In this document: piece after piece, positions 1 to 64,000 of the stretch | How positions within the stretch are numbered: position 1 is the first letter of the stretch | How the letters are laid out: each line of letters begins with the position of its first letter | Assembly (NCBI GenBank): GCA_009692265.1 | Contig: SHZM01000010.1 | Location: 1-64,000, forward strand | Direction: 5' to 3' | Length of the DNA: 64,000 bases | Source: Gammaproteobacteria bacterium | GTDB lineage: Bacteria > Pseudomonadota > Gammaproteobacteria > Ga0077536 | The notes under the pieces: generated by a model | What the model was told of the DNA's origin: nothing | The model's database searches: none | The model's input: the letters and a program-made list of their open reading frames with translations, nothing else | Position numbers and translations under genes: made by a program

Positions 1-134
1 AATCTAACCGATCAAACCTCATCGAATGGAGTCTCTATGACCTAGCTATTCGGAGTCAGATAACGACGAGGCGGATGCCTCTTTTTAATCACCCGACTGG
101 GACACTTTTAACCCGCTATTCGGTACAAATTTAA

Positions 135-941
135 GACGCGATTGACACCGGTGAGCACATCGTATTTTTCGACGACATTAAATCGAAGTATCCCTACGCC
201 AGATCCAATACCGATCCGCCGGTGCCGGGCGACACCTCGATCCTGAATCCGTTCGTGGCGTTGTCCTACGTTGCCGCCGTCACCTCGCGCATCCGTCTCG
301 CGACCGGGGTCTGCCTGATTCCGGAATACAATCCGCTGCTGCTCGCAAAACTTGCGGCATCGCTCGATTTCGTCAGCGGCGGACGCTTCTTGTTCGGTGT
401 TGGCATCGGGTGGCTTGAAGAGGAGTTCCAGGCGTTGGGAATTCCCTGGGCGCGGCGCGGTGCGCGCGCTGGGGAGACCGTGGCCGCGATGCGCGAACTC
501 TGGGAGCAGCCGCAGAGCACCTATGACGGTGAGTTCGTGTCGTTTTCCGGCGCCAGGTCGTACCCGAAACCACCCCGTAACGGCAAGATCCCGATCATCG
601 TCGGTGGTCAAAGCGACGCGGCATTGAAGCGAGCGGCGGCTTGGGGGGATGGCTGGTGCGGTTTCAATCTGACTCCGGACGAAGTCAAGGTCATGGTCGA
701 TCGCCTCACCGCGTTGCTAGCCGAGCGCGGCCGGCAACGCGAGGGGTTCGAGATTTTTATTGCTCCGATCCGCGGCGCCGGACCCGCATCGATCGCAGCC
801 TATCGCGACGCCGGCGTCGATGAGCTGTATCTCACCCCCATCTTCGAGCAACCATTCTCAAGCGTCGAAGAAACCACCCGTGTTATTGAAGACATCGGTC
901 GCGAATGGGTGACCCCGGCCGCACGATTTCGCCAAATTTAA
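135..941 (+). pseudogene. LLM-class flavin-dependent oxidoreductase (luciferase-like), 5'-truncated; ORF track start is GTG at 222
   Basis: LLM-like sequence (IRLATGVCLIPEYNPLLLAKLAASLDFVSGGRFLFGVGIGW). In-frame homologous-looking sequence continues upstream of 222 (DAIDTGEHIVFFDDIKSKYPYARSNTDPP) but meets TAA at 132-134 with no start; the usual N-terminal beta-strand/helix is missing. Confidence 0.7.
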
Positions 942-963
942 GCCCACACCTAAGGAATAAACT

Positions 964-1464
964 ATGAGCATGATCTGTCTCGGGACGAACAACCGCAGCG
1001 ATGATTTTCGGTTCGATACCAGCAACACAGACTGGAAACCGTTCGTCACGGACGGCTGTTTCTATCGGATCCTCGACGTCAATGTGCCGGCACGCACCGC
1101 CGAAATGTTGATCAAATTCGAACCGAATGGGCGTTGCCTTTACCATCGCCATGCGGCAGCGGTGAAAACGCTAGTACTCGAAGGTGATCTACACCTCTAT
1201 GAGCCGACGCCAAACGGTGAAGTGCATACGATCAAGCCGGCTGGTAGCTTTTCAATGGGCGCGGGTGGTGAGGTACATATCGAAGGCGCGGAAGAAAAGC
1301 CGGTCATCGTCTACTTTTCGATGGCCAGCGAAACCGATGTTATCTACGAGCTACTCGACCGGAATCTCAATCTAAAGCGTGCGATCACAGTGCAGGATTT
1401 CGACGCTGACTGGAAGAAATGGCACGTTGTGGAAACCGCGAGCCCGATCCGCCAGGCCGGTTGA
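964..1464 (+). CDS. cupin-domain protein (acetylacetone-cleaving/ChrR-like cupin)
   Basis: Cupin-like HRH...E pattern (CLYHRHAAAVKTLVLEGDLHLYEP); intact ORF directly downstream of the LLM gene. Confidence 0.7.
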   Translation: MSMICLGTNNRSDDFRFDTSNTDWKPFVTDGCFYRILDVNVPARTAEMLIKFEPNGRCLYHRHAAAVKTLVLEGDLHLYEPTPNGEVHTIKPAGSFSMGAGGEVHIEGAEEKPVIVYFSMASETDVIYELLDRNLNLKRAITVQDFDADWKKWHVVETASPIRQAG

Positions 1465-1518
1465 CCTAGCAAATCGGTACACAGCTTGAGCGGGTCGAAT
1501 CGCTAGAGTCGCGGGTGA

Positions 1519-1884
1519 TTATCGTGCGAGAGGCACCGTCGTCTCGTGATCCTCCATCAACATGAAGCGAATCGATGACTTGTCGAACAGCATTTCTTCG
1601 TCGGCGCCGATGATGGCCGCGGTTTCGGGCTCGGTTAAATACGCCATGCCACGCTCGAAGTCCGCCTGATCATCGAACCAGATTTCCGTCAGCACATCGT
1701 ACGGTGGTTCGGCATCGGCACCGTAAACCGCGTTGCCGTAAGGCCGGATGAAATGCCTGACGTAACGTTTCAAGTTCGGCACCTTGCTCGCGCCGAGCGG
1801 CGCGTGCCGGGTTTCGTAATAGTTAATGAATTCTTCCATGCTCATGCCGGGCTTGCGTTTGATCATCACCACTGCCTTGAACAT
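1519..1884 (-). CDS. EthD-domain protein
   Basis: MFKAVVMIKRKPGMSMEEFINYYETRHAPLG is typical of EthD/dimeric alpha-beta barrel proteins. Confidence 0.75.
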   Translation of the reverse strand: MFKAVVMIKRKPGMSMEEFINYYETRHAPLGASKVPNLKRYVRHFIRPYGNAVYGADAEPPYDVLTEIWFDDQADFERGMAYLTEPETAAIIGADEEMLFDKSSIRFMLMEDHETTVPLAR

Positions 1885-1949
1885 CTGCTCTCTCTCCTAG
1901 TGAATTTTCATAATCGGCGTGTCGCGGCCTACGGTGCCATCGCTTAGTC

Positions 1950-2543
1950 TCACCGAATATATTTCGACATTGCATACCCGTTGTGGTGAAGAAATTCGCC
2001 AACCTTGCGTGCTTGCGCGGGCGGCGGAATGGCAAAATTAAAGCTGTCGGCCAAGCGGTCCATCACCCCAAACAGGAACGCGACAGTGTTCGCTTCGCGG
2101 ATTGCGGTATCACTCACGCCAGCTGTGCGTAGCGCGATGATGTCCGCGGATGACAGTTGCGTGGGATTCAACACCAGCTTTTCGAGGTAGCCGAGCATGG
2201 CGCGCAGGCGCGAATCGGGTGCGGCGCGCCAATCCTCGAGCACGGCTTGCACCACTGCCGGATCCATCGCCAACACCGCGACCGCGGTGTGACCGCCAGT
2301 TCAGTAGCTACAGTGATTGAGCTTGGAGACGAAGGCCGCGAACAGCTCGCACTCGGCGAGGCTCCATTCGCTCGCCTGGCGCAGTCCCTGTTGCAAGCAA
2401 TCGCTGAAGCGACGACCGAACCAGGCACCGCGATAGGTCAGTACCTTGATCGGGCCTGGCACATGGCCTAGGCGATGCCGGATCAACCGGAACACCAGCT
2501 TCTGGGTCCAGCGGTGGCCGTGTTCAAGAATTGCCAGTCTCAT
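1950..2543 (-). CDS. AhpD-like / carboxymuconolactone decarboxylase family protein, candidate selenoprotein (in-frame TGA at 2301-2303 read as Sec)
   Basis: ORFs 2301-2543 and 1950-2276 are in the same frame, separated only by TGA. Joined reading: ...ELFAAFVSKLNHCSY-U-TGGHTAVAVLAMDPAVV..., placing U at the second Cys of the AhpD CxxCxxxH motif. SECIS-like hairpin immediately downstream. Confidence 0.7.
2273..2290 (-). promoter_or_regulatory. candidate bacterial SECIS hairpin
   Basis: Minus-strand RNA ACACCGC-GGUC-GCGGUGU: perfect 7-bp stem, GGUC tetraloop, stem beginning 10 nt after the TGA. Confidence 0.55.
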
Positions 2544-2872
2544 AGCGAGGCCTCGTCCAGTAATTCCAGCGTTTTCTCAAAGCGCCCGAGCGCCGCACCG
2601 ACCGCGGCGGCCACCGTGAGTTCGAAAATCTGATCCTCACTCAACCCCGCCTGCGTGAGTGCGGCGAGGTCGCGCTCCGTCACCTTGTACGCTGTACGGC
2701 TGACTTTATCGACATAGGGTGTGAGTGCAGGTGGCAGTGCACTTGGATCACGCTGCGCGCCAGCCCCAAGCGCGGCGTGATCAGTCGCGGCTACGCGCAG
2801 TTCGCGCGCCAGGTGGCCCTGAGATCCGTGCAGATTGTCGAGAAAACCGCGGACTAGGGGTGGTAGGTGCAT
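2540..2872 (-). CDS. small carboxymuconolactone-decarboxylase-associated protein (likely start MHLPPLVRGFL)
   Basis: YKVTERDLAALTQAGLSEDQIFELTVAAAVGAALGRFEKTLELL resembles the helical part of CMD-like proteins; overlaps the downstream AhpD-like start by 4 nt. Confidence 0.55.
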   Translation of the reverse strand: MHLPPLVRGFLDNLHGSQGHLARELRVAATDHAALGAGAQRDPSALPPALTPYVDKVSRTAYKVTERDLAALTQAGLSEDQIFELTVAAAVGAALGRFEKTLELLDEASL

Positions 2873-2882
2873 GCTGCGGTGA

Positions 2883-4484
2883 CTAACTGAGTTCGAAACC
2901 TTCGTATCCCTTCGCGGCGACATCGGCAAAGATTCTGCGATATTCCGGCACCCCGCCGGCGAACAGCAGGAAGCGGCCGCGGACGTTCTCGGGATTTGTG
3001 CTACCGAAGAACCACGAGTCCCGCATATCGTCGATCAGCAGACCTTTCGCCGATTCGTAACAGCGCGCGGTCCAGGCCTCTTCCGCCTCGGTGGTGGTCT
3101 TGATGGTTTCGAATCCGTGCTCGCGCATATACCGAATGCAGCCGATGATCCAATCGACGTTGCTCTCGACGCAGCGGGTGATATTGCAGAACAGCGCCGG
3201 GTTGTGCGGCCCCATGATCGCAAACAGGTTCGGGAAGCTGGCGAACTGCACGCCGAGGTTCGTTTTCGGCCCGTCGGACCAATGCGCTTTTAGTGACAGA
3301 CCGTTTTCGCCGCGGATGTCGAGCCGTAGAAGTTCGCCAGTGACGCTATGAAAGCCGGTGGCATAAATGATGATGTCGAACTCATGCAGCACGTCCCCCG
3401 TTGCGATGCCGGTCGGCGTGATCTGCGTGATCGGGGTTTCACGCAGGTCGACCAGCGACACATTATCCCGATTGAATGTCTCGTAATAATTTTTTTCGCC
3501 GGGACAACGCTTGGTGCCGAAGGTGTGGCTTTTCGGGATAAGTTTCTCGGCCGTTACCGGATCGTTCACCCGTGCGCGGATCTTCTCAGCGAGGAATTCG
3601 GCGACTTCATCCGCCACGACCCGTGACATGAATGAGTCGCTGTAATTCCCCAGCCATAACGAAAAGCCGCCGCGGTCGTATAGTTCTTGGTAGCGTGCCA
3701 GGCGTTCCGCCTTCGGCACATCGACTCCGGCACGCGGGTCCGGTTCGTGGATGAAGCCGGCCCAGGTGCGTTTGCACAAATCGAAAACCTCGTGCGCCTT
3801 GTGCTTGAGTTCTTTCTGCTCGTCCGGCGTGATCGGGCGGTTGCGCAGCGGTGTGCACCAGTTCGCCGTGCGCTGAAACACGGTCAGCTGGGCGCATTCT
3901 GGCGCGATGGTTTGAATGATCTGAACGGCCGTCGGGCCAGCGCCGATGACGCCGACCCGTTTACCGGTGAAGTCGACCGGCTCTTTCGGCCAGCGGGCAC
4001 TGTGTAGCGAGAGCCCCTTGAAGCTGTCGACTCCCGGGTAATCCGGAAACTGATGGGCCGACAACAAACCAGTGGCACAGATCACGAAGCGCGCGCGGGC
4101 GCGCAAACCATTGGTGGTCTCGATGTCCCATCGCTTCGCCAGGTCGTCGTACACCACGCTCGCCACGCGGGCGTTCAATTGGATGTCGCGTTTCAGGTCA
4201 AATTTGTCCGCGACCACATGCAGGTAACGTTCGATCTCGGGCTGGGCCGAGAAATGTTCGCTCCACTCCCATTCGTCGAGCAATTCCTGCGAGAACGAGT
4301 ACTGGTAGCTATAACTCTCCGAGTCGAAACGGGCGCCTGGGTAGCGGTTCCAGTACCACGTGCCGCCGATGCCGGTGCCGGCCTCGAACACGCGCGCCGA
4401 GAGCCCGAGTTCGCGGAGTTTATACAGCGAGTAGAGACCGGAGACTCCGGCACCAATCACGATTACATCAATTTCCTGAGCCAT
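2883..4484 (-). CDS. flavin-containing / Baeyer-Villiger-type monooxygenase
   Basis: N-terminal GAGVSGL Rossmann motif, central GAGPTAVQ motif, FQRTANW; cyclohexanone monooxygenase-like architecture. Confidence 0.85.
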   Translation of the reverse strand: MAQEIDVIVIGAGVSGLYSLYKLRELGLSARVFEAGTGIGGTWYWNRYPGARFDSESYSYQYSFSQELLDEWEWSEHFSAQPEIERYLHVVADKFDLKRDIQLNARVASVVYDDLAKRWDIETTNGLRARARFVICATGLLSAHQFPDYPGVDSFKGLSLHSARWPKEPVDFTGKRVGVIGAGPTAVQIIQTIAPECAQLTVFQRTANWCTPLRNRPITPDEQKELKHKAHEVFDLCKRTWAGFIHEPDPRAGVDVPKAERLARYQELYDRGGFSLWLGNYSDSFMSRVVADEVAEFLAEKIRARVNDPVTAEKLIPKSHTFGTKRCPGEKNYYETFNRDNVSLVDLRETPITQITPTGIATGDVLHEFDIIIYATGFHSVTGELLRLDIRGENGLSLKAHWSDGPKTNLGVQFASFPNLFAIMGPHNPALFCNITRCVESNVDWIIGCIRYMREHGFETIKTTTEAEEAWTARCYESAKGLLIDDMRDSWFFGSTNPENVRGRFLLFAGGVPEYRRIFADVAAKGYEGFELS

Positions 4485-4569
4485 GCGAGCGATTACCTGA
4501 ACAAATCACGGCCGAGGACCATACCACGGTGAGGGCGCCGGATGAATAACCCCGACTCCAGTCTCGGCC

Positions 4570-5412
4570 TTAGAACACAATCGGCAGCACCAGATGTTCG
4601 GTATAGATAAAGTCGCGATGGGGACCTAGGATTGGGCCTACCGCGGCGGCGATGTCCGGATCGTGATTGACGTAGGACGGCCGATAGCTGCTCGCCATCG
4701 GACAGAGATCGGGCGGCAGCGGATCGATCAAGGCATAGAACGTCGCGAAGTAGATGTCGAGCGCGGATAATTGCTCACCGATGAGGTAACGACGTCCTTG
4801 TCGCTGTTGCGCGGACAATTGCGCACCGAGCGCCTTCAAGATGTCGATCGCACGCGCTTTCGCGGCGAGGCCACGCTCGGGGGTATACAGATATTTATCG
4901 CCCAAGGTTTTCCAGAAACTATAACCTTCGTCCTGCGATGACATCGAGCTCAGCGCGGCGTGCACGAGCAGCAGTCGCTTATTCCACCCAAAGCCGTTTT
5001 CACCGGCAAGCTCGTTGATGAACCCGAACATGTGCATCCGCTCGGTGCTATCGCGGGGTACTAAGCGCGGCTCCGGCGCAAGTCGTTCGGCCAGGTTGAT
5101 CTGATCGATCCACGAGGAACGCGGGCGCTCGTCGTTCCAGATCGCGACTGGCGCGCTTGATTGCGCCGTCCACGCATAAAGCTCGCTCTGGGTGCCACCC
5201 ATGCCAAATTCGAGATCGGAGGCTCCCTGGTTGGCGGTACACACCGAGGCGTAGGCAATCCCCTTCACATCGAACAAACCCTTACAGGCCTCGCGCCACG
5301 GTCCCGGAATCGGATACGCGCCGAGTACCAGGCGCAGTCCCGAGCGCTGTTCCGCTTCGGCGATGCTGAGATAATCGAGTTGAATATCGTTAAAGCCTAT
5401 GGTGTCACTCAT
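4570..5412 (-). CDS. glutathione S-transferase-like protein
   Basis: GST-type C-terminal helical region (YLIGEQLSALDIYFATFYALIDPLP). Confidence 0.6.
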   Translation of the reverse strand: MSDTIGFNDIQLDYLSIAEAEQRSGLRLVLGAYPIPGPWREACKGLFDVKGIAYASVCTANQGASDLEFGMGGTQSELYAWTAQSSAPVAIWNDERPRSSWIDQINLAERLAPEPRLVPRDSTERMHMFGFINELAGENGFGWNKRLLLVHAALSSMSSQDEGYSFWKTLGDKYLYTPERGLAAKARAIDILKALGAQLSAQQRQGRRYLIGEQLSALDIYFATFYALIDPLPPDLCPMASSYRPSYVNHDPDIAAAVGPILGPHRDFIYTEHLVLPIVF

Positions 5413-5590
5413 GGGTGGTTCGTCCGCTTGGCAATGGACCTACGATAGCCGCGTCACCGATGGGTTGTCACCAACCTCGAGCGAATAATGCTCGTACCGC
5501 ACAGGCAATCGGTTGGATAATAGGTGTCTGCCGGGACGGCTAGTTCGCGGCGAGGCTAAATTTTTAGGGTGGCGACTTAACGGAGGTCGA

Positions 5591-7675
5591 ATGCAAAACC
5601 GATATCGATGGGGATTCCTGGCCGCACTGCTCGTGAGTTCGCTCGCGCTTGCCGACACCGTGGTTGACGGCGCGTCGATCACCGATGAACAGCAGGGTGC
5701 CAACTGGTTGTCGTTTGGGCGTACGTATTCGGAGCAGCGCTTCAGCCCGTTAACGGCGATCAATGTCGATAACGTCAAGCAGCTCGGTCTTGACTGGTTG
5801 CTTGAATTACCCGGCGAACGCTCGTTGCTTTCAACTCCGCTGGTGGTCGACGGCATGATGTATTTCACCGCGAGTTACAGCGTTATCTATGCGGTTGATC
5901 TGCGGTCGCGCCAAATCGCTTGGACCTATGATCCAAAAGTGCTCGATGCCGCGGGCGAGCGCGCGCGAATTTTCTGGGATTCGAATCGCGGAGTCGCCTA
6001 CTGGAAAGGCAAAGTCTTTGTCGCGACTGGCGATGGCCGCTTGCTCGCGGTCGATGCCAAAACCGGCAAACAGGTGTGGAGTGCGCAGACCACCGATCCG
6101 ACGAAACCGCTCTATATCAACGGTGCGCCGCGTGCGTTTCGCGACAAAATCCTGATCGGAAACGGCGGCACCGAGGTCGGCGCGACGCGCGGTTATGTGA
6201 CGGCCTACGATGCTGTCACCGGCGAGCAGGCCTGGCGGTTTTATCTGGTACCGGGGAATCCGGCGGACGGGTTTGAGGACGAGACGCAGGCCATGGCCGC
6301 CAAGACCTGGACCGGTGAATGGTGGAAGCACGGCGGCGGCGGGAATTCCTGGCACGGCTGGACCTACGATCCGGAATTTAATCGGATCTACATCGGTACG
6401 GGTAATGGCTCGCCGTGGAACCGCAAGATCCGCAGCCCCGACGGTGGCGATAATCTTTTCCTGTGTGCGATTGTCGCGCTCGATGCCGATACCGGCAAAT
6501 ACGCTTGGCATTACCAAACCACCCCTGGTGAGACCTGGGATTACAACTCGAACATGGACATCGTGCTGGCCGATCTGAGTATCGACGGCAAGCCGGTAAA
6601 AGCGCTGATGCACGCGCCGAAAAACGGCTTTTTCTATGTGATCGATCGCAGCACCGGAAAGCTGATCTCAGCCGAGAAGATCGGCAAGGCAACGTGGGCA
6701 ACCCATGTCGATCTAAAAACCGGCCGACCAGTCGAAGTCCCGGGCGCGCGTTACGAAGACGGCGAAGAATTAATCTATCCGGGCCCGTTTGGTGTCCATA
6801 ACTGGCACGCGATGTCGTTCAGTCCAGCGACGGGTCTCGCCTACTTGCCGATCCTCGAATTGCCCTTTGTGTTTACCGATAAAGATGAAAAACCCGCGAC
6901 CTGGCAATCGCCGAGTTTTGAGTTGGATCCCGGCGTGCGGTTCTCGCCGGGTGATGAGGTTGAGCTGAAGATCGATGCGGCATGGTTGCTCGCCTGGGAT
7001 CCGGTGAAGCAGAAAGAAGCCTGGAAGGTAAAACTGCCTGGAGTGTGGAATCCCGGCACGATGACCACCGCCGGATCGCTCGTGTTCGAAGGTCGGGCCG
7101 ATGGCCAACTGGTGGCCTACCGCGCCCAGGATGGTGAATCCTTGTGGACCTTCGATACCAAAGTCGGGATCTCGGCACCGCCAGTCACCTATGAAGTCGA
7201 TGGCAAGCAATACATTTCACTGCTGGTTGGCTGGGGTGGCGGTGGGGCGTCGGCGGCCGGAAATGTCACGGCCCAGCACGGCTGGGCGTATGGCGTGCAT
7301 CCACGCCGCCTGCTGACATTTGCGCTCGACGGCACCACCGCACTACCACCGACCCCTGCGCCACATCTCACGCAGCCGGTGGTGCAGGAAGATTTTAAGA
7401 TCGATCCGCAGCTAGCGGACGGCGGCAATACAATTTATGGGCGCAAATGCTTAATCTGCCATGGCGTTGGCGGCGTGGCGGGAGGGTACGCGCCGGACCT
7501 GCGTGAATCGCAGGTCCCCTTGTACCTGGAAGCACTGCGCGACGTGGTAGTCAACGGCAGTCGTCACGAACGCGGCATGCCACAGTTCAAGGAACTAACC
7601 GACAAGGATCTCACCGCGCTTCAACACTACCTTCGTTATCAAGCGCGAGCAGGAGCCAAGGCCGCGTCGAAGTAG
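5591..7675 (+). CDS. PQQ-dependent dehydrogenase, methanol/ethanol family (quinohemoprotein) with C-terminal cytochrome c domain
   Basis: Signal peptide MQNRYRWGFLAALLVSSLALA; beta-propeller W-motifs (GKQVWSAQT, GKYAWHYQTTPGETWDYN); C-terminal CLICHG heme site. Confidence 0.9.
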   Translation: MQNRYRWGFLAALLVSSLALADTVVDGASITDEQQGANWLSFGRTYSEQRFSPLTAINVDNVKQLGLDWLLELPGERSLLSTPLVVDGMMYFTASYSVIYAVDLRSRQIAWTYDPKVLDAAGERARIFWDSNRGVAYWKGKVFVATGDGRLLAVDAKTGKQVWSAQTTDPTKPLYINGAPRAFRDKILIGNGGTEVGATRGYVTAYDAVTGEQAWRFYLVPGNPADGFEDETQAMAAKTWTGEWWKHGGGGNSWHGWTYDPEFNRIYIGTGNGSPWNRKIRSPDGGDNLFLCAIVALDADTGKYAWHYQTTPGETWDYNSNMDIVLADLSIDGKPVKALMHAPKNGFFYVIDRSTGKLISAEKIGKATWATHVDLKTGRPVEVPGARYEDGEELIYPGPFGVHNWHAMSFSPATGLAYLPILELPFVFTDKDEKPATWQSPSFELDPGVRFSPGDEVELKIDAAWLLAWDPVKQKEAWKVKLPGVWNPGTMTTAGSLVFEGRADGQLVAYRAQDGESLWTFDTKVGISAPPVTYEVDGKQYISLLVGWGGGGASAAGNVTAQHGWAYGVHPRRLLTFALDGTTALPPTPAPHLTQPVVQEDFKIDPQLADGGNTIYGRKCLICHGVGGVAGGYAPDLRESQVPLYLEALRDVVVNGSRHERGMPQFKELTDKDLTALQHYLRYQARAGAKAASK

Positions 7676-9437
7676 CTGGCTTAAACCAATTTGTAGGTTG
7701 GGGTTCGCCAGGCTCACCCAAATCTGCTTTTTCCAAGGCGAACACCCACAGCACCCCGCCTTGCGGGACGTGGGTGGTGCGGCCAAACGCTTTATCGAGA
7801 TATTCCTGCTTGCGCTGCGCATCAACGCCCCAGCCGGATTGCACGGCAATGTATTGGACCCCATCGATCTCATAGGCGGTGGGCACGCCGACGACGCCGG
7901 AGTTAGTGCGCTGTTGCCACAGTACTTCGCCGCTGGCGGCGTCGAAGGCGCGGAAATTACGATCGTTAGTCCCGCCCGCAAACACCAAACCACCCGCGGT
8001 CGTTAGCACCGGGCCCCAATTGTGAAACGGAAATTTCGCGGTCCACACTTTTTTCCCGGCATTCAGATCCCACGCCTGTAACTCCCCGATGTGATCTTTC
8101 GCTTGCGCATGGGGGAAGACTTCAAGATTTTTCAACGACACGCCCAGGTAGAGTTCACCAGGGCGATACTTCGCGGGCTCTCCGGTAAACGCTCCACACA
8201 GATTCTCATTCGCCGGAATGTAGAGATAACCGGTGTCCGGGTTGTAGGCGGCAGGCGGCCAATCCTTACCACCCCACAAGCTCGGACAAAACTCGGTGCG
8301 CTTGCCAAGGTGTGGCACGGTTTCAGGCGCATAGTCCGGACGACCGGTGATCGGATCGAGCGAGCGATAGATATTTTGGCGCACATAGTTTTGGGCACCG
8401 ATAAATCCGATCGCGTTCGGTTTGCGCTCCAACAGCCAGAGGTAGCCATCACGGCCGACATGCACCAGCGCTTTGCGTGTTTTTCCGTCACGGGTGAGGT
8501 CCACGAGCAAGGGTGCGGAGACTTCATCCCAGTCCCACGAATCGTTCCAGTGATATTGGTGATGCGCGCGGATGGCACCGGTGTCGACGTCCAAGGCGAG
8601 CAGCGAGCTCGAATACAGGTTATCGCCGGGACGGGTCTCACCGATCCAGGGACCGGCGTTGCCGGTGCCCCAGTAAGTGAGCTTGGTTTCAGGGTCATAG
8701 CTGCCCGTGACCCACACTGGCGCGCCGCCGCGCTTCCAGCTATCGCCGGGCCAGGTCTCGTGGCCTGGTTCACCGGGGCCGGGGATGGTGTAAGTCTTCC
8801 ATAGCGGTTTACCGTCGGCCGCGGCGAACGCCTGGATGAATCCGCGCGTGCCGAATTCGCCGCCCGACACGCCGATCAGGATCTTGCCGTCGATCGCGAG
8901 TGGCGCGAGCGTCATGTAGTAACCGGCGAGATAATCCTCGACTGGTTGATCCCACAGCGGCGTGCCGATTTGGGCGTCGAGTGCGATCAGGTGTGCATCC
9001 ACGGTCGCGATATAGACCGCGTCACCGTAGAGCGCGACGCCGCGGTTGGTCGGGTGAAGTTGAAATAAATCTTCGGGCAATTCGCGTTGATAGCGCCACA
9101 CCAGTTCGCCGCTACGCGCATCGAGCGCGAGCAGGTGATTTTGCGGGGTGGTGATAAACAGCATCCCGGCATTAACGATCGGCGGTGCCTGATGTGCCTC
9201 CAGCATGCCGGTCGAGTAAGTCCACACCGGGCGCAGCCGTTGAACGTTGTCCCGCGTAATTTGCTTAAGTTTGCTGTAGCCCCAACTGTTATAGCTGCCG
9301 CGATACATCAGCCAATTGCCGGGCTCGGGGTGTTGCAGTCGCTCAGCGGTGACGGTGGCGTACTTCGGTAGGTCGGCCGCGGTGGCCGAGAACAGGCTAA
9401 ACAGCAAGTACGAGGTCAGGAGAGAGGATCTCAGCAT
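7611..9437 (-). CDS. PQQ-binding beta-propeller protein (quinoprotein dehydrogenase-like), no heme domain
   Basis: Signal peptide; repeated GKPLWKTYT, GELVWRYQ, GEVLWQQRT propeller motifs; no CxxCH. Confidence 0.85.
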   Translation of the reverse strand: MLRSSLLTSYLLFSLFSATAADLPKYATVTAERLQHPEPGNWLMYRGSYNSWGYSKLKQITRDNVQRLRPVWTYSTGMLEAHQAPPIVNAGMLFITTPQNHLLALDARSGELVWRYQRELPEDLFQLHPTNRGVALYGDAVYIATVDAHLIALDAQIGTPLWDQPVEDYLAGYYMTLAPLAIDGKILIGVSGGEFGTRGFIQAFAAADGKPLWKTYTIPGPGEPGHETWPGDSWKRGGAPVWVTGSYDPETKLTYWGTGNAGPWIGETRPGDNLYSSSLLALDVDTGAIRAHHQYHWNDSWDWDEVSAPLLVDLTRDGKTRKALVHVGRDGYLWLLERKPNAIGFIGAQNYVRQNIYRSLDPITGRPDYAPETVPHLGKRTEFCPSLWGGKDWPPAAYNPDTGYLYIPANENLCGAFTGEPAKYRPGELYLGVSLKNLEVFPHAQAKDHIGELQAWDLNAGKKVWTAKFPFHNWGPVLTTAGGLVFAGGTNDRNFRAFDAASGEVLWQQRTNSGVVGVPTAYEIDGVQYIAVQSGWGVDAQRKQEYLDKAFGRTTHVPQGGVLWVFALEKADLGEPGEPQPTNWFKPATSTRPWLLLALDNEGSVEAR

Positions 9438-9447
9438 CGGTTATCAC

Positions 9448-10044
9448 TCAAGATTTTGTGGTCCACGATTTTTTTGCACCAACGGCCGCAGAAAACGACC
9501 CAGCCACGACGAGTTTCCCGTTGGTGATTGTCACCGGAAGTGTGGGCAAGGCGCGTCGCGCCGGCCCGCCGGTAACGGCGCCGCGCGCGGCCGGATCAAA
9601 GGCCGAGCCATGACAGGGACACAGCAACTGGCGCGACTCTGAATTCCACTCACTCACCGCACAGGCGGCGTGGGTGCAGATCCCAGAGTAGGCGAGGACT
9701 CCTGACTTTGTGTCGGTCGTGGGCGCGATGCGTACGACGAGGATCTGATTCAGGCGCGACGACTCGCGTAACACTTTGGCAATCGGATCGTAGGGGACCG
9801 CGGTCAGCGGTGCGCCGTTGAATAATACCTCGTCGGCGACGATCGGACGGCTCGTGGCTTCCCACGACGGGAACCACAGTTCATCGCCGAGCTGGGGTGC
9901 GAGTTTGGTAGGATCGGTCGGCGCGCCAGCGCCCATCCGCGGGAGCAGTCCGCTGGCCACGAGCCCAAGGGATTTTAAGAGCGCGCGACGTTGCGGCGAA
10001 CAACCAGGGTTGGCGACAGTGGAATCGGGGTCGCACGCCATCAA
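9448..10044 (-). CDS. Rieske [2Fe-2S] domain protein, probably exported
   Basis: CTHAACAV ... CPCHGSAFD Rieske boxes; QRRALLKSLGLVASGLLPRMGAGA export signal. Confidence 0.85.
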   Translation of the reverse strand: MMACDPDSTVANPGCSPQRRALLKSLGLVASGLLPRMGAGAPTDPTKLAPQLGDELWFPSWEATSRPIVADEVLFNGAPLTAVPYDPIAKVLRESSRLNQILVVRIAPTTDTKSGVLAYSGICTHAACAVSEWNSESRQLLCPCHGSAFDPAARGAVTGGPARRALPTLPVTITNGKLVVAGSFSAAVGAKKSWTTKS

Positions 10045-10046
10045 AA

Positions 10047-10904
10047 TTAACCCGCTGCCTGCAACGCCGCAATCCGTTCTTCGAGCGGCGGATGCGTCAT
10101 CAGTAGGCGACCCAACGCGCCCATTTTTCCACTGGATATTCCGAACGCAGCCATGCCGCCGGGCAGCGGTGCGGGGTGGGACGCTGCTTGCAGCCGCTGT
10201 AACGCCGCGATCATTTTGTGACGGCCCGCGAGATCGGCACCGCCGCTGTCGGCACGGAATTCGCGACGGCGACTAAACCAGAACACGATCAACGACGCCA
10301 GAAAGCCGAGCAGGCTCTGCGCAATGGTGTACCCGAGGTAGTAGCCTATGCCGCGTCCTCCACGATTTCCGCGGTCGAGTACGCTGGCCAAAATACTCGC
10401 GAAGACCATCACGAAGGTATTCAACACGCCTTGGATCAGGGTCAAGGTGATCATGTCGCCGTTCGCGACATGCGACATTTCATGGCCGAGCACCGCTTCG
10501 ACCTCGTCCTGGCTCATCTGTTCGAGTAGTCCCGTGCTGACCGCTACCAAGGCATGGTTTTTGTCGGAACCGGTCGCGAACGCATTTGGTGTCGCGCTAT
10601 TAAAAACCGCTACGTCGGGCATCCCGAGGCCCAAGCGTTCGGCTTGGCGCTTAACCGTGGCAACCAGCCACTGTTCCCCCGGCGACTGGGGATCAGTGAT
10701 GATGCTTGCACCCATACCCCGCACTGCCATCGTCTTGGACAGCAGCAGCGAAACAAACGATCCCCCCATGCCCATTACCGCGGCCATCACCAGCAACGGC
10801 ATCATGCTGCTACCCGGTTGATTCAAACCCACCACATTCAACACCACCGACAGCACCGCGACGACCGCAAAATTAGTCGCGAGAAATAAGCCGATTCGAA
10901 ACAT
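10047..10904 (-). CDS. htpX: membrane zinc metalloprotease HtpX
   Basis: HEMSH zinc motif (VLGHEMSHVANGDM), N-terminal transmembrane segments, full-length similarity from memory. Confidence 0.95.
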   Translation of the reverse strand: MFRIGLFLATNFAVVAVLSVVLNVVGLNQPGSSMMPLLVMAAVMGMGGSFVSLLLSKTMAVRGMGASIITDPQSPGEQWLVATVKRQAERLGLGMPDVAVFNSATPNAFATGSDKNHALVAVSTGLLEQMSQDEVEAVLGHEMSHVANGDMITLTLIQGVLNTFVMVFASILASVLDRGNRGGRGIGYYLGYTIAQSLLGFLASLIVFWFSRRREFRADSGGADLAGRHKMIAALQRLQAASHPAPLPGGMAAFGISSGKMGALGRLLMTHPPLEERIAALQAAG

Positions 10905-11009
10905 TCCAACCTCCGGATGTCTGTAGCTGCGAATACGCTAATATGAGGTGCATCATTTGAATTACAAGCCAAATCTGACCCGCCTTAGCCCAACCGACGT
11001 ATACCACGG

Positions 11010-11876
11010 ATGAAAATGAAATATTTATTACTGCTCTATTTCCTGTTCGCGATTTCGCCTGTTTACGCCGCATCCGCCACCGTTGAAGTGGTGCAGTCGC
11101 CGGCGTGGATGACCTTGGCGGGGAAACGGGTCGCGCTAACTCCTGGCGCGAGCCTCGGAGAAAGCGCGAACCGTTACATCGGTCCGCGCGCGGGTGTCGT
11201 CCTGCGCCTCGCCGAAGGCAGTACCGTGAAATTAGGGGAGGAGACCGCTTTTACGTGGCGGCAAGACGCTACCTCCCGCGAAGAGTCACTGTTGTGGGCG
11301 ACCCTCGAAGTTCTGAAAGGTGCGTTTCGCTTTACCACTACGGCGCTCGGTAAAGGGCAGCAGCGCGACATCCGCGCGAGGGTTGGCACCGCAACGATTG
11401 GGATCCGCGGGACTGATGTGTGGGGCAAAGCGGCCCCAGACCGCGATTTCGTAGTCCTGATCGAAGGCGAAATTGAAATTACCCGCGGCGCGGAGTCGGT
11501 CTCGATGTCGCGACCCCAAACCTTGTTTAATGCGCCGAAGGATCAGCTGACGGATCCGATCGCGCCGGTCGAGGCCAGCGCGTTGGCGGGGTGGGCCGCG
11601 GAAACCGAACCGCAGGCGGGGGGCGGGATCGCGACGGCCGACGGGGGCTGGCGAGTAAGCGCGGCGCACTTTCTGCACGAACCACACGCCAACGCACTCG
11701 TGACGGTGCTCAATTCGGCCGGCTATCCGGCGGTGGTAATCCCACAAAAAGCCGACGCAAACATCCACCATGTCGTCGCGCTCGATCACTACGCGAGCGA
11801 AGCCGATGCACTAGCCACTTCGACGGCGCTGCAAGCGCTGTTTCCAACCTTGAAACCCACCGTGACGAAGCCTTGA
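11010..11876 (+). CDS. FecR-domain protein with C-terminal SPOR-like domain
   Basis: Signal peptide; FecR core (VGTATIGIRGTDVWGKAAPDRDFVVLIEGEIEI); C-terminal WRVSAAHFLHEPHANALVTVLNSAGYPAVV resembles SPOR. Confidence 0.75.
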   Translation: MKMKYLLLLYFLFAISPVYAASATVEVVQSPAWMTLAGKRVALTPGASLGESANRYIGPRAGVVLRLAEGSTVKLGEETAFTWRQDATSREESLLWATLEVLKGAFRFTTTALGKGQQRDIRARVGTATIGIRGTDVWGKAAPDRDFVVLIEGEIEITRGAESVSMSRPQTLFNAPKDQLTDPIAPVEASALAGWAAETEPQAGGGIATADGGWRVSAAHFLHEPHANALVTVLNSAGYPAVVIPQKADANIHHVVALDHYASEADALATSTALQALFPTLKPTVTKP

Positions 11877-12035
11877 CCGAACCCCGATGCCGGGCACGAA
11901 AGAATCCGCAGCATCACCCGGTCTTCTTGGACGGCGATGACGATTGAACTTCCGTCAATTGAAACGCATGAAAAATGCAGCCGAGTCGGGCAGAAACCCG
12001 TATTCGCGCCGCCCTGACCACGCGCGTGACTGGTC

Positions 12036-12548
12036 ATGTGGAATAGGGAGACTCAGTTCACTGCGCTGGTCAAGGCGCTTTCCAACGATCTTTATCGTTA
12101 TGCATTCTGGTTGTGTCGCCATCGCGAACAAGCGGAGGATTTGGTGCAGGAAACGTTTGCGCGAGCTTGGCGGGCCATGGACAATCTGCGCGATGATCGT
12201 GCCGCGCGCGCATGGTTGTTGGTTACCCTGCGACGCGAACACGCCCGTTTGTACGAGCGAATTCGGCCAGCGCAAACAGACATCGATCCCGATTCCGTGC
12301 CGGGTCTGTACCGGGATTTGGACAGCAGCACCGAGGCGTGGGCGCTACGGCGACAACTCGCTCTGCTGCCGATTGAGTACAGCGAACCTTTAGTGCTGCA
12401 GGTGATCGGCGGCTACAGCGGTGAGGAGATCGCGAGCATGCTGGATCTTACCCCGGCCGCGGTGACCACCCGCCTCTTTCGCGCGCGCCAACAGTTGCGA
12501 CGCGCGCTACGTGCCGACCCTGAGGATCTCGAGGTCGCCGCACGATGA
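12036..12548 (+). CDS. ECF-type RNA polymerase sigma factor
   Basis: Region 2 (LYRYAFWLCRHREQAEDLVQETFARAWRAMDNL) and region 4 (YSGEEIASMLDLTPAAVTTRLFRARQQLR). Confidence 0.9.
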   Translation: MWNRETQFTALVKALSNDLYRYAFWLCRHREQAEDLVQETFARAWRAMDNLRDDRAARAWLLVTLRREHARLYERIRPAQTDIDPDSVPGLYRDLDSSTEAWALRRQLALLPIEYSEPLVLQVIGGYSGEEIASMLDLTPAAVTTRLFRARQQLRRALRADPEDLEVAAR

Positions 12549-13270
12549 ATTGTCTGGAATTCCGCAAGAAGCTGCTGGCAGACCCGCGCGCACCGACCTC
12601 GGACCTGCGGGCGCATCGTGACCTATGCCCAGAGTGTACGGTGTTCGCCGGCCGCATCGAGCGCATGGAGCAGGCACTCACCGAGGCGGTGCTGATAGAA
12701 CCACCGGAAGGTCTTGCCGCGCGTATTCTCCTACGTCGCTCGTTGGTCGACGGACCATCGGTGCGCGCGCCACCACGCCGACACTTCCTCGCGCTCGCCG
12801 CCAGTGTCGCGACGGCGAGCATCGGACTCGGCGCATTTTTAATGTGGCGACGTGGCGAGGAAGTGGACAGTGCCGTCGCCCGCGAACTCGTCGCCCACCT
12901 GCTTGGTGCCCATCCACCGGGGCTTGGTGCGCAAGTGCGGCGAGTACCTGAAGCAGACGTGGTGGGATTGTTGGCGCGCGCAGGTTTCGGCACTCGCGGA
13001 TCGCTCGGTGAGGTCGCGAACGGCTGGCCCTGCGAATTTCGTCAGCAGCCGATTGCGCATTTCCTGATGGCCGCGAACCCAGTCACCGCGTTGGTATTAC
13101 CGTTCGACTTTGTGCGGCGAGCCCAGCTTTTTTTCGGCGCCGGGATCAGCGGGATCCTCGCGCCGTGCGCGCACGGCACCTTGGCACTTCTAACCGCGTT
13201 CACCGGTGGTCGGGAGGTCGATTTGGAACCGCTGGTTGAACGTTTTCAAAGTGCGATCATTTCGGCGTGA
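12545..13270 (+). CDS. DUF3379-like anti-sigma / zinc-finger membrane protein
   Basis: MNCLEFRKKLLADPRAPTSDLRAHRDLCPEC (His-Cys rich N-terminus), one TM segment; overlaps sigma factor stop by 4 nt. Confidence 0.75.
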   Translation: MNCLEFRKKLLADPRAPTSDLRAHRDLCPECTVFAGRIERMEQALTEAVLIEPPEGLAARILLRRSLVDGPSVRAPPRRHFLALAASVATASIGLGAFLMWRRGEEVDSAVARELVAHLLGAHPPGLGAQVRRVPEADVVGLLARAGFGTRGSLGEVANGWPCEFRQQPIAHFLMAANPVTALVLPFDFVRRAQLFFGAGISGILAPCAHGTLALLTAFTGGREVDLEPLVERFQSAIISA

Positions 13271-13358
13271 AATCCCCCGCCGCTGCGCGTCGACCCTCTT
13301 TTGCAAAGGGGGTGGGTCTTTACTTCCCCCTTTGGAAAAGGGGGAATGAGGGGGATTT
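13270..13358. repeat. ~89-bp inverted-repeat element (REP/MITE-like) between convergent genes
   Basis: Outer arms AAATCCCCC (13270-13278) / GGGGGATTT (13350-13358), inner CCCTCTTTTGCAAAGGGGG and TTCCCCCTTTGGAAAAGGGGGAA palindromic segments. Confidence 0.6.
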
Positions 13359-13367
13359 TCTTAACGA

Positions 13368-14777
13368 CTACGCTACGCGCGACCGCGCGATCAACCGCAC
13401 ACCATCGCTCGGACCCACCGAGATCCCGCGGCGGACCGGTTTTGACACCGCGCCGGGTGGACGGTGCATGCGCAGTTCGGTGAACAAGGTCGCGAGCACG
13501 ACTTTCATTTCGTAGAGCGCGAACGCCTGTCCGAGACAGGCCCGGTTGCCGCCGCCGAACGGATTCCATTCGTGCGCGGCGAATTTACGTTCGAGGAAAC
13601 GCTCGGGACGAAAGGTTTTCGGCTCCGGGTAGAGATCGTCACGTTGATGGAGCAGATGGATCGCGGGGCACAGCACCACACCTTTCGGATAAGTAATCCC
13701 GCCGACTGAAAATTGCGCCTTTAACACCCGCACGACGAACGGCAGGATGTTGCGCACGCGCAGACTCTCCCGGATCACGGCATCGAGATAGGTGAGTTCC
13801 GGCAAATGCTCAGGGCGGGGCATTTCCGCGCCACACACCTTGGCAAGCTCGGCATCGATAGGTGCAATCACGTCGGCGCGTGGCAGGATCAGTTCGAGCG
13901 CCCAGGCGAGCGATAATGCGGTTGTATCGTGGCCGGCGGCGACGATTGTGACGATCGCGTCGCGCAGTTCCACATCGCTGAGTGGATCGCCATTGTCGTG
14001 AGTAGCCGCCAACAAATCGCTGAGGAGGCTCGGCGTGCGTTGCTCCGGTGGCAGCGCACGTTGCTCCGCGATCACACGGTACAGCACCGCGTCAAAGCGA
14101 CGTCGCAGGCGATAGAACGGCAGCAGCCGTGAGTCTTTAAAACGGTCGGGCGGAAACACATTCCAGAGCACCAACACCAGCGGGTGTCGGACCTCGCGCA
14201 GCAAACTGCCCATACTGCTCTGGAGCGCGTCGAACGTCGGTCCGCTCGCAATTCCCAGCGCCGCCCGCAGAATCACCCGCAAGGTAATGGCCTGCATCGC
14301 TGAATCCGCGCGTACCACCCCGCCCCTGGCCCATTCGCGCGCGATGACTAGGGTCTCGCTTTGCATCGCGTCAAAAAACGTCCGCATCCGTTCGCCCTTC
14401 AACGGCGGCAGCAGCACGCGTCGCTGGCGTAAATGGGGCGCATCGTCCAATACCAGGACCGAAGTTTCCCCGACCAGGGTCGACAGCAGCACGTTCCCTT
14501 CGCCGGCGTGCAGGATCGCGGGGTCACCCCGAAATACTTCCCGAATATCCTCTGGCCGGGTCAACATCACCAGCTCCCCAAACCCCGCGAGTCGAAACGT
14601 GAACGTCTCGCCAAAGCAGGCGCAGTCTTCGAGATACTCAAGCGGCCAGAAGGAATAGCGCAGCAGCTGCCAGACCGGATGAGTGGCGGGACCGGGCGGT
14701 AATGGCGGTGTGGCGGAGTTAACCGTGATCGACGGTGGCATGGGTGTAACGTGAACCGAAGCACGGTGATCGGTCAA
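13368..14777 (-). CDS. cytochrome P450
   Basis: Heme motif FGGGNRACLG; I-helix AAGHDTTA; ExxR (ESLR). Confidence 0.95.
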   Translation of the reverse strand: MTDHRASVHVTPMPPSITVNSATPPLPPGPATHPVWQLLRYSFWPLEYLEDCACFGETFTFRLAGFGELVMLTRPEDIREVFRGDPAILHAGEGNVLLSTLVGETSVLVLDDAPHLRQRRVLLPPLKGERMRTFFDAMQSETLVIAREWARGGVVRADSAMQAITLRVILRAALGIASGPTFDALQSSMGSLLREVRHPLVLVLWNVFPPDRFKDSRLLPFYRLRRRFDAVLYRVIAEQRALPPEQRTPSLLSDLLAATHDNGDPLSDVELRDAIVTIVAAGHDTTALSLAWALELILPRADVIAPIDAELAKVCGAEMPRPEHLPELTYLDAVIRESLRVRNILPFVVRVLKAQFSVGGITYPKGVVLCPAIHLLHQRDDLYPEPKTFRPERFLERKFAAHEWNPFGGGNRACLGQAFALYEMKVVLATLFTELRMHRPPGAVSKPVRRGISVGPSDGVRLIARSRVA

Positions 14778-14810
14778 GCGGGCCTTCGAAAATTGACCTT
14801 CGCTAATGAG

Positions 14811-14832
14811 CGCAGCCCCGTACGGGGCTGCG
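14811..14832. repeat. perfect 22-bp palindrome, possible terminator/attenuator hairpin
   Basis: CGCAGCCCCGTACGGGGCTGCG between the PEP-CTERM gene and the P450 gene; no clear T-tract. Confidence 0.45.
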
Positions 14833-14899
14833 TGGATGGGAGGAACTTGGCGAGCTAACCCTGGCTAGGTAGCCGTAGCGCTCGATACGGACAGGTCGA

Positions 14900-15522
14900 T
14901 TAAGACCGCGCGCGGCGGCCTAGCGTGCGCATGCCGAGTAAACCAAGTCCGAGCAACGCGAGACTGCTTGGTTCTGGTACGCTCGGTGTGCCGTCGGTGC
15001 TGGTTCTAGTGCTAACCCCCTCTATGTCCTCTTGGCGGTCGCATCGACCATCTGTCGTGTCGCAGCCCTTCACGTTATCAGGATCAGGATCAGGCGTAAG
15101 CGTGGCACCTTGATTTACCTTATTGGGAACCTCGTCTTGAAACAGGTACTCAAAAACAGCGGGTTCGGTAGTAAGGCCCGGGGGATCTATCGACGCATCC
15201 CCGCCGCCCACCGATAAATCGAATTTGGATAACACGTTAACAATATCAAAATCGACCTGCGCCGAGAATAAATTCACATCGCTCAGACCTAACGCAACCC
15301 CGAAAAGTCAGTCCAACTAAAACTCGTCAACGCGTAAATTTGATCAGCTCCGTGGTCCGCAGGATCATCGAAATTGAACGAGAAGCTGCCAGACGACAAT
15401 CCCGCCGTAAAATTCACGGTCATAAGGGTTGGGATCGCAGATGCTGGCTGAAGACCCCCTAGGATAAGAAGCGCGAAGCCGGCCACAAAGGCGGCTGGTT
15501 TACGTACTGAGTGGGTCTTCAT
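14900..15522 (-). pseudogene. PEP-CTERM sorting-signal protein, interrupted by a frameshift near 15298
   Basis: N-terminal signal peptide ORF 15289-15522; other frame carries VPEPSSLALLGLGLLGMRTLGRRARS at the C-terminus; reading joins as ...SFSWTDFSG/VALGLSDVNLFSAQVDFDI... Confidence 0.8.
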
Positions 15523-15995
15523 GTTTTTTCTCCATCGTAATCGAGCGTTATCGGGTCATTATTAGGCGTTTGAACGGCGCAATACCTCGGGGCCTACGCG
15601 CAGTTGTTAGCCAAAGAGTGAGCAATTAATGGGCCAAGTGTTGTTACACCCCACGAAGCGTATAAAAACAATGACCTGCTAGATCCTAAGCACTCCATCG
15701 GGTGCCTACCCTGTAAAAATCTTAAAAAAAACAGGCGGCTCAAGCCCGTTGGTTTGTAAAGTTCGTTGACACTCGTCGAGGATCCCGGTGTCCTGACGTT
15801 GCTTCGGAGTGATGTGAACAGTGATTGTCGAACGCGTTCGCGCGAGTGTGCCGATCCCGAAAAAACTCCAAGCGGCACGCGCTGGCATTTAGATTGACGT
15901 TGGATTGAAACTGCTCTAAACGAACTGTTACTGTTGGCGACAGGCGCAGACCGAGCGCTACTCCAGAAATAGCAGTGACCGCCGTGGAGGCTGAG

Positions 15996-17060
15996 ATGTT
16001 CGTCAAGAATTGTTGGTATTGCGCGGGCTGGGACTACGAATTGAGCCAGGGTAGGTGCGCCCTGCTCGCGCGCCGCCTCGCGGGCGAAGCAGTGGTGTTG
16101 TATCGCAAACTCGACGGCACGGTGGTCGCGTTTGAAGATCGCTGCTGTCACCGTCAGGCACCGCTGAGCAGGGGGACGAAGGAGGGCGATTCGCTGCGCT
16201 GCGGCTATCACGGCATGAAGTACGGACCCGATGGGGTGTGCACCGAAATCCCCGGCCAGACCATCATTCCGCCCAAGGCCCGCGTGCGCACCTACCCGGT
16301 GGTCGAGCAGGACAATTGGATTTGGGTGTGGCTGGGTGATCCGGCACTTGCCGATCCCAAGCACATTTGCTCGGCGGTCGGGCCTGGTGCGCAAGGCTGG
16401 AACATAAAAACGTCCAAAGTATCGATCAACACCAACTATCGGCGGGAAATTGAGAACCTCATGGACCTCAGCCACGTCGCCTGGATTCATCGTGACACCT
16501 TGGGCGGCTCGATGGCATGGGTCGAGGCCAAGCTCAACCACACCCCCATTGAACGTGGGATCAATACCGAGTTCTGGATGCCCGAAGCAGCAGCACCCGG
16601 CTTCGCTAAGCATCTGTTTCCGCCGGAGGCAGTGTTCGATGCCCACGCCAATATCAATTTCACCCTGCCGTGCAATTTTATAATGCGCTATCAAGTCTGG
16701 TCGCCGGGCACGATGAAGGTCGGTAAGGAAAACGGCCTATTATTGCTGGACAGCTGGAGTTCCCAGGCCGTGACCCCGCGCGATGAGCACTGGTGCGATT
16801 ACTACTATTCGTGGGGCCTGAGCGAGGCGACGGATTCGCCGGGCATGGTGGATCTTTTAGTGGAAGCGGCAAACGCCGCGTTCCTGGAAGACAAGGCCAT
16901 GCTCGAAGCGCAATACGAACGGCTGCGCGAATGTCCCGACGGCAACAAAATCGATATTAAGGCCGATACCGGTCCCAACAAGATGCTGTTCCTGGTGGAT
17001 AAATTGTTGGCCGAGGAAGCCGCGGTCACAGCGCCGAGGCAACAGAGTGCTCGCGGTTAA
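15996..17060 (+). CDS. Rieske non-heme iron oxygenase, vanillate O-demethylase-like oxygenase subunit
   Basis: CCHRQAPLS...CGYHGMKYG Rieske motif; ENLMDLSHVAWIHRDTLGG iron-site region. Confidence 0.9.
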   Translation: MFVKNCWYCAGWDYELSQGRCALLARRLAGEAVVLYRKLDGTVVAFEDRCCHRQAPLSRGTKEGDSLRCGYHGMKYGPDGVCTEIPGQTIIPPKARVRTYPVVEQDNWIWVWLGDPALADPKHICSAVGPGAQGWNIKTSKVSINTNYRREIENLMDLSHVAWIHRDTLGGSMAWVEAKLNHTPIERGINTEFWMPEAAAPGFAKHLFPPEAVFDAHANINFTLPCNFIMRYQVWSPGTMKVGKENGLLLLDSWSSQAVTPRDEHWCDYYYSWGLSEATDSPGMVDLLVEAANAAFLEDKAMLEAQYERLRECPDGNKIDIKADTGPNKMLFLVDKLLAEEAAVTAPRQQSARG

Positions 17061-17086
17061 TTGCGATCCCCAACCGAGATAGGCAC

Positions 17087-18586
17087 ATGGCATTACTAAA
17101 ACGCGAAGACTGGTATGACTTGGCGCGGACCACGAGTTGGACGCCGAGTTATGTTTCCGAAGAGGTGCTGTTCCCCGAAGAGATGAGCGGCTCGCGCGGG
17201 ATCCCGATGCAGGTGTGGGAGACCTACGACGAGCCCTACAAGACTTCGTATCCCGAATATGTGTCGATCCAACGCGAGAAAGATGCCGGAACCTATTCGG
17301 TCAAGGCGGCGCTTGAGCGAGCTGCATTCGTCGACAAGGCCGATCCCGGCTGGGTTAGCACGATGATCGCGCATTACGGCGCGATCCCCCTCGGTGAATA
17401 CCTGGCCAGCATCGGCGAAGCGCGCATGGCGCGATTCTCGAAAGCGCCGGGTAACCGCAACATGGCGGTGTTCGGGATGATGGACGAGAACCGGCATACC
17501 CAACTGCAATTGTTTTTTCCACACGCCAATATCAAGCGTGGACGGCAATGGGATTGGGCGCATAAAGCGCTGCGCACGAATGAGTGGGCCGCAGTGGCCG
17601 CGCGCTCCCTGTTCGACGACATCACCACCGCGCGGGACGCGATTTCGACCGCGATCATGCTGACATTCGCGTTCGAAACCGGCTTCACCAACATGCAATT
17701 TCTCGGCCTCGCCGCGGATGCGGCGGAAACCGGCGACCATACCTTCGCCTCCTTGATTTCAAGTATCCAAACGGACGAATCACGGCACTCACAGCAGGGC
17801 GGGCCGGCGTTGAAGATCCTGATCGAAAACGGCAAGCAAGCGGAAGCGCAGCAGTTGGTCGATGTCGCAATCTGGCGCTCGTGGAAACTGTTCTCGGTGT
17901 TGACGGGGCCGATCATGGATTACTACACGCCGGTCGCGGGCCGCAAGCTCTCGTTCAAGGAATTCATGCTCGAATGGATCGTGGGGCAGTTCGAACGCCA
18001 GCTATTGGATATGGGACTGGAAAAGCCGTGGTATTGGGACATCCTCATGCGCGATCTCGACTCGACCCATCACGGCATGCACTTGGGCGTGTGGTTCTGG
18101 CGGCGCACCGTGTGGTGGAATCCGGCAGCCGGGGTCACCCCCGAGGATCGCGAGTGGCTGGAAGCGAAGTATCCAGGCTGGAATAAAAACTGGGGCCGGT
18201 GTTGGGATGTGATCACCGACAATCTTCTCAACGGCCGGGAAGCGCTCACCCATCCAGAAACCCTGCCGTTGATCTGTCACATGTGCAATTTGCCGATCGC
18301 CTGCACCCCGGGCGATGGCTGGGATGGACAGGATTGGCCGTTGGAGCATGCAGGGCGGCTTTATCATTTTGGATCTGAAGTCGACCGCTGGTGTTTCGAG
18401 ATCAACCCGGATCAGTACAAAGGCCACCAAACCATCGTCGATCGTTTCCTCGCCGGTCTGATCCTCCCGCCGAATCTGAAAGGGGCGTTGAAGTACATGG
18501 GCTTGGCTCCCAGCGAGCAGGGGCAGGACGCGCATGGCTATGCCTGGATCGAAAAATTCCGCGCGGCGAAAGCGGCGGCGGCTTGA
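17087..18586 (+). CDS. tmoA-like: bacterial multicomponent (toluene/alkene/phenol-type) monooxygenase hydroxylase alpha subunit, TmoA-like
   Basis: Diiron DENRH and DESRH motifs; YHS-like C-terminus; followed by gamma, Rieske ferredoxin, effector and beta genes. Confidence 0.9.
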   Translation: MALLKREDWYDLARTTSWTPSYVSEEVLFPEEMSGSRGIPMQVWETYDEPYKTSYPEYVSIQREKDAGTYSVKAALERAAFVDKADPGWVSTMIAHYGAIPLGEYLASIGEARMARFSKAPGNRNMAVFGMMDENRHTQLQLFFPHANIKRGRQWDWAHKALRTNEWAAVAARSLFDDITTARDAISTAIMLTFAFETGFTNMQFLGLAADAAETGDHTFASLISSIQTDESRHSQQGGPALKILIENGKQAEAQQLVDVAIWRSWKLFSVLTGPIMDYYTPVAGRKLSFKEFMLEWIVGQFERQLLDMGLEKPWYWDILMRDLDSTHHGMHLGVWFWRRTVWWNPAAGVTPEDREWLEAKYPGWNKNWGRCWDVITDNLLNGREALTHPETLPLICHMCNLPIACTPGDGWDGQDWPLEHAGRLYHFGSEVDRWCFEINPDQYKGHQTIVDRFLAGLILPPNLKGALKYMGLAPSEQGQDAHGYAWIEKFRAAKAAAA

Positions 18587-18595
18587 GCGTGCACG

Positions 18596-18856
18596 ATGGC
18601 CGCGTTTCCACTTCACTGCAATTTCCAAGGCGATTTCGTCTTACAGCTGATTCTCGTGGATTCCGAGGACACGATGGACGAAGCTGCGCAAAAATGTGCG
18701 TATCACACGGTGGGCCGTCGGGTCGCGCCACGGCCGGACAAAATTTTGCGAGTTCGTAAACACGGCGGCGACAGTTTTTTTCCGCGCGAACTCAAAGTCG
18801 CCGACACCGGGCTGCGGCCGACTGAAACGATCGACGTGATCTTCGCTGACAGTTAA
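18596..18856 (+). CDS. tmoB-like: monooxygenase gamma subunit, TmoB-like
   Basis: MAAFPLHCNFQGDFVLQLILVDSEDTMDEAAQKCAYHTVGRRV; position after alpha subunit. Confidence 0.85.
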   Translation: MAAFPLHCNFQGDFVLQLILVDSEDTMDEAAQKCAYHTVGRRVAPRPDKILRVRKHGGDSFFPRELKVADTGLRPTETIDVIFADS

Positions 18857-18863
18857 CACGCGC

Positions 18864-19202
18864 ATGGCGTTCGAAAAAATTTGCACCCTCGAGGAGGTGT
18901 GGGAAGGCGAGATGGCGGGCTTCACGACCGCGAACGGCACCGAGGTTCTGTTGATTGGATTGCAGGATTACGTGGTGCGGGCGGTCCAACAGACCTGTCC
19001 GCATCAACAGTTCTCATTGGCGGACGGGATCCTCGATCGGCATGTCCTGACTTGCCGCGCCCACCTTTGGCAGTTCGATGTGCGCACCGACCGAGGGATC
19101 AATCCGAGTGATTGCGCGCTCGCCGTGTATCCCACCAAGGTCGAGGGCGACGACGTCTACATCGATGTCGCGCAAACTGCGCCGCTGCGCTCGCATAGCT
19201 AA
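18864..19202 (+). CDS. tmoC-like: Rieske-type ferredoxin, TmoC-like
   Basis: CPHQQFSLADG...CRAHLWQFD Rieske boxes. Confidence 0.9.
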   Translation: MAFEKICTLEEVWEGEMAGFTTANGTEVLLIGLQDYVVRAVQQTCPHQQFSLADGILDRHVLTCRAHLWQFDVRTDRGINPSDCALAVYPTKVEGDDVYIDVAQTAPLRSHS

Positions 19203-19217
19203 TTAAGGACTCGCCGT

Positions 19218-19526
19218 ATGTCTAAATTCGATGCGCTGTTGAAGAATAATCGAGTGGGCCCGGTGATGCGCGCCGGCGAAGTCGCGGAGGCGGTAAAAGA
19301 AGCCGCGGTGCTCGATAACCCTGACAAGCGTGTCACCATTGAAGACATGAACGCGTACCTCCGGATTTCGGCGGAGGGTGAACTCATTTTGACCCGGGCA
19401 ACGTTGGAAGAATGCCTCGGACGACCCTTCAAAATGCAGGAGCTTGAAGTGAATCTGAGTTCGTTTGCCGGCCAGATTGCCACGGGTAGCGATCGGTTTC
19501 GTTTCTACTTCAAGCACTCGCTTTAA
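19218..19526 (+). CDS. tmoD-like: monooxygenase effector/coupling protein, TmoD (MmoB/DmpM)-like
   Basis: [59 protein letters not shown]. Confidence 0.9.
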
Positions 19527-19541
19527 TGCAGAGCGTTGCGC

Positions 19542-20567
19542 ATGACTGATTCACCGCTACCGACACTGAAGACCTGGTCGTACTTATCCACCGGCGCGCG
19601 GCGGCGACCGAGCGAGTACGAGGTCGTCTCGACTGGTCTGCACTATCACACCCTGGATCAAAACCGGCCGTGGGAACTCGATCCGAACATTCCGATGGCG
19701 CAATGGTACAAGCGCTACCGCAATCAAAGCCCGTTACGCCATCCCGACTGGGATGCTTTTCGCGATCCGGATGAAATGATCTACCGCACCTATAACCTGG
19801 TACAGGACGGCCAGGAGAACTATGTCTACGGGCTGTTCGATCAGTTCAATGAACGCGGTCACGATCAGTTATTGGACCTGGAGTGGGTCAGATTTTTAGC
19901 CGACGCCTACACCCCGTCGCGCTATTTATTTCATGCGTTACAACTAGGCTCGGCCTATGTGCACCAAATGGCACCCGCGAGCACCATCACTAATTGCGCC
20001 ACCTACGCCACGGCGGATCATCTGCGCTGGGTGACCCACACCGCGTATCGCACCCGCGAGCTTGCGAACGCGTTCCCGGGGTTGGGCTTTGCTGAGTGTG
20101 AACGCGAGCGCTGGGAAACCGATCCGCGCTGGCAGGGGTTTCGCGAGCTAGTCGAGCAAGCCCTGGTGGCGTGGGATTGGGCGGAAGCGTTCACCGCGTT
20201 TTTTCTGATCGTGAAACCGGCGGTTGAGGAAGCCGTGCTGAACCAGCTCGGCGAGTTGGCGCGCGCGCACGGCGATACCCTGCTCGGTTTACTAACCCAG
20301 GCGCAAACCCGCGATGCTGAGCGTCATCGGCGGTGGGGGGTGGCGTTAGTCACGATGGCGTTGGAGCAGCCGGGTAATCGTGAAGTCCTTACGGGCTGGC
20401 TAGGTAAGTGGGTGCCACTGGCCGAGGCCGCCGTGGAGGAATTCTGCGCCGGATTCCCGAGCGACGGCCGGGCCGCCGCTCAGCGCGCGAAACACGCGAT
20501 GGCGAGCTTTCGGGGCAGTCTACTTCTCGCTGCCAGTCATCTGACTCAACCAAACCTTGATCAATGA
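19542..20567 (+). CDS. tmoE-like: monooxygenase hydroxylase beta subunit, TmoE-like
   Basis: LKTWSYLSTGARRRPSEYEVVSTGLHYHT; typical beta-subunit composition and operon position. Confidence 0.9.
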   Translation: MTDSPLPTLKTWSYLSTGARRRPSEYEVVSTGLHYHTLDQNRPWELDPNIPMAQWYKRYRNQSPLRHPDWDAFRDPDEMIYRTYNLVQDGQENYVYGLFDQFNERGHDQLLDLEWVRFLADAYTPSRYLFHALQLGSAYVHQMAPASTITNCATYATADHLRWVTHTAYRTRELANAFPGLGFAECERERWETDPRWQGFRELVEQALVAWDWAEAFTAFFLIVKPAVEEAVLNQLGELARAHGDTLLGLLTQAQTRDAERHRRWGVALVTMALEQPGNREVLTGWLGKWVPLAEAAVEEFCAGFPSDGRAAAQRAKHAMASFRGSLLLAASHLTQPNLDQ

Positions 20568-20720
20568 CTGATAGGCGACATCTTTCGCATTGGCCTGCGC
20601 TTTGATGCGATCCAGTAAATGCTTCGGCAGGCGCAGCGAGATAGTCTGGGTCGATGGGTGTAAATTCGGTAGCGCGACGAAATTCGTTTTTGCTGGGTTA
20701 AAATTAAGGCGTCGTGTCAT
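20520..20720 (-). CDS. brnA-like: BrnA-like / CopG-type antitoxin
   Basis: TISLRLPKHLLDRIKAQANAKDVAYQSLIKVWLSQ RHH-type antitoxin sequence. Confidence 0.75.
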   Translation of the reverse strand: MTRRLNFNPAKTNFVALPNLHPSTQTISLRLPKHLLDRIKAQANAKDVAYQSLIKVWLSQMTGSEK

Positions 20721-20774
20721 GCGTCGCCCGGAACTCCCGTTCCGCCGCTTCGCTGGCGAAGCGTGGCAGCCCTC

Positions 20775-20998
20775 TTAAGTTTTTTGGTCATACAGCGCCT
20801 CCTCCTTACGATGCATGTCACGCGCCGAAATGATGCGAACCAAGGTTCCTGATTTACGTAGCGTAAAAATTACAGTGAGCTTTCGATTTGCATCGGTTCG
20901 TCCCAACGCGCGCCATCGATTCTCGTCGCCAGAATGAACATCGTCCGCTGCCCCAGTCAAAGCCAACGATAGCACCAAAATCGATCATGAATGTATAG
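20775..20998 (-). pseudogene. BrnT-like toxin remnant (frameshifted, 5' degraded)
   Basis: C-terminus DVHSGDENRWRALGRTDANRKLTVIFTLRKSGTLVRIISARDMHRKEEALY is BrnT-like; preceding MIDFGAIVGF lies in another frame; the N-terminal third is not found. Confidence 0.65.
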
Positions 20999-21055
20999 TA
21001 GGACAATATACGCAACCAATTAATCGTCGTTCTTTGATCAACAGGAATGCCGTAC

Positions 21056-21710
21056 ATGTTGCTAGTGCGCGAGACCTTCCAAGACATGGGCATGCTGCCC
21101 GATGAAACAGCCTTCGGCGTGCTCGGCGAAGATAAACACCATAGTCTTCGGACTGAATCGCAATCCGCATTTAGCGTGGTCGCAACTGCCGGCGGGAACG
21201 CGATCATTGGTGTTGATCAATGATGATCTCGATGTGCCAATCAAACTCGACACGTTTAATCAGGAAGGCGCGGTGGTCGCCAAGAGCCTGGCGCGTCACA
21301 CGCTGTGTCACTGGGTGTTGCTTGATCTTGCGCCAGAGGGTCCACCGATCGCGCTCGGCGAATTCTCCGAAGGAGTGGCTGTGGGTGGAAAGCCTGGCCC
21401 CGAGGCCGCGCGCGGTACCCGGCAGGGAATCAATGAATACACCGGATGGTTCGCGAGCCGTGACGACGCGGCGATGAGGGGTAAATACTTCGGTTACGAC
21501 GGCCCGTGCCCGCCGTGGAATGATGAGGTGCCACATCGCTACGTGTTTACGCTGTTTGCGCTGAACGTCGCGAGACTTGATCTCGGCGGTTCGCGCGAAT
21601 TCGGCAAAGAAGATGTGCTGGCCGCGATGAACCGTGCACCCTGCCGGGTACTCGATCAGGCCTCGATTACCGGGCTCTTCGCGTTGAATCCGCGACTACG
21701 ACGATCCTAA
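21056..21710 (+). pseudogene. PEBP/YbhB-like (Raf kinase inhibitor-like) protein, frameshifted near 21140
   Basis: FGLNRNPHLAWSQLPAGTRSLVLINDDLDVP core from 21102 ORF; N-terminus MLPDETAFGVLGEDKH found in another frame just upstream. Confidence 0.7.
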
Positions 21711-21840
21711 CCGGCACGCCTGATTGAACGAGTCAACGGGAGCCGACCACGCGGTCGCTGGAAACTCGGAGGACGCGCTGCTCCGTCAGGGCGGTGATAG
21801 AAGTGCCCGGAACCCGCACGCGCTATGTTAAATTCCCAGG

Positions 21841-22230
21841 ATGGATGCTCTGACGACTACTCTCGCCCAGGACCCGCGCATCGCCTATGCGTTGATGTTT
21901 GGTTCACGGGCGCGCGGAGAGGCTTCGAATACCAGCGATTTGGACGTCGCGATAGGCTTGGAACCCGGTATTCGCTTGTCTGCGCAAGAGTTGGGCGAAT
22001 TGATCGCGGATTTGGAACGCGATAGCGGTCAGGTGATCGATCTTGTGCTCTTGGACGACTCGCCGCCTGCGCTGGCCTATCGAATTTTCGCGGACGGTCA
22101 CCTCCTCGCAAAGCGCAATCATGACGCGTTCGTCGCGCGCAAAGTACGCGCAATTCTTGAGTACCTCGATTTCGCCTCGTTCGAAGCGCGCTGTGCCCAG
22201 GGTGTTTTAAAAGCAGCCGCGAATGGTTGA
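21841..22230 (+). CDS. mntA-like: MNT-type minimal nucleotidyltransferase antitoxin
   Basis: MFGSRARGEASNTSDLDVAI nucleotidyltransferase motif; overlaps HEPN gene by 8 nt. Confidence 0.85.
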   Translation: MDALTTTLAQDPRIAYALMFGSRARGEASNTSDLDVAIGLEPGIRLSAQELGELIADLERDSGQVIDLVLLDDSPPALAYRIFADGHLLAKRNHDAFVARKVRAILEYLDFASFEARCAQGVLKAAANG

Positions 22231-22660
22231 TTCAGCACTATTAGCCGCCAAAATCGCGATGATTCGCGATGCCGTCGCGCGGATCTCCGCGGTTCTGCCT
22301 GGTACTTTTGACGAATTCCAACACGATCGAACCTCCCGCGAAGTCATTGCCCTGAATCTGTTCGTCGCAATTCAAGAATGCGTGGCGCTGGCGTCGCACC
22401 TGCTGGCTGATGCGGGTTGGGGCACCCCAAAGACTTATGGGGAATCGTTCACCGCACTTGCTGAACACGGAGTCCTGGATGCCCAGTTCGCGGCTCGCCT
22501 GCGCGCAGCGGCGGGTTTGCGGAATTTGCTCGCGCATCAGTACGGCGCAGTCGACTTCCAACGCTTGTTTGAATTTGCGAGTTCTCGCGCAACAGATCTG
22601 ACTGCGTTCTGCGCGGCGGTCGCCACCTGGAGCCAGGCGCAGCGTGCTGATTCGACATAA
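22223..22660 (+). CDS. hepT-like: HEPN-domain (HepT-like, DUF86) toxin
   Basis: RNLLAHQY = RX4HXY HEPN RNase motif; adjacent MNT partner. Confidence 0.85.
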   Translation: MVDSALLAAKIAMIRDAVARISAVLPGTFDEFQHDRTSREVIALNLFVAIQECVALASHLLADAGWGTPKTYGESFTALAEHGVLDAQFAARLRAAAGLRNLLAHQYGAVDFQRLFEFASSRATDLTAFCAAVATWSQAQRADST

Positions 22661-23027
22661 CCGCCCGCCGTGCGAGCTGCCCTGTTGCAAGGAGATCGAA
22701 TTGCTCGAAATCAAACAGGCAAGTTGGTAATTGGGGGTACTCATTTTTTTTCAGGGTCATGCGGAGGCTTGCAGTGCGGGCTTTCGCGGGCTACCGCCGA
22801 GGTGGGGGCGTGCGCCGTGCACCTTTACCGGATTTCTATTGTGGTGCTCACGCGCCTGAAGGGAGTAAGTCCTGGCTAGCCGCGTCGCTACAAGCAAACC
22901 AGTGCAGGTGACAAGAAACGTTGCGAAGTCGCAGTCAACGGCACCCTGGGACATGCGTGCGACCACGCCGATATTCGTTAGGCGCTACCCCGGCATGAAA
23001 CACCGGTCCGACGTTCTATTCCTGAGG

Positions 23028-26000
23028 TCATCCCTTGGTACCTGCGCCGTGCGACGGATAGGCCTGACTGTCCATGGGCTTTCCACTGTCCTTGAATTCC
23101 TTGTTAGGTTTTTTGGTGCTCAGGTTTGGTCGAAGGACATAACCGACGGCACTCTCACAGGCGTTTCCGCGCTTATTCGGGTGAACTATCCCCACCTTCT
23201 CGAACTCCGTGGACGGCACATGCCCAAGCCACGTCACTTGGCCGCCTGGCTGAAGGTGATTAATTCGTTCGGCCCCAACGTTTGCGTCGGTGAGCAGCAC
23301 TGTATCCTTCGCAGTAACGTACAAAGTGCCGCCGATTTTGACGCCCTCATGGCCGTCGTGATCACGATAATTCACCGGATCATTGTTGGCGTATCCGTAG
23401 AGGTTGGTGGCGCCGCTTTCAAATCCGCTCGGATCGCGCGCTGTCCAACGTCCGGTCTTAGGGTCATAGTCGCGTGCGCCAAAATGAAGGAGTTTGGTGT
23501 GGCCATCGTATAAGCCGCCAGCGAATCCGAACGGCTGAAAACCGGGATTCGTGTCGATTAACACGTTGCCGAATTCGTCGTAGTCCAACCGTTGCACCAC
23601 GCTTCCGTCGGTGGTGTTGACGATCATTCTGGGGCTACCGAGATGATCGGTAACGATTCGATAAGTTACGCCTTCGCGGATCATGTAATCGGGTACGTTA
23701 ACCTGCGTCGCGTAAACGAAGCGGCTGACTATCGTGCCGGCGCCGTCTAGTTCCGCGACAGGCCGCAGGCTGCTTTGGTAGAGCAATCCCTGTTGTAAGG
23801 TTGCGTTGATTTTCTTACCGATCCGCATGCCGGAGCCATCCACCAGGTAGTCGATGCGTGTTCCATCCGGCAGCACGGCCGCCACGAGATTGCCGAGCAG
23901 GTTAGTTTCGAAGAGGGTTTTTGCGCTACCGATGGTATGGCTCTTCACCATTTTTCGTATAGCCGATCTTGAGAGTGCCGTAGGTCAGCAAGCGATCCTG
24001 CGTATCGTATTTTCCGCTCACGTTGATGGTCGTCGCACCGATGGTGCTCGACAACCGGCGATTGCCATTGTTGCTGTACGTGTACGTCGTGGAGTTTGGA
24101 CCTTCCGTCGCACTCAGCAGCCGCCCGACTAAATCGTAGGTATAGTCGAAGGCCTTTGCAGGCTCGCCGACCAAGCTTTCCGTGCGCTGGGTGATCCGTC
24201 CGAGCTTGTCGTAGACGTAGTCCACCGACATTAAAACACCGGCAGTTGTGGAGGTGACTTCGTAAATGAGCGACTTCGCCAAAGGTGTTGTAAGTGTAGG
24301 CATCCTGGATGTCGCCTAGGGTAGAACCACTTCTTAATCCATTCTGGCTGCTGCGCAGTAAGGTTAGCGCGCCGACTGTACTGAGCAAACCATCGGCGTC
24401 GTAGCCATAAGCAATGGCGTTACCGCCATTAACCTTGACCGCTTGGGTCTGAAAGTCGCTGTTGTGGGTGAGCGTCACTTGCCCGCTGATTGGCCCCGTC
24501 CAGCTCAGCGCCTGTAACACCGGGCCATCGCGAATGAATCCGAGGCCGACGCTGCCGGGCGCGGTAATCGTGTTGAGGTACCCGTGGGTGGCGTCGTAGC
24601 CATAGGTCCAAAACAGACTGGCATTCGTCACCGAGGCGAGTTTGTTAAGACGTCCACCGGTGTCATAGCTGTAGGCGAGCTTGCTACCGTCGAACCGGGT
24701 CATCCGAGTCAGCTGATTGTCCAGGTTATACGCATAGGTCTGCTTGGGCGGGATACCCTTGGCCGTAGCGGCTGGTAGCGAAAACGCGCTCAACAGATCC
24801 GTCTTGGAATAGCCGAAGCTATAGAATTTATTAGCAGGGTTGGTAAGTTTCACGAGATTGCCAGTCGCGTCGTAGGCGTACTTCACGGTGCTCCCAGGCA
24901 GCGTCTGCTTCACGATCCGCCCTACCTTGTCGCGAACATAACTCTGAATGCGTCCCAAGGGATCGGCAATCGTCTGCAAATGGCCTTGCGGGTCATGCGT
25001 GAATTGGGTCGTGCGCTGCAGGCCCCCGCTGCCCGTGCTGACACTGTCCAGCCGACCGTGGACGTCATAGTGGTAGTCGACTTGATCGAGGCCGGCAAGC
25101 TGTTCGCTGACCATTCGGCCCTGGCTATCGATGACGGAGGTGGAGTGTCGACCCGCAGGGGTAGTCTCAGTGAATGTCTTACTCGCGGCGTCAAAGATCT
25201 GCGTGAAACTCTTGCCATTGAGAGCCACGGTTTCGGTTTGCTCGGTCAGGCTGAAGGGATCCGCATTCTCAAGCACCACGAGTCGTGCGGCGTCAACATT
25301 GTTAACGAGGCCTCCAGGAGTGGTCGTGACGGTCGTCTGTGGAATGCTGGCGGAGTCGCCGAAGCGGGGATCGGTGGCGGGGGTCACCGCAATTTGCACC
25401 CCATCGGGGGTGGAGACCGTGGTCGCCAAGTCCGCGCTTTCGTGCATGGTTTTGGTTAGCCCCGTGGGCGCGGTCACGTTACGGTCGAGGTCGCCTCCGG
25501 CCGATTCGACTGTCGCGTAAGTGGTAACTCGGCCCATCGCCGTAATGCGAGTGACGGTGTTGCCGTCATCGCTGCGTGCAAGGGTTTGTTTCCCACCAGC
25601 TGGGCTCGTATCGCGCAGCAACAGTCCAGCGCTGTCATACCCGAAGCTCGTCGCCATGCCACGGGCATTAGTGAAGGTGGTGAGCAGACCCTTGGCCGAG
25701 TATTTAGCCGTGATGAACTTGCCGGCGGGATCTTTCAAACCTGTCAGGTAGCCCGCCTTGTTCAATGTCACTGGGGACTTTTGTCCTTAGGGGCCGATAA
25801 TGGCGGTGAGATTGCCAGCAGCGTTGCGCGTAAACGACGTGACATTGCCATCGCCATCGGTAACCGCGAGTAACCGTCCGGCCGCATTGCGCGAGACGCT
25901 CAGCAGTATCGCCCCGGTCAGGGCATGGCGGGTGAGGGTATGCACGCCGTCGGCATCGAATTCGTAGACGCGCCGGCCGTCTTGGGCGGCGATTAGAAGG

Positions 26001-27109
26001 CCCGCCGTGGCTGGCGTGACGGTGCCCAGGCTCGCAGCGCTTCGAAATGCGCCATCTCCGAGGAACAAGGTATTCGTCACGGGGTCGTAGCGGTGCACTA
26101 CATTCAAGGTCCAACCGCCAAGATCCTTCGCGTAGTTTGCGGCGACTTCAGTGGCGGAGAGATTGCCCGGCACGCGATCACTCTGATAGTGCAAGCTGTA
26201 AGGCGTGCCTGCCACCGCCACCACCTCGCCCAGACTCTGGTTCTCGCAGCCAATAATCGAACCAGCAGCCAAGCAGGGATCTTCAACCGGTTTAGGTGGT
26301 GGCTCTTCGGATGTCCCGTCCTGAAACGTCGGGTATAGCGCCCAAGTCTCCGTCCAGTGGCCGCCGCTGCAACCGTCGGCGTAAGCAAACAGTCCGCAGA
26401 CAATCGAAGCACCGGTGGTGAGGGGTCGGCTACCGATCAGTGCGAGGCTGCTCGCGCTAGCCGTCGGCATCGTTATCACGATGTTGTCCGCGGGACCCGA
26501 TAGAACCCGGTCAAGTGGCAGCGGGTCGGGCTCTACCGTGGTTGGAAAATGGGTGCTTAGCCTTGTTCTTGTGGCGGGTAGAGATCCAACCGCGGGAGGG
26601 GTGATTTCAATTTTATTATCGGTGAAAAAAAAGGTTACTTCTGCCACACCCGCCAGATCCAACGTCGGCGTAGTCCCCGCAACCCAATCCGCCGAATGGT
26701 TGACTATCTCCTCGGTGCCGTTATCCGCGGGGTAGGTACCCTCAGTGTGGAAGGTTGCTGTCGCGGAAACTTCCAGGTAATTGGCGAGCAGGGGCAGGTC
26801 CACGTCAGCGATCGCACAAATTTCAGCGGCAAGAAAATTAGGGATAATCATCTGTGCGCTGAATGAGGCGGCGTAATTCCACGCATCGGTAGCGTGCCCG
26901 CCGTCCGCCTCGGTATACGACCCAGAGCCGGCTTGGATTCCGGAAATCGTGTAGGTCCCTTTCCATTCCTTGACGTTCGCCAGACGTTCGCATTGCGCCA
27001 GATCGTCGCCGGAAAACGACCAGGCGGCACAACACCAAAAGAAGCACAAACCGAGCCACGGCACACGCCGCATTAATTTCTTAAGACGAGGCAGGCATTT
27101 TCTACGCAC
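23028..27109 (-). pseudogene. RHS/YD-repeat protein gene, disrupted by one nonsense codon and two frameshifts
   Basis: YD repeats in ORFs 25787-27109, 23945-25771, 23926-24303 and 23028-23951. TAA at 25787-25789 lies in frame between two RHS segments; frame changes near 24270 and 23945. RHS core end motif NLYGYANNDPVNYRDHDG. Confidence 0.85.
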
Positions 27110-27758
27110 GGTTAAGCAGCAACATCTGTTTCCCTTGGTGACTCGGGACTCGCTTCGATGTTGCCGTACGGATGTTTCGTTGGCACCTGAAAGGGTAGCC
27201 AGTTGAGGTCTCGACGAGTATGACCGGGCTACCCTCCGTTATCGAGAGTCAGCGGTGCCGAAGTGCGATTAGGTTGGCAATGATCTCGTGCCTGTCCTTC
27301 TATACCCCTGCTCGCTTTCGGCTGGTCCGGTTAATCCTTCAAGCAAGTCGCCACTCAAGCGCACGAACGAGAGGTTCATACACTCGACCACGCTCTTTAT
27401 TTACATCAAGCAGGCTGAAGTTCCGTGACCAGTCCTTCCAACGCGTTGCGATCTCCAGCAATCGCGCGCCTCGCCCTGCACCCGATGGAACACACTGCAC
27501 GCGCCGTTCAACTGCCGTTTCTAGGTTGAAGAGACCGAACACAAAACCGTGGCCTACGATACTTCCATGCCTATTCCGGCCAATACCTGCCGCGCGACGT
27601 CGCGGCTGCCGTGCAAAAGGCGAGCTCTAACGCTCAAACCCGCTGTAAGGGGCTAAAGATTTCAGCAACTCTGACCCCTGATCGCCGGTCGGGCGTATTG
27701 CGGCGGCAGAATCTCGGCGTTAGCATGGATTCCACATTTTTCAGCGAGAGGAACGACC

Positions 27759-28187
27759 ATGGCCGCGGTTTTGAAAGAAGAAAGCATGATCAAAGTCCTG
27801 TCCGGCGCGGCGTCGAAGTCGCCCTGGATCGAGTGTGGACCAGGCATCCAGATCAAGGTGCTCGCAGTCGACCTCGAACACCATTGCGTGCAATACCTCG
27901 CGCGTACCGGCCCGGGCCACAACCCCGGCCTTCATCGCCACAATGCCGACGCGTCGATCTTCATTCTCGAAGGCAGCGTGAAGAACCTCACCACCGGCTG
28001 CGAATTCGGGCCGGGCGATTTCTGTTTTCAGCCAATTGGCGATATGCATGAAGAAGTGGTCGGCCCGCAAGGCGTGGTGAGCTATGTCTCGCAGCGCGGT
28101 GACGACGATCTGCTGATCGAGTTTCTGGACAAAACCGGCGCAGTTGCGGAGAAATACACGGTCTCCGATTTCGCACGCATGCTCTGA
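27759..28187 (+). CDS. cupin-domain protein
   Basis: GLHRHNADASIFILEGSVKNLTTGCEFGPGDFCFQPIGDMHEE. Confidence 0.75.
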   Translation: MAAVLKEESMIKVLSGAASKSPWIECGPGIQIKVLAVDLEHHCVQYLARTGPGHNPGLHRHNADASIFILEGSVKNLTTGCEFGPGDFCFQPIGDMHEEVVGPQGVVSYVSQRGDDDLLIEFLDKTGAVAEKYTVSDFARML

Positions 28188-28209
28188 GCGAAATTCACGC
28201 GCTATGACG

Positions 28210-28228
28210 AAGGCCCCGCAAGGGGCTT
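28210..28228 (+). terminator. Rho-independent-like hairpin after the cupin gene
   Basis: AAGGCCCCGCAAGGGGCTTT hairpin with GCAA loop, 23 nt after stop. Confidence 0.6.
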
Positions 28229-28386
28229 TGTGTTTCCCCGAATGCCGACTTCACCATCTACAGATCAGCGTATGGATAAGACCGTTCGCAAATACGCCGA
28301 CTTCGCTGAGATGAAGGCCGTTGAATATTGATACTGGCAAAGTCGGCCGGTGCATGAGCGACTGCATGCGGTGGAAGTGACTCGAT

Positions 28387-28462
28387 TGGTGCGCCGTGTA
28401 GGATTCGAACCTACGACCAAAGGATTAAAAGTCCTCTGCTCTACCAGCTGAGCTAACGGCGC
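28387..28462 (-). tRNA. tRNA-Lys (UUU), CCA encoded
   Basis: GCGCCGT...ACGGCGC acceptor, anticodon loop CTTTTAA, T-loop GTAGGTTCGAATCCTAC, terminal CCA. Confidence 0.97.
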
Positions 28463-28677
28463 CGGGGGACAGGCAAGGGCGCGGATGATAGCCAGCCTCC
28501 CCTAGGGGCACAAGCAATCCGGCCCGAACGAACGTGGTTTCGGCAAGCGTACTGGTGGAAACCTGGGAAGAGAGGCCGTCGCGACCAGTGATTCAGCAAA
28601 GGCGACACCGCGGCGCCCCTTGAAAAATTCCGTTTAACCCCTATCTTGCCTTGGCCTTTGGTTCAACGAGATTTCCT

Positions 28678-29019
28678 ATGCCGACGTATACCTATCGATG
28701 TGAACAGTGCGGACACAAATTTGATGTGGTCCAGCGCATGACCGAAGACTCACTAGTGGATTGTCCGGACTGCCAAGCGGCGAGCCTCGTGAAGCAAATT
28801 CAACCTGTTGGGTTCGCCTTGAAGGGAACTGGCTGGTATGTCACTGATTTTCGGGACAAGGGTAAAGCCAAGCCCTCCGACGCGGGGGAAACCCAGTCTT
28901 CGGATAAGGCTGATACCAAGCCGGACGCAAAAGCCGAGACCAAGACTGAAACGAAGATTGAAACTAAAGTCGAAACCAAGACCGAAGCGAAGCCGGCGAG
29001 CACGAGTGCTGGGGATTAG
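28678..29019 (+). CDS. FmdB-family zinc-ribbon protein with Lys/Glu/Thr-rich tail
   Basis: MPTYTYRCEQCGHKFDVVQRM...DCPDC; repetitive C-terminus. Confidence 0.9.
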   Translation: MPTYTYRCEQCGHKFDVVQRMTEDSLVDCPDCQAASLVKQIQPVGFALKGTGWYVTDFRDKGKAKPSDAGETQSSDKADTKPDAKAETKTETKIETKVETKTEAKPASTSAGD

Positions 29020-29234
29020 CGAACGCCACAGGTTCCCCGGTTGAGGCGGCAATTCGACACTTCGGCCACCCGAAAAATTCGATTCCGCTAAGGCTGCCAG
29101 CGCAAGGCTTCGTTTGATCCAACTTTAAGTTCCTGTCGGTCTTTTGCGGCGTTGCGGCATCTGACCGCAATCCGTATTATTCGCGCGCCTGTCGGTAAAC
29201 GACTGATCCCTCTCATATATACGAGCTTTTGCCC

Positions 29235-31016
29235 ATGCGCACCCATTATTGCGGTCACGTCGATGCACAGCTGATCGGGCAGGAAATTACTGTTTGCGGC
29301 TGGGTCCACCACCGGCGCGACCATGGGGGCGTGATCTTTATCGATCTCCGCGATCGCGAAGGGGTACTTCAAGTCGTGATTGATCCCGATACGGTGGCTG
29401 CCTTTGCGACCGCCGAGCGAGTTCGTAGCGAATATGTATTGAAAGCGATCGGCAAAGTCCGGCCCCGACCGGCGGGCACGGTGAACCCAAACCTCGCGAC
29501 TGGTCAAATCGAAGTTCTGATTCACACCCTTGAGATCCTCAATACCGCGCTCACGCCGCCGTTTCAGCTCGATGAGCAGAACGTGCAAGAGGAGACCCGC
29601 TTGCGGTATCGTTACATCGACCTACGTACGGAACGGATGCGCAAGAATCTTATGTTGCGTAGTCGCGTTGCGCGCTTTTTTCGGCGGTATCTGGACGACG
29701 CAGGCTTTCTCGATATCGAAACCCCGATGCTGACCAAGGCTACCCCCGAAGGCGCGCGGGATTATTTAGTCCCGAGTCGCACGCACACAGGGCGATTTTT
29801 CGCGCTTCCGCAATCACCGCAGCTGTTCAAGCAATTGCTGATGATGTCGGGCTTCGATCGCTATTACCAAATCGTGCGATGCTTTCGGGATGAGGATCTT
29901 CGCGCTGATCGTCAACCAGAATTCACTCAGCTCGATATTGAAATGTCGTTTGTGGATGAACAAGCGGTCACGGAGTTGATGGAGGCAATGATTCGTGAGC
30001 TCTATCGCGAGGTGCTAGGCGTTGAATTGCCCGACCCGTTCCCGCGCATGACCTATCACGAAACGATGCAGCGCTACGGCAGCGATCGCCCCGACCTGCG
30101 CAATCCATTGGAATTCGTCGAATTGCGCGATGTGATGGCGGAGGTCGAATTCAAAGTGTTTGCCGCAGCCGCGCTCGATCCGACCAAGCGCATTGTCGCC
30201 TTACGCGCCCCCGGTGGTGGGGTGCTATCGCGCAAGCAGATCGATGACTATGCTGAGTTCGTCGCGATCTACGGCGCTAAAGGGCTGGCCTACATTAAGG
30301 TGAATGACCGCACTGGTGGGCGTGACGGCCTGCAATCACCCATCCTGAAATTTCTCCCCGACGCGGCTATCGAGGCGATCCTGATCCGTACCAACGCGGC
30401 CACCGGCGACGTGATTTTCTTTGGCGCGGATGACGCGAAGATCGTCAACGCAGCGCTCGGCGCGCTGCGCGATAAGCTCGCGGCTGATCTCAATCTCCTC
30501 GCCGATGCGTGGCGTCCGTTATGGGTCGTCGACTTCCCGATGTTCGACTGGGACGCCGAGGGCAAACGCTGGGCGGCACTGCATCACCCGTTCACCGCGC
30601 CCCACGCCGATGCGGAAACAGTAGCTCGTGATCCCGGTACCGCGCTCTCTCGCGCCTACGATATGGTGTTGAATGGCAGCGAGATCGGCGGCGGCTCAAT
30701 CCGAATTCATCGCACTGAAATGCAACAGTCAGTGTTCTCCTTGCTAGGCATTGGGCCCGACGAGGCGCGCGAGAAGTTCGGCTTCCTGCTCGACGCGCTA
30801 CAATATGGTTGCCCGCCGCACGGCGGGATCGCCTTTGGGCTCGATCGCTTGGTGATGCTCATGGCCGGTGAGCGCTCGATCCGCGAAGTTATCCCGTTCC
30901 CAAAGACCCAGACTGCCGCGTGTCCGCTGACCTCCGCGCCAACGAGCGTGAGTGATCTGCAGTTACGCGAGCTTGGGATCCGGTTGCGACGAACGGAATC
31001 GACCACCGGATCGTGA
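29235..31016 (+). CDS. aspS: aspartyl-tRNA synthetase
   Basis: Full-length bacterial AspRS ([57 protein letters not shown]). Confidence 0.98.
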
Positions 31017-31056
31017 ACCGCGCAGGACTTGCTTGTGCTCAAGTTGAATCATCAAC

Positions 31057-32130
31057 ATGATTGATGCGATCGCGACAGCCAACGTGACAAAGCCAGACTT
31101 CGATGTCCCGCCGACCGTCGTCGAGCACCTTGACACCGCAGAACGCGAGGCCCTGCGTGCTGAGATCAAACAACTGCTGGTGCGCGAAAACGCGGTGCTG
31201 GTCGCGCACTATTACACCGATCCCGAACTCCAAAAGCTCGCCGACGAAACCGGTGGTTACGTCTCGGATTCACTCGACATGGCACGCTTCGGGCACGACC
31301 ATACGGCGCGGACTCTGGTCGTGGCTGGAGTGCGCTTCATGGGCGAAACCGCGAAGATCCTGAATCCTGGAAAGCGGGTGTTGATGCCAGATCTCAAAGC
31401 GGAGTGCTCGCTTGATCTAGGCTGTCCGATTGAGCAGTTCACGACGTTTTGTGACGAGCATCCTGACCGTACAGTCGTGGTCTACGCTAACACGAGTGCG
31501 GCAGTGAAAGCGCGCGCCGACTGGATGGTGACTTCAGGCAGCGCGGTGGACGTCGTCAAACATTTGATGGCAACGGGGCGCAAGATTTTGTGGGCGCCGG
31601 ATAAGTTTCTTGGTAGCTATATTCGCGATAACACTGGCGCGGACATGTTGTTGTGGAATAGCGCGTGTATCGTTCACGAGGAATTCAAAGGCCGCGAACT
31701 CGCCGCGCTCCGCGCGCAGTATCCTGACGCCATGGTATTAGTCCACCCGGAGTCCCCGCCGTCGGTGATCGCGCTTGCCGATGTGGTGAGTTCCACCACG
31801 GGACTCATCAAGGCGGTACAAACACTGTCGTGCAACACGTTCATTGTCGCGACGGATAAAGGCATCTTTTACAAAATGCGACAGGTGGCGCCGGGAAAAA
31901 CGCTGATTGAGGCACCAACCGCGGGCGATTCGGCGACTTGTCGCAGCTGCGCGCACTGCCCGTGGATGGCGATGAACGGTTTACGCAGCCTCGCCGCGAG
32001 TTTACGTACTGGGGCGAACGAAGTAGTCGTAGCGCGCGAGATCGGATTGCGGGCCGTGGTACCGATTAAGCGACTACTGGATTTTTCGGCGGCGCGCGGT
32101 CAAGTGATTCTCGGTAATAACGATGCGTAA
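31057..32130 (+). CDS. nadA: quinolinate synthase
   Basis: [35 protein letters not shown] Fe-S cysteines. Confidence 0.97.
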
Positions 32131-32160
32131 GACTTGTGCGGCGACGGCCCAAGGTGCTCA

Positions 32161-32679
32161 GTGACCGTGATTCTCGGCGTTGATCCCGGTTCGCGGATAA
32201 CCGGTTACGGCGTCATTAGAATGCATCGGCATCAAGCAGAACATTTAACGAGCGGGTGTATCACCGTCGGCGAACTCGATTTCGACGCGCGACTCTGCGT
32301 GATTTTCGATGCGCTGACCCAGGTGATTTTGGAGTTTAAACCCGAGGAGGCAGCGGTCGAGAAAATCTTTATGAATCGCAACGCGGATTCCGCGATCAAG
32401 CTCGGTCAAGCGCGTGGAGTAGCTGTGGTTGCGATTGCCAAACAAGCGGTGCCGGTACACGAGTATTCGCCCAATCAAATTAAACAGGCGATTGTCGGAC
32501 GCGGGCACGCCGATAAAGCCCAGATCCAACACATGGTGAAGACCTTGCTGTCCTTAACCAAGATCCCTGCCGCGGATGCGGCGGATGCGTTGGCAACGGC
32601 GCTGTGTCATGGCCACACGCGGCAGGGCCTGCTTGCGGTCAGTGGAGTGACCAAGGCGCGTGCGGGGCGCTACCGATGA
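32161..32679 (+). CDS. ruvC: Holliday junction endonuclease RuvC (GTG start)
   Basis: ILGVDPGSRITGYGVI; ruvCAB order. Confidence 0.97.
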   Translation: MTVILGVDPGSRITGYGVIRMHRHQAEHLTSGCITVGELDFDARLCVIFDALTQVILEFKPEEAAVEKIFMNRNADSAIKLGQARGVAVVAIAKQAVPVHEYSPNQIKQAIVGRGHADKAQIQHMVKTLLSLTKIPAADAADALATALCHGHTRQGLLAVSGVTKARAGRYR

Positions 32680-33287
32680 TCGGGCGGATCCGCGGGATCT
32701 TGCTCGAGAAGCGACCACCACGCGTGTTAGTGGATTGCCAGGGCGTGGGTTACGAGATCGAAGCGTCGATGACAACCCTGTGGGCGTTACCCGAGATTAA
32801 CCACGAAGTGACCTTGCATACGCAGCTGATCGTGCGTGAAGACGCGCATCTCCTGTTCGGTTTTGCGACTGTGGCGGAGCGCCAGATGTTTCAAAGCTTG
32901 CTCAAAGTTAATGGGGTTGGCGCCAAGATGGCATTGGGGATCCTGTCCGGCATTCAAGCGGACGAGTTCGTGGTCTGCATCCAGCGTGGCGACACCGCAC
33001 GCTTAACGGGGTTGCCTGGGATCGGCAAGAAAACCGCCGAGCGCCTGATTGTCGAGATGCGCGACCGCGTCGCGGACTGGGCTGGGCTTGATGGCGGAAT
33101 ATCTACCTCGCCGAAAGTAGGCGTCGAGCCGGACGCTGTGGCCGATGCTGTCAGCGGACTCATCGCGTTAGGTTATAAACCGCATGAAGCGAGCAAGTTG
33201 ATTCATACGCTCGACGCCACCGACAAGACGAGCGAAGCACTTATCCGCGAAGCCCTGCGTGGTATTGCCAAGGCGCAAAGCGGTTAA
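32676..33287 (+). CDS. ruvA: Holliday junction helicase subunit RuvA
   Basis: MIGRIRGILLEKRPPRVLVDCQGVGYE. Confidence 0.97.
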   Translation: MIGRIRGILLEKRPPRVLVDCQGVGYEIEASMTTLWALPEINHEVTLHTQLIVREDAHLLFGFATVAERQMFQSLLKVNGVGAKMALGILSGIQADEFVVCIQRGDTARLTGLPGIGKKTAERLIVEMRDRVADWAGLDGGISTSPKVGVEPDAVADAVSGLIALGYKPHEASKLIHTLDATDKTSEALIREALRGIAKAQSG

Positions 33288-33343
33288 CCCGAAATTCATG
33301 CGCGACACGCTACCTTCATTACTCAGTGTGGATACTCTGAGTC

Positions 33344-34378
33344 ATGTCTAACGGGATCACTTCGCCCGCAGCCGGTGCCGACGACGAACTCGATCACGCG
33401 ATTCGACCGCGGCGGCTCGCCGATTACATTGGGCAGCCCGCGGTGCACGAGCAGATGGAGATTTTCATCACCGCCGCCAGACAGCGCGGTGAAGCCTTAG
33501 ACCACGTGCTGATCTTCGGACCGCCAGGTCTCGGCAAAACCACCCTTGCACACATCATTGCAAACGAACTGGGGGTGAATCTGCGTCAGACTTCGGGACC
33601 AGTGCTGGAACGGGCCGGTGACTTGGCTGCGTTATTGACGAATCTGGAACCGCGCGATGTGCTCTTTATCGACGAGATCCATCGGTTAAGTCCGGTTGTT
33701 GAGGAAATCCTGTATCCCGCGATGGAGGATTTTCAACTCGACCTCATGATTGGCGAAGGTCCGGCGGCACGCGCACTCAAGCTCGATCTCCCGCCATTTA
33801 CGTTGGTAGGTGCGACGACCCGCGCGGGCTTATTGACCTCCCCGCTGCGCGATCGTTTTGGCATCGTGCAACGGCTCGAATTCTATACCGCGGCGGATCT
33901 CGCCCAGATTGTGACCCGCGCGGCACGTATTCTTGAGGTGCCGATCGCTCCCGAAGGCGCTTACGAAATAGCTGGCCGCTCGCGTGGTACCCCGCGGATC
34001 GCCAATCGCCTGCTCCGGCGCGCGCGTGATTACGCGCAGGTGAAGGCCGACGGGACGCTCAGTGCCGAGATTTCCTCGCGCGCGCTAGATCTCTTGAACG
34101 TCGACGCCCAGGGTTTCGACATGATGGATCGCAAGCTGTTGTTGACGATCATCCAGAAATTTGACGGCGGGCCGGTAGGAGTAGATAGCTTAGCGGCCGC
34201 GATCAGCGAAGAGCGCGGCACCATCGAAGACGTGGTCGAGCCGTTCCTGATCCAGCAAGGTTTTATGTTGCGAACCGCGCGCGGCCGAATGGCGACGCGC
34301 CTGGCGTGGCAACACTTCGGGTTGAATCCGCCGCCTAGCGCGTTAGGGTCGGCTGATTTGTTTGACGTCATTGATTAA
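33344..34378 (+). CDS. ruvB: Holliday junction helicase RuvB
   Basis: [28 protein letters not shown]. Confidence 0.98.
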
Positions 34379-34393
34379 CAATCACGAAAAGTA

Positions 34394-34798
34394 ATGCACG
34401 AATTTCGCTTGGCCATACGGGTGTATTACGAAGATACCGATGCCGCCGGTATCGTTTATCACGCAAACTATTTGAAATACATGGAACGTGCACGTACCGA
34501 ATGGTTGCGTGGTATTGGCTTTGAACAGGATGATCTCGCGCGCCGCTTCGGTATCGCGTTTGTAGTACGCGACGCGGAGCTTGAATTTTTACGCGCTGCC
34601 CGCTTCAACGACGAAGTAATGTCGATCTGCCGCATCACCCGGATAGGGCGAGCCACGGTTGAATTCGCCCAGTCGGTGGTCGCGGGCGATACCGTGTTAT
34701 GCCTGGGACAAATCCGGGTTGGCTGTGTCGACTTTCGGGCGATGGCGGCTAAGCGCATCCCGCAGGAGATTTATATGAGGATTAAGGATGAATGCTGA
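34394..34798 (+). CDS. ybgC: tol-pal-associated acyl-CoA thioesterase
   Basis: VYYEDTDAAGIVYHANYLKYMERARTEWLR. Confidence 0.95.
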   Translation: MHEFRLAIRVYYEDTDAAGIVYHANYLKYMERARTEWLRGIGFEQDDLARRFGIAFVVRDAELEFLRAARFNDEVMSICRITRIGRATVEFAQSVVAGDTVLCLGQIRVGCVDFRAMAAKRIPQEIYMRIKDEC

Positions 34799-35462
34799 TC
34801 TATCGATCACGGGGCTGATACTCGGCGCGAGCATGTTGGTCAAGCTTGTAATGCTCGCGCTGCTCATTGCCTCGGTTTCCTCGTGGTCGGTCGTTATCCG
34901 CAAGCGACGCGAGCTGCTGGATGCGAAACGTACTGCGCAGGTGTTCGAGGATCAGTTCTGGTCGGCCGAAGATCTCACGGCGTTGTTCAATCGCATTAGT
35001 CAGCAGCGTAAAACTTCCGATGGCTTGCAGCGCATGTTCGAAGCGGGATTTAAGGAATTCGCGCGCCTGCGCAAGAAGGAAGGTATCGCGCCAGACATGG
35101 TGTTAGAAGGTTCGCAGCGGGCAATGCGGATTGCGCTGAGCCGGGAATTGGAGGAACTCGAAGCGCATCTTCCGATGCTGGCGACAGTCGGTTCGGTCAG
35201 CCCCTACATCGGTTTGTTCGGCACGGTGTGGGGAATTATGAATTCTTTCCGGGGATTGAGCAGCGTACACCAGGCCACCTTGGCCATGGTCGCGCCCGGG
35301 ATTTCGGAAGCCCTGGTCGCGACCGCGATGGGGTTGTTCGCGGCGATCCCAGCCGTCATTTTCTATAACCGGTTTTCAACGGAAATTGATCGCTTGACCA
35401 CGCGCTATGAAATCTTTGCCGAAGAATTCGCGGCGATCCTGCAGCGCCAAGTTCACACCTAA
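34788..35462 (+). CDS. tolQ: TolQ
   Basis: MotA/TolQ/ExbB sequence and operon position. Confidence 0.95.
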   Translation: MNADLSITGLILGASMLVKLVMLALLIASVSSWSVVIRKRRELLDAKRTAQVFEDQFWSAEDLTALFNRISQQRKTSDGLQRMFEAGFKEFARLRKKEGIAPDMVLEGSQRAMRIALSRELEELEAHLPMLATVGSVSPYIGLFGTVWGIMNSFRGLSSVHQATLAMVAPGISEALVATAMGLFAAIPAVIFYNRFSTEIDRLTTRYEIFAEEFAAILQRQVHT

Positions 35463-35474
35463 CGGGAGCGAACG

Positions 35475-35912
35475 ATGGCGCACATGATTCGACGTGGACG
35501 ACGTGGCAAGCGGCTGATGGCCGAAATGAATGTCGTGCCCTATATCGATGTGACTTTGGTGTTGCTGATCATTTTTATGATTACGGCACCGTTGATTACT
35601 CAGGGCGTCAAGGTTGATCTGCCACAGGCACCGTCCGAAGTAATTCAGCCGTCGGCGAATGAGCCTGTCATTGTCAGCGTTGACGCCAGTGGTCGGATCT
35701 ATGTTGATGTCGGCGAGAAGCCAGAATCGTCGATTGATGAAGAGACATTGGTTGCCCGCATCGCCGGGATCAATAAATACCGACCCGAGACCGAATTTCT
35801 CGTGCGCGGCGATACTGGCGTGCCGTACGGTCGAATAGTCGAGGTGATGGCGTTGATGCAAGGCGCGGGCGTGAAGAATGTAGGTCTTCTTACCGTGCCA
35901 CCAATCGAGTAA
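35475..35912 (+). CDS. tolR: TolR
   Basis: MAEMNVVPYIDVTLVLLIIFMITAPL. Confidence 0.95.
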   Translation: MAHMIRRGRRGKRLMAEMNVVPYIDVTLVLLIIFMITAPLITQGVKVDLPQAPSEVIQPSANEPVIVSVDASGRIYVDVGEKPESSIDEETLVARIAGINKYRPETEFLVRGDTGVPYGRIVEVMALMQGAGVKNVGLLTVPPIE

Positions 35913-35930
35913 GCCCGTGGATCGCGATCT

Positions 35931-36866
35931 GTGAAAAACGCCCCGCGCCCAGTCGCCGCCCGCCTCAAGGAGGCGAGTCGCGGCAAATCATTCTATTACT
36001 CGGTGTTGTTGCACACGGCGTTGATTCTCGTGGTGGTGATCGGGCTTGATTGGAAATCCGAACCCGTGTCAGCGCCTGCCTCCGCGCCGAAGGTGATGAA
36101 CGCCACGGCTGTTGATTCAAAACAGATCGCCGCGGAAGCGGAGAAGCTGAAGCAAAAAGAACAACAGAAGTTACTAACCGAAGAGAACCGTCAACGGGAC
36201 GCCGAAGCGCAGGTTAAAAAGGAACAACAACGTTTAGAACAATTGAAACTCGAACAAGCGGAAGTCATGCAAAAAAAGGAGCAGGAAAATCGCCGCCTCG
36301 ACGCGGAAAAACAGCGGTTGGAGAAAGAGCGCGAAGTAATCGCGATTCAGAAGAAAAAAGCTGAAGCAGAAAACCTTAAGATCGAAGCGGAAGCAAAGAA
36401 GGCCCTTGAGGCCGAAAAGCAGCGCGCCGCCGAAGCCGCGAAAAAGCAAAAGGCAGAAGAGGAAACAAAACGCTTAGCTGAGGAACAACGTAAACAGGAT
36501 GAGGCGAAGGCCGAAGCTGCGTTGAAGGAAGCTCTGGCACTCGAAGAAGCCGAGCAGGCGGCAGCTTCTCAGGCGGGCGAGGACGCCTCGGAGCTGGCGC
36601 GATATACCGCTAGAGTTCAGGCGGCGGTGAGCAATGCGTTTGTCTATCCAGATCTCAAAGTCGGGTTAAAATGCACTCTGTTTGTGCGGGTGATTCCGGG
36701 TGGGGATGTGGTAGAAGCTCGTGTGACAGAATCAAGTGGTAACCCTGTATTCGATCGCCAAGCGGGAAACGCGGTGCGCAAAGCCTCTCCGTTACCAGTT
36801 CCCGATGAACCGCGTTTATTTCAACAAATGCGCGAATTCAATTTCGTTTTCGCGCCGGAGTTTTAA
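35931..36866 (+). CDS. tolA: TolA
   Basis: N-terminal TM, Lys/Glu/Ala coiled region, TolA C-terminal domain; operon order. Confidence 0.92.
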   Translation: MKNAPRPVAARLKEASRGKSFYYSVLLHTALILVVVIGLDWKSEPVSAPASAPKVMNATAVDSKQIAAEAEKLKQKEQQKLLTEENRQRDAEAQVKKEQQRLEQLKLEQAEVMQKKEQENRRLDAEKQRLEKEREVIAIQKKKAEAENLKIEAEAKKALEAEKQRAAEAAKKQKAEEETKRLAEEQRKQDEAKAEAALKEALALEEAEQAAASQAGEDASELARYTARVQAAVSNAFVYPDLKVGLKCTLFVRVIPGGDVVEARVTESSGNPVFDRQAGNAVRKASPLPVPDEPRLFQQMREFNFVFAPEF

Positions 36867-36870
36867 TGTT

Positions 36871-38178
36871 GTGACGAGATGCCTGTGGATTTTTAGTGTG
36901 GTTCTTGCGGTCATGCTAGGGCCTCAGGCCCAGGCGGTGGGTGGGACACCTTTAGAGATCCGGATCACGCAAGGTGTCGAGAGTGCCTTGCCGATTGCGG
37001 TGGTGCCGTTTCAATGGGCCGGCGCTCCGCTACCAGAGGATATTGCGCAGATCATTTCGAATGACCTAACCCGCAGTGGTCGCTTTAAGTCGATGCCACG
37101 AGCGGATCTTCCGTCGCAACCGACTGACGTCATGCAGATCAATTTCAAGGATTGGCGGATAGTTGGGATGGACAATCTTGTCATCGGCCAGATCACGGCA
37201 ACCAGTGATGGCGGGTTTATCGTCGAGTTTCGCTTAATCGACATTTTCACTGGCAAGCAGATAGCAGGGTTTCAGATCCCCTCACACAGTTCGAATTTGC
37301 GCCTGACCGCGCATCACATTAGCGATATTATTTTTGAGAACTTGCTGGGGACGAAAGGGGCATTTTCGACACGGGTTGCTTATGTGACCGTCGATCGCAA
37401 GGGCCCGAAGGATTCGACTTACCGCTTACAAATTGCCGACGCCGATGGGTATAACGCCAAAACCATCCTTGAATCGCGGCACCCCGTCCTCTCACCAGCA
37501 TGGTCCCCGGACGGCAATCAACTGGCCTATGTGTCATTCGAGGACCGAAATTCGGCGATCTACCTGCAGGATGTTCGCACTGGCGAACGCCAGAAGGTTG
37601 TTTTCGGAGAGGGAATAAACAGTTCGCCGGCTTTTTCGCCAGACGGCCGCAAACTGGCGGTCACGCGTTCGCGGGAGGGTAACCCGGATATTTACGTAGT
37701 GGACCTGGCGAGCAAGGAACAACAGCGACTGACCACGGATTCGGCAATCGATACCGAGGCAGCATGGTCCCCAGACGGGCAGACCATCGTGTTCACATCG
37801 GATCGTGGTGGCAGTCCGCAGATTTATAGAGTGTCGCCCGCCGGGGGACCTCAGCAGCGGGTCACCTTTAACGCGGGTGAGTACAACGCGCGCGCTAGTT
37901 TTTCGCCGGATGGCAAACGTTTGGTAATGGTCACGGGTGGGAGCGGCTTTCGTATCGCGGTATTCGATCTCGATGGGGGTCGTTCAGAAGTCATCACCCA
38001 GGCAAGTTTGGACGAATCCCCGAGTTTCGCGCCGAACGGCAGTATGATCATCTATGCAACAATGGGTGGCCGGGGAACTGAGCTCGCGGCGACCTCGATT
38101 GATGGGACGGTCAAACAGCGCTTGGCGCTGCAGAACGGCCAGGTTCGCGAACCAGCATGGGGACCCTTTCGTAAGTAA
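36871..38178 (+). CDS. tolB: TolB (probable GTG start)
   Basis: Signal peptide after 36871; PIAVVPFQWAG; beta-propeller SPDG repeats. Confidence 0.93.
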   Translation: MTRCLWIFSVVLAVMLGPQAQAVGGTPLEIRITQGVESALPIAVVPFQWAGAPLPEDIAQIISNDLTRSGRFKSMPRADLPSQPTDVMQINFKDWRIVGMDNLVIGQITATSDGGFIVEFRLIDIFTGKQIAGFQIPSHSSNLRLTAHHISDIIFENLLGTKGAFSTRVAYVTVDRKGPKDSTYRLQIADADGYNAKTILESRHPVLSPAWSPDGNQLAYVSFEDRNSAIYLQDVRTGERQKVVFGEGINSSPAFSPDGRKLAVTRSREGNPDIYVVDLASKEQQRLTTDSAIDTEAAWSPDGQTIVFTSDRGGSPQIYRVSPAGGPQQRVTFNAGEYNARASFSPDGKRLVMVTGGSGFRIAVFDLDGGRSEVITQASLDESPSFAPNGSMIIYATMGGRGTELAATSIDGTVKQRLALQNGQVREPAWGPFRK

Positions 38179-38246
38179 ATTATTCATCGTCCGTCGCGAG
38201 ACGGGCAACGGCGCGTTGGCCTAGCACAATTGGTGAGGAGACACAC

Positions 38247-38792
38247 ATGCGAAGAACGATCCTAATGGGACTTTTGACGGTAACGACGGCGTGGCTGCTG
38301 GTGGGGTGTAGTAACCTCGACAAGAAAGCCGCGGCCCCTGCAAATGTTGAAAATCGTGGCATCTCGGGCGACGAAATGAGCGATATCGATGCCGCAAAAA
38401 GTCAGGGCATGGGAGACGGTAGCGGCGCGGACGCGAGCGCGCTGAACGATCCGAACAGCCCACTGTCGACACGCGTGATTTATTTTGATTACGACAGTAC
38501 GAATATCCGCGCCGATTTCGAAGGCGTGGTGCAAGCGCATGCGACTTATCTTGCAGCCAATCCCGAGGTAGAAATTACTTTGGAAGGCCATGCTGACGAA
38601 CGCGGTACGCCGGAATATAACCTCGCTCTCGGTGAACGACGCGCGCTCGCGCTGCGGCGCCAATTGGTGTTGCTCGGCTCGACCGCCGGCCAAATTCGTA
38701 CGGTCAGTTACGGTGAGGAGCGACCTGTCGCGGAAGGCCATGATGAACAGTCGTACGGATTAAATCGCCGTGCGGAAATTATCTATCCCTAA
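38247..38792 (+). CDS. pal: peptidoglycan-associated lipoprotein Pal
   Basis: Lipobox LVGCS; IYFDYDSTNI...EGHADERGTPEYNLALGERRA. Confidence 0.97.
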   Translation: MRRTILMGLLTVTTAWLLVGCSNLDKKAAAPANVENRGISGDEMSDIDAAKSQGMGDGSGADASALNDPNSPLSTRVIYFDYDSTNIRADFEGVVQAHATYLAANPEVEITLEGHADERGTPEYNLALGERRALALRRQLVLLGSTAGQIRTVSYGEERPVAEGHDEQSYGLNRRAEIIYP

Positions 38793-38891
38793 GCGACCCC
38801 AAAGTGCGACCACAGGGGCTACTACTGCGGTTTGAACTGTTAGCATGCTGCTGAATCCACTTATTCAGCAGCTTGATTGAGGGAATTCGCC

Positions 38892-39878
38892 ATGCGACGT
38901 GCGGCAACACGCGGAGCTATCGCCTTACTGGTTAGTCTTTTCGCACTTCCGAGCACCATTCTCGCCCAGACGGATCTCTCGGGACGCGTGGCGAAGCTTG
39001 AACAATCGTTGAGTAATCGTGGGCTGCTCGATCTGGTACGGGAACTCGAAGACCTTAAACGCGAGGTGCAAAACCTGCGCGGTGAGCTTGAGAATCAAGC
39101 CTACACGCTTGACCAGCTCAAGAAATCGCAGACAGCAATGTATCTGGATCTTGACCGACGATTACAAGGGATGCAGGGCGCGGTGGGCGTAAATCCAAAC
39201 GCCGGTGCGAGCCTGCCAACACTTCAACCCGCGCCTGCCGATGCAGTCGCTGGCGAGCCGGCGGTACAGGGAAATCTGCAGGTGCAGCCAACGCCCGTGC
39301 CTGGCACAGACGGTACAGCCACTGGCGCGGTCCCCGGAGTCGACCCCACCTTGCCCCCCAACGTGCCAGCTATCGATCCCGTTACAGGGTTGGTCATCAC
39401 CACACCTGAAGCCACACAGAACGTGCCACCCGCTCCAGTGTCGACACCGAATGCGCCGATACAACCGTTAGGCATAGCGCCGTCAATTGATGATGCGGCC
39501 TCGGAGGCGGCCTATCGTGAGGCTTTTGGCGCTTTAAAGGCTGGCGAATACGATCAGGCAATTGCCGCTTTCAATGCGTTCCAGCAAACGTATCCGAACA
39601 GTCAGTACGGCGACAATGCACAGTTTTGGTTGGCGGAAGCACACTATGTGAAACGCGATTTCGCGGCCGCGCTACCGGAATACCAAAAAATGTTAATCGC
39701 CTATCCGGCGAGCAAAAAGCTGTCGCACGCGATGCTGAAAATCGGCTATAGCTATTCGGAACTAAGCCAACCGACCGAGGCACGCGCCGTCTTGGAAGAT
39801 TTGCAGCAGCGGTTTCCGGGCTCGGCTGCCGCGCAGCTGGCGGCTCAGCGGATCGCACAGCTTCCACCCGCGCAGTAG
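38892..39878 (+). CDS. cpoB: Tol-Pal cell-division coordinator CpoB/YbgF
   Basis: Coiled coil plus C-terminal TPR (YREAFGALKAGEYDQAIAAFNAF). Confidence 0.93.
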   Translation: MRRAATRGAIALLVSLFALPSTILAQTDLSGRVAKLEQSLSNRGLLDLVRELEDLKREVQNLRGELENQAYTLDQLKKSQTAMYLDLDRRLQGMQGAVGVNPNAGASLPTLQPAPADAVAGEPAVQGNLQVQPTPVPGTDGTATGAVPGVDPTLPPNVPAIDPVTGLVITTPEATQNVPPAPVSTPNAPIQPLGIAPSIDDAASEAAYREAFGALKAGEYDQAIAAFNAFQQTYPNSQYGDNAQFWLAEAHYVKRDFAAALPEYQKMLIAYPASKKLSHAMLKIGYSYSELSQPTEARAVLEDLQQRFPGSAAAQLAAQRIAQLPPAQ

Positions 39879-39890
39879 CCACAAAAAAAA

Positions 39891-40583
39891 ATGAGCGCAG
39901 CGCGCGCGGTTGTCCTGTTATCGGGCGGCCTGGACTCAACAACGCTGTTAGCGATTGCGCGTGCCGAGCATCGCGAATGCTTTTCACTGAGCCTCGACTA
40001 TGGCCAACGGCACCGTGCTGAACTTGAGGCCGCGCGCATGATCTCGACCCGGCTGGGGGCTGCGGAGCATAAAGAACTCAAACTTGATTTCGGCCAGATA
40101 GGCGGTTCGGCACTCACCGATCCTGCACTAGAAATCCCGCTAGAGCGGACTCCCGGGATCCCGGTTACCTATGTTCCTGCGCGTAACACCGTGCTGCTTG
40201 GGCTCGCGCTAGCGTGGGCGGAAGTGTTACAGGCGAATGAGATTTATATTGGTGTGAACGCGATCGACTACTCCGGATATCCAGATTGTCGACCTGAATT
40301 TGTCGCCGCCTTTGAAACTGTGGCGAGGCTCGGTACCAAAGCCGGGGTCAGTAAGGGATCCTTTCAGATCCGCACGCCATTGATCGCGTGGTCGAAGGTC
40401 GAAATTATTCTGCGGGGGGTCGCCCTGGGGATCGACTACGGGATGACAGTTTCGTGCTACCAGGCGGACGCCGACGGCCGCGCCTGCGGTCTGTGTGACG
40501 CGTGCTTCTTTAGGCGGGAGGGGTTCGCCGCGGCGGGGATTGTCGATCCGACCCGTTATCAGGGCGTAGTCGCGAATAAGTAG
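39891..40583 (+). CDS. queC: 7-cyano-7-deazaguanine synthase
   Basis: [17 protein letters not shown]; CxxCxxC zinc site (CGLCDAC). Confidence 0.97.
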
Positions 40584-42772
40584 CGGCCGATAGCCGGTTC
40601 CGTGCCGGACAATGGCAGCCCAGGGGGTGCGATATCTGGGGTGGCGACCGAACTAAAGCGTCGATAGGCCCCATACAGCGACTGAATGTCACGCACGTAC
40701 ACGATTGCCTGCCCGTAACGCCGATCGGCGGTCGCACCGTCTGGGGGACGCGCGCGTCGTAACATCGCGGTTTCAACATTGCCGAACCACCGATTCGGAT
40801 CCAGATCCATTTTTTGCGCGGCGCGGCGCGCTCCTTGAACTCGGTTGACGCCTATGTTGTAGGCGGCGAGTGCGAACCAAGTCTTTTCTGATGACGGTAC
40901 GCCTTCATCAAATCCTTGACGGAGTTTGTACAGATATTTAACGCCAGCATGGATGGCGGTCTTCGGATCAGTCAAGTTACTAAAGCCGAGCGACTTAGCG
41001 GTGGTTGGCAACATTTGCATTAACCCTTTGGCGCCACCCTTTGAAACGGCGTCTGGATCAAATTGGCTTTCTTGATACATCTGAGCGGCGATTAAACGCC
41101 AGTCGAAACTATAGCGTTCAGCATAATCCCGCATTAAGTCATCGAAAGGTGATATGCGTTCGCGGCTGCGAGTCGCGGCAGGTGTGATACCAAAATACCG
41201 CTCGGCAAGTTGGGCGTTCACGCCCTGTCGGTAGCTGCGCCGCAGAAATCGGTTGATCGCCTCTAGCAAGTTGCGATCAGATCCTTGCACCAGCCAACGG
41301 TAGTCGAAGGTGTGCGGAATGGAGACACCGGCACTCAACTTTGGATGTTTTTCGAGAACGCGCTGAATATCGTCAGCGCTCACTGCGGTGGCATCAAATT
41401 TACCCGCGGCTAGGCGCTCGAACAGCTGGTGACGCGGTAGACGCGGGGATGCAGCGACGATTTTCAGTCCGGGCACCGGCTCCATCGATTTGAGCGCACG
41501 ATATTCAGCAGAATCTGCATACGCGACAACGGTTTTACTTTGGAGGGCACCTTCGCTCAGCAGCGGTGACGCTCTGTTACTTACAATTGCATAAGCCGCG
41601 TGATGGTAGCTTCGCGAAAACGTAATCCCTGGATCGCCGTGGACCGCTTTAGGGTCGAGGCGTGAAGTAACGATATCGCCGGCGCCCTCTCTCAGCCACT
41701 GAACAAGTTGCACATCGTTGTCGGCCACTAGCACCTGCAGCTGCAAATCGTTTGCGTGAGCGAAGGCATTCACCAAATCAAACTCGTAGCCAGCCTGGCT
41801 GCCGTTTTTAATGAAATAATTTTGTGGATCCATCCGCGTTATAACGCGCAAGACGCCACGCTTTTTGATTGCCGCGAAATCCCGAGGTGCCTTCACCGGC
41901 TCGAAATAGGCTGCATGATAGCGCTCAATAAACTCATTGAGACTTGTCAACAGCTCGCGATTATCGCTGCGCAGAAACCATCCGACCGGTTGAAAGTCGG
42001 TCAAGTCGAATAAGCGCTTTAAGCGTGGGTAGTTACCGAGATCGTCTGATTCAATGGTGGAAGGCAACACGGTCGCGTCGTAAACCCCGTCCGCGATGAG
42101 TTGTAGGGCGGCGTCTCGATCTAAGTCACTCGACAGTGCGTTCAGCTGCAGTCCAGGGACAATTCGACGTAGCTTCTCGAAATAGGTCCACAGCGGCGAG
42201 GACAGGCGGATCCCAATCTTCATGCCAGCCAGCTCCAGGGGGCTACTGGCCGTATTTTCAACGCGTCCCAGCAGTTGGTAGCGTTCGGTCGCAAGAGGGT
42301 GGGTGCTCGCGATGGTTGGATTGGAGGCTAGTTCGCTAGGGAGAGCTCCTACTGCTAAATCGCCATCGCCGCGCACCAGTCTAGTGTAGAGCTCCCGAGT
42401 TCGGAAAACCGGAACCCACTCAATTCGGCGGCCGCTATTGCGCGCGTAATCGGCCAGGATCGAGATCTCCAAGGCGTCATTCCGATGTGGCGGTGTGGCA
42501 TCGCCACCAAGGAGTAACACGCGCAGTGGCGGTGGAGGAAGCTTGCTAAAAACATTTTCCAGGTGTGAGACGCCGCCCACGGACTGTGCCGCAACCACGG
42601 GGGCCAGACACCACCAAAAACAGGCGGCAAGTAGTAGCCCGCACCGCTTCACAGCAGTGCACAAAGTAGATGGGCACAACATCCCAGCGCGAAACCTTCG
42701 TCTTAAAATTTTAGTTTTTTGCGAGCGAGTCCCTGCATTGGAACCCTGATCGGCGTCCGGTTCAACCGCCAA
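40559..42772 (-). CDS. mltF-like: MltF-like membrane lytic transglycosylase with two tandem solute-binding-protein domains and a C-terminal SLT domain
   Basis: SLT motif [39 protein letters not shown]_3-like domain at [19 protein letters not shown]; an additional SBP-like domain upstream. Confidence 0.8.
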
Positions 42773-42864
42773 TTACGCAACAGTGGCAGGAGAATTCTGG
42801 TTACTTTTGGAGAAACAAAAAGACAGGGCTATATTCTAATCTAAAATATCACTAAAATCAACTG

Positions 42865-42885
42865 ATATCATGAATTACATGATAT
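42865..42885. repeat. AT-rich inverted repeat, 8-bp arms
   Basis: ATATCATG-AATTA-CATGATAT immediately 3' of murU. Confidence 0.5.
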
Positions 42886-42894
42886 TCAATGTAT

Positions 42895-43581
42895 CTAGAC
42901 TTTCGCCCTTAGTCGCCGAGTTGGTGCCCCGCGAAGCTCCGAAAGCCGCGCTTTGGTTCCGATATCACGCCACTCGCCGAGGTACACGCTGCCAGTGACG
43001 AGGCCCTTTTCAACCGCGTCACGCAGCAATGGTGCCAACGGAAAGCGCTCCGTTTCAGGGGCAAGTTTAAACAGGTCTGGGCGATATAACGCGATGCCTG
43101 AAAAGGTATAGCGCGCCACGCGTTCGTTAGTTACCTTGGTGCCGTTGAGTCCGAAATCGCCGAGTCTGTGATCTGCGGGATTTGGGACCAAGATGAGATG
43201 GGCTAGCGAGCATGGGTTAGTAACAAGCATCCAAGTGGGATCGAAATCGGTCCAGACGTCGGCGTTTACCGTCAAGAAGCGTTCTGGACGCATTAATTTC
43301 ATGGCGTGACGGACGCCACCGCCGGTGTCGAATGCACCGAGGGGCTCTCGTGAATAACGCACTATTAACCCATAACGGGTCCCATCTCCGACATGTGCCT
43401 CAATCAGGTGGCCCAGGTGCGCCGTATTGATGACGCAATCGCGAACCCCAGCGCGGCGAAGCCGATGCAAATGATGATCAATCAGCGCAACGCCGCCGAC
43501 TTCGATCAGCGGTTTTGGCAAACGATCGGTTAGCGGCCGTAAGCGCTCACCGCGTCCAGCAGCTAGAATCAGCGCCTGCAT
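42895..43581 (-). CDS. murU: N-acetylmuramate alpha-1-phosphate uridylyltransferase-like nucleotidyltransferase
   Basis: MQALILAAGRGERLRPLTDRLPKPLIEVGGVALIDHHL. Confidence 0.8.
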   Translation of the reverse strand: MQALILAAGRGERLRPLTDRLPKPLIEVGGVALIDHHLHRLRRAGVRDCVINTAHLGHLIEAHVGDGTRYGLIVRYSREPLGAFDTGGGVRHAMKLMRPERFLTVNADVWTDFDPTWMLVTNPCSLAHLILVPNPADHRLGDFGLNGTKVTNERVARYTFSGIALYRPDLFKLAPETERFPLAPLLRDAVEKGLVTGSVYLGEWRDIGTKARLSELRGAPTRRLRAKV

Positions 43582-43750
43582 TACGGTCTCCTGCGAGCAT
43601 TCCGGACGGTGGTGGTTGCTAAGCGCTTGGCATACCGAGTGCAGCGTCTGTTGGTCTGACCGTGGGGCCATGTTGGGGACTCCCTGAGCTCAGCTACACT
43701 ACCGAGCGCCGTGCACTTGAAGCGCACCTTATTCAGAGCGACATGTCCGT

Positions 43751-44743
43751 ATGCCATCCCCTGCAATTGTGGTTGACGATACCCGCTTAATCGCGCTCGC
43801 CCGGGCGGTATTAGAGGTCGAGGCACGCAGCATCACTAACTTGATTCCTCAAGTAAATGATCAATTTGTGGCGGCCGCTCGCTATATGTTGGCGTGCGAA
43901 GGACGGATAGTTGTGCTTGGCATGGGTAAATCCGGGCATATCGGCGGCAAGATTGCGGCGACTTTCGCAAGTACCGGTACGCCGGCGTTTTTTGTCCATC
44001 CGGGCGAGGCCAGCCATGGTGATATGGGGATGATTACGACTCAGGACGTCGTGTTCGCTTTGTCCAATTCTGGTGAGACCGACGAGTTGGTAGTCCTCGT
44101 ACCATTGTTGAAACGCCTTGGGGTCCCTCTAATCGCCATGACGGGTAATCCCAAATCGACTCTGGGCGAGTCAGCCACGATCCATATCCACGTTGCGGTG
44201 GAACAGGAAGCGTGTCCGCTCGGGCTTGCGCCAACATCGAGCACCACCGCCGCACTGGCAATGGGGGATGCTCTGGCGATCGCACTGCTTGAAGCACGAG
44301 GGTTCACCGAAGAGGATTTCGCTCGCTCCCATCCCGGGGGCATGCTCGGACGACGCCTCTTGTTGCGGGTGAAGGAGTTGATGCACACCGGGGATGAGAT
44401 GCCGATGGTGAGCGGAAGCACTCGACTATCCGAAGCGTTGCTGGAAATCACCGGTAAGGGTCTGGGGCTCACCGCAGTGGTCGACGACGCGCACCAAGTA
44501 CTGGGTATTTTTACTGACGGTGATCTGCGGCGTGCTCTAGATCGCGGGATCGATGTGCGGGCGATAGTGATGGCCGATGTCATGACTGCGCGCTGCCGCA
44601 CAATACGTCCCGAGACCTTAGCTGCCGAGGCGCTTGCAATCATGCAAGAGAAAAAAATAAATGCACTGTTGGTAGTTGATGCTGGCAATACCTTAGTCGG
44701 CGTATTGAACATGCACGATTTGTTGAAAGCGCGCGTGGTATGA
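43751..44743 (+). CDS. kdsD: arabinose-5-phosphate isomerase (SIS + CBS)
   Basis: VVLGMGKSGHIGGKIAATFASTGTPAFFVHPGEASHGDMGM; CBS pair. Confidence 0.95.
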   Translation: MPSPAIVVDDTRLIALARAVLEVEARSITNLIPQVNDQFVAAARYMLACEGRIVVLGMGKSGHIGGKIAATFASTGTPAFFVHPGEASHGDMGMITTQDVVFALSNSGETDELVVLVPLLKRLGVPLIAMTGNPKSTLGESATIHIHVAVEQEACPLGLAPTSSTTAALAMGDALAIALLEARGFTEEDFARSHPGGMLGRRLLLRVKELMHTGDEMPMVSGSTRLSEALLEITGKGLGLTAVVDDAHQVLGIFTDGDLRRALDRGIDVRAIVMADVMTARCRTIRPETLAAEALAIMQEKKINALLVVDAGNTLVGVLNMHDLLKARVV

Positions 44744-45279
44744 CGGAGCACGCGCCTTCGGATGTCATGGCGCTGGCTGCCGCTATCAAACTTGTCGTGT
44801 TTGACGTGGATGGAGTGTTGACCGACGGGCGCCTGTTACTAGGTCCGGCCGGCGAAGAATACAAGCAATTCCACGTCCGCGATGGTCATGGAATGGTCAT
44901 GCTACGAGAAACCGGCATCGAACTTGCGATCATCTCAGGACGAGAATCCCCGGTCGTGGCAAAGCGGATGGATGAACTCGGCATCCGTTTCGTTTATCAA
45001 GGCTGTCGCGAAAAGCTCGACGTATTGGACAAGCTCTGCGCAACGCTTGGCGTCGCGCACCAAGAAGTGTGTTTTGTAGGGGATGATTTCCCCGATCTTC
45101 GCCCGCTGCGCGCGGTTGGGCTCCCGATCGCGGTTGCAGATGCGCATCCCACGGTGTGCGCCGCGGCCCGCTATGTAACCCACACTAATGGGGGATTCGG
45201 TGCTGCACGCGAGGTAGCCGAATTGATCTTGCATGCGCAAGGGGCTCTCGCGCGCTTCATTAGCACTACCCGCGATTGA
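44740..45279 (+). CDS. kdsC: KDO-8-phosphate phosphatase
   Basis: VVFDVDGVLTDG; HAD family; operon order. Confidence 0.95.
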   Translation: MTEHAPSDVMALAAAIKLVVFDVDGVLTDGRLLLGPAGEEYKQFHVRDGHGMVMLRETGIELAIISGRESPVVAKRMDELGIRFVYQGCREKLDVLDKLCATLGVAHQEVCFVGDDFPDLRPLRAVGLPIAVADAHPTVCAAARYVTHTNGGFGAAREVAELILHAQGALARFISTTRD

Positions 45280-45292
45280 TTTCGCTCGACTC

Positions 45293-45859
45293 ATGAAAAG
45301 GCCATGGCTCGTTGCGTGCATTACGACCATCCTTGGAATGGTGAGTTTCTGGTTATGGCGGCAGCTTGAAGATGACGGCGCGTTAGCGCGAATCCAAACG
45401 CACGAGCCCGATTACTATTTGCTCGAAATGGTTCGCCGCACGATGAATCGCGAAGGCGGCTTGCAAAGTGTGTTGTCAGCTGAACAGGTGTTTCATTATC
45501 CCGATGACGACACGACCGAGCTGGCCCACCCCCATATGGAGATCTACAATGGCGGGGAAAATCCCTGGCAAGTTGTCGCGGAACGCGGCTTAATCAAATC
45601 TGATAATGAAGTGGTCGTCTTGCAAGGTCGCGTTGAAATCTGGCGCGTAGACCAGCACGGTTGGCGTGAATTCGAAATCCTCACTTCGGAACTCCGCGTC
45701 TTCCCAAAAGTGCAATATGCGGAGACCGACAACGCCGCGACGATAAAAGGGCGATCTACCGTGACGAAAACGCGAGGTTTCCGCGCGAATTTCGAGCACA
45801 ACCGACTAGAACTCTTGGAGAAGGTCAGAAGCCGTTATGAAAAACGTCCTCCCTCTTAG
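45293..45859 (+). CDS. lptC: LPS export protein LptC
   Basis: Single TM plus LptC fold; between kdsC and lptA. Confidence 0.9.
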   Translation: MKRPWLVACITTILGMVSFWLWRQLEDDGALARIQTHEPDYYLLEMVRRTMNREGGLQSVLSAEQVFHYPDDDTTELAHPHMEIYNGGENPWQVVAERGLIKSDNEVVVLQGRVEIWRVDQHGWREFEILTSELRVFPKVQYAETDNAATIKGRSTVTKTRGFRANFEHNRLELLEKVRSRYEKRPPS

Positions 45860-46379
45860 TCTGACGGCGCTGTGCCTAGCACTCTTCGCCAAGGGCGCTG
45901 TTGCGTTAGCCACTGATGTCGAGAAGCCCATCGAGATTGAAGCCGATTTCGCGGAGCTGGATGACCAAGCCGGTCGCACGACTTATACGGGAAACGTCGT
46001 CGTCGTACAGGGCACGATGCGTATGACGGGCGATAAACTGATCGCGAATTTTGACGAAGACCAGCAGCTAGTTGATGTCTATTTAAGCGGCAAGCCTGCG
46101 TATTTCAAACAAACCCCGGATGGCGACAAGCCTGAGATCGAAGGTGAAGGGTTGCAGATCGAATACAACCAGAAGAAATCATTGCTTTACCTAATCGAAA
46201 AGGCGAGCCTCAAGCAGGGCGAGCGACTGTTCGAGGGCTATCGCATCAATTACGACACTAAAAGCAGCATCATCACCGGGCGCGGCAATAATGCGACAGG
46301 AGCGGCTTCGAAGAACGGGCCGGCTTCGCGCGAGCGCGTGAAGGTGATCATTCCACCCAAGCGGAAAACCAGCGAGTGA
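45837..46379 (+). CDS. lptA: LPS transport periplasmic protein LptA
   Basis: [39 protein letters not shown]. Confidence 0.93.
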
Positions 46380-47107
46380 CGCCAACCGTTTTATCAGTTC
46401 GACATTTATCCAAGACCTATAAGTCTCGGGCGGTAGTCAAGGATGTCAGTCTAACCGTCAACAGCGGTGAAGTGGTTGGCCTGCTTGGCCCGAACGGCGC
46501 CGGCAAGACGACCAGTTTTTACATGATCGTTGGCTTAATCGCCGGCGAGGGCGGAACTATCCATTTAGACGATGAAGATTTAACGGACTTGCCCATGGAC
46601 CTGCGCGCGCGACGCGGGCTTGGGTATTTGCCGCAGGAAGCTTCGGTATTTCGCAAACTTACGGTAGAAGAAAACATCGCCGCAGTGCTCGAAATAAACC
46701 CCGAGCTCAGCCTGGATCAACGCACTCGGCGGCTAGAAGGGTTACTGCGCGAATTCCGCATTAATCACATCAAAACAAATCTCGGAATGTCCCTGTCTGG
46801 CGGTGAACGACGTCGGGTTGAGATCGCTCGCGCGCTTGCGTCCCAACCGAGATTTATTTTGCTGGACGAGCCATTCGCGGGGGTTGACCCGATTTCCGTC
46901 GGCGATATTCGACGAATCATTCAGCATTTGAGTCGTTTAGGGATCGGCGTTTTAATCACCGACCACAACGTACGAGAAACCCTTGGGATCTGCGATCGCG
47001 CTTATATCGTCAACGATGGACGCATTATCGCCTACGGTAATGCCGAACAGATCCTAGAAGACGAGCATGTTCGCGAGGTTTATCTTGGCGAGGACTTCAC
47101 ACTCTGA
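46376..47107 (+). CDS. lptB: LPS export ABC ATPase LptB (GTG start)
   Basis: [45 protein letters not shown]. Confidence 0.96.
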
Positions 47108-47251
47108 GTGGGGCGATACCGCGGTTTCTCCAGCGCTCCGGCGGTCAAGCGATCGAGCGTTCTTAGCAGCGACCCCTTCCGGCTTCGGAAGATTGCGCTA
47201 CACTACACGTACGCAAGATGTGTTCCGCTTCTCCGGGCTTTACGCTAGACC

Positions 47252-48745
47252 ATGAAACAAACGCTGCAGCTTAAACTTGGCCAGCAGCTGACTATGACAC
47301 CTCAGTTGCAGCAGGCGATCCGCCTGCTGCAACTCTCTTCGCTCGAACTCAGCCTCGAAATACAACAGGCGCTGGATTCCAACATGATGTTGGAGCTCGA
47401 GGATGAGGAAGATCACTTCGAAGCGCCGGATCTTGTCGCCCCCGAGTACTCCGTCGCCGAGTATGAGGCCGAGGAAAGTGATTTTGGCGGCGACGACTGG
47501 GAATCCAGCGCACCGTCGACCACCGAGGATATCCCCGAGGAACTTCCCGTTGATAGCGACTGGGAGGATCTCTTCGATAGCACGTTACCGCAAGGCGCGC
47601 CCGCCAACCCCAACGACGACGACGCCAGCTTTGAGACTGCGAGCGCTCATCAAGAGAGTTTGCAGGAGCACCTACTGTGGCAAGTTAATCTTTTGCCGAT
47701 GACAGAGCTTGACCGCCGTATCGCTCACGCGGTGATCGATGCGATCAATGACGCAGGCTACCTCGAAATCGACATTGACGAAATCAAGGACGTCGTCGTG
47801 CGCGACACGCAGGAGGCGGTGCTAATCGAAGAAGTCGTCGCGGTTCTTAAGCAAATCCAGGCACTAGACCCAGCCGGAGTCGGTGCCCGCAATCCACAAG
47901 AATGCTTGCTGCTGCAGCTACGACAATTTGCAGTCGAGACGGCATGGCGCGAAGAAGCAATCCGGGTCTGTGAAGATTATCTGGAGCTCCTGGCGGCGCG
48001 CGATTACCCGCAACTGATGCGACGTTTGAAACTCTCACAGGAAGAACTGCGTCAAGTCATCACTCTTGTTCAATCGTTGAATCCGCGGCCCGGATCGACC
48101 TTCGGTGACTCCAAAACCGAATATCTAGTGCCAGACGTATTTGTTAGGAAAGTGAAGTCACGCTGGAAGGTTGAACTCAATCCTCAAACAATTCCGCAGG
48201 TACGTATTAATCCTTATTACGCCAGCATGATTCGTCGCGCGGAGAATGGCGCTGCGAACAATTCGCTGCGAACGCATTTACAAGAAGCTAAATGGTTTAT
48301 CAAAAGCCTCCAAAGCAGAAGCGAAACCCTGCTACGCGTAGCGACCGCGATTGTAGAGCGTCAGCGTGCGTTCCTAGATCACGGCGAGGAAGCAATGAAA
48401 CCGCTGGTTCTTCACGACATCGCCGAAACTCTCAGCATGCACGAATCAACGATTTCGAGGGTAACCACGCGTAAATACATGTACACCCCGCGCGGGACTT
48501 TCGAGTTGAAATATTTCTTCTCAAGTCACGTAGCAACGTTATTAGGTGGGGAAGCATCATCAACGGCGATTAGAGCGGTTATTCGTAAACTGATCGCGGC
48601 CGAAAATGTAGGCAAACCTTTTAGCGACAGCAAAATTGCATCGATCTTACTCAAACAAGGAATCAATGTGGCGCGGCGGACTATCGCGAAGTACCGGGAA
48701 GGCATGCAAATTCCGCCTTCTAATGAACGTAAGCAACTGGCTTAA
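47252..48745 (+). CDS. rpoN: RNA polymerase sigma-54 factor
   Basis: [28 protein letters not shown]-terminal RpoN box [10 protein letters not shown]. Confidence 0.98.
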
Positions 48746-48856
48746 GTGTGCGAATTCCATCTTCCTTCAACACAACAAAGGTAGCTTTAATTTTAAAAAT
48801 AGGCCGGACTCCTATTGTCCCTCTGTTATCAACCCGTAACGACTAGGGAGCATGCA

Positions 48857-49174
48857 ATGCAACTCAACATAACCGGCCTTCACCTAGAACTCTCGCCGGC
48901 TCTAAATGATTACATTAAAACTAAACTTCAAAAGATTCAGCGCCATTTCGATCATGTCGTTGACGCCCACTTCGTTCTAGGCGTCGAGAAGCAGTTGCAC
49001 CACGCCGAAGCGACGATCCATGTCTCGGGCAACACAATCCATGCGATCAGTCAGCATGCCGATATGTATGCGGCAATCGATTCAACGGTCGACAAGCTCG
49101 ACCGACAAGTCAAAAGGCATAAAGAGAAAATTACCGATCACCACCCACGAATAAACATTAAACATGAACCGTAG
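48857..49174 (+). CDS. hpf: ribosome hibernation-promoting factor
   Basis: MQLNITGLHLELSPALNDYIKTKLQKIQRHFD. Confidence 0.95.
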   Translation: MQLNITGLHLELSPALNDYIKTKLQKIQRHFDHVVDAHFVLGVEKQLHHAEATIHVSGNTIHAISQHADMYAAIDSTVDKLDRQVKRHKEKITDHHPRINIKHEP

Positions 49175-49260
49175 GCGAAGTCGTAAGCTAAGGTCGAACA
49201 GCGCCAGGCGAAATAGCGCCCTGCGTGACGTGACGATAGGCTAATCGGATCCAGGACTCT

Positions 49261-50121
49261 ATGTCACTACAACGATTCGTTATCGTTTCCGGGCTTTCAG
49301 GGGCGGGGAAAACGATTGCTCTACACGCTCTCGAGGACGCCGGATTTTATTGCGTCGACAATCTACCCGCCGGATTTCTTGCTGATTTCGCTGACTTCGT
49401 CCGCCACAGTCCGTTGCCGCATTACACGCGGGTCGCGGTAGGAATTGACGCGCGTAATCCGGACACGGACCTGCGGAAGCTTCCAGAGATCTTGGATTTA
49501 TTAAAGACCCACGAATTAAAAGTCGAGGTGCTTTTCATTGAAGCAAGCGATCAGGCGTTGATTAATCGCTTTAGTGAAACGCGGCGACGGCATCCATTGT
49601 CGACAACCGAGACGCCACTTCGTAAGGCAATTTCACTCGAACGCGCCGTGCTCGAGCCCGTCATCGCGCGCGCCGATCTCAGGATCGATACGACGCATAC
49701 CCATATTCATGAATTCCGAGCCCAGATACGTGCGCAAGTGAGTCCACGGGAAAGTGGCTCACTAGCCGTGCAGATCTGTTCGTTCGGATATAAGAACGGT
49801 ATCCCGCCGGATGCGGATTTCGTGTTCGATGTACGTTGTTTACCGAATCCGCATTGGGATCCTCAGTTACGCGAATTGTCCGGTCGCGATCAGCCGATCT
49901 GCGATTTTTTAGAGCACACGACCTACGCGGGAGAGATGCTAAGCGAACTCATTGCATTACTAGATCGCTGGATATCTCGCTTTGAACAGGAAGACCGGAG
50001 TTATTTAACCATTGCCATCGGCTGCACTGGTGGTCGGCACCGCTCGGTTTACATTGCCGAGCGCCTAGCCGCTCACTTTAGAGCTAAGTGGCATATCGTG
50101 TTAACCCACAGAGATCTTTAA
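49261..50121 (+). CDS. rapZ: RNase adapter RapZ
   Basis: IVSGLSGAGKTIALHALEDAGFYCVDNLPA; GCTGGRHRSVYIAERLA. Confidence 0.97.
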   Translation: MSLQRFVIVSGLSGAGKTIALHALEDAGFYCVDNLPAGFLADFADFVRHSPLPHYTRVAVGIDARNPDTDLRKLPEILDLLKTHELKVEVLFIEASDQALINRFSETRRRHPLSTTETPLRKAISLERAVLEPVIARADLRIDTTHTHIHEFRAQIRAQVSPRESGSLAVQICSFGYKNGIPPDADFVFDVRCLPNPHWDPQLRELSGRDQPICDFLEHTTYAGEMLSELIALLDRWISRFEQEDRSYLTIAIGCTGGRHRSVYIAERLAAHFRAKWHIVLTHRDL

Positions 50122-50172
50122 GGAGCCTAAAAATTAATTTCGGGTCGTTGACCGGATGTTTAAGTCGAGACT

Positions 50173-50442
50173 ATGCTAACAATCAACATCGAGATAATAA
50201 ACCGCTTAGGGTTGCACGCTCGCGCAGCGGCCAAGTTCGTTCAAATTGCCGCCGGTTACACCTGCGAAATCGCCGTTGAGAAAGGCGCGAAGAAAGTCAA
50301 CGGAAAAAGCATTATGGGCCTGATGATGCTAGCTGCCTCAGAAGGCTCAACGCTTGCGATAACCACAACCGGAGATGATGCGGACAGCGCATTAGCAGCG
50401 CTTATTGATCTCATTAACAGCAAGTTCGGAGAGTCTGAATGA
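50173..50442 (+). CDS. npr: HPr-family phosphocarrier
   Basis: NRLGLHARAAAKFVQIA; KSIMGLMMLAA. Confidence 0.93.
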   Translation: MLTINIEIINRLGLHARAAAKFVQIAAGYTCEIAVEKGAKKVNGKSIMGLMMLAASEGSTLAITTTGDDADSALAALIDLINSKFGESE

Positions 50443-52172
50443 CATTTTCTCTGCACGGCGTCGCTGTCTCGGGCGGCATCGCGATAGGAAATGCTTACAT
50501 TATCGTCCACGACGAATTTGAGGTTCGGGACAATTTAATCGAGCCGAGTCAAATCGATGCAGAGGTTGTCAGGCTACACGCTGCGATCGACGCTACGGCA
50601 TCCCAGCTCCGAGCGATGCGGGAGAAAATACCGGCGAACACTCCGTCCGACGTGGCTGCGTTTATCGACACCTATCTTCTGATGCTCACCGATACGACGT
50701 TATCCGATGAACCCATTCGTATGATCCGCGAGCGACGGCATAACGCGGCGTTCGCATTGAGAAATCAGCGCGACGCGATTGTCGCCGTGTTCGAGCAAAT
50801 GGATGATCCTTATCTTCAAACTAGGCATGATGATGTCGACCACGTGGTTAATCGTATTTTGCGCACCCTTTTTCGAGATGACTTGACGAGAACCGATGAA
50901 AATACGCAACGAATGCAGGGCGCAATCCTGCTTGCGGATGATCTCGCACCAGCCGACGCTTTATTGATGCAGCACTACGGGGTCCTTGGTTTTGTCACTG
51001 AATACGGTGGCCCGACCTCCCATACTTCTATTTTGGCGCGCAGTTTGGGAGTTCCGGGCATCGTTGGCGTCCACCATGCGCGCCGCTTCGTGCACGATGG
51101 CGAAGTCCTGATTATCGACGGCAACGAAGGAGTTGTGATTGGAGATCCCGATCAGCGAACCCTCAATCACTACCGTCGAAGGCTCGATGAACGTCTCAAA
51201 TATGTCGCAAAGCTCAATAAGCTTAAGCGTGCGCAGTGCGTAACACGCGATGGCGTGGCCATTGAACTCCAGGCAAATGTCGAGTTGCCAACCGATTTTG
51301 CAGCAGCTCGAGAGGTCGGCGCGAGTGGTGTGGGATTGTACCGAACCGAGTTTCTGTACATGAACCGAGTGGATATTCCAACTGAAGACGAACACTTTGA
51401 CGCCTACAAGCACTTGGTCGAAACAGTGAGAGGTGTTCCGGTCACAATTCGGACTATGGATATCGGAGGTGATAAGCAGGTCGACCCGGCGCTGACGAAT
51501 CGAGCAAAAGGTGCCAACCCAGCCCTGGGTCTTCGCGCGATTCGCTTAGGCCTAAAAGAACCTCAACTTTTTGTCCCGCAAGTCCGCGCGATTATAAAAG
51601 CGTCGGCGTTAGGCGCTGTACGAATGATGATTCCGATGCTGTCCCATATCGACGAAGCAAAGCAGGTTCGAGAGATCGTACGGTCCATCCAACAGGAGTT
51701 TAAATCTGGGGGTGTGGCCTTTGATCCTGGGATGCTCGTCGGGGGCATGATTGAGGTGCCAGTTGCAGCGATCTACGCCGATGGGTTTGCACAAGTCTTG
51801 GATTTTTTCTCGATCGGTACCAATGATCTTATTCAATACGCAATCGCAATCGACCGCGTGAACGATGAAGTCAATTATCTCTATGATCCGTTGAATCCCG
51901 GCGTGTTGCGATTAATCGCGATGACGATTAAAGCTGGCCAAAAAGCCAAGGTCCCGGTTGCGATGTGTGGAGAAATGGCTGGTGATGTTCGTTGCACGCG
52001 GATGCTGCTTGGCATGGGCTTGGAAGCCTTCAGCGTTCACCCCGCGATCCTATTGGAAATAAAGCGCGTGATTAGCGATACCGAACTTCAACACGTCAGG
52101 TCGATCGCGGAGAAAGCACTGAAAACTACGGATATGGATCGGTTCAAGGACTTGCTACAGCAGCTTGGTTAG
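50439..52172 (+). CDS. ptsI-like: PEP-protein phosphotransferase (PTS enzyme I)
   Basis: GGPTSHTSILARSLGVPGIVG phospho-His region; GVGLYRTEFLYM. Confidence 0.95.
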   Translation: MTFSLHGVAVSGGIAIGNAYIIVHDEFEVRDNLIEPSQIDAEVVRLHAAIDATASQLRAMREKIPANTPSDVAAFIDTYLLMLTDTTLSDEPIRMIRERRHNAAFALRNQRDAIVAVFEQMDDPYLQTRHDDVDHVVNRILRTLFRDDLTRTDENTQRMQGAILLADDLAPADALLMQHYGVLGFVTEYGGPTSHTSILARSLGVPGIVGVHHARRFVHDGEVLIIDGNEGVVIGDPDQRTLNHYRRRLDERLKYVAKLNKLKRAQCVTRDGVAIELQANVELPTDFAAAREVGASGVGLYRTEFLYMNRVDIPTEDEHFDAYKHLVETVRGVPVTIRTMDIGGDKQVDPALTNRAKGANPALGLRAIRLGLKEPQLFVPQVRAIIKASALGAVRMMIPMLSHIDEAKQVREIVRSIQQEFKSGGVAFDPGMLVGGMIEVPVAAIYADGFAQVLDFFSIGTNDLIQYAIAIDRVNDEVNYLYDPLNPGVLRLIAMTIKAGQKAKVPVAMCGEMAGDVRCTRMLLGMGLEAFSVHPAILLEIKRVISDTELQHVRSIAEKALKTTDMDRFKDLLQQLG

Positions 52173-52354
52173 CTACACTTGTCTAAATGTCAGAGACCGC
52201 TTACAGATTTCGACGTTGCCCAGACGCGACAAGGGGGATCGCGCTGACTTAGGTCGGTAATCGCTGAATTCTGAGCGGTTTGCGGGGATTTTAAGCATTA
52301 AATTTACTTAGATCGTTAATGCGTTGCGGCTCAGGTCTGTGTTATTCTTTGCGT

Positions 52355-52378
52355 CAATAACAACATTTGTTGTTATTG
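52355..52378. promoter_or_regulatory. 24-nt perfect inverted repeat upstream of the OmpA-family gene
   Basis: CAATAACAACA-TT-TGTTGTTATTG, ends 55 nt before the ATG at 52434. Confidence 0.5.
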
Positions 52379-52433
52379 TGCAACAGCTTGATATGTCAAA
52401 TCTTCGTCTTGAATTAACGTGGGAAAGCTCGAA

Positions 52434-53090
52434 ATGGATAAACGATTCAAAGCTGGAATAGCGCTATCGTTGAGCGTGCTGCTGGTAGGCTGCGCGAATC
52501 AAGGAGTTAAAGCGCCACATATTCTGTGTCCGCTAGTCGGTGCGGTCGCGGGTGCAGGCATTGTCGCCGCTGCGGCAGACTCTGATGATCCCGAAGCCTA
52601 CGTCGCGGGTGCCGCGCTAGGCGGTGCTCTTGGTTATTTCTTCTGCCGCGACAAACCGGAACCAACGCCGATCGCCGCAGCGCCAGCACCAGCACCGAAA
52701 CCAGCTGCTCCGCCGCCGCCAGCACCTGCCGCGCCGGAAGCCGGTACTAAAATCGTAAGCCTCGACGGCACCAATTTCGATTTTGACAAAGCGACTTTGC
52801 GCGAAGATGCGATTACTAAACTCGATCACGCCGTGCAGGTCATGAGTGACAACCCAGGTATCAAGGTTAGCGTTGAAGGCCACACCGACAGCGTTGGCTC
52901 GGATATGTACAACCAGGGCCTGTCGGAACGCCGTACCAAGTCGATCGTCGATTATATGGTTGGTAAGGGCATCGATAGCGCGCGTCTAATTCCCGTAGGT
53001 TATGGCGAAAGCCGACCGGCTGCGTCGAATGACACAGACGAAGGCCGCGCGCAAAACCGCCGTGTCGATTTGATTGTGGCCGGAGGCTAA
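52434..53090 (+). CDS. OmpA-family lipoprotein
   Basis: Lipobox LLVGCAN; proline-rich linker; EGHTDSVGSDMYNQGLSERRTKSIVDYM. Confidence 0.92.
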   Translation: MDKRFKAGIALSLSVLLVGCANQGVKAPHILCPLVGAVAGAGIVAAAADSDDPEAYVAGAALGGALGYFFCRDKPEPTPIAAAPAPAPKPAAPPPPAPAAPEAGTKIVSLDGTNFDFDKATLREDAITKLDHAVQVMSDNPGIKVSVEGHTDSVGSDMYNQGLSERRTKSIVDYMVGKGIDSARLIPVGYGESRPAASNDTDEGRAQNRRVDLIVAGG

Positions 53091-53129
53091 AGCAACCCCC
53101 AGCGCCCATCGACTAGCTAAGCGCAATGT

Positions 53130-53156
53130 AAAAGGCCCTCCATGCGAGGGCCTTTT
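53130..53156. terminator. Rho-independent terminator
   Basis: AAAAGGCCCTC-CATGC-GAGGGCCTTTT followed by T-rich sequence. Confidence 0.85.
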
Positions 53157-53217
53157 ACTTTTCAGAGCGTGAGTTCTAAGGACGATGAATCGTTTTGCCC
53201 AGCGGCGTCCGGGGAGA

Positions 53218-53619
53218 TTACCAGCTGAAGATCACCCATTGTGGGACGACCGGGTCGTTATAAAGACTGCTCATCTTGGATTCCATTAAGCCATCGCCGT
53301 CTTTGTCGACTAGGTAGTACGGTTTACCTACCACCGGTACGACTTTAACCATATAGAGCCTGCCGTTGAGCCGGTATTCCTCAATCGTCGCATCTTTTTT
53401 CTGAACAATCGTGACGTCGGGTTCGAGCTCTTCTTCGTTTCTACGCGTTTGCTCTTCATCGGCCTCGGTATTGCCCAAGATAGGCGTACCGTCTTCTATA
53501 GGTGCCGGCGGCGCAGGCGCCGCTTCAGGAACATCAAGGAGGCCATCGGGATCGGCGCTGGAAAGCCCAACGTGCAAACAGAGTGTGCCGAGGAGCAGGG
53601 CATTTACGAATCGACGCAT
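53218..53619 (-). CDS. DUF2782-family protein
   Basis: Signal peptide; EPDVTIVQKKDATIEEYRLNGRLYMVKVVPVVGKPYYLVDKDGDG. Confidence 0.8.
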   Translation of the reverse strand: MRRFVNALLLGTLCLHVGLSSADPDGLLDVPEAAPAPPAPIEDGTPILGNTEADEEQTRRNEEELEPDVTIVQKKDATIEEYRLNGRLYMVKVVPVVGKPYYLVDKDGDGLMESKMSSLYNDPVVPQWVIFSW

Positions 53620-53702
53620 GAGGGCTTTCTCGTGGCCATTTTATGGCATGGTTGGTTGCACATAGCATAACATCTGTCGTGCCGATGATCCGCTCATAAA
53701 AG

Positions 53703-56453
53703 ATGCTCCACACGAGCGATCGACGCTTCCTATGGACAACGGACGTGCATGTGCCAGACCAATCAACTTTAGTGCTCATAGACGGTTCTTCCTACTTATA
53801 CCGGGCGTTTCACGCGTTACCCGACCTTGCGACCGCGGACGGTACGCCTACTGGAGCGATCCACGGCGTAGTGGCCATGATTAAAAAACTGTATGCGGAG
53901 ACACAAGCCAAGTTCTTTGCGGTCGTGTTTGACCCGCGTGGTGCGACTCTTCGCGATGAGTGGTACCCGGACTATAAAGCACACCGGCCGTCGATGCCGG
54001 ATGAACTCTCGGTTCAGGTTCCACTGTTATTTGATGTTATCGATGCGCTTGGATTTCCGCGTGTTGTGATTAACGGTATCGAAGCCGACGATGTCATTGG
54101 CACACTCGCGCGCCAAGCCGAACAAGCCGGTTATGACGTCCTGATTTCAACAGGCGATAAGGATTTCGCGCAACTCGTGAACGCGCGCATTCATCTTGTG
54201 AATACCATGGATAACTCCCGGTTGGATCCCGCTGGTGTCAAGGCCAAATTTGGCGTCGAGCCTGGCCAAATCGTCGATTACCTAACCCTCGTTGGAGACG
54301 CCGTCGACAACGTTCCTGGCGTGCCCAAGGTTGGTCCGAAGACGGCAACTAAATGGTTGCTGGAATATGGAACTTTGGATGGGATCATTGAACATGCGCC
54401 GACGATCAAAGGCGCTATCGGTGACAATCTGCGTGCGGCGCTAGCGCAACTACCATTATCAAGAAAGCTCGTGACGATCATGGATGGCCTCAAGCTTGAG
54501 ATCTCGCTTGCCGATCTCAAGCCTCGTTCACCAGACGATGCGCGATTAAAGGGGTTATTCCAGCAACTGGAGTTTAAATCCTGGCTGCGCCAACTTGCGG
54601 AGTCAGCCGAGGTAGTCGCCGAAGCTCCTCCAGCGCAGGACGCGCTGCCAACCTACGAGACGATTTTAACGCAGGAACAGTTAGCGCGATGGATGGCTAG
54701 ATTGAGTGCCGCGCCGTTTTTCGCGTTCGATACGGAAACGACCAGCCTCGATTATATTGAAGCACGGATCGTCGGTGTTTCCTTTGCGATCGAGGCGGGG
54801 AGTGCCGCCTATGTGCCGCTTGCGCACGATTATCTTGGTGCCCCTCCCCAGCTCAATCGCGAAGAAGTTCTCGCGCAATTAAAACCCCTTCTTGAGAGTT
54901 CAACGCGATCTAAACTTGGCCATAACCTGAAATACGACCGCAGCGTCCTGCTCAATCATGGCATCGAACTGCGCGGGATCCATTACGACACGATGCTCGA
55001 ATCCTACGTCTTTAATAGCACCGCCAGTCGCCACGGTCTGGATTCCCTGGCGTCGAAGTATTTAGGCGTGAACACGATTCATTTCGAAGATGTCGTAGGC
55101 AAGGGAGCGAGCCAACTTACCTTCAATCAAGTGCAGGTCGAACAAGCAGCAATCTATGCCGCCGAAGACGCGGACGTCTGCCTCAAGTTGCATTTGCATT
55201 TATGGCCTCGTATAAGCGCACACGAGTCGCTTGTGCAGTTATTGAACGCCACTGAAATCCCGCTTATCCCGGTCCTTTCGCGAATGGAGCGACATGGTGT
55301 GTTGATCGACGCCAGCATGTTGCGGGCTCAGAGCACTGAACTTGCGCTAAAGCTCGTCGAGATCGAGCGCGAGGCCCACACCGAAGCCGGGACAGAATTC
55401 AATCTCGGCTCGCCCAAGCAAATTCAAGAACTCCTCTTCGACAAACTTGGGCTGCCGGTCACCGCGAAAACACCGACGGGGCAACCCTCGACCGCGGAGT
55501 CAGCACTGCAAGAGCTCGCGGACGACTACCCGTTGCCGCGGTTGATCCTCGAATACCGTGGTTTGAGCAAGCTGAAGTCGACCTATACCGATCGCCTCCC
55601 ACAAGAAATTAATGCCGCCACAGGGCGAATCCACACCAGCTATCACCAAGCAGTTGCGGCAACGGGAAGATTATCGTCAGCGGACCCCAACTTGCAGAAC
55701 ATACCGATACGCACCGCCGAGGGTCGGCGGATCCGGCAGGCGTTTATCGCTCCGCCCGACGCCGTATTAGTGGCTGCGGATTATTCGCAGATCGAACTGC
55801 GAATCATGGCCCATCTATCCGGCGATGAACGCCTGCTGGCTGCGTTTGCTGCCGGGGCCGACATTCATCGGGCGACCGCAGCGGAAGTCTTTAGTGTGCC
55901 CTTGGACCAGGTTCCCGATGAACAACGAAGAGCCGCGAAAGCGATCAATTTTGGATTGATCTATGGCATGTCCGCCTTTGGTTTGGCACGGCAGCTCGGC
56001 ATCGAGCGGAGTGCGGCGCAAGCGTATGTTGACCTCTACTTCGCACGCTACCCAGGCGTAAAGTGCTACATGGATAAAATCCGCGAATGCGCCCGCGAGC
56101 AAGGCTATGTGGAAACGGTTTTCGGCCGCCGACTGTATTTGCCGGACATTAATTCGCGTAATCAGCAGCGTCGCCAGTATGCTGAAAGAACCGCGATCAA
56201 CGCCCCGATGCAGGGTACGGCGGCGGATATCATTAAACGCGCAATGATCTCGGTGGACGCGTGGATCGAAACCAACCAGCCCCCTGCGCGGTTGACCATG
56301 CAAGTTCACGACGAATTGGTGTTCGAAGTGAAGATCGACGCTGTCGATAGTGTGGTCGCTCAGGTCCGATTGCTCATGGAATCAGCCGCCGCGCTTGCAG
56401 TTCCACTCGTGGTTGATATCGGGGTCGGCGCGAATTGGGACCAAGCCCATTAG
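53703..56453 (+). CDS. polA: DNA polymerase I
   Basis: 5'-3' exo, 3'-5' exo (FFAFDTETTSLDYIEA) and polymerase domains (AADYSQIELRIMAHLSGDE); start may be GTG at 53751 (VPDQSTLVLIDGSSYLYR). Confidence 0.97.
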   Translation: MLHTSDRRFLWTTDVHVPDQSTLVLIDGSSYLYRAFHALPDLATADGTPTGAIHGVVAMIKKLYAETQAKFFAVVFDPRGATLRDEWYPDYKAHRPSMPDELSVQVPLLFDVIDALGFPRVVINGIEADDVIGTLARQAEQAGYDVLISTGDKDFAQLVNARIHLVNTMDNSRLDPAGVKAKFGVEPGQIVDYLTLVGDAVDNVPGVPKVGPKTATKWLLEYGTLDGIIEHAPTIKGAIGDNLRAALAQLPLSRKLVTIMDGLKLEISLADLKPRSPDDARLKGLFQQLEFKSWLRQLAESAEVVAEAPPAQDALPTYETILTQEQLARWMARLSAAPFFAFDTETTSLDYIEARIVGVSFAIEAGSAAYVPLAHDYLGAPPQLNREEVLAQLKPLLESSTRSKLGHNLKYDRSVLLNHGIELRGIHYDTMLESYVFNSTASRHGLDSLASKYLGVNTIHFEDVVGKGASQLTFNQVQVEQAAIYAAEDADVCLKLHLHLWPRISAHESLVQLLNATEIPLIPVLSRMERHGVLIDASMLRAQSTELALKLVEIEREAHTEAGTEFNLGSPKQIQELLFDKLGLPVTAKTPTGQPSTAESALQELADDYPLPRLILEYRGLSKLKSTYTDRLPQEINAATGRIHTSYHQAVAATGRLSSADPNLQNIPIRTAEGRRIRQAFIAPPDAVLVAADYSQIELRIMAHLSGDERLLAAFAAGADIHRATAAEVFSVPLDQVPDEQRRAAKAINFGLIYGMSAFGLARQLGIERSAAQAYVDLYFARYPGVKCYMDKIRECAREQGYVETVFGRRLYLPDINSRNQQRRQYAERTAINAPMQGTAADIIKRAMISVDAWIETNQPPARLTMQVHDELVFEVKIDAVDSVVAQVRLLMESAAALAVPLVVDIGVGANWDQAH

Positions 56454-56578
56454 GTTTAAGTAAGTGAGACTCACGATCTTTGTAAATTCGTGTGCTAACA
56501 TTTCCCTAACACGGACGCTTAATCGTTAAACCACCCGACTTTACCGCCACTACCGAGCCCGCCCCTGGTTTTAGGCCC

Positions 56579-57322
56579 ATGCTGCTGATCCCCGCCATTG
56601 ACATCAAAGACGGCAAATGTGTCCGTCTAAAACAAGGTCGGATGGAAGACGATACCGTCTATTCGGACGATCCCGTGGCAATGGCTGGCCGTTGGGTGGA
56701 AGCGGGTGCACGACGTCTGCACTTAGTCGATCTTAACGGCGCGGTCGCCGGCAAACCGGTGAATTCGTCGGTCATCCACGAAATCGCGAAGGCGTTTCCG
56801 CAAATCCCGATTCAAGTCGGCGGTGGGATCAGAGACGAGGACACGATACAGACATACCTCGACGCAGGCGTCCGCTTTGTCATTGTGGGGACCAAAGCCG
56901 TCACCGCGCCCCATTTCGTCTCGGATATTTGTTTGGAATTTCCAGGCCACATTGTCGTTGGTTTAGATGTGCGCGACAGTAAAGTCGCGATTGACGGCTG
57001 GTCCAAGCTGTCTCGCCATGATGCGGTAGATCTTGCGCTGAAATTTGAAGAAGACGGCGTGGAGGCGATAGTTTTTACGGATATTCGACGCGATGGCATG
57101 ATGAATGGGCTTAACGTCGACGCAACAGTCTCGTTCGCGCAGAATCTCAAGATCCCGGTCATTGCTTCCGGCGGCGTGACGAACCTTGATGACATCCGGG
57201 CGCTGTGCGCTGTGGAGCACGAAGGAATCGTCGGGGCAGTCACGGGACGCGCAATTTACGAAGGCTCACTAGACTTCAAGGTTGCCCAAACGCTTGCCGA
57301 TGAATTGTCTAAACCTGGATAA
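56579..57322 (+). CDS. hisA: phosphoribosylformimino-AICAR ribotide isomerase
   Basis: [21 protein letters not shown]. Confidence 0.97.
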
Positions 57323-57417
57323 CCTAACCTCAGCTCGGCACAGACGGGTTCACTTCGACTAAAATTCTCCCGAAATCGCCGCACTTCGGGCGCCACGAAA
57401 ATGATTACCGACTCGCT

Positions 57418-58182
57418 ATGAGCCTGGCTAAGCGTATCATCCCCTGCCTTGACGTCGACGGTGGCCGTGTTGTCAAAGGCGTCAAATTCATCGACATTCG
57501 GGATACGGGCGATCCCGTGGAAGTCGCAGCGCGCTACGATCAGCAGGGCGCCGACGAAATCACTTTTCTTGACATCACCGCAAGTAGTGATTCGCGTCAA
57601 ACACTAGTGCAAGTTGTCGAGGCGGTTGCCGCTCAGGTGTTTATCCCACTGACGGTCGGCGGCGGCATCAGGGAACTGGCGGACGTGCGCCGAATGTTGG
57701 GGGCAGGGGCCGATAAAGTCGGCATTAACACGGCCGCGGTAGCGAACCCCGATTTTGTCCGAGAAGCGTCGTCGAAGTACGGTTCCCAGTGCATCGTGGT
57801 GGCGATCGACGCGCGACGAGTGAATGATGCCGAGCGCTGGGAGGTCTACACGCATGGAGGACGCCGCCGCACTGGACTCGATGTCGTCGAATGGGCTGTT
57901 CGTATGACTAACTATGGCGCTGGTGAAATCCTTTTAACGAGCATGGACCGGGATGGCACGCAAGACGGATTTGATCTGGCGCTCACCCGCGCCGTTGCCG
58001 ACGCGGTAAGTATCCCCGTGATCGCGTCCGGTGGAGTCGGCACGCTGGACCACTTGGTTGCTGGTGTTGCATTAGGACATGCCGACGCAGTCCTGGCGGC
58101 GAGTATTTTCCATTTTGGGCGGTATACGGTAGGTGAGGCGAAACTGCATATGGCTGCGGCCGGCATCGAGATGCGACTATGA
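57418..58182 (+). CDS. hisF: imidazole glycerol phosphate synthase subunit HisF
   Basis: [22 protein letters not shown]. Confidence 0.98.
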
Positions 58183-58568
58183 CTTGGTTGGAAGAAGTTC
58201 AATGGAATAATGAAGGTTTGGTGCCTGCCATAGCGAGCGATGCAACGACGGGTCAGGTCTTGATGCTCGCCTGGATGAATCGCGATGCGCTGGCTGTTAC
58301 GGTGGCCGAACGTCGGGCAGTTTATTGGTCGCGCTCGCGCGGCCGCCTATGGCGCAAAGGCGAAGAATCCGGACACCACCAAGAAGTGTTAGAGATCCGC
58401 CTGGATTGTGATAACGACGCAATTCAGCTTAAGGTGCGGCAAGCTGGTGGCATTGCGTGCCACACTGGCCGACACTCGTGCTTTTATAGACGGCTCGAAG
58501 GGGAGGTGTGGCAAACGATAGAACCGGTGCTTAAAAGCCCGACGGAAATCTATCGGAGCGAGAACTAG
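58179..58568 (+). CDS. hisI: phosphoribosyl-AMP cyclohydrolase
   Basis: [29 protein letters not shown]. Confidence 0.97.
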
Positions 58569-58581
58569 CGCAGGTTTCGCG

Positions 58582-58905
58582 ATGACTGATGAACTCTTGA
58601 ACCGACTGACCGCGATCTTGGAACAAAGAAAAGCGGCGGACCCTAATTCCTCGTATGTCGCGAGCCTATATCGTGATGGGATTGACAGGATCCGCAAGAA
58701 AATTGGTGAAGAAGCGACTGAAACGGTGATCGCGCTCGGCGGAACCGATGACGAAGCGATTGTTCACGAAGTCGCCGATTTGTGGTTTCACTGTTTGGTG
58801 GCGCTAGTGCATCGAGGGATCCCGCCTCAGCAAGTAATCGCTGAGTTAGTACGGAGAGTTGGTCGCTCCGGCCTTGAAGAAAAAGCGTCTCGTCAGAGAC
58901 AGTAG
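58582..58905 (+). CDS. hisE: phosphoribosyl-ATP diphosphatase
   Basis: IRKKIGEEATETVIAL...EVADLWFHCLVAL. Confidence 0.95.
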   Translation: MTDELLNRLTAILEQRKAADPNSSYVASLYRDGIDRIRKKIGEEATETVIALGGTDDEAIVHEVADLWFHCLVALVHRGIPPQQVIAELVRRVGRSGLEEKASRQRQ

Positions 58906-58954
58906 CGAGTCATTTACACACGTGCTGCGTACTTAGCAGCGTTGGAGACCTACC

Positions 58955-59179
58955 ATGGGTATCGGCATAAAAGAATTGATCGTCATTTTAGTCATCGTGA
59001 TGTTGGTTTTCGGGACTAAGAAAATTAAGGGCATAGGCTCGGATGTCGGAGGTTGGATCCGGGATTTTCGCAAAGCCATGAAAGATGGTAACGAAGAGAC
59101 ACCGGTAGTCGATTTGAACGGTGCGAAGCGGGTGCTTGACGGAGACGCGGTCTCCAGTGGCGATAAGCAGAATACCTGA
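58955..59179 (+). CDS. tatA: TatA
   Basis: IGIKELIVILVIVMLVFGTKKIKGIGSDVG. Confidence 0.93.
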   Translation: MGIGIKELIVILVIVMLVFGTKKIKGIGSDVGGWIRDFRKAMKDGNEETPVVDLNGAKRVLDGDAVSSGDKQNT

Positions 59180-59186
59180 GCGACCC

Positions 59187-59462
59187 GTGTTCGACGTTGG
59201 TTTCTCAGAGCTCGCGCTGATCGGGTTAATCGCGCTGCTGGTGCTTGGACCCGAGCGCCTACCACCCGTTATCCGTAATGTTGGGCGGTGGATGGGCCGC
59301 GCGCAACGTATGGTCCGCGATTTCAAATCTCAAGTTGATAATGATGGCAGCGTACGTGAGTTAAGTCGCTTCGAGCAATCGCTGCGGTCTAACGATCTCA
59401 ACCGGTTGATCGACGACAAGCCAGCACCGGAACCCACTGTCGCGGACTCAGATAAACGCTAG
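59187..59462 (+). CDS. tatB: TatB (GTG start)
   Basis: MFDVGFSELALIGLIALLVLGPERLPPVIR. Confidence 0.93.
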   Translation: MFDVGFSELALIGLIALLVLGPERLPPVIRNVGRWMGRAQRMVRDFKSQVDNDGSVRELSRFEQSLRSNDLNRLIDDKPAPEPTVADSDKR

Positions 59463-59467
59463 TTCCC

Positions 59468-60268
59468 ATGGCCGCGCCAGTGAATTCTGAAAATCTCGAC
59501 GCCACGGAACAAGGCTTTCTTTCACATCTGATTGAGCTCAGAACCCGCCTGATGCGTGCGGTGTTATGCGTGCTCGCCGTGTTGCTCGTCTTAATGCCCT
59601 TCTCGAACACGCTTTATGAATGGCTATCGAGCCCGCTGATGGAGCAAATGTCTGCGATCGGGGCACAGATGATTGCCACGGAAGTCGCCTCGCCGTTTCT
59701 TGCGCCCTTTAAACTGACCTGTTTCACGGCGGTAGCCATCAGCGCACCGTACATCTTCTATCAAATCTGGGCCTTCGTGGCACCGGGTCTCTACCGCCAC
59801 GAAAAACGCTTGGCGCTGCCCTTGATGGCATCAAGCACCCTGCTGTTCTATTGTGGGATCGCCTTTGCGTACTTCGCGGTATTTCCAGTCGTCTTTGGAT
59901 TCTTTACCGCCGCCGCGCCCACAGGTGTAACGGTGATGACGGATATCAGCAAATATCTGGACTTCGTAATCGTGATGTTCTTCGCCTTCGGCGCCGCCTT
60001 CGAAGTACCGGTCGCGACCTATCTGGTGGTGCGCACCGGGATCGCAACTCGCGAAGAGTTGACCGCCAAGCGACCGTACATCATCGTCGGCGCTTTCGTT
60101 CTCGCCGCAATCCTCACGCCACCGGATGTGATCTCGCAAACCTTGATGGCGATCCCGATCTGTCTGCTCTACGAAATCGGCTTATTGTTTTGTCGGTTAT
60201 TTATTCGAGACGAGAGCGAAGAATCTCAGGCGTTGACACCTGCGGCAGGGGATACCAACAAATCCTAG
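59468..60268 (+). CDS. tatC: TatC
   Basis: FLSHLIELRTRLMRAV; multi-TM; tatABC order. Confidence 0.96.
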   Translation: MAAPVNSENLDATEQGFLSHLIELRTRLMRAVLCVLAVLLVLMPFSNTLYEWLSSPLMEQMSAIGAQMIATEVASPFLAPFKLTCFTAVAISAPYIFYQIWAFVAPGLYRHEKRLALPLMASSTLLFYCGIAFAYFAVFPVVFGFFTAAAPTGVTVMTDISKYLDFVIVMFFAFGAAFEVPVATYLVVRTGIATREELTAKRPYIIVGAFVLAAILTPPDVISQTLMAIPICLLYEIGLLFCRLFIRDESEESQALTPAAGDTNKS

Positions 60269-60287
60269 GGGCGTGACGGCGCGGTGA

Positions 60288-60944
60288 CTAGGTCACTCGC
60301 TCAACGCCGTCTTCAGTACCGATTAACAGAATATCTGCCGGCCTTAGCGCAAACAGTCCGTTCGTCACTACCCCCGCAATCTGATTGATTTTTTCTTCCA
60401 GCCGCTTGGGATCGGCGATCTCCATGTTATGAACATCGAGGATCAGATTGCCGTTATCGGTGGTAAAACCTCTGCGAAGTTCGGGTTGACCGCCGAGTTT
60501 GACCAATTGACGGGCCACGAAGCTGCGCGCCATCGGGATAACTTCAACCGGCAACGGAAAGCGGCCCAAGCGATCGACAAGCTTCGAGTCATCAATGATG
60601 CACACAAACCGCCGGCTCGCGGATGCGACAATCTTTTCGCGGGTTAACGCACCACCACCGCCCTTAAGCAACGTGCGGTGCTTGGTGGCCTCATCCGCCC
60701 CATCGACATACAGCGCTAAATCGCCGGTTTCGTTGAGTTCATAGACCCGTATTCCGTGAGTTTTTAGACGGCTCGCGGTGGCCTCCGAACTCGCGACCGC
60801 GCCGTCAATCCGGCCTTTCTGCTTGGCCAGGGCATCAATGAAGTAATTGGCTGTGCTGCCGGTGCCGACCCCAATGACGCTGTCGTGCTCAACGAAACCG
60901 ATGGCAGCTTCGGCCGCGCGCTGCTTTTTAGCATCTTGATTCAA
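60288..60944 (-). CDS. rpiA: ribose-5-phosphate isomerase A
   Basis: [43 protein letters not shown]. Confidence 0.97.
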
Positions 60945-61012
60945 GGAGTGTCCTCCTGACGAGTTTCATAAGAACTACCGTTGCACGGCAACGCAAATGG
61001 TATCTTACGCGG

Positions 61013-62527
61013 ATGCTGGATAAGTACCTCAAAATGATCCTGAAAGCGCCCGTGTACGACGTGGCACGCGAAACTCCGCTCGAGCCAATGGCAACTATTT
61101 CGCGTCGAACGAGCAACAAGGTATGGCTCAAACGTGAAGACATGCAGCCGGTGTTTTCGTACAAGATCCGCGGTGCGTACACAATGATGGCCGCGTTGAG
61201 TCCAGGGGAGCGTGCGCGCGGCGTGGTCACAGCCTCCGCCGGCAATCATGCGCAGGGAGTAGCGCTCGCGGCTGGTCGACTCGATATACGCGCCGTGATT
61301 GTGATGCCGAAAACTACCCCCGATATTAAGGTAAACGCAGTCAGGCGGCTGAATGCGGAGATTATTCTGCACGGCAATACTTATGATGAGGCGAGCGTTT
61401 ATGCGCAAGACCTGGTCGCGACGTACGGGTATACCTACGTCCCGCCGTATGACCATCCTTTAGTGATTGCAGGCCAGGGCACCGTCGCAATGGAAATTCT
61501 GCGGCAGCACCCCAGCCTTCCTTTCGCGATCTTCGTCCCGGTCGGCGGCGGTGGCTTGATCGCTGGGGTCGCCGCGTATGTGAAGGCGTTAGAACCCGAC
61601 GTTCGGATCATTGGCGTTGAAGCAGAGGACGCCGCTTCAATGGCCCGCGCGCTCGAAGCCGGGTACCGCGTGGTCCTCGATAAAGTGGGGATATTTGCCG
61701 ACGGTGCGGCCGTTCGTCAGGTCGGGGTCGAACCCTTTGCAATCGCACAACGCTACGTCGACGAAGTGTTAACGGTCTCGACCGACGAAATCTGCGCCGC
61801 GGTGAAGGATATTTTCGAAGATACACGCTCGATTGCCGAGCCTGCCGGCGCACTCGCGTTAGCCGGACTGAAGCAATATGTGGCGCGCGATAATATCATG
61901 GGTCAGGAATTGGTCGCGATCTTAAGTGGCGCGAATGTGAATTTCGATCGGCTGCGTCATATCGCCGAACTTGCGGAGCTTGGTGAACGCCGTGAAGCAC
62001 TCGTGGGCGCGATCATTCCCGAACGACCAGGTAGTTTCAGGCGCTTCTGTCATGCGCTGGGACCGCGCGCGATTACAGAATTCAATTACCGATACGCCGA
62101 CAATGAGCGTGCCACGGTGTTTGCCGGGCTACAGTTGCGCAATCAGGACGCCGACAAAAAGGCGTTGCTGTGCAGCCTCCGAGACAAAGGCTTTGAAGCT
62201 ATCGACATTACTGACAATGAACTCGCCAAAATGCACGTGCGCTACATGGTGGGTGGCCATGCTGGCGCACTTCACGACGAACGGCTGCTGCGCTTCGAGT
62301 TTCCCGAACGACCTGGCGCCCTAATGCATTTTCTCAATCAGATTGGCGAGCGCTGGAACATAAGCCTGTTTCATTATCGTAACCACGGCGCCGCGACCGG
62401 GCGGGTGCTGATGGGGATCCAAGTTCCCAGCCCGCAGGCCGACGCCTTCGAAGCGTTCCTCGGCGGACTCAACATGGACTGGACCGAAGAGCGCGATAAC
62501 CCTGCCTATGCCCTCTTTTTGCGGTGA
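61013..62527 (+). CDS. ilvA: threonine ammonia-lyase, biosynthetic, with C-terminal ACT-like domains
   Basis: KREDMQPVFSYKIRGAY; SAGNHAQGVALAA. Confidence 0.96.
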   Translation: MLDKYLKMILKAPVYDVARETPLEPMATISRRTSNKVWLKREDMQPVFSYKIRGAYTMMAALSPGERARGVVTASAGNHAQGVALAAGRLDIRAVIVMPKTTPDIKVNAVRRLNAEIILHGNTYDEASVYAQDLVATYGYTYVPPYDHPLVIAGQGTVAMEILRQHPSLPFAIFVPVGGGGLIAGVAAYVKALEPDVRIIGVEAEDAASMARALEAGYRVVLDKVGIFADGAAVRQVGVEPFAIAQRYVDEVLTVSTDEICAAVKDIFEDTRSIAEPAGALALAGLKQYVARDNIMGQELVAILSGANVNFDRLRHIAELAELGERREALVGAIIPERPGSFRRFCHALGPRAITEFNYRYADNERATVFAGLQLRNQDADKKALLCSLRDKGFEAIDITDNELAKMHVRYMVGGHAGALHDERLLRFEFPERPGALMHFLNQIGERWNISLFHYRNHGAATGRVLMGIQVPSPQADAFEAFLGGLNMDWTEERDNPAYALFLR

Positions 62528-63170
62528 CTTGAACACTCAGGATCCACGCGACGCCCTTACCGCAGTGATGCGTGGCTTGGAGGACTCTGGGTTGAATCAC
62601 GGTGCCGCGGGCAACGCCAGCCTTCGCACCGCCGAGGGTTTTTTGATTACGCCAACCGGCGTGCGACCGCGGGATCTCACGGCCGATAGACAGGTAGCCC
62701 TTGACCCTGTCGGTGCCAGTCTCGGCTCGGCTTGGCGCCCCTCCAGCGAATGGCGTTTTCACTGCGATATTTACCGGATGCGCCCTGAAATTGGTGCGAT
62801 CGTCCACGTTCATTCGCCGTACGCCACGGCCCTAGCGACGATGCGCCGTGATATTCCGGCGTTTCATTACATGATTTCGATCGCCGGGGGAGATTCGATT
62901 CGTTGCGCACCGTATGCGTTGTTCGGATCGCAGGCGCTATCGGACGTCGCACTCGTCGCACTTGTCGATCGACGCGCCTGTCTACTCGCGAACCACGGTC
63001 TCATCGCGACCGGCACGAGTTTGCAAGTAGCATACGATCTGACTTTGGCGGTTGAGGATCTTGCCCATCAATATTGCCTCGCCTTGCAGTGCGGCGGACC
63101 AAGTCTATTATCGGCAACGGAAATGACGAAAGTGTTGGAGCAATTCAAAACCTATGGCCAGCAACGTTAA
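62508..63170 (+). CDS. class II aldolase/adducin-family protein
   Basis: GNASLRTAEGFLITPTGV; HVHSPYATALATM; ANHGLIATG. Confidence 0.88.
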   Translation: MPSFCGDLNTQDPRDALTAVMRGLEDSGLNHGAAGNASLRTAEGFLITPTGVRPRDLTADRQVALDPVGASLGSAWRPSSEWRFHCDIYRMRPEIGAIVHVHSPYATALATMRRDIPAFHYMISIAGGDSIRCAPYALFGSQALSDVALVALVDRRACLLANHGLIATGTSLQVAYDLTLAVEDLAHQYCLALQCGGPSLLSATEMTKVLEQFKTYGQQR

Positions 63171-63597
63171 TTCGATAGGCCCCCTGGCCGAATTTTCGGT
63201 CCGCCCGCAGTTTCAATTATCATTGCCGGCGACCGATATGGCAGCCGTACGTGGTTTCTATGTTGACGTACTAGGATCGCGCATTATCAGAGAGGCTGCG
63301 AATGAACTCGATCTGTCATTTTTCGGCGGCATTCTCGTCGTATATCTAGTGACTGCCCTGCCGAGCACGGCGCATAGCGAATTTGGTGGCCGTCAGGTAC
63401 CGCTACCGAATTTCGGCTTGGTCATGGGCTGGGAAGATTGGCACCGCGCGGTTGATCATTTGAATTACATCGGAGTGATGTATTGCGTGCCTCCAACCTT
63501 AGTCGACGCAGAAGACGGCGGGCTGGCGGCGTTATTCGCGATCGCCGACCCGAGTAAGAATTGCTTAAGTTTCCGGGCCTACAAGCGCGCGGATTAA
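63154..63597 (+). CDS. VOC-family (glyoxalase-like) protein
   Basis: FQLSLPATDMAAVRGFYVDVLGSRI; ADPSKNCLSFRAY. Confidence 0.8.
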   Translation: MASNVNSIGPLAEFSVRPQFQLSLPATDMAAVRGFYVDVLGSRIIREAANELDLSFFGGILVVYLVTALPSTAHSEFGGRQVPLPNFGLVMGWEDWHRAVDHLNYIGVMYCVPPTLVDAEDGGLAALFAIADPSKNCLSFRAYKRAD

Positions 63598-63656
63598 ACT
63601 TGAGGCTCGAAGGTTGGATGTAAGGACAACACCCGCGCTATTCCTCCGCAATCTCC

Positions 63657-63998
63657 TTACCCGCCCGGTCCATCTGTCATGATATAGCCTACGAGATCGC
63701 CTACATTGCGCTCCATGTCGTCCAGCAGATCGTAGAGCACGTAGCGAAGTGCCGGTACGCCGCGCAATGCGCCATGCTCATCCAGAACGACCAAATGCCG
63801 GATGTGATGTTCGCGCATTAATGCCGCGGCCGTAGCGACCGAGGTATTCAGGCTGATTGAGATTGCTGGGCTCGACATGATGTCCCGAACCTTGGTGGTT
63901 TTCGGGTTGCAATCCGCGGCAACAACCTTTTGTAGCACATCGCGCTCGGTCACGATTCCAATTACTCGATCGCCCTCCACGACAGTGGCGGCGCCCAC
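63657..63998 (-). CDS. CBS-domain protein (continues beyond window end)
   Basis: VIGIVTERDVLQKVVA; MREHHIRHLVVLDEHGALRGV. Confidence 0.85.
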   Translation of the reverse strand: MGAATVVEGDRVIGIVTERDVLQKVVAADCNPKTTKVRDIMSSPAISISLNTSVATAAALMREHHIRHLVVLDEHGALRGVPALRYVLYDLLDDMERNVGDLVGYIMTDGPGG

Positions 63999-64000
63999 GC

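Follow-up and report, generated by a model that had tools for sequence, protein, structure and literature searches.

Surveys have included AhpD-like selenoproteins since 2005, and to our knowledge no substrates or partners have been assigned to them. Those with a CxxU motif fall under TIGR01926/COG2128 (PMC1088965, PMC2398784, PMC13188914). In the AhpD of M. tuberculosis (MtAhpD) the proton relay is E118-C130-C133-H137, and proteins of the AhpD-like type usually form hexamers, with trimers or dimers in some cases (PMC3141380). The AhpD-like protein DR1765 of D. radiodurans is needed for H2O2 resistance, to which its CxxC contributes (PMC8945050); reference 146 of that paper describes its structure, and PDB entry 6k40 is presumably DR1765.

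Our analysis of 64,000 nucleotides of a gammaproteobacterial draft genome (positions 1 to 64,000 of contig SHZM01000010.1, here called the window) indicates that one locus (table 1) very probably codes for an AhpD/CMD-superfamily selenoprotein, with a SECIS-guided Sec at codon 81, AhpD-type chemistry and a coupled partner. A single minus-strand frame runs from an ATG at 2543-2541 to a terminal TGA stop at 1952-1950 and is broken only by the in-frame TGA at 2303-2301, so the two open reading frames that the original prediction had joined are indeed one gene. With this TGA read as Sec, the product is one 197 amino acid protein (...SKLNHCSY-U-TGGHTAVAV...). The family-like sequence continues beyond the TGA, as had been claimed: the Pfam CMD profile (22.8 bits) and TIGR01926 (77.2 bits, residues 17-170) both align through it, and the protein of a Holophagales MAG, which is 42% identical overall and has TGA at the identical codon, is 46% identical after the TGA (E 7e-24) and 39% before it. 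In an alignment of 23 homologues codon 81 sits in an invariant Cys/Sec column; the in-frame UGA occupies a site that is Cys in homologues, as expected of a bacterial selenoprotein, and the placing of Sec at the second Cys of CxxC is strongly supported by this column together with the Sec machinery, the SECIS element and the relatives described below.

Table 1. Features of the locus (window coordinates)
Feature	Position	Strand	Evidence
AhpD-like selenoprotein gene	1950..2543	-	Open frame, full-length homologues, AlphaFold2 mean pLDDT 90.6
In-frame UGA, predicted Sec81, second position of CxxU (C78-S-Y-U81-T-G-G-H85)	2301..2303	-	Alignment; TGA in relatives
Predicted bacterial SECIS hairpin, ACACCGC-GGUC-GCGGUGU	2273..2290	-	Compensatory changes, bSECIS rules, fdhF-like loop
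Catalytic stretch: E66 (2348-2346), C78 (2312-2310), U81 (2303-2301), H85 (2291-2289)	2289..2348	-	Invariant in alignment
Partner stop overlapping the Sec-gene start (ATGA)	2540..2543	-	ATGA in 7 of 8 loci
Partner gene, 110 amino acid AhpD-like protein without CxxC	2540..2872	-	Homologue upstream of the Sec gene in 8 of 8 intact loci

Each of the seven relatives (L018, L106, L107 and L140-L143), which come from search sets centred on an Acidobacteriota genome, has TGA at the position of codon 81; searches of 396 genomes of the phylum of the Holophagales MAG and 149 of its class gave six further clade members, all with TGA there. In a phylogenetic tree the eight genes form one clade (support 98/92), and the window gene adjoins that of genome G690 (100/90). 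Among proteins of solved structure, E. coli LepA comes closest to the LepA of the window organism, which is therefore probably a gammaproteobacterium; the other clade members were found in Acidobacteriota-centred searches, so transfer of the gene between phyla is likely. All eight members thus have Sec codons at a site where homologues at large have Cys or Sec, and a search with a profile of the partner (below), covering 149 genomes from the class of the Holophagales MAG and 369 from the window organism's own class, found no Cys form of the paired clade; it returned only more Sec pairs and a self-match in an ordinary Cys gene. Beyond the clade, the Acidobacteriota-centred searches also returned numerous AhpD-like genes whose matched region contains a TGA, many of them with one in-frame TGA whose place was read in the fetched loci; in the loci retrieved after the first search the Sec motif, where found, is CxxU in every case. 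Other TGA-containing matches from the search of the window organism's own phylum (L090-L095) were rejected as Sec genes; they have a plain CxxC active site, and the TGA or TAA near the end of the domain is an ordinary stop. Other AhpD-type genes with a TGA occur in relatives from the same order (L050, G019:C83, and L051, L052 and L053) and encode a 199 amino acid form with CTYU and CFYU proteins resembling NF041238; directly downstream of the TGA gene in L051 and L053 lies a selA-like frame.

In all eight clade loci the gene immediately before the Sec gene encodes a partner of about 100-113 amino acids, its stop overlapping the Sec-gene start as ATGA in seven and as TAATG in L106, an arrangement that suggests translational coupling. 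In the window the start at 2872 is the likely one, although there is another in-frame ATG upstream. None of the eight partners has a CxxC motif. Three of the four that were scored give weak matches (22-24 bits) to the C-terminal part of TIGR01926 and that of L107 does not match, and a predicted model of the partner resembles AhpD-like proteins with a weak fold match (E 0.015). A profile comparison of the partner with the NF041238-like proteins of L051-L053, which asked whether the pair might be a split version of that fused protein, gave E 0.026 and a probability of 1.9%. Since AhpD-like proteins are mostly oligomeric (above), the partner probably hetero-oligomerises with the Sec protein, and its most likely role would be in assembly or regulation of the Sec subunit.

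Could the small gene instead be an unrelated passenger, with a Sec protein that works by itself as other AhpD-like proteins do? No comparable partner turned up in the searched flanks of further AhpD-like Sec genes (L108-L113, L117-L120 and others), and the weak TIGR01926 matches of the partners would fit this explanation as well, but it leaves unexplained an overlapping upstream partner in every clade member at loci whose other neighbours differ wherever they were examined, and we consider it unlikely. Of the four loci inspected (the window copy, L018, L135 and L136), just the first has flanking genes for a BVMO, an EthD protein and a cupin; the other three have instead a MoxR-type ATPase, RecN/IspH-like and other genes, recognised by eye. 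A role in ketone or aromatic catabolism, which the original prediction had drawn from the window's neighbours, was dropped on this account, and the small CMD-like neighbour named in the same argument proves to be the one conserved partner. Further along the window, two convergent PQQ-dependent dehydrogenase-like genes, at 5513-7675 (+) and 7611-9437 (-), have listed frames that overlap at their 3' ends. Taken from gene order and overlap, a functional partnership of the two AhpD-like proteins is probable. A more far-reaching version, which we put forward only tentatively, is a two-subunit selenoenzyme in which the Sec chain would be active only as a hetero-oligomer with the coupled AhpD-like half-chain that lacks CxxC, in a clade that is seemingly obligately selenium-dependent and has seemingly passed between phyla.

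The Sec protein has the all-helical AhpD fold in a confident AlphaFold2 model, and E66, C78, C/U81 and H85 are invariant among the 23 aligned homologues; the resulting pattern, E-x11-C-x2-C/U-x3-H, has spacing identical to that of the MtAhpD relay, whose residue roles (PMC3141380) we adopt, and so places the protein in the AhpD/CMD superfamily. The structures most similar to the model are AhpD-like antioxidant proteins, with 3c1l first and 6k40 near the top (TM 0.74-0.75). We consider AhpD-type thiol/selenol redox chemistry quite probable on these grounds, and because the four residues match the AhpD proton relay, reduction of peroxides or of thiol-disulfides is the likeliest reaction. In the mechanism we propose, SelB and Sec-tRNA, directed by the hairpin just 3' of the UGA, would insert Sec at position 81 and so create an active site of the CxxU type (C78-x-x-U81-x-x-x-H85, with E66). 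The U81 selenol would attack a hydroperoxide or disulfide, C78 would resolve the selenenyl-sulfide with E66 and H85 acting in the proton relay, and a cellular thiol or lipoyl-type reductant would recycle the enzyme in AhpD-like fashion, while the partner without CxxC would assemble with, or regulate, the Sec subunit. A different chemistry, such as reductive dehalogenation of the kind carried out by the debrominase Bmp8 or another reaction of a selenol nucleophile, could be entertained, as Bmp8 (6ohi/6ohj) is among the fold and profile matches and the stretch read showed no gene for AhpC, AhpE or a reductase next to the Sec gene. The antioxidant proteins 3c1l and 6k40 are, however, far closer relatives than Bmp8 in structure and sequence (E 7e-50 versus 2e-8), and the E-C-C-H relay is complete in the window protein, which makes a departure from AhpD-type chemistry improbable.

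That the UGA at codon 81 is decoded as Sec is almost certain, judged from comparative evidence for a SECIS element and from the gene content of the genome. The window hairpin has a 7 bp stem (-15.9 kcal/mol) and a GGUC loop that begins 17 nt after the UGA; the same loop is present in the E. coli fdhF sequence, where we take it to start 18 nt after the UGA. An fdhF-like GGUC-loop hairpin with compensatory base changes follows the UGA at this 17 nt spacing in all eight clade genes, and the window hairpin satisfies the bSECIS rules as given in PMC13188914. Across 13 Sec genes the 6 bp stem is 98.7% paired with 10 cells in which both sides have changed, and the covariation score is 0.404 against 0.119 for shuffled alignments (0 of 500 shuffles reach it, and slid controls lie far lower); these genes are related sequences and were picked for an HxA-type motif after the UGA and a visible hairpin, so the figures describe a shared hairpin and are not a blind test. 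In an unselected comparison, 10 of 20 Sec genes but none of 77 Cys homologues had a stem of at least 5 bp at this place. Single-sequence folding of the window hairpin region is unexceptional for its composition (z -1.46), and the case for the SECIS element therefore rests on comparison; a synonymous-recoding test gave a modest p of 0.02 for the window gene alone and was weak for some Sec relatives. A second group of Sec genes, of the HGEDL type, has a slightly different hairpin loop.

Searching the window's genome for the Sec-decoding genes, as the original prediction had advised along with the SECIS search, recovered a tRNA-Sec with anticodon TCA (64.2 bits, above the cut-off), selB (424 bits) and an Ndh-SelD fusion in which SelD is joined to an NADH-dehydrogenase-like domain (291 bits; L097 583-2811, G000:C42), all by family models, and a selA-like frame adjoining selB that was assigned by its position and sequence, not by a model score. 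Ndh-SelD is a known fusion. With tRNA-Sec, SelB, a SelA-like frame and SelD all present, the genome has the machinery expected of a selenoprotein's host, and by its gene content the cell should indeed be able to decode UGA as Sec. tRNA-Sec is also present in 32 of 36 genomes of the window organism's order and, at 69 bits, in that of the Holophagales relative. A random nonsense change of a Cys codon, in a pseudogene or through a sequencing error, would need only one base change from TGC or TGT, and the genome is a draft in 118 contigs; but the frame is intact elsewhere, seven related genes from different genomes share the TGA at this codon, and a covarying SECIS hairpin and the whole Sec machinery are present. 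Such conservation already refutes the pseudogene reading, and the earlier argument that a random nonsense mutation would rarely fall on this codon can be put more strongly, as that origin is practically excluded. Real decay of this gene pair looks different: genome G035 has a remnant (L049, about 4783-5131, G035:C28) in which an internal deletion fuses the N-terminal part of the partner to the last 44 amino acids of the Sec protein. Readthrough of the UGA as another residue, by a suppressor or an alternative code, would fit the open frame taken by itself but has a negligible chance of being correct, given a Sec gene that itself terminates at TGA, homologues with only Cys or TGA at codon 81, and tRNA-Sec, SelB and a SECIS hairpin all in place.

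Genes of this kind would be missed, split or dropped by ordinary gene finders and annotation, and the many AhpD-like genes with an in-frame TGA in the Acidobacteriota search set would be split or dropped in the same way. With its fixed and overlapping partner gene, the clade offers a concrete complex for expression and testing. We found no description of the fixed partner of the Sec clade in the literature searched, and its arrangement, eight Sec genes each with an overlapping small AhpD-like gene without CxxC and no Cys form found, seems to be unreported. With the known AhpD-like CxxU selenoproteins the window protein shares superfamily, the position of Sec in CxxU, a SECIS element just after the UGA and a length of about 180-200 amino acids; it differs in its divergent N-terminus, its separate clade with a partner lacking CxxC, and its TIGR01926 score, for among the four clade members scored against the curated cut-off of 81.8 bits the window protein (77.2), L106 (75.7) and L107 (77.2) fall short and only L018 (120.2) exceeds it. 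NF041238 (AhpD_rel_CFYUT) shares Sec and the CxYUT active site, and its C-terminal AhpD region aligns, but it describes one chain of about 357 amino acids with a cut-off of 175, whereas the locus described here has two genes (110 and 197 amino acids) and its Sec protein scores 33.4 bits, over the C-terminal part only. The Cys proteins 3c1l (mlr4105) and 6k40 (Deinococcus radiodurans AhpD) share the fold and the E-C-C-H arrangement and have Cys where the window protein has Sec. Bmp8 belongs to the same fold family, but it is only 16-17% identical and is a biosynthetic dehalogenase with a Cys nucleophile.
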